Shown here piece after piece: positions 1-20,069 of a DNA stretch of 20,069 nucleotides. The position numbers were made by a program, and so were the translations under genes. This DNA is from a virus. The stretch covers positions 1-20,069 of IMG/VR virus record IMGVR_UViG_3300028873_000071. One strand, 5' to 3'. The stretch's first letter is position 1. The number at the start of each line of letters is the position of its first letter. The notes beneath the pieces were generated by a model. The model did no database searches and was not told the DNA's origin. It saw nothing but the letters and a program-made list of their open reading frames with translations.

Positions 1-1555
1 GCACGAAGGTCTTGCGCTTCCCGAACGTGACCTCGACACCGCCATCAACCGGCTTCGGGCTGAAGCCGCCCTTGTCCGGGATGGTCGGATCCGCGATCTT
101 AGTCGCGACCTCAACAGCCTCATCCGGCGTAATGTTGTTGTTAGGGTGCGCCACCATGCGGAACGCCGCGCCCTTGTGGAGCGTTTGGTCGTCCGGCGAG
201 TACTTCGGGACAGTCTTGCTCGAGTCGTTCGGGTCGGGCACGTCCGGGTTCTGGGTCGCGTAGGAGGCGTTAACGCCCTTGAGGAGCGCCGTCTTGTCGC
301 TGACCTTCATCGGCTTGGGTCCAGCCACGGGCTTCGGTGGCGGAAGGCCGGCGCGCTGTGCCAGCGCGTCATCAAAGCCGTTACCCTGAACCATACCCAT
401 GGCGGCGGCGGCGAGCTTCTGCGGGGGCTCGATGCCCTGCGAAATCACTTTGCCGTGGTCGTCGGTGAAGCTGTATTGCAGCTGGCCCTCGGGCGTCTTG
501 GTGATGTTGAAGTTCTTGCCGTCGGGGATGTTGGCGTACGCTTTCATCGCGGCGTGGACCATCGTGTCCGTGTCGCCCTTCTGACCTGCGACGGCAGCGA
601 TGGCGGCGTATTTGTCGACCGCAACACGGTAGTGCTGGATCATCTGGTAGGCGGCGCGCGCGGCGCCCTCGGTATCGCCCTTGTTCATCTTGAACTGGTA
701 GAGCGCGCCGATCGCCGCCAGGTTGCGCGTGCTCTCACCCATCTGGTTATGCGGGTCGACGGCCTGCTTCAGCTTCGTCATATCGGCGAGCGGTGCCGCG
801 TGGGCCCCCGTGGCGCGGGCTCGGGCCTGCGCTTGGCGGCCGGGGCTGGAGCCCACGGCAGCCATTTTGTCGAGGCCGAAGTGCTTCTCTTCGTAGGCAT
901 GGGCGGCGTCGATTGCGTCGTTGGCAGCAGCGCCACTGAAGCCAGGGCCAGTGGGCGCGGCTTGTGTCGGGGCCGCGCCGCCAACAGCGGCGACCTGGAC
1001 CGGGCCATCAGCATCTTCTTCGTCGTCGTCGCCATCGACGGCGCCGCCGGCTGCGAAATGTTTGATCGGGCCGCCGGTCGCTGCTTGCTGCTGAGGGATG
1101 CCAGCCGCGTCTTCGGCGGGGTCGTTCTGACCTACAACCTGCGGTGCTGGCGCTGCGGGCACAGCCCCAGTGGCGGCTGGCGCGGGCGCGATAGGAGCGG
1201 GCGCGATAGGAGCGGGTGCGATAGGCGGGGCGCCAGGTACGGCGGTAGCTGCTGCTGCATCTTCGTCGGTTGGAGCGACGGGCTGTGCCGTGCCAGCCCT
1301 ATCATAGGCCCCGGCCCTCGACTTCAGCAGGCGTCCAGTCAATGCGAGGTTTTGGTTTGTGAGTCTCTCGCCTTCCGCACGGCGCTCCCCGCCCTCGCCG
1401 GCCTCGTCAGCGTTCTTGGCAGCGATGGTGTCGAGCTGCGCCTGGAGGTAGCTCTTCTTCACCTTCTGATATGCGGCGTCGTCGGCGGCGCCGGCCATCT
1501 TCTGGCCGGCCTGGGCCGCGTTGATGAAGTCCTTCATTTCGGCGCCGAAACCCAT
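1..1555 (-). CDS. Large Ala/Pro-rich virion protein, probable internal (ejection) protein; 3' end beyond left edge
   Basis: An open frame runs without a stop from an ATG at 1555 to the left edge, giving at least 518 residues of the N-terminal part; I read every codon and found none broken. The N-terminus (about residues 1-60) is charged, helical-looking and Gln/Lys/Ala-rich. A low-complexity Pro/Ala linker follows at about 100-140 with APIAP repeats. A HFAAGGAVDG segment leading into an acidic DDDEEDADG tract lies near 165-185. From about 210 onward the sequence is helical and globular-looking. Its position as the last visible gene after nozzle, GNAT and a 409-aa Ala-rich protein matches where podoviruses keep their large internal core/ejection proteins. 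That role is inferred from position and composition; no enzymatic motif is visible in this part. A weak Shine-Dalgarno (GAAAGG) lies about 8 nt before the ATG. Confidence 0.7.
   Translation of the reverse strand, partial: MGFGAEMKDFINAAQAGQKMAGAADDAAYQKVKKSYLQAQLDTIAAKNADEAGEGGERRAEGERLTNQNLALTGRLLKSRAGAYDRAGTAQPVAPTDEDAAAATAVPGAPPIAPAPIAPAPIAPAPAATGAVPAAPAPQVVGQNDPAEDAAGIPQQQAATGGPIKHFAAGGAVDGDDDEEDADGPVQVAAVGGAAPTQAAPTGPGFSGAAANDAIDAAHAYEEKHFGLDKMAAVGSSPGRQAQARARATGAHAAPLADMTKLKQAVDPHNQMGESTRNLAAIGALYQFKMNKGDTEGAARAAYQMIQHYRVAVDKYAAIAAVAGQKGDTDTMVHAAMKAYANIPDGKNFNITKTPEGQLQYSFTDDHGKVISQGIEPPQKLAAAAMGMVQGNGFDDALAQRAGLPPPKPVAGPKPMKVSDKTALLKGVNASYATQNPDVPDPNDSSKTVPKYSPDDQTLHKGAAFRMVAHPNNNITPDEAVEVATKIADPTIPDKGGFSPKPVDGGVEVTFGKRKTFV
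1186..1230 (-). repeat. 15-bp tandem repeat encoding Pro-Ala-Pro-Ile-Ala units
   Basis: Three consecutive 15-bp units occur in the large left-edge gene. Two are identical on the plus strand (gcgcgataggagcgg) and the third is diverged. In the minus-strand frame they encode PAPIA-type pentapeptides forming part of a Pro/Ala linker. This looks like slippage-prone low-complexity linker DNA rather than a regulatory element. Confidence 0.8.
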
Positions 1556-1573
1556 AGCGAAAGCCTTTCGAGA

Positions 1574-2803
1574 TTAAGCGGCGCGCTGCGCGGGGATGGC
1601 CCCTTGCGGCGTCGAGGTAAACGTCGGCTGCTGCTGGGGAGCATTGCCGACGGCCGGTTTGGCGGTGGCCGCTGCCGCCTGCTCGCGCGACTTGTCGATG
1701 AGCTTCTGGAAGTGCTCCTGGCCCTTCCAGGCAACGACATCCTTCGGCATGACGAACTCGCCCACTGTGAGTCTTGCGGGCACGTCGTCGACTGCTTGGC
1801 CGCGCGTCGGCGACGCTCCCGCCGGGATTGCGCCGCCGGGAGTTGCCTCTGAGCCAGCGGGTGCGATGGCGCCACCGACGGCGGCGTGCTGAAGGGGGAC
1901 GACGGCGCCCCCTGTAGCCGAGAACGCTGTCGGGCCACCCGAATTGCCAAGCGTGATGCCGCCGTTACTGACGCTGCCGCCGGAACCAGCCATGGCGGCC
2001 TTCAGGCCAACACCCGCGACCATACCGAGCGCGGACCCGATGCCCGAGGACGCGGCGTTGTTCGCCTGCACGCCGGCGATCGTGTTCGCGTAGCCGGTGT
2101 TGATCGTGTTGGCTGCGCCGCTATCGGCGTTGCCGGCGAGGCCCGCGTACTGCACGCCCGTACCCTGCGCGCTGGCGCCGGTGTTCGTGGTCGTGTCCGC
2201 ATCGTTGACGGCGCTTGTACCCGCCGCAGTGCCGGCGCTGGACTCGCTCGTTGCTTGGGCGGCGAGCGGCTGCGCGTCGGTGTAAACCTGCTGCTGCAAC
2301 GCCCTGCCCGTCGCGTCGACGGTCTGGCCCATCGCGGTGCCGGCGGTCGCCTCGTTGGCGGCCTGCGTCATGCGCGTTCCGATATCCAGCGCGCCATACC
2401 TGGTACTCGCCGGATTGACGCCGAAGCCTTCGAGCGCCTGGGTCGAGTTGTTGCGCGCGGCGTCGGCGGCGGCGGCTTGGTCGGCGATCGCGCCGCCAAC
2501 CTGCTGATCCTTGAACCCCTGATTGCTGTAGTTGTTCGCATCCGTCTGGAGCGTTCCGAGCGCCGGGGTCGCGGTGTTGTTGTAGGTGTTGAGGTCCGTG
2601 GCCGACTGCGCATTGAGCGCGTCCTGCTGCGTCAGCGAGTCGTTGACCGCGTCGTCGGTCGTGGCCTGGTCGGTGACGCCCTGCTGCTGCGCCCACGCGA
2701 GCTGGTTCGCGCTGTTGGTGGTATCGGTAGCAGCGGCGGTCTGCTGTGCGCCGGAGATCGCGCTGGTGTTGGGCGCTGCCGGAACGGAACTTTTGTCACC
2801 CAT
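1574..2803 (-). CDS. Ala/Gly/Thr-rich internal virion protein candidate
   Basis: The product is 409 aa, starting at an ATG (2803) that overlaps the end of the upstream GNAT gene by 8 nt. The first ~250 residues are rich in Ala, Thr, Asn, Gln and Asp with little Lys or aromatic content, as in long helical phage internal proteins. A Gly/Ala-rich hydrophobic stretch (about 250-275, around GSALGMVAGVGLKAAMAG) could associate with membranes. The C-terminal region from about residue 339 holds DDVPARLTVGEFVMPKDVVA followed by a KGQEHFQKLIDKSR helix. This motif is familiar from many uncharacterised tailed-phage virion proteins, where a 'DDVPA-L-GEFV-P' segment precedes a helix. By position it could be the smaller internal core/ejection protein, like T7 gp14, but no direct homology to gp14 is claimed. 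The next gene begins 19 bp after its stop. Confidence 0.65.
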   Translation of the reverse strand: MGDKSSVPAAPNTSAISGAQQTAAATDTTNSANQLAWAQQQGVTDQATTDDAVNDSLTQQDALNAQSATDLNTYNNTATPALGTLQTDANNYSNQGFKDQQVGGAIADQAAAADAARNNSTQALEGFGVNPASTRYGALDIGTRMTQAANEATAGTAMGQTVDATGRALQQQVYTDAQPLAAQATSESSAGTAAGTSAVNDADTTTNTGASAQGTGVQYAGLAGNADSGAANTINTGYANTIAGVQANNAASSGIGSALGMVAGVGLKAAMAGSGGSVSNGGITLGNSGGPTAFSATGGAVVPLQHAAVGGAIAPAGSEATPGGAIPAGASPTRGQAVDDVPARLTVGEFVMPKDVVAWKGQEHFQKLIDKSREQAAAATAKPAVGNAPQQQPTFTSTPQGAIPAQRAA

Positions 2804-3224
2804 TGGACGCCCCTCGCGGCTTCAGTTTCAACCATCGGCAGTTTTCTCGCCGCATGGTCAGCACCAATAGGTCAGCGCCTATAAACGCATCGGCGATCCG
2901 CGCTTCTTCCTTAAAGCCAAGTTTCAAGTCGAACTCAAGCGCTTTACGGTTACTTGAAGGTACTTGAGCTATCAGCTTACTTACGTTCAATTGCTCAAAA
3001 GGATAGCTAAAGCTAATCCAAAGCATGTCGTTACTTAGCCAATGGGGATCAAAACCGGCCGCGTGGATACCAATACTTGCGCCCTTGAAGCCCTGATAAA
3101 TTACCCCGCCAAGTAACTTTTCGCCTCTGACGTTGGCGATGACACGGTCGCAGGCCGGATTGAAGATGCAGCCGGCGCCCGCCGCGATCGCGTGCCCGTG
3201 CTCGGGGTTACCCGCTACGATCAC
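2796..3224 (-). CDS. GNAT-fold acetyltransferase in the virion operon
   Basis: A 142-aa protein begins at a GTG (3224) overlapping the previous stop as GTGA. It has the late GNAT signature: a VPSSNRKALEFDLKLGF segment (acetyl-CoA/motif B region, 'N..A...-GF') followed by EEARI and a final beta strand DLLVLTM. The N-terminal half carries a substrate-side strand (LLGGVIYQGF) and a WLSND-MLW segment typical of the compact GNATs found in podovirus structural operons. The family transfers acetyl from acetyl-CoA to an amine; the substrate is unknown. The coding DNA is distinctly AT-richer than its neighbours (about 44% GC counted over 2881-3060), which suggests separate acquisition. It lies between the nozzle unit and the internal virion proteins, so it would be expressed late. 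Confidence 0.8.
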   Translation of the reverse strand: MIVAGNPEHGHAIAAGAGCIFNPACDRVIANVRGEKLLGGVIYQGFKGASIGIHAAGFDPHWLSNDMLWISFSYPFEQLNVSKLIAQVPSSNRKALEFDLKLGFKEEARIADAFIGADLLVLTMRRENCRWLKLKPRGASNG

Positions 3225-3412
3225 TTCGTGGGCACCTGCGCGGCGGTGATAAGGCCCAGCGCCACAAGATCCTGCCAGGTCACCGCGGCGACGAGCGGCG
3301 AAGAGCGCTGGTGCGAATGGATCTCGAAGGCTTGCTTCAGCGCGAGCACGCTATCCCGCACGCTGGCGAGGTCGAGCTTTGGGTCGGGGATCGCGGGATA
3401 CTTGGCTGCCAT
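3221..3412 (-). CDS. Small conserved-type phage protein of unknown function (63 aa)
   Basis: The gene starts at an ATG (3412) that shares one base with the stop of the nozzle gene (TAATG) and ends inside the GTG start of the GNAT gene (GTGA). Both junctions indicate translational coupling and support the short form; a longer opening in this frame is only the antisense-free shadow of the nozzle gene. The protein begins MAAKYPAIPDPKLDLASVRD and has an amphipathic helix (SVLALKQAFEIHSHQ) and a C-terminal segment (WQDLVALGLITAAQVP). Its place immediately after the nozzle gene suggests a small tail accessory or virion protein. I do not recognise a named family. Confidence 0.7.
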   Translation of the reverse strand: MAAKYPAIPDPKLDLASVRDSVLALKQAFEIHSHQRSSPLVAAVTWQDLVALGLITAAQVPTK

Positions 3413-5196
3413 TACACGGTTCGCAGTTCTTTGTCGGAGGTTGCCATCTGCACGGACATGACGTTCACGTTCCCGGTCACGCCGATCTGCCAGTAGTCGG
3501 CTTTGAAGCCGCTCGGGATCTTCATCAGCTCGCCGGACGTCACCAGCTCGCGCGCCATCACGAGGGTCCCGTTGGCGTAGACGCTCACGATCCCGAATTG
3601 CGTCGGCTGTAGCGTCTGGGTAAGGCTCGTGTTGCGCGTCGCGGGCGTGCTTCCCACTGGCGCCCACGGGGGCAGCTCGAAGTAGACGCGCACGGCTGCG
3701 AAGTTCTTGCGGTCGAGGGACTGGAATTGTTTCGAGACCCAGTTGAACGGCACGCGCGGCGCGGTCTCGTTGGCGATATCCAGCCGATAGAGGTTGCCGT
3801 TGGTGATCATCATCGTCTCGCCCGACCACGGATCGTTGAAGACGTTCACGACAGGCGTGGCGCTGGTCAGCGCATTGAACGCGATGCGCGCGTTTGTCGG
3901 GTCGATGATCGCGCCGTTGTAGGCGCCGCTGTAGTCCAGCAAGTCGACGGCGGTCGGCTCCCACGCGGTGGGCTCAAACACGCCAGGCCTTGAGGATCCG
4001 AAGGCGTAGTAGGACACATCGCCGAGGCGCGACGCGCGCAGCGTGCTCGGCTGGAGATAGTTGTTCCAGTCGTCCTTGCCCATCAGGCCCTGCGTGATGC
4101 TCGACGCTGCGCCGTTGGCGACAAGGATGAGCCCGTTGGGCGAGGCGTAATAGACGCCCTCGGGCGATGAAATAATGCTTCCCCGCGACATGCAGGGCTC
4201 GAGCGAGGTCAAGGCGCTCAGCGTCATGCTCGCGGGATTGATGCCTGTGGCCACCATCGGGTAGCCCGCGGTGAGGACCACCAACGTCTGGTTGGTGACG
4301 CCGAGGCCGATGATCGGGTAGCCCACGGACAGCGTGTACTGCGCCGGCCACGCGTGCGGCAGATAGGGCTGGCAGAAATAGAGGCTGCTGCCGACGAAGC
4401 CCGCGAGCATCCCATTGGGGAGCGCCACGATGCCCTGGAGGTTCGTCGGCGGTGCAACGTAGGTGGTGCTCGGGAGGATGTTGTTCAGCGACACCACCGC
4501 ATCGAGCGCGGCGTCCGCGTAGGTCGTGGCGCTGATGGCGACTTGCGCCACGAAGAAGTAGCTCGCGGCTGTACCCGAAGTGACGGTGCGATAGATATTC
4601 AGGTAGGCATAGTTGTACTGCGCAATGTCGCCGGCGGACGGCGGACTCAGCGTGAGGTTCCAGGTGCCGTTGGTGTAGCCCGTGCTCACAGGGGGCGTGC
4701 TCGGTGGCCCCTCTTCGCCGAACGCGGATACGAATGTCGTCGAGTAGGCGCGCGTCTCAGTGCCGCCGGTGCCGCCCGTGATGGAGGCGATGACGGCGGC
4801 GGCGGGCTGGTTCAGCCCCAACGAGTAAGGGGCGCTGCCGGCAAGGATGCGCGCCAAGGAGTTCACCTGCGGCACGCCGGTCGAAGATGCCCAGTAGTAG
4901 CGGGAGTAGGTATCGCCGACGATCGGAGACGGGATTACGTCCGTATTCGGATCGGGGAACTCCATGAACGTCGCGTTGTTGAAGTGCATGGTGTCGGCGA
5001 AGTTGGTCGGGATGCGAAAGACCTTCCCCGTGGCGGGGCTGTTCAGGACCTTCACAAGCGTCGGCGCGACAAGCCCCTTCAGCTCGCCCGAATAGAGCCA
5101 GCAGTTCTGAGACAAGGTCGCAGCATGATCAGGGATCAGACGAGAGTCCGTCGCAGGGGTCATCCCGCCGAACGCGTTGATCTTTACTGCGACCAT
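3412..5196 (-). CDS. Large tail nozzle/hub-type structural protein (P22 gp10 / T7 gp12 role)
   Basis: A 594-aa protein starts at ATG 5196, with AAGG about 10 nt upstream. The N-terminus (VKINAFGGMTPATDSRLIPD, then AATLSQNCWLYSGELKGL) is the characteristic opening of a widespread podovirus structural family that lists disordered/DNA-side residues before a beta-rich body. The rest is beta-strand-rich with Ig-like and propeller-like stretches: AYSTTFVSAFGEEGPPS at about 148-165 resembles a fibronectin-like strand pair, and SSPEGVYYASPNGLILV near 350 is a blade-like repeat. The family forms the lower short tail (nozzle or hub) below the adaptor ring. Length and lack of a tape measure support a podovirus tail. 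The exact equivalence to P22 gp10 or T7 gp12 is inference. Confidence 0.75.
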   Translation of the reverse strand: MVAVKINAFGGMTPATDSRLIPDHAATLSQNCWLYSGELKGLVAPTLVKVLNSPATGKVFRIPTNFADTMHFNNATFMEFPDPNTDVIPSPIVGDTYSRYYWASSTGVPQVNSLARILAGSAPYSLGLNQPAAAVIASITGGTGGTETRAYSTTFVSAFGEEGPPSTPPVSTGYTNGTWNLTLSPPSAGDIAQYNYAYLNIYRTVTSGTAASYFFVAQVAISATTYADAALDAVVSLNNILPSTTYVAPPTNLQGIVALPNGMLAGFVGSSLYFCQPYLPHAWPAQYTLSVGYPIIGLGVTNQTLVVLTAGYPMVATGINPASMTLSALTSLEPCMSRGSIISSPEGVYYASPNGLILVANGAASSITQGLMGKDDWNNYLQPSTLRASRLGDVSYYAFGSSRPGVFEPTAWEPTAVDLLDYSGAYNGAIIDPTNARIAFNALTSATPVVNVFNDPWSGETMMITNGNLYRLDIANETAPRVPFNWVSKQFQSLDRKNFAAVRVYFELPPWAPVGSTPATRNTSLTQTLQPTQFGIVSVYANGTLVMARELVTSGELMKIPSGFKADYWQIGVTGNVNVMSVQMATSDKELRTV

Positions 5197-5213
5197 CTCA
5201 GTTCAGGCCTTTT

Positions 5214-5420
5214 TTACTGGTAGTTCGCCAGCGCTTCGGCGCCGGCCTGGTGTTCGGCGAGCACGCGGGCCGAATGCTTCTTTGCGAACGAAGGCTGCGG
5301 GGCCACGGGGTCGGGCATGAACTCGAGCTTGCGCTCGCTCTTGACCACGACGGATGGAGCGGCTTCGGCGGGGGCCGGCGCGGGCGCGACGGTGGGCTTA
5401 GCAGTGGGGTAGACGGCCAT
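5214..5420 (-). CDS. Small Pro/Ala-rich protein of unknown function (68 aa)
   Basis: The ATG at 5420 is preceded by a good Shine-Dalgarno (GGAG, 9 nt spacing). The gene fills the gap between the membrane protein and the nozzle gene on the operon strand, which supports it being real. The first ~25 residues are Pro/Ala-rich (KPTVAPAPAPAEAAPS) and probably disordered; the rest is charged and helical (FAKKHSARVLAEHQAGAEAL). No signal peptide or membrane segment is visible. Function is unknown; it could be a small structural or assembly protein associated with the nozzle. Confidence 0.6.
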   Translation of the reverse strand: MAVYPTAKPTVAPAPAPAEAAPSVVVKSERKLEFMPDPVAPQPSFAKKHSARVLAEHQAGAEALANYQ

Positions 5421-5442
5421 AGGGTAGTTCTCCGGTTGTAGA

Positions 5443-5643
5443 TTACTTGTGCTGTTTCTTGAGCCAGATGATGCCGAGGATCAGCGCGCGGACGATCTGG
5501 ATGAACAGCCAGATGCCGCCGAGGATCGGTACGCATATGGCGAATACGGCCGACGTCGCGTGCAGCCACGGCAGCCAGAACGGGCTGACCAGCATCGCGG
5601 TCGCGACGGCGTCGGTGGCGAGTTCGCCATTGCTCGTGATCAT
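5443..5643 (-). CDS. Small two-TM membrane protein, second holin-like candidate
   Basis: A 66-aa protein begins at ATG 5643, overlapping the stop of the lipoprotein gene as ATGA. After a polar N-terminus come two hydrophobic stretches. The first is about residues 16-40 (MLVSPFWLPWLHATSAVFAICV) and the second about 41-60 (GGIWLFIQIVRALILGIIWL). It ends in a basic tail (KKQHK). Small size, the basic tail and its place at the end of the lysis cassette suit a holin, antiholin or other membrane lysis factor. The 'SPFWLP' plus 'P-LG--WL-IQI' pattern is one I associate with small phage membrane proteins of this type. It could equally be a membrane protein with no role in hole formation. Confidence 0.65.
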   Translation of the reverse strand: MITSNGELATDAVATAMLVSPFWLPWLHATSAVFAICVPILGGIWLFIQIVRALILGIIWLKKQHK

Positions 5644-5906
5644 TGCGGGCAGCCCAGGTTGCGGTGGTAGGCGTTGTGCTCGCGGACGCTAGCGATCGTC
5701 GGCAGCGTGTCGTGGCGCGAGTACCGTATGATCGGATCCACGCAGAGCACCTCGGTGTCAGTCACGGAGGTCAGGGTCCCGTCGGTCTGGCAGCCAGCGA
5801 GGGTGCTTGCGGCCAACAGAGCGAACAGCGTTAGTCCGCGCTTGTTTGACGACGACGAGAGTGCTCGCACGAGCGGCGTCCCACTGAGCCTGTTTACGAT
5901 GTTCAC
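5640..5906 (-). CDS. Small lipoprotein, Rz1-like outer-membrane spanin candidate
   Basis: An 88-aa product starts at GTG 5906 with GGAG 9 nt upstream. It has a basic stretch (NKRG, about 21-24), a hydrophobic signal core and a lipobox LAGC with the modifiable cysteine at residue 39. A mature part of about 50 residues follows, containing two more cysteines. Its 3' neighbour overlaps as ATGA, and its first half is encoded in another frame within the end of the upstream two-TM gene (149-bp overlap, 5758-5906). A lipoprotein partly nested in an inner-membrane lysis gene is the hallmark of Rz/Rz1 spanin pairs in Gram-negative phages. The mature part is not Pro-rich as classical Rz1 is, so the assignment rests on the lipobox and the gene arrangement. 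The true start could be a later codon closer to the signal core. Confidence 0.65.
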   Translation of the reverse strand: MNIVNRLSGTPLVRALSSSSNKRGLTLFALLAASTLAGCQTDGTLTSVTDTEVLCVDPIIRYSRHDTLPTIASVREHNAYHRNLGCPQ

Positions 5907-6108
5907 CGATCGAAACTCCGATTGCAGTTGAGGTCATGACCACGATGACGACCAGCGCGGCCCAGATGAAGTCGATCCTGTGAACAGGCGAGAAGTACCA
6001 GCCAGCGAGACATGCGAGCAGCGCGACGCCGCCGATGCCGAAGTGCCAGATCAGTGGCCAGAGGCCGGCGAACTCAAACGAGATCCAGTTGAGGGTGGTG
6101 GTCGTCAT
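5758..6108 (-). CDS. Inner-membrane spanin-like (Rz-type) lysis protein with two TM segments
   Basis: I start this gene at ATG 6108, which overlaps the endolysin stop as ATGA; upstream in-frame ATGs at 6180 and 6120 lie inside the endolysin and are less likely. The 116-aa protein has two hydrophobic segments, about residues 20-40 (FGIGGVALLACLAGWYF) and 47-67 (IDFIWAALVVIVVMTSTAIGV). A charged helical region follows (GEHRKQAQWDAARAS, then VVVKQARTNAV), like the periplasmic helix of Rz. Rz usually has a single TM, so two segments are unusual. It is placed directly after the endolysin and overlaps a lipoprotein gene in another frame, which strongly suggests it is the inner-membrane partner of a spanin pair that disrupts the outer membrane at lysis. 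Confidence 0.65.
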   Translation of the reverse strand: MTTTTLNWISFEFAGLWPLIWHFGIGGVALLACLAGWYFSPVHRIDFIWAALVVIVVMTSTAIGVSIGEHRKQAQWDAARASTLVVVKQARTNAVRSVGRKHPRWLPDRRDPDLRD

Positions 6109-6647
6109 TTCTGCCACCATGCTTTTTGGGTTGGCACCGCCTCGATTACTTTTGGGGTAACCTTCAGGTATGCCAGGCACATCTTCATGTCGTCGCGCCG
6201 GCGATTGATGAGGCCCTGGACAACTCTTCCGCGGGCGCGGATGTACCAGCCCTGGAGCGCTTCGCAGCCGCCGCGCACGTCGCCCGCGTTCATCTTGGCG
6301 ACCATCGGTGATCGGCAGACGGCTGCGGACCCGGCGTTGTAGGCGGTGGTGATCATCGCGGCGCGGGCGCTATCCGGTAGCTCGACGTGGATGCACTTGC
6401 CGATCTCGCGGTCGTATTCGTCCGCCAGTCGAAGCTTGAGGCGGTTTTCCCAATAGGTCTTGTCGTGGGTCTCGCCGCAGTGGACGCCTTCAGTTTCGCC
6501 GTAGCCTCCGGTGCAGGGCTGGCCGGTGCCAACCGTGTCCCGCTTTACGGTCGGCCAGTAGCCCTCCGACTTCTCGACGGCCGGGACCACCATGGCGATG
6601 CTCGCGGCGCTGGCAATCGTGATCGCCCATTTGCGGGGAGCCTTCAT
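6105..6647 (-). CDS. Endolysin, GH24 (T4-lysozyme/P21 R type), probable signal-anchor-release form
   Basis: A 180-aa muramidase that cleaves peptidoglycan glycan strands. The GH24 catalytic signature is present: Glu28 in EKSEGYW, Asp37 in VKRDTVG and Thr46 in the C-TGGYGET segment. The later family landmarks follow: AYNAGSAAVCRSPMVAKMN, then W...R and GLINRRRDDMKMC. The N-terminus has basic residues followed by a weakly hydrophobic Ala/Ser/Ile-rich stretch (about 8-24) placed immediately before the catalytic Glu. This is the pattern of signal-anchor-release endolysins, which reach the periplasm by the Sec system without the holin. Several cysteines (45, 57 and later) could form disulfides. 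It starts at ATG 6647 overlapping the holin stop (ATGA). Length is normal for the family. Confidence 0.92.
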   Translation of the reverse strand: MKAPRKWAITIASAASIAMVVPAVEKSEGYWPTVKRDTVGTGQPCTGGYGETEGVHCGETHDKTYWENRLKLRLADEYDREIGKCIHVELPDSARAAMITTAYNAGSAAVCRSPMVAKMNAGDVRGGCEALQGWYIRARGRVVQGLINRRRDDMKMCLAYLKVTPKVIEAVPTQKAWWQK

Positions 6648-6865
6648 TCGGGGTCCGCCTGCTTGATGAGGCGCGACAGCGGGATCAGCAGGACGTTGGC
6701 GAACACGCTGATGCCCAGCAGCAGCCAGGGATTGAAGACGTCGGTGAAGGCGCTAATCACGGCGCAGAGCCCGGTCAGGGCGCCGACGATCAGCGATACC
6801 CTGATCGACCAAAGCCGGCGGAAGTCTCGGCGCGCGTCGTCGATTAGTCGGAAGCGCGCACTCAC
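6644..6865 (-). CDS. Holin (small two-TM phage protein)
   Basis: A 73-aa protein starts at GTG 6865, overlapping the stop of the collar gene as GTGA, and its stop overlaps the endolysin ATG (ATGA). The N-terminus RFRLIDDARRDFRRLWSIR is charged and amphipathic, then come two hydrophobic helices (VSLIVGALTGLCAVISAF and PWLLLGISVFANVLLIPL) and a basic C-terminus (RLIKQ). The pattern 'LI-D-R---R--S-R' leading into two TM segments and ending 'RLIKQ' matches a common holin family of alphaproteobacterial and other phages. Holins form inner-membrane lesions at lysis; with a signal-anchor endolysin a pinholin is also possible. A longer reading of this frame starting at 7264 is a shadow of the collar gene. 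Confidence 0.78.
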   Translation of the reverse strand: MSARFRLIDDARRDFRRLWSIRVSLIVGALTGLCAVISAFTDVFNPWLLLGISVFANVLLIPLSRLIKQADPE

Positions 6866-7731
6866 AATTTCACCATCACGTTCCACGCGGCGGAGGCTGG
6901 CTGAAGAGCCGGCGAGGTCTGGGCCACGCCGCCGTTGAGCGACTGCACGGTGCCGGCCGAGGTGACGTAGCCGGTAGCTACCGGGGCGCCGACGTAGACG
7001 CCTCCCGACAGGGCGTAGTAGGGGCCGCTTGCGGACGCGATGCCTCCGGCGATGCCGCCGGAGCCGGTGACGAGCGACGAGTTGAGCGCGAGGCTGGTGT
7101 AGACGGCCGAGCCCGTATATGTCGGCGCTACGTTTGGAAGGTCGCTGCGCTGGAGCGTCAGCGTGTTGGACCCAAAGGCGGTGCCGAGCAGGTTGGTGGT
7201 GTTGGCGCTGACGAGCGCGCGGCCGAGCTGCTTGGGCAGCGACATCTGGCAGCCGGCGGACCACGCCGCGGCGGCCGACCCCTGTGCTACGCGCGTCGAG
7301 GCAGCGCCTGCGCTGGTGAGGACCGGTGCGCCGGCATCGGAGACGTTGGTGTACAGCAGCGTGAATAGGGCTTGCGTGCTCGGGTCGGCAAAGTTCGTTG
7401 CCCCGGAGCCCGTGTTTCCGATGGTGAGGTCATTCATCATGACCCAGCCGGGGTCGGCCACGGTCTTGAGGGTGGGCTTGCCATCGCCGGTGGAGGACAG
7501 CCCGATGAGAGCCGCGAGCGCGCTGGCGCTGGCAGCGCCCAGGAGCGTCGCCATGAACGTCGATAGCGGTATTTGCTGGATCGCGGCGTTACCGCTGGTC
7601 AGGTTTCCCAGCAGCATGTTGCCGTCGCACTTGATGATGTGCTGGTCGTTCCAGTTCGACGGCTGGATCAGCGTCAGATCCGTGCCGTTGCCCTTTGCGG
7701 ATACAAAGTTGTGAGCGAGCGTAATACCCAA
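6862..7731 (-). CDS. Tail-collar-type fibre protein
   Basis: A 289-aa protein starting at TTG 7731, with GGAG 8 nt upstream; no nearby ATG fits better. The N-terminal LAHNFVSAKGNGTDLTLIQPSNWN is a familiar fibre lead. Helical Ala-rich residues (about 60-80) precede a collar-like domain starting about 88: DPGWVMMNDLTIGN, then an LFTLLYTNV helix and MSLPKQLGRALVSAN (the 'LPD--GR' element of tail-collar folds). GSNTLTLQRSDLPN follows, and a Gly/Ser-rich loop region reaches the C-terminal PALQPASAAWNVMVKL. Phage tail-collar proteins of this shape end fibres and probably contact the receptor. The variable Gly/Ser region between about 210 and 270 is where specificity would be expected. Its 3' end is coupled to the holin by GTGA. 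Confidence 0.8.
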   Translation of the reverse strand: MGITLAHNFVSAKGNGTDLTLIQPSNWNDQHIIKCDGNMLLGNLTSGNAAIQQIPLSTFMATLLGAASASALAALIGLSSTGDGKPTLKTVADPGWVMMNDLTIGNTGSGATNFADPSTQALFTLLYTNVSDAGAPVLTSAGAASTRVAQGSAAAAWSAGCQMSLPKQLGRALVSANTTNLLGTAFGSNTLTLQRSDLPNVAPTYTGSAVYTSLALNSSLVTGSGGIAGGIASASGPYYALSGGVYVGAPVATGYVTSAGTVQSLNGGVAQTSPALQPASAAWNVMVKL

Positions 7732-7804
7732 GGAACAGCTCCAAGCTGAGTGCTGGCACTCTGCTTAGCAGCCGTTCGGTTTCACCGTCGTCTCATGCGG
7801 CGCG

Positions 7805-8113
7805 CTAGTTTGCCTGGGGGGTGCGAACGATAAAGAGGATCGCATCCTCCTTGGTCTGGCCGCCCGACGAGGCCATCGTGACCAGAGCCGTATATGTGCT
7901 GCCCGCGATGCCGCCGGAAGCATAGAATACGATGCCTGTGGCGGCGGTATTGAGTGCGATACCGGTGATTATGACAGGCGATGCATCTTGTGGCGTTACC
8001 GTAAACGAGGTGGTGCTGACCAGCTCGCCAGCATCCAGCCAGTTCGAGTAGTCAATCGTGTACCGCTTGACGTCGACCGGCGCCTTAAAATATTTTCCAA
8101 GTGCGGATGCCAT
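7805..8113 (-). CDS. Small beta-rich fibre/appendage protein (102 aa)
   Basis: The ATG at 8113 shares a base with the stop of the upstream repeat gene (TAATG). The N-terminus GKYFKAPVDVKRYTIDYSNWLD, followed by alternating strand-like segments (STTSFTVTPQ, PVIITGIAL, YTALVTMASSGGQTKEDAILFIV), suggests an Ig-like beta sandwich. I associate this N-terminal pattern with small proteins beside phage tail-fibre genes, possibly fibre-tail adaptors, but cannot name a family with certainty. Position between a repeat fibre protein and the tail-collar protein supports an appendage role. The 73-bp gap after it (7732-7804) holds only the collar gene's ribosome binding site and a short 6-bp dyad. Confidence 0.7.
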   Translation of the reverse strand: MASALGKYFKAPVDVKRYTIDYSNWLDAGELVSTTSFTVTPQDASPVIITGIALNTAATGIVFYASGGIAGSTYTALVTMASSGGQTKEDAILFIVRTPQAN

Positions 8114-8859
8114 TAGGCCACCCTCCTTCGTGGTTCGGCTGTCATCGAGTTGTATTCGGCCGACACTACCATGTCGTTGTTTTCGCCATCGCTATATTGT
8201 GCCTCGGCAACTATCATGGCGCGGTCCTCGTACGCCGCTGCCGCTTGGCGGTCTTCGTAGGCGACGTAAATTAGTTCGGGGTTGCCCAGAACGGTGAGTT
8301 GCAGGAAACCTAGCTTTGCGGAGGAACCGGCAAAATAATAGGCCCCGCCGACAGACCCCAGCGCGACAACCGTCCCCGCGGCGATCCCTGTTACGCTGTA
8401 CGACCCACCGAGCGCAATTTCGCTAGGACTGAATTGCGCGGCGTTGCCGGCCTCGGCGTAGCTTGTGCCGAGTGGCGGGAACCATGTCGAGAAAGCCGCG
8501 CCGCTGCCTGTTTCGGCGTAAGTGGTCCCTGCTGGAGCGAACCTTGTGCCAAACGCCGCGGCGTTGCCGGTAAGCGTGTACGTCGCGCCAGCCGCCGCTT
8601 CAGACGTCAAGAACGCCGCGGCGCTGCCTGTGTCGGCGTAAGTGGTCCCTGCTGGCGCGAACCTTGCGCCAAACGCCGCAGCGTTGCCGGTAAGCGTGAA
8701 TGTCGCGCCAGACGCCGCTTCAGACGTCAAGAACGCCGCGACCCTGCCTGTTTCGACGTAAGCGGTCCCGAGACCGCTAAGGACTGTATTTGTCGCGGCT
8801 GTTGTCGGGTTCTGGCCGAGGGCCCACCGGCCAATCGCGTCGAAACCGAGCAACGACAT
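8113..8859 (-). CDS. Repeat-containing fibre/appendage protein (20-residue repeats)
   Basis: A 248-aa protein. The head (MSLLGFDAIGRWALGQ) is a lead I associate with phage appendage proteins. Residues about 34-190 consist of 20-residue units of the form Y-x-x-T-G-x-A-A-A-F-x5-A-x-G-T/A-x. These alternate between a 'GxRFAPAGTT' and an 'LTSEAAxGAT' type and become degenerate towards the C-terminal side. A distinct tail follows with YEDR twice (VAYEDRQAAAAYEDRAM) and a short basic end (EPRRRVA). Regular short repeats of Y--TG--A-F suggest a beta-solenoid or stacked strand rod. The gene begins 1 nt after the upstream stop and ends in a TAATG overlap. A fibre shaft or receptor-binding spacer is the likely role; that is inference. 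Confidence 0.72.
   Translation of the reverse strand: MSLLGFDAIGRWALGQNPTTAATNTVLSGLGTAYVETGRVAAFLTSEAASGATFTLTGNAAAFGARFAPAGTTYADTGSAAAFLTSEAAAGATYTLTGNAAAFGTRFAPAGTTYAETGSGAAFSTWFPPLGTSYAEAGNAAQFSPSEIALGGSYSVTGIAAGTVVALGSVGGAYYFAGSSAKLGFLQLTVLGNPELIYVAYEDRQAAAAYEDRAMIVAEAQYSDGENNDMVVSAEYNSMTAEPRRRVA
8281..8760 (-). repeat. 60-bp tandem repeat with 120-bp dimer period
   Basis: Successive 60-bp blocks repeat in register. The best-conserved part is 8521-8640 against 8641-8760, a 120-bp dimer differing at 10 positions by my count (about 92% identity). Blocks 8461-8520 and 8401-8460 are diverged copies, and 8281-8400 are degenerate. In the minus frame each block is exactly 20 codons. The alternating A/B monomers show that the most recent duplication copied a two-unit block. 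Confidence 0.92.
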
Positions 8860-8860
8860 T

Positions 8861-9238
8861 TTAGGTCACCGTGACGTTGAGCGCGCTCGCGATCGCCGTC
8901 ATGCGCGCCTGGCCGAGGACGGTCACTAGGGCAGACCAGCCCGCCAGGAAGCGCGCGTTGGTGACAATCATGGGGCCGCCCTGCGCTTGGAGCGCCGACC
9001 AAAGCAGGCCGAACGAGGGGTTCGCAGTGATTGCAGTCGTGATCGCCGAGTAGTCAGCGACCGTGAACTGTGCGATCAGGTCTTGCGACGCAACGGTTTG
9101 CGGGACAACCGAGTTTAGGAACGCCAGCACGGTCGGATCGGTCGCGGCAATCTGCGTAACCGGGAAGGACTGCGGATTTGCGAAAACCCCCGTGATGGTC
9201 ACGCCATCGGCGGCGTAGGTAACGTAAACGGTCTCCAT
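8861..9238 (-). CDS. Small phage fibre-associated protein (125 aa), function unknown
   Basis: The ATG at 9238 lies 2 nt after the upstream stop. The N-terminal part is strand-like (METVYVTYAADGVTITGVFA). A central helical segment reads LIAQFTVADYSAITTAITANPSFGLLWSALQAQG, and the C-terminus is VTNARFLAGWSALVTVLGQARMTAIASAL. This 'ADY-AI--A----P---LLWSALQAQGDPM' and 'F-AGW-AL---LG' combination is familiar from proteins beside phage tail-fibre genes, possibly a fibre assembly or attachment factor. No catalytic motif is visible. Confidence 0.7.
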   Translation of the reverse strand: METVYVTYAADGVTITGVFANPQSFPVTQIAATDPTVLAFLNSVVPQTVASQDLIAQFTVADYSAITTAITANPSFGLLWSALQAQGGPMIVTNARFLAGWSALVTVLGQARMTAIASALNVTVT

Positions 9239-9240
9239 TG

Positions 9241-10311
9241 TCAGGCGTCCCTTCCGCGATGGTCCACATAACCGAAGGTCGCGACAACGAGGGTTGTACT
9301 CGCAAAATTGGACCGCGCGCGAATTTGCCCGGATGTGTTCGTTCGAATTTGAACGGTCGCAAACGCTTCGAGATTCGGAGAGCCCAACAAAGTGCCGACT
9401 CCGGCGGATGCGCTCGGCGCTTGGTCTGATTCATCGGGACTGCTAAGCAAGAGCAGAACGTAATTGCTAGCATTGTAAGCGTTCGCACGAACCTTCACAT
9501 CCACCTTTAATCCGGTCGGAACATTCATCGAGTAGGTGGTTGCGGTCGCGCCAAGGGCGGTAGTGTTAATATCGGTCGTTGATGTCGAATAATTGAAATC
9601 GTCGCCGCTCTGCACGAACGCAACCCAATTGCTCGATCCATCGGTTTTCATGGAACCGATGCGGCGAAACAGCGTGTAATTCGTTGGCATCGTCGGCGCC
9701 GTTGCGCTCAACGAAAACAGCACGTCGACCACGCCCGTATCTTCGCGCTTGATGATATGGACATGATACCAGGTCGAGACAGCGACCGTGCCGGTGTCGA
9801 GGGCGCCGACTCCGGTCCCAAGTGCCCACGCCGAAGTCGTCTTGGTGTAGGCCGTCGCCAACATCATCAAATCGGTCGTGGTGCTATCCGCTGTAATGCC
9901 AGCAGCTATCCCGAACGTCGCCGATGAACCGGCCGCCGAAAGCGTCAAACCCGCGAGGTAACTGCGCAGGACGATGGGCGACAAGTCTTCCATCAGCGCG
10001 ACAACGGCCACCTGCGGAACGGTCGAAAAATTGATCAGCGTGCCGGCGCCCGACTGTCCGGCTGCGGTCCCGGTCCCGAGCGAATTGTAAAGAACCACGG
10101 TTCGCGGGATTGTGCCGGTCGATGAATTGTAGACGCCTTGCGAAATTTCCCACTGCGACAAGTCCGCGCTTACTGCGTAGACCTTATACGGCAAGCCGTT
10201 TTGCATATTGGCCAGCGACGGGCTTTGACAGCCAGCGACGGCCGTCGAGTAGACCCAAGAGGTCGTTCCGCCGAGTGTCGGATTGAAGCGGCAGAGATCG
10301 ACGACGGCCAT
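9241..10311 (-). CDS. Tail fibre / appendage structural protein (356 aa)
   Basis: The ATG at 10311 has only a weak upstream AGGGG. The N-terminal ~95 residues form a lead domain (VVDLCRFNPTLGGTTSWVYS, then PRTVVLYNSLGTGTAAGQSG and LINFSTVPQVAVVALMED) widely seen at the start of phage fibre proteins. The remainder is a beta-sandwich-like domain with carbohydrate-binding or lectin-like character: STWYHVHIIKREDTGVVDVLF, FRRIGSMKTDGSSNWVAFVQ and DINTTALGATATTYSMNVP. This domain is one I recognise in phage structural modules as a fibre body. Base composition is somewhat AT-richer than the head genes. Role inferred: tail fibre or head/tail appendage that contacts the host surface. Confidence 0.72.
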   Translation of the reverse strand: MAVVDLCRFNPTLGGTTSWVYSTAVAGCQSPSLANMQNGLPYKVYAVSADLSQWEISQGVYNSSTGTIPRTVVLYNSLGTGTAAGQSGAGTLINFSTVPQVAVVALMEDLSPIVLRSYLAGLTLSAAGSSATFGIAAGITADSTTTDLMMLATAYTKTTSAWALGTGVGALDTGTVAVSTWYHVHIIKREDTGVVDVLFSLSATAPTMPTNYTLFRRIGSMKTDGSSNWVAFVQSGDDFNYSTSTTDINTTALGATATTYSMNVPTGLKVDVKVRANAYNASNYVLLLLSSPDESDQAPSASAGVGTLLGSPNLEAFATVQIRTNTSGQIRARSNFASTTLVVATFGYVDHRGRDA

Positions 10312-10321
10312 AGGGCGCCCC

Positions 10322-10741
10322 TTACGTGATCGTCAGGATTGGCGCGGGAAGCGAAATGGTGAACGTGTTGCCGTTGGTCAGCGTGATCGGTCCGCCGTAG
10401 TCCCACCAGCCGATCAAGCGCCCCGACGTGCTGTTGTAGAGCAGCGCGTACTCGAACGGTCCAATGCTGCCGCCCGAGGCCGTCCAGGCCGGGTTGGTGC
10501 CTCCCGCAAATGAGAATGTGCCCGCCGAGTCGGCCCCCGTGATCGTGCCGATGGTTGTCCCGCCGGCGGTGTAGCCGTTTGCGGTCGCCAGATCCGCGGG
10601 CGTGTTGTAGGTGGTGTTCGATGCCAGCGGCAGGGTGTTGGTCAGATAGACCTTATAGACCTGCGCCGTACCAGTGTTCATGAGGTGCTGGCCGTTGGCG
10701 ACGTCCCCGGTGAAGCACTGGAACTTATTAAATGCAGCCAT
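10322..10741 (-). CDS. Beta-rich phage structural protein (139 aa)
   Basis: The ATG at 10741 has AGGAG 9 nt upstream. The protein opens MAAFNKFQCFTGDVANGQH and continues YKVYLTNTLPLASNT, ATANGYTAGGT, PAWTASGGSIGPFEYALLYN and GRLIGWWDYGGPITLTNGNTFTI. This succession ('KV-LTN--P', 'GNGYTAGG', 'F-ASGGSIGPFRYAVLYN', 'LIGWWDYG-SI-L--G-TF') is a highly recurrent small virion protein in tailed phages. It is often placed between the adaptors and fibres and is of unsettled function (structural or decoration). The fold looks like a small beta sandwich. Ten base pairs separate it from the fibre gene downstream. Confidence 0.75.
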   Translation of the reverse strand: MAAFNKFQCFTGDVANGQHLMNTGTAQVYKVYLTNTLPLASNTTYNTPADLATANGYTAGGTTIGTITGADSAGTFSFAGGTNPAWTASGGSIGPFEYALLYNSTSGRLIGWWDYGGPITLTNGNTFTISLPAPILTIT

Positions 10742-10756
10742 TTGTAGGGGCTCCTG

Positions 10757-11404
10757 TTATTGGCGGCGCGTGGTGGCGAATGCCTGCGGGAATTGCCAGT
10801 TCTGGCCGTTGTTTACGTTCTGGTGGAGCGCCTCGTACTTCGCGCGCTGAAGGAACTGGGCGTACTTTTGATGGTGCATCTTCGCCAAGGCAGGGTTCGA
10901 GTACGGCTTCGCCGGCTGCACCATCATGCGTGATACGACGCCGGCCAAAATTCCAAGGGCGTATTTGTCCAGCACCCAGGCCGGAAACTCCGGGAAGCCG
11001 GCGTTGGTGCCCGAGGCTGCGACCGGATCGTCCACCGTCAGCGACACCGTCGCCGTGTAGATCGCGGTGTTGCCGGGAGATAGCTGGAGGATGATCTCGC
11101 CCGGCGTCGCCATCGCCCCGGTCACGGGGATGTTGTTGTCGTCGACGATGCCAATCAGGCGCGTGATGTTGGAGACGCTCGACTGTTCGATGTAGTAGAT
11201 GACCGCGGTGTCCGCGGCGGGGGCGCCGAGGTAGGCCGTGTCACCAGCGGTTACCTGGAAAGTAATGTCTTCCTGCCAGATGTTGGTGCTCTGGAAAAAG
11301 TCATCCAGCACGTTGAACAGCTCGAGCTGCAAGGCCGTATCGAGCGCACCCGGAAGGTGCACGCGGCAGTTGGTCATGAGGCGTGTGAGGTCGAGGCTCG
11401 CCAC
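10757..11404 (-). CDS. Head-tail connector/adaptor-type protein (215 aa)
   Basis: GTG start at 11404, just after the stop of the 114-aa gene; no in-frame ATG lies near. The N-terminal half is helical (LELFNVLDDFFQSTNIWQED), the middle is beta-rich (ITFQVTAGDTAYLG, PGEIILQLSP) and the C-terminal helical part reads WVLDKYALGILAGVVSRMMVQPAKPYSNPALAKMHHQKY. The pattern of a 'FF--TN-W-E' helix, 'PG-I-L---P' strand and 'MM-QPAKPYSN' helix is typical of proteins encoded between capsid and tail genes in podoviruses. They are thought to form the ring joining portal and tail (a role like P22 gp4 or T7 gp11). The assignment to that ring is from position and shape. Confidence 0.68.
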   Translation of the reverse strand: MASLDLTRLMTNCRVHLPGALDTALQLELFNVLDDFFQSTNIWQEDITFQVTAGDTAYLGAPAADTAVIYYIEQSSVSNITRLIGIVDDNNIPVTGAMATPGEIILQLSPGNTAIYTATVSLTVDDPVAASGTNAGFPEFPAWVLDKYALGILAGVVSRMMVQPAKPYSNPALAKMHHQKYAQFLQRAKYEALHQNVNNGQNWQFPQAFATTRRQ

Positions 11405-11407
11405 CGG

Positions 11408-11752
11408 TTATCCCGTCGAGATAAGTGAGGCCTTGAAGTCGGCCATGAGCGCGATCGCGCGGCTGTCCTGGGTGTCTTCCTCGTCGCGCAGCTGTGCGTG
11501 GCCCACCATGAAGTGGACGATCGGCAGCCGGTACATCGCGTCGATGGGCACCGCGGTGGTGTCGTTGTTCAGGAAGTATGGGATCGCGGACGACGCCAGG
11601 CCGAGGAACAGATCCGCGCGCAGGCGGTACGCACTCTGCATCGCCATGTTGAGCGTGGAGAGTAGTTCCGTGTCGGCGTAGCGATAGGGCGCGATGACGT
11701 CTTGCAAGAGCGTCCGCGACTCGACGATGTACTGGCTGACGTTGTCGAGCAT
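11408..11752 (-). CDS. Small head-tail adaptor-type protein (114 aa)
   Basis: ATG at 11752 with GGGAG 4 nt upstream. The pattern SRTLLQDVIAPYRYADTELLSTLNMAMQSAYRLRADLF is a recurrent opening of a small phage family (I recall it as DUF6682), with 'R-LLQD---PYR-----LL--LN-A-----RLR-D'. Next come PIDAMYRLPIVHFMVGHAQL and a helix with acidic residues (RDEEDTQDSRA). The protein is mainly helical and lies between the capsid and connector genes. A head-completion or adaptor role is likely. The capsid gene's 3' hairpin lies just upstream. Confidence 0.7.
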   Translation of the reverse strand: MLDNVSQYIVESRTLLQDVIAPYRYADTELLSTLNMAMQSAYRLRADLFLGLASSAIPYFLNNDTTAVPIDAMYRLPIVHFMVGHAQLRDEEDTQDSRAIALMADFKASLISTG

Positions 11753-11775
11753 GGGGCTCCCGCCTCGAAAGAGGT

Positions 11776-11800
11776 GGGTGGCGGGATTATCCCGCCACCC
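11776..11800 (-). terminator. Perfect 10-bp hairpin downstream of the capsid gene, terminator- or processing-like
   Basis: On the minus strand the sequence is GGGTGGCGGG, loop ATAAT, CCCGCCACCC, giving ten G:C-rich pairs between the capsid stop and the next gene's start. No run of U follows (ACCTCTTTCG), so it would be a weak or partial terminator, an RNase site or a 3'-end-stabilising stem limiting expression of the adaptor genes relative to the abundant capsid. Confidence 0.6.
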
Positions 11801-11807
11801 GGATCAG

Positions 11808-12791
11808 TTAGCCGGGGATGATGATCGCCTGGGCCAGCGCGGTACCGTCGACGACCTTGTAGCCGAAGACCTGAAGGCCGCGCATGATGGTGCCGAAGGT
11901 CATCTCGGACCGGAGCGTCTCCATCTTCGTCATCTGCGATGCGAACGTCAGACCGTGAGCGTGGCCGGCGTACATGGCGAACTCGCCCGCAGCCAGGCCG
12001 CCCGCGATGCCGTTCGGCAGCAGGTTGGACGTGTAGAGCGTGAACCGATCGACCATGCCGATCCGGCCGTTGCGCAGCATCGACTGCCCGTCGCCCGTGA
12101 GGTAGGCCTCGCGGAGTTCGGAGCTCTTGATGAGCGTCGCGGCCCACGCCGGAAGAACAACCCATCGGCCGTTTTCCGGGATGTTGCGCTCGTCCAGGGT
12201 CTGACCCAGACGCAGGATGGCATCGACAACTTCGACCTTGCCGACCGCGGGGGAGCGGTTGACGATGGCGAGCGGGGTCGAGCCCGAGACGCCGAGGTTG
12301 ATGTTGCCCGAGATCGCGCCGGCGGCGCCGCCACGGTTGGTAACTGCGGCGGCGCCGTTGAGGATGCCCGCCAGCACATTGGTGTCGATGACGATCTTCA
12401 TCTGCTCGCCGGCATCGTCCGACCACATATTCAGCAGGTTGAGGTCGGTCTGCACCTCCATGACGTCGTCCAGGATGGTGTTGAAGTACTCACCCTGGTT
12501 GATCAGCAGAGAGATCATGTTGCCGGACGGACGCTGAAGCGCCAGCGCCTGGTCGGCGGAGTAGCTCGAGATCGTGATCGTCGGCTTGGTGCGGATGTTG
12601 ACCGTATCGCCCTGGTTCTTGATCTCGCCCTGATAGTCGGTGTTCGAGATCGCGGCCAGCACGGTGCTGGCGTAGAACTTCTCGATCAGCTTGCCGGACC
12701 AAATGGTCGGAATGAAGCCGGTCGAGGCGAGGGTGTTCGCGGTACCGCCTACGGGATAGAGGGTACCGCCGGATGCTACTGGAAAGGTCAC
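11808..12791 (-). CDS. Major capsid protein (HK97-fold, P22-coat-like)
   Basis: 327 aa from a GTG at 12791 with AGGAG 10 nt upstream. The protein opens with TFPVASGGTLYPVGGTANTL and FIPTIWSGKLIEKFYASTVLAAISNTDY, typical of an N-terminal arm plus spine helix. The 'KNQGDTVNIRTKPTITISSY' strand and 'INQGEYFNTILDDVMEVQTD' segment (about 85-125) are close to the P22-coat-like family pattern 'LLIDQG-YF-F-LDDVDE-Q'. The C-terminal half has WVVLPAWAATLIKSSELREAYL, GRIGMVDRFTLYTSNLLPNGI and an 'AMYAGHAHGLTFASQMTKME' turn. Length suits a podovirus capsid without large insertion domains. It is preceded by the scaffold-like gene and hairpins flank it on both sides, consistent with a highly expressed late gene. 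Confidence 0.88.
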   Translation of the reverse strand: MTFPVASGGTLYPVGGTANTLASTGFIPTIWSGKLIEKFYASTVLAAISNTDYQGEIKNQGDTVNIRTKPTITISSYSADQALALQRPSGNMISLLINQGEYFNTILDDVMEVQTDLNLLNMWSDDAGEQMKIVIDTNVLAGILNGAAAVTNRGGAAGAISGNINLGVSGSTPLAIVNRSPAVGKVEVVDAILRLGQTLDERNIPENGRWVVLPAWAATLIKSSELREAYLTGDGQSMLRNGRIGMVDRFTLYTSNLLPNGIAGGLAAGEFAMYAGHAHGLTFASQMTKMETLRSEMTFGTIMRGLQVFGYKVVDGTALAQAIIIPG

Positions 12792-12806
12792 TGGGTTTCA
12801 GCTCCT

Positions 12807-12838
12807 GAGAGAAGGGTTACCTGACCCGCCCTTCCCTC
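12807..12838 (-). promoter_or_regulatory. Hairpin across the scaffold stop, just upstream of the capsid ribosome binding site
   Basis: On the minus strand, GAGGGAAGGG pairs with CCCTTCTCTC across a 12-nt loop that contains the scaffold stop codon. That is ten pairs, nine Watson-Crick and one G-U. The capsid Shine-Dalgarno AGGAG starts immediately downstream, so the stem could shield, expose or stabilise the capsid message, for example as an RNase III-type processing point. Confidence 0.5.
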
Positions 12839-13776
12839 TGCGCCTCGAAGATCTGAGCCTCGATGCGATTGTACTCCGCCTCCTTGCCCCGGAATTTTCC
12901 GCGACTCGAGTCAGCGTAGAACTGAGAAATTTGGGCGGTTGTGAAGGTGGGCTTCTCAACAGGGGCGCCAGAGGCCGCTGCTGTCTTTGCTCTGCCCGGT
13001 GCCGCGAAGGTGTCTAGCGGGATCTTGCCATCATCGGCAGGAGCCGGCGCACCGGTAGTTGCGGGAGCCAGGGCAGCCTCTTGAGCGAGGAAGCCGTTGA
13101 AGAAGGCGAGCACCCGAGGGGTATCGTTCCGCTCGTAAGCTGCCGTCAGCAACTCGTGTCGTATAGCACCCGAAAATGGATCTTGCAACTTCAGCCACGA
13201 ATGAAATTCGGGCATGAAGTTTAGTTCGCGCCAGGACGAACATTTTTCGTCCAATGATACTTCCATGTTATGTCGCGCGGTCACTTTCGCCGCTTCGGCA
13301 TTGCCGCCAAGCTGCGCCTTGAGGCCGTCGAGCTCGCGCTTCATCTTGGCCATCTCGGGCGTCAGCTGTTCGAGAGCCTTCTTGCCGACCACGGTCAGGA
13401 ACTCCGCGCCGTACTCGCCGACTTCTTCAGCCGACAGCAGACTTGCAGGGTTCAGATCGGGCGACAGCTGCGCCGGCGGCGCCGCTTCGAGTTGCGCCAT
13501 GCGCGCGGACATGGTCGCAATCTGGTCGCTCATCGAGCGAATGTTGTTCTGAGAGGCGTCGAACCTCCCCTTCATCGAGTTGTACTTGTGCTCCCAGCTG
13601 ACTTCGGCGTTACCCGCCGGGGTAACATCCGCGGGCGCCAGGGGCGCGGCGGTAGCGGTTGGCTCAGCCGGCGGAATGTTGTTGGCGGCGTTGAAGGCTT
13701 CCTGGGCGGCTTCGGCCTGGCGGCGGATCGCTTCGGGGACCTTTACGTTCGGGTCGATCGGGGGCGGGGTGGCCAT
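12817..13776 (-). CDS. Putative scaffolding/head assembly protein
   Basis: I choose ATG 13776 (319 aa), which has GGAGA 7 nt upstream, over an in-frame GTG at 13800 that lacks such a site. The N-terminal ~60 residues are Pro/Ala-rich and disordered. A coiled-coil-like helix follows (SWEHKYNSMKGRFDASQNNI to QIATMSARMAQLEA, about 60-95), and helical residues to about 160. A central part (about 165-220) includes SSWRELNFMPEFHSWLKLQDP, and a basic C-terminal end reads TAQISQFYADSSRGKFRGKEAEYNRIEAQIFEAQREG (given here in part). The protein lies directly upstream of the capsid gene and is a long helical, charged, Ala-rich protein. That is the position and composition of scaffold proteins; homology to a known scaffold is not established. 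Confidence 0.66.
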   Translation of the reverse strand: MATPPPIDPNVKVPEAIRRQAEAAQEAFNAANNIPPAEPTATAAPLAPADVTPAGNAEVSWEHKYNSMKGRFDASQNNIRSMSDQIATMSARMAQLEAAPPAQLSPDLNPASLLSAEEVGEYGAEFLTVVGKKALEQLTPEMAKMKRELDGLKAQLGGNAEAAKVTARHNMEVSLDEKCSSWRELNFMPEFHSWLKLQDPFSGAIRHELLTAAYERNDTPRVLAFFNGFLAQEAALAPATTGAPAPADDGKIPLDTFAAPGRAKTAAASGAPVEKPTFTTAQISQFYADSSRGKFRGKEAEYNRIEAQIFEAQREGRVR

Positions 13777-13806
13777 AGTCAAGTCTCCGTATCGCGCCAC
13801 ATGCGG

Positions 13807-14067
13807 CTAGAGCGGCAGGCGGGGCTTCTGGTTGAGGTTTTTTTCGATTTTTTCAGCGGTGGTTCTGCACTCAGCGAGGATCTTACGGAGTGCGACGCAA
13901 GCCTGGGCGCGGCCTTGCGCGGCCGGGAGGGAAAGAGCATCCGCGGACACGCATTCGTCGCGCTTGCCGTCGGTGTAGGAAGTGAGGGCCGATATGAAAT
14001 CTGCGAACTCGGGCGGGGCGCGGCTGGCGAGACGAGCTGCCGCAATGACGAGATCTCGATCGCTCAA
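13807..14067 (-). CDS. Small helical phage protein (86 aa), function unknown
   Basis: TTG start at 14067 overlapping the previous stop as TTGA, with GGGGA 7 nt upstream. The protein reads SDRDLVIAAARLASRAPPEFADFISAL, then DECVSADALSLPAAQGRAQA and LRKILAECRTTAEKIEKNL. The pattern 'LV-AA--LA-RAP--W--F--AL' with 'C---LP-AQGRAQ' is a recurrent small gene near phage capsid modules. No motif gives a function. Confidence 0.7.
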   Translation of the reverse strand: MSDRDLVIAAARLASRAPPEFADFISALTSYTDGKRDECVSADALSLPAAQGRAQACVALRKILAECRTTAEKIEKNLNQKPRLPL

Positions 14068-14270
14068 GACACGTCCCCGCTGGTGTCGGGCGGGCTCATG
14101 CCGAGGATGCTCTTGGCTCCGAGGCCGCCGGCACCCGACGGCGTCAGCTTCGCGTACTGGCTCAGCGTGTGCTGGCCGGCGGCGAGCGTGGAGAGCGCGG
14201 CTCGGTGAGGGAGCAACTCTTCAGTTGCTCCCTTACCAACGTGGTGCGTGACACCGGGGATCCGCGCCAT
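14064..14270 (-). CDS. Small protein of unknown function (68 aa) carrying an embedded hairpin
   Basis: The ATG at 14270 shares one base with the upstream stop (TAATG) and the 3' end overlaps the next gene (TTGA). The product has no recognised domain. It begins MARIPGVTHHVGKGATEELL and is Gly/Ala-rich at the C-terminus (SGAGGLGAKSILGMSPPDTS), similar in style to small phage linker proteins. A 15-bp stem-loop lies inside its early coding part. Coupled junctions on both sides support it being translated. Confidence 0.6.
   Translation of the reverse strand: MARIPGVTHHVGKGATEELLPHRAALSTLAAGQHTLSQYAKLTPSGAGGLGAKSILGMSPPDTSGDVS
14204..14237 (-). promoter_or_regulatory. 15-bp stem-loop inside coding DNA near a gene start
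   Basis: On the minus-strand mRNA GGTAAGGGAGCAACT, loop GAAG, AGTTGCTCCCTCACC gives a 15-pair stem (fourteen Watson-Crick and one wobble) and a 4-nt loop. It lies 33 nt inside the 68-aa gene, covering about residues 12-22. A stem this long is unlikely by chance. No U tract follows, so it is more likely an RNase III or RNA-protein site, or a translational control element, than an intrinsic terminator. Confidence 0.7.
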
Positions 14271-14725
14271 TAGCCGTATGAGGCCGTGACGGTTGGGCCG
14301 GAGACTTGCATGTCGCCGCGCGGACGCGGGACCACAAGATACTGCCCCTGGGTCTTGGCGGTATCGGTCAGGGTGCCGATGAACTTTCCGGTCGCGTCCG
14401 TGATGAGGTCGAAGTATTTCTTCGCCACGAACTCGGTGAGGATCGCTCCGCTCGCGCCGGCGACGAGATCGCCACTGAACGCTGCGGCGGTGAGGTTGGC
14501 GCCCACGGCACTGGACGAGAAGTACGCCGCGAGGTTGAACACCGCGGCCACGTTGTTGCCCTGAGCGTCAACCACTTGGATGGTGTAGATGCACGTATTC
14601 GATCCGCCGACGCCGGGGGCAAACGAGATAACAGTCCCCAGCTCGCTCCATTTGAGGATTTCGACGATCGCCTTCTCCGCGTCTTCGTGGTCGACGCGCG
14701 TCCGGACAGTTGCTCCGATAGTCAT
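14270..14725 (-). CDS. Head or neck structural protein candidate (151 aa)
   Basis: ATG at 14725 with GGAG 9 nt upstream. The protein is moderately acidic with a helical N-terminus (RTRVDHEDAEKAIVEILKWSE). Beta-rich segments follow (VISFAPGVGGSNTCIYTIQVVDAQGN), then an Ala-rich helical part (AAVFNLAAYFSSSAVGANL) and a C-terminal strand-rich end (KFIGTLTDTAKTQGQYLVV). It sits between the portal/FAKGG genes and the scaffold/capsid genes and may be a head decoration or neck component. No named family is recognised. Confidence 0.6.
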   Translation of the reverse strand: MTIGATVRTRVDHEDAEKAIVEILKWSELGTVISFAPGVGGSNTCIYTIQVVDAQGNNVAAVFNLAAYFSSSAVGANLTAAAFSGDLVAGASGAILTEFVAKKYFDLITDATGKFIGTLTDTAKTQGQYLVVPRPRGDMQVSGPTVTASYG

Positions 14726-14753
14726 AGTCGTAGTCTCCGATCAGGATGTTGGG

Positions 14754-14969
14754 TTAGCGGGCCGCGGTTGCGCCAGGCTTCGCGGTGCGGGTCTTCGCAA
14801 ACCCGTACATCTTGGTGGTGCCGCCCTTGGCAAACTTGCCGCCGGCGCCGGACTTCGTGGACGTGATACCCGGCTTCTGGGTGCCAGCGTGCTGCTTGCC
14901 GAACATTTTGGTCGATCCGCCTTTGGCGAACGACGGGCTGCTGCTCTTCATCTCCTTAGTCTTCGCCAT
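14754..14969 (-). CDS. Small basic FAKGG-repeat phage protein (71 aa)
   Basis: ATG at 14969 with a strong Shine-Dalgarno (GGAGA) 6-7 nt upstream. It is very basic and carries two copies of a 20-22-residue unit. Unit 1 is SFAKGGSTKMFGKQHAGTQKPG (about 13-34) and unit 2 is KFAKGGTTKMYGFAKTRTAKPG (about 46-67). This 'FAKGGSTKMFGKQ' protein is a small recurrent companion of portal genes in podoviruses; its function is not known to me. High basic charge and Gly-rich disorder suggest a DNA- or portal-associated virion protein. It follows the portal gene after 21 bp. Confidence 0.75.
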   Translation of the reverse strand: MAKTKEMKSSSPSFAKGGSTKMFGKQHAGTQKPGITSTKSGAGGKFAKGGTTKMYGFAKTRTAKPGATAAR

Positions 14970-14990
14970 AGGTCTCTCCTGTTGTTGGCG

Positions 14991-17057
14991 TTAGCCAGCG
15001 CCGCCAGCGATGCGGGTCCGCGGACCCATATCCTTGGTGACGGTGGATTTCTGCTGGTTGCCCTGCGCCTGCGCGCCGGCGTCTGCCATCTGCTGCTGCG
15101 CGGCCTGGGCCTGCTGTTGTTCTTTGGCCTTGAGCTCGTCGTCCGACGGCACGATGTCGTCGCCGGGGATGCCGATGCCCTGCGCAACGGTGCGCAACAC
15201 CTTGGCGCGGCCCGTGACGCCCATGATCCCCATGTCGATCGGGTTCGCGGTGGCCTGGAGAAATTCCTGTTGGCGGGAGCGCTCGGTCTCGCGCTGGATC
15301 GCGACGTTGACGCCCATCACCCGAATGCTCTCCTCTCCGGTGAGCATGCCCGAAGTGTCGGTGAGCATGATCATGTCGAACAGGTTTCCCAGCAGCGGGT
15401 CAAATACGTCGCGATCGACGTTGGCGGCGACCGTCTGCAAGATCTTCGAGGCGTTGCCCATCAGCATCGCCAGGCCGGACGCCGTGCGCCCTGCCCCGCC
15501 GCTGGTGTTGCCGCTCATATATTTCGGGATGGCGCTGAGCTCGTCCGCCATGTCCGAGAACTTCTGGTAGACCGCAATCAGCTCCTGCGAGTTTGACACG
15601 GGCTGGAAGAAGTCCACTGGCTTCTGCGAGGAGTTCGCCATGGGGTCGGACGTGACCCTCCACCGCTTCCACGGGTAGATGTCTTCGCCGTCTTCGTCGG
15701 GAGCCAGACGATCGGTGTTGACCACGACCTGGGGTCCAGATGCGATCGACAGGTTGTTCACCAGCGTGCGCAGCGTGGCGTTCATGACCTCGCCTATGTC
15801 GCTGAGGATGTCAGGAAGGCCGTTGCCCACCGGCGTGCCGGGAACCTTCTCGAAGGACGTGATGTAGTACGGGTGCCGCTTGCGGGGGCTCGGCGCCAGC
15901 TGCACCTTGATGATGTAGCGGCCGATCAGCCAGGCCTGGACGAAGTAGTCGCGCAGCGGATCGGGGATCTGCTTCGCGGTCATTCCGTAGTCGAGGAGCA
16001 TCTGGCCCTGGATGTTGCCGTGCAGCTCGAGGCAGGAGATCAGCCCCGACTGGTTCATCAGCGGGTTCTCGCGACTCTCGTTGGTCGCGCGCTCGGCGTC
16101 CGTCATGTCCCAGTCGTCGTTGAGGCCGCCCTTACCGTAGTCCTCGAGGACGTGGCGGATGTTCTCGGTGTTGTAGCCCGGCAGATCCAGGAGATCGTTC
16201 AGGTCAGCGCGGGTCAGCCGCGTGCGCTCGATGACAGTGGCGTCCTCGATGTCGCCGACGCCCGGTGTCCACCAGACGTCGAATGGCGATACGCGCATCC
16301 AGAAGAGCCGTGGCTTCTGCTGGACGTTGGCTCTGCCTCCGCGCCAGTCGACCGTGGGCACGATCCGCACGACGGGGCCCTTGATGCAGGCGAAGGGGAA
16401 CAGTGGGAGGTCGACCAGGAACTCGGCGAGAGCCTTGTAGAAGTTGCCCTCAGTCAGCAGCTCGTCGATCTTGTCCTCGGAGATTTTTGCCTGGGCGCCG
16501 GCGCGCTTCTTGGCGGCGCTCAGCGCGGCGCTCATCAGATCGAGCGTGCGGTCGCGAATGGCGTTCACGTCCGGCGGCTTGCCGGCCTTCGCATTGGTCT
16601 GGCACTCGACGCCGACCAGCTCCTGGATCGCGGCGATGATCTCCGGCGGGATGGCCGGATCCTCCGAAGGGTCAAGCCCCCACGGGCGGTCGGGAGAGAG
16701 ATAGACGTCCCTGAGCAGGCTCGTGGCGCCGCGGCATTTCATGGCGATAACACGCGCGAAAACTTCTGAGCCGCCAAACTTCTTGATGTCGGCGAGCTTC
16801 GTCGCGTCGTAGTTGCCGTTGAACGTCCGCAGCGCAGCGAGCAGTCGCTCGGACCAGCCAGCGACCGCGTTGTTGCGGTGCTGCTTCATGATGTCGAACT
16901 GCGTTCGGATATGCCCGGCGAGATTACTCAGCGCGACGGGATCAGTGGCGCTCTGCTCAGCAGCCGCCTTCGCTTCGTCCTGCGCTTTGATCGCGGCATT
17001 GAGCTGCCCCGGCGGGACCACTCGAAGAAGACCGCGTCCCTGAAAATCGTTGGCCAT
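14991..17057 (-). CDS. Portal protein
   Basis: 688 aa starting at ATG 17057, the first gene of the leftward operon. The length and sequence fit the podovirus portal class, the dodecameric DNA channel at the head vertex. Recognisable elements are the KMQ/HRNNAVAGWSERLLAALRTFNGNYDATKL entry near residues 60-90, AMKCRGATSLLRDVYLSPDRPW near 108-130 and the HPYYITSFEKVPGTPVGNGLPD segment near 390-415. FQPVSNSQELIAVYQKFSDMADELSAIPKYMSGN (about 490-525) and a GGAGRTASGLAMLM loop follow, then a Gln-rich C-terminal helix with QQQAQAAQQQ. The Shine-Dalgarno is poor, so translation may be leaderless or weak, as discussed for the upstream gap. Confidence 0.88.
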   Translation of the reverse strand: MANDFQGRGLLRVVPPGQLNAAIKAQDEAKAAAEQSATDPVALSNLAGHIRTQFDIMKQHRNNAVAGWSERLLAALRTFNGNYDATKLADIKKFGGSEVFARVIAMKCRGATSLLRDVYLSPDRPWGLDPSEDPAIPPEIIAAIQELVGVECQTNAKAGKPPDVNAIRDRTLDLMSAALSAAKKRAGAQAKISEDKIDELLTEGNFYKALAEFLVDLPLFPFACIKGPVVRIVPTVDWRGGRANVQQKPRLFWMRVSPFDVWWTPGVGDIEDATVIERTRLTRADLNDLLDLPGYNTENIRHVLEDYGKGGLNDDWDMTDAERATNESRENPLMNQSGLISCLELHGNIQGQMLLDYGMTAKQIPDPLRDYFVQAWLIGRYIIKVQLAPSPRKRHPYYITSFEKVPGTPVGNGLPDILSDIGEVMNATLRTLVNNLSIASGPQVVVNTDRLAPDEDGEDIYPWKRWRVTSDPMANSSQKPVDFFQPVSNSQELIAVYQKFSDMADELSAIPKYMSGNTSGGAGRTASGLAMLMGNASKILQTVAANVDRDVFDPLLGNLFDMIMLTDTSGMLTGEESIRVMGVNVAIQRETERSRQQEFLQATANPIDMGIMGVTGRAKVLRTVAQGIGIPGDDIVPSDDELKAKEQQQAQAAQQQMADAGAQAQGNQQKSTVTKDMGPRTRIAGGAG

Positions 17058-17118
17058 ACGCCGTCTATAGAGTATAGCCGGATGGTCGACAAACTATATA
17101 TGGTATCATGAAAGTATA
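17058..17118. promoter_or_regulatory. Divergent control region between portal and small terminase
   Basis: The 61-bp AT-rich gap is the only place where transcription diverges. On the minus strand TTGTCG (17087-17092) and TATAGA (17064-17069) stand 17 bp apart, a modest sigma-70-type match (4/6 each); a better TATACT box overlaps at 17071-17076 but has no spaced partner. On the plus strand TATCAT (17104-17109) is a possible -10 without a good -35. A 13-bp dyad, ctata-gag-tatag (17065-17077), lies in the same interval and could be an operator. Both starts would sit within a few bases of transcription start, so short or absent leaders are expected. Confidence 0.4.
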
Positions 17119-17598
17119 ATGGCCACCACAACTATTACATCGCCGAGCTTGAGCAACAACAGCATGGTAAAGCTGGCTCGCGAAATTGCGATGGATATTC
17201 ACCCTCTCGAAACTATACTTAAACAGTACTCGATCGACGCCCAATCATGGCTGTCTCTACAGGCAAACCCGAAATTCATTCAGCTGCTTTCGAGCCAGGT
17301 TGAAGAGTGGAATGGGGCCTCAAACACCCACGAACGCGTCCGCGCAAAGTCAGCGGCGATGCTCGAGGAGTGGTTGCCCGAACTAAATAATCGCCTGCAC
17401 GACGCCGACATTGGTCTCCCTGCGAAGGTCGAGGCCGGAAAAATGTTGGGTCGCATGGCCGGCATCGGCGTCCCCAACGTCGACGGCGCGAGCGCCGGCG
17501 AGCGCTTCACCGTGACGATCAATCTCGGCGAAGACCACAAGCTGAGTTTTGAGAAGCAGTTACCCGCGAAGGTAATTGATCACGACCCCGACGAGTAA
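17119..17598 (+). CDS. terS: Putative terminase small subunit
   Basis: 159 aa, first gene of the rightward unit. The core reads LAREIAMDIHPLETILKQYSI, SLQANPKFIQLLSSQVEEWN, THERVRAKSAAMLEEWLPELNNRL, PAKVEAGKMLGRMAGIG and GERFTVTINLG. The succession of a short helix-turn-helix-like N-terminus, central helices and a 'GE-F-ITINLG' strand end is a pattern I associate with small terminase-type proteins preceding HNH and large terminase genes in podoviruses. It would bind the packaging site and deliver DNA to the motor. The shorter ATG at 17164 remains possible but has no better ribosome site. The next gene starts directly after its stop. Confidence 0.62.
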   Translation: MATTTITSPSLSNNSMVKLAREIAMDIHPLETILKQYSIDAQSWLSLQANPKFIQLLSSQVEEWNGASNTHERVRAKSAAMLEEWLPELNNRLHDADIGLPAKVEAGKMLGRMAGIGVPNVDGASAGERFTVTINLGEDHKLSFEKQLPAKVIDHDPDE

Positions 17599-17940
17599 GT
17601 GATCTCCCGAAGCCAGTACCTGAAGAACTGGCGGAAGAACAACGCCGCGCGCATTCGCGCCTACGACAGGCTACGGGCGCCGATGTTGGCGGATCGCCGC
17701 CTCCAGCGGCGGTACGGGATCACGACGAAAGAGCGGAACCGGATGCTGCGGCTGCAAGGCTACCGCTGCGCCGGCTGCCGCAAGAAGAAACAGGGTCATT
17801 GGCACACCGACCACTGCCATCGGACGGAACAAGTCCGAGGCATCCTGTGTCGCCCTTGCAACCTGGCACTCGGTTTTGCCCGCGACGTACCGTCCACGCT
17901 CCGTCGTCTTGCTGACTATCTTGAGAAAGACCACGGATGA
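17599..17940 (+). CDS. HNH nuclease, recombination endonuclease VII type
   Basis: 113 aa starting with GTG directly after the terS stop, and its stop overlaps the large terminase ATG (ATGA). The zinc and beta-beta-alpha-metal signature is clear: C57 and C60 (CAGC), H-T-D-H-C-H (residues 69-74, with D71/H72 as the catalytic pair), then RGILCRPCN (C84, C87, N88). The family resolves branched DNA in T4 (endonuclease VII); HNH proteins next to terminase genes are needed for packaging in some phages such as HK97. The basic N-terminal ~50 residues probably bind DNA. Which of the two roles applies here is not decidable from sequence. Confidence 0.85.
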   Translation: MISRSQYLKNWRKNNAARIRAYDRLRAPMLADRRLQRRYGITTKERNRMLRLQGYRCAGCRKKKQGHWHTDHCHRTEQVRGILCRPCNLALGFARDVPSTLRRLADYLEKDHG

Positions 17941-19382
17941 GCGTCATCAATTTCACGGCGCCGCCGACAGGTGCGCGCTTCATGAAGAGCGCGGCCTTCG
18001 GGCGGTTGCTCGCCGGTCCAGTGGGTTCGGGCAAGACCATCACCTGCCTCTTCGAGCTCTTCCGACGCTCTTGTGAGCAGGCCAAGGCGCCGGACGGCTA
18101 CCGTTACACGCGGTGGGCGATCGTTCGGCAGACGCTGAAGCAGCTGAAGGACACGGTCCTGAAGGACATCACTACCTGGCTCGATGGCATGGCCACGTAC
18201 AAGGTCTCGGAGAATACCATCTACGTCACGATCGGCGACGTGAGGTCTGAGTGGATCCTGATCCCGCTGGACAACATCGACGATCAGCGAAGGCTGCTCT
18301 CCATGCAGCTGACCGGTGCGTGGATGTCGGAGTCGATCGAGATGGACGTGGCGCTCGTCGACGCGCTCGCCGGCCGCCTCGGGAGGTATCCCTCCGCGCA
18401 AATGGGTGGCGCCACTTGGTTCGGCATGATCGCCGACACCAATATGCCCAGCGAGGGATCCGACTGGCACAACTTCATGGCGGTCAACACGCCTATGGAT
18501 TGGCAGATCTTCATCCAGCCGGGTGGCCTCGAGGAGAGCGCCGAGAACCTCAACTGGCTCACGCAGACCAGCGAGACGCTCAAGCTACCCCTGGATGATC
18601 CGCGGCGGATCGCCCAAGGCAGGCTTTACTATGAGCGCCTGGCGCGCGGCCGCGGTACCGACTGGGTGCTTCGTTACGTGCACGCCAAGTACGGCAACGA
18701 TCCGAGCGGCACCGCTGTCTTCCGCGAAAGCTTCAATCGCGGCTTTCACGTCGTCAAGGATCTGCAACCGGTCTCAGGCCATCCTCTTATCGTTGGTCAG
18801 GACTTCGGCCGGGACCCCGGCAGCATCATCTGCCAGCTCGACCACAAGGGCCGCCTCCTGATCCTGGAGGAAGTCGCCGCCGAAGACGTCGGTCTCGAGA
18901 TGCACATCGAGCAGGCGCTGCGGCCGGCGCTAATGGACCCGCGCTACCTGGGTAAGCCGATCGCGATCGTGGGGGATCCATCCGGGATATCGAAGTCGTC
19001 CATATATGAAGAGACGACGTTCGATGTTTTGAAGCGCATGGGGTTCATGGCGTTCCCCGCGCCCACCAACGACATCGACCCTCGACTTCGAGCCGTTGAA
19101 GCGTTCTTGCTCGCGCAGCGCGACGGCGGACCAGCGATCATCTTCGATGAAGACCGGTGCCCGACGTTGATCCAGGCGATGGCCGGCGGGTATCGTTATG
19201 CCAAGACGCGCACCGGACAGCGCAAGCCAAAGCCGGACAAGAACCAGTACTCGCATATCTCGGATGCTCTTCAGTACGCGTGCTTGAGCGCGCACGGCGG
19301 AATGCAGGGGTTGTTCGCGCGCCGCATGGCCGGTAAGGCGACCTCGACGCGCCCCAAGATGACAGCTAGCAGCTGGACTTAG
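17937..19382 (+). CDS. terL: Terminase large subunit
   Basis: 481 aa, the DNA packaging motor with ATPase and headful/terminal nuclease domains. Walker A is GPVGSGKT (27-34). A Walker B-like segment ends in LTGAWMSESIEMD with Glu132 or Glu135 as the likely catalytic acid. The RNase H-like nuclease part has VGQDFGRD (Asp289), the EE pair (311-312) after LLIL, VGDPSG (Asp347) and HISDALQY (Asp443), matching the usual acidic cluster. The length is slightly short but complete. It overlaps the HNH gene start-to-stop (ATGA) and its stop overlaps by 4 bp the stop of the converging minus-strand gene. Confidence 0.92.
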   Translation: MSVINFTAPPTGARFMKSAAFGRLLAGPVGSGKTITCLFELFRRSCEQAKAPDGYRYTRWAIVRQTLKQLKDTVLKDITTWLDGMATYKVSENTIYVTIGDVRSEWILIPLDNIDDQRRLLSMQLTGAWMSESIEMDVALVDALAGRLGRYPSAQMGGATWFGMIADTNMPSEGSDWHNFMAVNTPMDWQIFIQPGGLEESAENLNWLTQTSETLKLPLDDPRRIAQGRLYYERLARGRGTDWVLRYVHAKYGNDPSGTAVFRESFNRGFHVVKDLQPVSGHPLIVGQDFGRDPGSIICQLDHKGRLLILEEVAAEDVGLEMHIEQALRPALMDPRYLGKPIAIVGDPSGISKSSIYEETTFDVLKRMGFMAFPAPTNDIDPRLRAVEAFLLAQRDGGPAIIFDEDRCPTLIQAMAGGYRYAKTRTGQRKPKPDKNQYSHISDALQYACLSAHGGMQGLFARRMAGKATSTRPKMTASSWT

Positions 19383-19699
19383 TTCTTCAGCGTGTCCGTG
19401 TAGTCGCCACCGTCATTGGCGGCGTTGGCGAAGCGCACGTTGAGGAACGCCACCGCGCCCAATGCTTGAGTCACGATCTCGGCGGAGGAGTCGTTCGGCT
19501 CCCAGGTCGTGATGGCGACGCCGCGTTCGTCGACGACGGCCACGGCGCCAAAGCGTACTCGCCCGGCCTTGGCCGCATGCAGCATGCGCTCGAACATCCT
19601 GACGATATCGGGATCCGGTGCGGCGGTTACTTCGGGGGTTACCACCTTCGGTTTGAACGGCAGGATGGTCGCGGTGTCGTTGAGGGTATCGTCGTTCAT
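19379..19699 (-). CDS. Small protein of unknown function (106 aa)
   Basis: Minus-strand gene converging with terL, with stop codons overlapping by 4 bp, and starting 1 bp after the stop of the GNAT gene. The first ~35 residues are low-complexity (Asp/Thr/Pro-rich). The core reads DIVRMFERMLHAAKAGRVRFGAVAVVDERGVAITTWEP, an amphipathic helix followed by two beta strands, then NDSSAEIVTQALGAVAFLNVRFANAAND. The pattern 'A--G-VR--A-V-V---G---T-WEP' recurs in small phage hypothetical proteins. No function can be assigned. Confidence 0.65.
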   Translation of the reverse strand: MNDDTLNDTATILPFKPKVVTPEVTAAPDPDIVRMFERMLHAAKAGRVRFGAVAVVDERGVAITTWEPNDSSAEIVTQALGAVAFLNVRFANAANDGGDYTDTLKN

Positions 19700-19700
19700 T

Positions 19701-20069
19701 TCAAAGGTCCTTCGTCCAGTAGAGGGCGTTTGGGAAGCTCCAGGGGTATATCGGGCTGTACAGTCGGTAGCCCGCGGCGATGATGTTGTTGGCTGAGTAG
19801 GGCCTGTTATGGGTGTCGGTTACGATGCGCTTCCAGCCAACCCGGCGGGCCTTACCCTCGAACGCTCGCATTAGGCGGAGTTGGAGCTTGTTGCCGCGGT
19901 GCTGCTCGAGGATCCCGACGCGCGAGAAGTACCCGATGCCGTCATCTAGGATGGACTCGCCCACGCCGGCGAAGCCGATCGGCTCGTCCTCGAAGTAGGC
20001 CAGCCACCAATATCCCTCACTGAAGTCGGCCATAGGTTCATGCGGGCCAAACGTCCGAAGGTGCAGCGA
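19701..20069 (-). CDS. GNAT-fold acetyltransferase, 5' end beyond right edge
   Basis: The frame stays open from an internal ATG at 20033 through 12 more codons to the right edge, and those codons (RTFGPHEPM) read like GNAT sequence, so I treat the gene as starting outside the window. GNAT landmarks are the WWLAYFEDEPIGFAGVG strands, a VGILEQHRGNKLQLRLMRAFEG segment (the R/Q-x-x-G-x-A/K acetyl-CoA loop: QHRGNK) and the SANNIIAAGYRLY helix-strand near the C-terminus. The substrate is unknown. It appears to be co-transcribed leftward with the 106-aa gene, against the terminase unit. It is a different subtype from the GNAT at 2796-3224. Confidence 0.8.
   Translation of the reverse strand, partial: SLHLRTFGPHEPMADFSEGYWWLAYFEDEPIGFAGVGESILDDGIGYFSRVGILEQHRGNKLQLRLMRAFEGKARRVGWKRIVTDTHNRPYSANNIIAAGYRLYSPIYPWSFPNALYWTKDL

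Follow-up and report, generated by a model that had tools for sequence, protein, structure and literature searches.

Genes and hairpins of the head region

The window, i.e. the whole stretch of DNA that was analysed, is a virus record of 20,069 bases. The genes of interest follow one another in the order portal, 71-aa gene, variable 151-aa gene, 68-aa gene with a hairpin, 86-aa gene, scaffold-position gene and capsid gene. The features of this region are listed below.

14270-14725, minus strand: variable 151-aa ORF of head-fibre or decoration type, so named from synteny and from the PF11133 match of its equivalent in the related phage L018
14064-14270, minus strand: 68-aa ORF containing the hairpin, a member of a small conserved family
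14204-14237, minus strand: the hairpin, 33 nt into the 68-aa ORF
14235-14237 with 14204-14206, minus strand: outer stem of the hairpin, 3 bp
14234 with 14207, minus strand: A·C mismatch of the hairpin
14223-14233 with 14208-14218, minus strand: core of the hairpin, 11 perfect bp
14219-14222, minus strand: loop of the hairpin, GAAG, 4 nt
13807-14067, minus strand: 86-aa ORF, synteny conserved
12817-13800, minus strand: scaffold-position gene, matching PHROG 13678 (no named function) and placed before the capsid gene
11808-12791, minus strand: major capsid protein
11776-11800, minus strand: second hairpin, 11 bp, 7 nt beyond the stop codon of the capsid gene, in a position that is near-universal in the family

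The stop codon of the 151-aa ORF overlaps the start codon of the 68-aa ORF (TAATG). The capsid protein of the window and that of Rhizobium phage RHph_TM3_14A share about 71% identity, and the gene that carries the hairpin corresponds to a conserved ORF of 60-80 aa found in the interval from portal to scaffold in phages of the Rhizobium/Bradyrhizobium type with genomes of about 60 kb. Members of this small-protein family share the motif GKGSxxExLPxR...NYAKxTPSG. The 68-aa protein had no match in Pfam or PHROG, nor did a search of phage records with the small protein return one. It is predicted to be largely unstructured in a low-confidence model (pLDDT 59); the model of the 151-aa protein is poor (pLDDT 44), and both are too weak for fold searches. 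The product of the upstream gene in L018 matches the Pfam head fibre protein family PF11133 above the cut-off (E 1.6e-8) as well as PHROG head fibre families, and that of L027 has a tail-fibre-like part. It was also observed that the C-terminal domain of the gene in the 14270-14725 position (minus strand) has been swapped between related phages.

Two further observations were made on neighbouring genes of the minus strand. The scaffold-position gene contains, at 12949-13188 of the window, patches of extreme synonymous-codon conservation among 91 diverse scaffold genes, e.g. TTCTTCAAnGGCTTCCTCGCTnAAGAGGCTGCC, GCACCGGGCAGAGCnAAGAC and GCCCCTGnTGAGAAGCCC, with a smoothed excess of 0.40 as compared to a maximum of 0.16 in the capsid and portal genes. 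Neither a convincing consensus fold nor a credible match in Rfam was obtained for these patches, which could possibly form an RNA or DNA element embedded in the gene. Farther along, past the capsid region on its downstream side, a gene carries a tandem repeat at 8486-8769 of the window; its unit is about 120 bp long and the copies are 91% identical.

Fold of the stem and evidence for selection on its pairing

The position of the stem-loop, its 4-nt loop and its distance of 33 nt into the 68-aa ORF were borne out as the first-pass annotation had described them. The stem of 15 bp which it reported exists on the plus strand, as 15 unbroken pairs including one G·U, and only there. The gene that carries the hairpin is encoded on the minus strand, thus the relevant RNA has 11 perfect bp, an A·C mismatch and 3 bp. 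The sense-strand fold has a free energy of -29.1 kcal/mol, as compared to -15.9 ± 2.5 kcal/mol for shuffled sequences (z -5.3). It had also been claimed that such a stem is not expected by chance. This is true for the whole stem, as one with at least 14 Watson-Crick pairs and at most one mismatch was seen in 0.67% of Markov-shuffled windows. It is too strong a statement for the 11-bp core, as 10% of synonymously recoded genomes contain at least one perfect coding hairpin of that length. At the hairpin site itself, with the amino acids held, 11 bp was reached by none of 300,000 synonymous recodings. In a sliding folding-energy scan of the genes of the window, which dilutes the stem, the site did not come first. 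Among homologous windows in the relatives, the stem window was second, with a mean z of -1.81 as compared to -0.19 ± 0.58 for control windows from the portal, scaffold and capsid genes. In the related clade, folding excess was strongest in a window from the C-terminal part of the scaffold-position gene.

Several known kinds of element were considered and rejected. No U tract follows the hairpin of the window (GUUGCUCCCUCACCGAGCC) or the stems of the clade that has it in the gene, so an intrinsic (Rho-independent) terminator was rejected, in agreement with the earlier view that this is probably not a terminator, at least not a standard one. A programmed frameshift signal was rejected because no conserved open alternative frame lies beyond the stem, and a known RNA family of the Rfam type because no Rfam 15 covariance model matched the window or the locus.

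The contigs in IMG/VR that overlap the hairpin region are essentially identical to the window and are therefore uninformative on variation within the population. The amino acids of the motif alone give about 58% paired cells. In the members which have the stem in the gene, 60 of 64 cells were paired as against 36.9 ± 3.7 under synonymous recoding, and a subgroup lacking one codon gave 38 of 40 as against 25.0 ± 2.2 (p<5e-5 in each case), for a pairing register that was taken from folds of the same sequences, which are also related to each other. Members with an intergenic hairpin showed no such excess (18 of 32 cells, 20.2 under recoding) and neither did members outside (31 of 72, 37.2 under recoding). 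Three stem pairs have changed on both sides within the in-gene clade, and one third-position pair occurs as CG, GC, GU and AU; no covariation was found in the comparison set outside that clade. Two of the checks proposed in the first-pass annotation, comparison with synonymous recoding and covariation of stem positions, came out in favour of the stem, and the RNA-level function it anticipated is likely; covariation in the related clade exceeds the amino-acid constraint. Comparison of the related genes shows that compensatory and synonymous changes have preserved the predicted in-gene hairpin. The sequences of loop and stem are not conserved across phages, contrary to what is expected of a specific protein site, and the protein-binding role suggested earlier gained no individual support.

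It could be argued that the hairpin has no function and is a by-product of the GKGS...LLP motif, whose codons tend to complementarity, together with chance in the window. The share of recoded genomes with an 11-bp hairpin, the pairing given by the motif alone and the fact that the nearest relatives lack an in-gene stem would all be in line with this. However, it is only in phages lacking an intergenic hairpin that pairing, covariation and the pattern of positions all go beyond the synonymous null, and we regard this already disfavoured reading as very improbable.

Position of the hairpin among related phages

The capsid-protein tree contains a clade of 17 rows (support 100/95), and in nearly every member of it a hairpin lies just past the stop codon of the preceding head-fibre-type gene. 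In six phages (L011, L013, L015, L018, L089 and L191) the two genes are separated and the hairpin is intergenic. In the window and 13 others (L027, L021, L033, L138, L116, L035, L096, L014, L023, L017, L016, L119 and L025) the genes abut or overlap and the stem is formed from the small-gene codons for GKGSxxExLLP, though weakly in L035 and L096. As a tentative rule, a gap of about 33 nt or more would go with the intergenic form and abutting genes with the in-gene form. The nearest homologues beyond the near-identical contigs of the window are L089 and L011. They have a strong hairpin directly 3' of the upstream stop and no stem in the gene, which gives no support to a hairpin fixed within the small gene. 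L191, a Bradyrhizobium contig that was examined afterwards, fits the rule: its gap is short, the hairpin is intergenic and a stem within the gene is not evident. L190 and L191, contigs of 60-61 kb from Bradyrhizobium assemblies, encode capsid homologues that have about 80% identity to that of L014, suggesting hosts for the clade.

In the tree the window and the two intergenic-hairpin phages L011 and L089 nest together (99/98), and the remaining in-gene phages form a separate branch (100/99). The in-gene form must therefore have arisen at least twice. The stem of the window and those of the other in-gene phages pair in different registers, as separate origins would give. At least two switches to the coding position are counted within the clade, and three if the outlying L064 is included. 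In this distant member an unrelated stem of 10 bp (GGACGGCAGC/GTTGCCGTCC) is found at 5876-6040, where it follows a head-fibre-like gene and takes up the same codon position, which is a possible third origin. It could be that a regulatory hairpin moved from intergenic into coding DNA at least twice, each time as the gap closed, and that the codons of the small protein were reshaped in the process, perhaps even at the level of two residues in the window (Ser to Ala and Met to Leu); we give this proposal slightly less than an even chance.

The nature of the upstream gene goes along with the strength of the hairpin. After head-fibre-type genes the median is -16.7 kcal/mol as compared to -7.8 kcal/mol where other genes stand there, and hairpins of -14 kcal/mol or lower follow 14 of 22 head-fibre-type genes and 2 of 34 others, an association that comes mostly from one clade, with phylogenetically independent pairs too few for statistical power. 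The comparative evidence ties the predicted hairpin to the boundary after a head-fibre-type gene, whatever its position or sequence. A second hairpin lies directly 3' of the capsid stop in 86% of 94 relatives, again with unrelated sequences.

These positions bear on control of translation. A stem 23-33 nt past the start codon could keep post-termination ribosomes near the overlapping stop and start and so aid re-initiation on the small gene, which would suit the occurrence of in-gene stems with abutting or overlapping genes. However, the intergenic version lies between the stop and the ribosome-binding site and would act in the opposite way, so that one mechanism would be needed where the genes are separated and another where they abut. 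We consider this improbable; the downstream translation control proposed earlier likewise received no individual support, as a single translational mechanism misfits the two hairpin positions. Position and sequence vary and presence at the boundary persists, which favours a role as a structure within the transcript over that of a sequence-specific protein site or of translational control of the small gene.

Possible role at the operon boundary and known systems

We consider that the hairpin is best explained as a boundary or protective RNA structure in the polycistronic head mRNA, like the hairpins that lie within ORFs in E. coli, and judge the chances of this to be about even. What is found at the locus is a stable hairpin at a gene boundary, firmer than random, the structure of which is conserved as its position and sequence vary. 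The upstream part of the message would run from the portal to the head-fibre gene and the downstream part would comprise the small gene, scaffold and capsid. Endonucleolytic cleavage or termination of the Rho type farther downstream would come first, and 3'-to-5' exonucleases would then halt at the hairpin. The upstream mRNA would thereby be left more stable, and its amount could differ from that of the downstream part. In E. coli many hairpins within downstream ORFs block 3' exonucleases and protect the upstream mRNA (Dar and Sorek 2018, PMC5927463); together with the absence of a U tract in the window, this favours a boundary or protective hairpin.

Another reading is a transcription attenuator. 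Such a hairpin, possibly aided by Rho, would make RNA polymerase pause or partly terminate once past the head-fibre gene and so tune the downstream genes. It would be a stable, G+C-rich hairpin past a stop codon, as observed, and U-rich stretches come after the intergenic hairpins of L011 and L089, which could act as terminators. In addition, the capsid stop is almost always trailed by a hairpin, and the T7-like phage LUZ100 has a strong terminator there (PMC10134795). But the window and the in-gene clade have no U tract, and a full stop here would silence scaffold and capsid, and no promoter-like site was found between the hairpin and these genes when the sigma-70 consensus, the only one scored, was searched. 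Attenuation is thus an unlikely explanation.

RNase III processing sites are long, roughly two-turn double-stranded stems. If RNase III or RNase E cut the message at the hairpin or 5' of it, a stable scaffold and capsid mRNA with a structured 5' end could be released, bracketed by the hairpin at the end of the capsid gene. The two strongest hairpins of the window do flank a segment of 2.4 kb from the small gene to the capsid, and structured 5' ends after RNase E cleavage are known in E. coli (PMC5927463). However, a stem of 11+3 bp is short for RNase III and falls below two turns, which leaves the RNase III role named in the first-pass annotation without individual support. Moreover, the 5' protective structures of E. 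coli belong to the upstream gene and here the downstream gene is concerned, and a cut at the in-gene stem would destroy the small-gene message. A processing site therefore appears quite unlikely.

If the hairpin is indeed a boundary or protective structure, selection would maintain a hairpin where two particular segments of a phage late operon meet, regardless of its sequence and of whether the site is coding or non-coding. Sister phages with the hairpin outside and inside the gene would then be a natural experiment on how one message yields portal, fibre, scaffold and capsid in unequal amounts. It would also be a warning that signals of this kind can be carried by the choice of codons in small phage genes.

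The hairpin has the same anatomy as the operon-boundary hairpins of E. coli, being inside the downstream ORF, although those lie on average 107 ± 56 nt into the ORF (PMC5927463) and this one 33 nt. It also differs in belonging to a phage head operon, in its relocation between intergenic and coding DNA and in being a prediction from sequence. The galE hairpin of the E. coli gal operon, which blocks 3' exonucleases and sets polarity, likewise stands where two cistrons meet across a short gap (PMC11925234); it concerns other genes and hosts, and the phage counterpart is again a predicted one. The intergenic structure of malE-malF (as described in PMC5927463) resembles the hairpins of L011, L013, L015, L018, L089 and L191 in standing behind the gene of an abundant product, but the phage hairpins have no repeated sequence family and their sequences differ in each phage. 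The post-capsid terminator of LUZ100 (PMC10134795) has its positional analogue in the second hairpin at 11776-11800, whereas the hairpin studied here is upstream of scaffold and capsid and has no U tract. A literature search for a hairpin that moves between intergenic and coding DNA at a phage operon boundary returned no paper. Boundary hairpins are known in bacteria, and to our knowledge the shift between intergenic and coding positions at one operon boundary of phages is apparently new.
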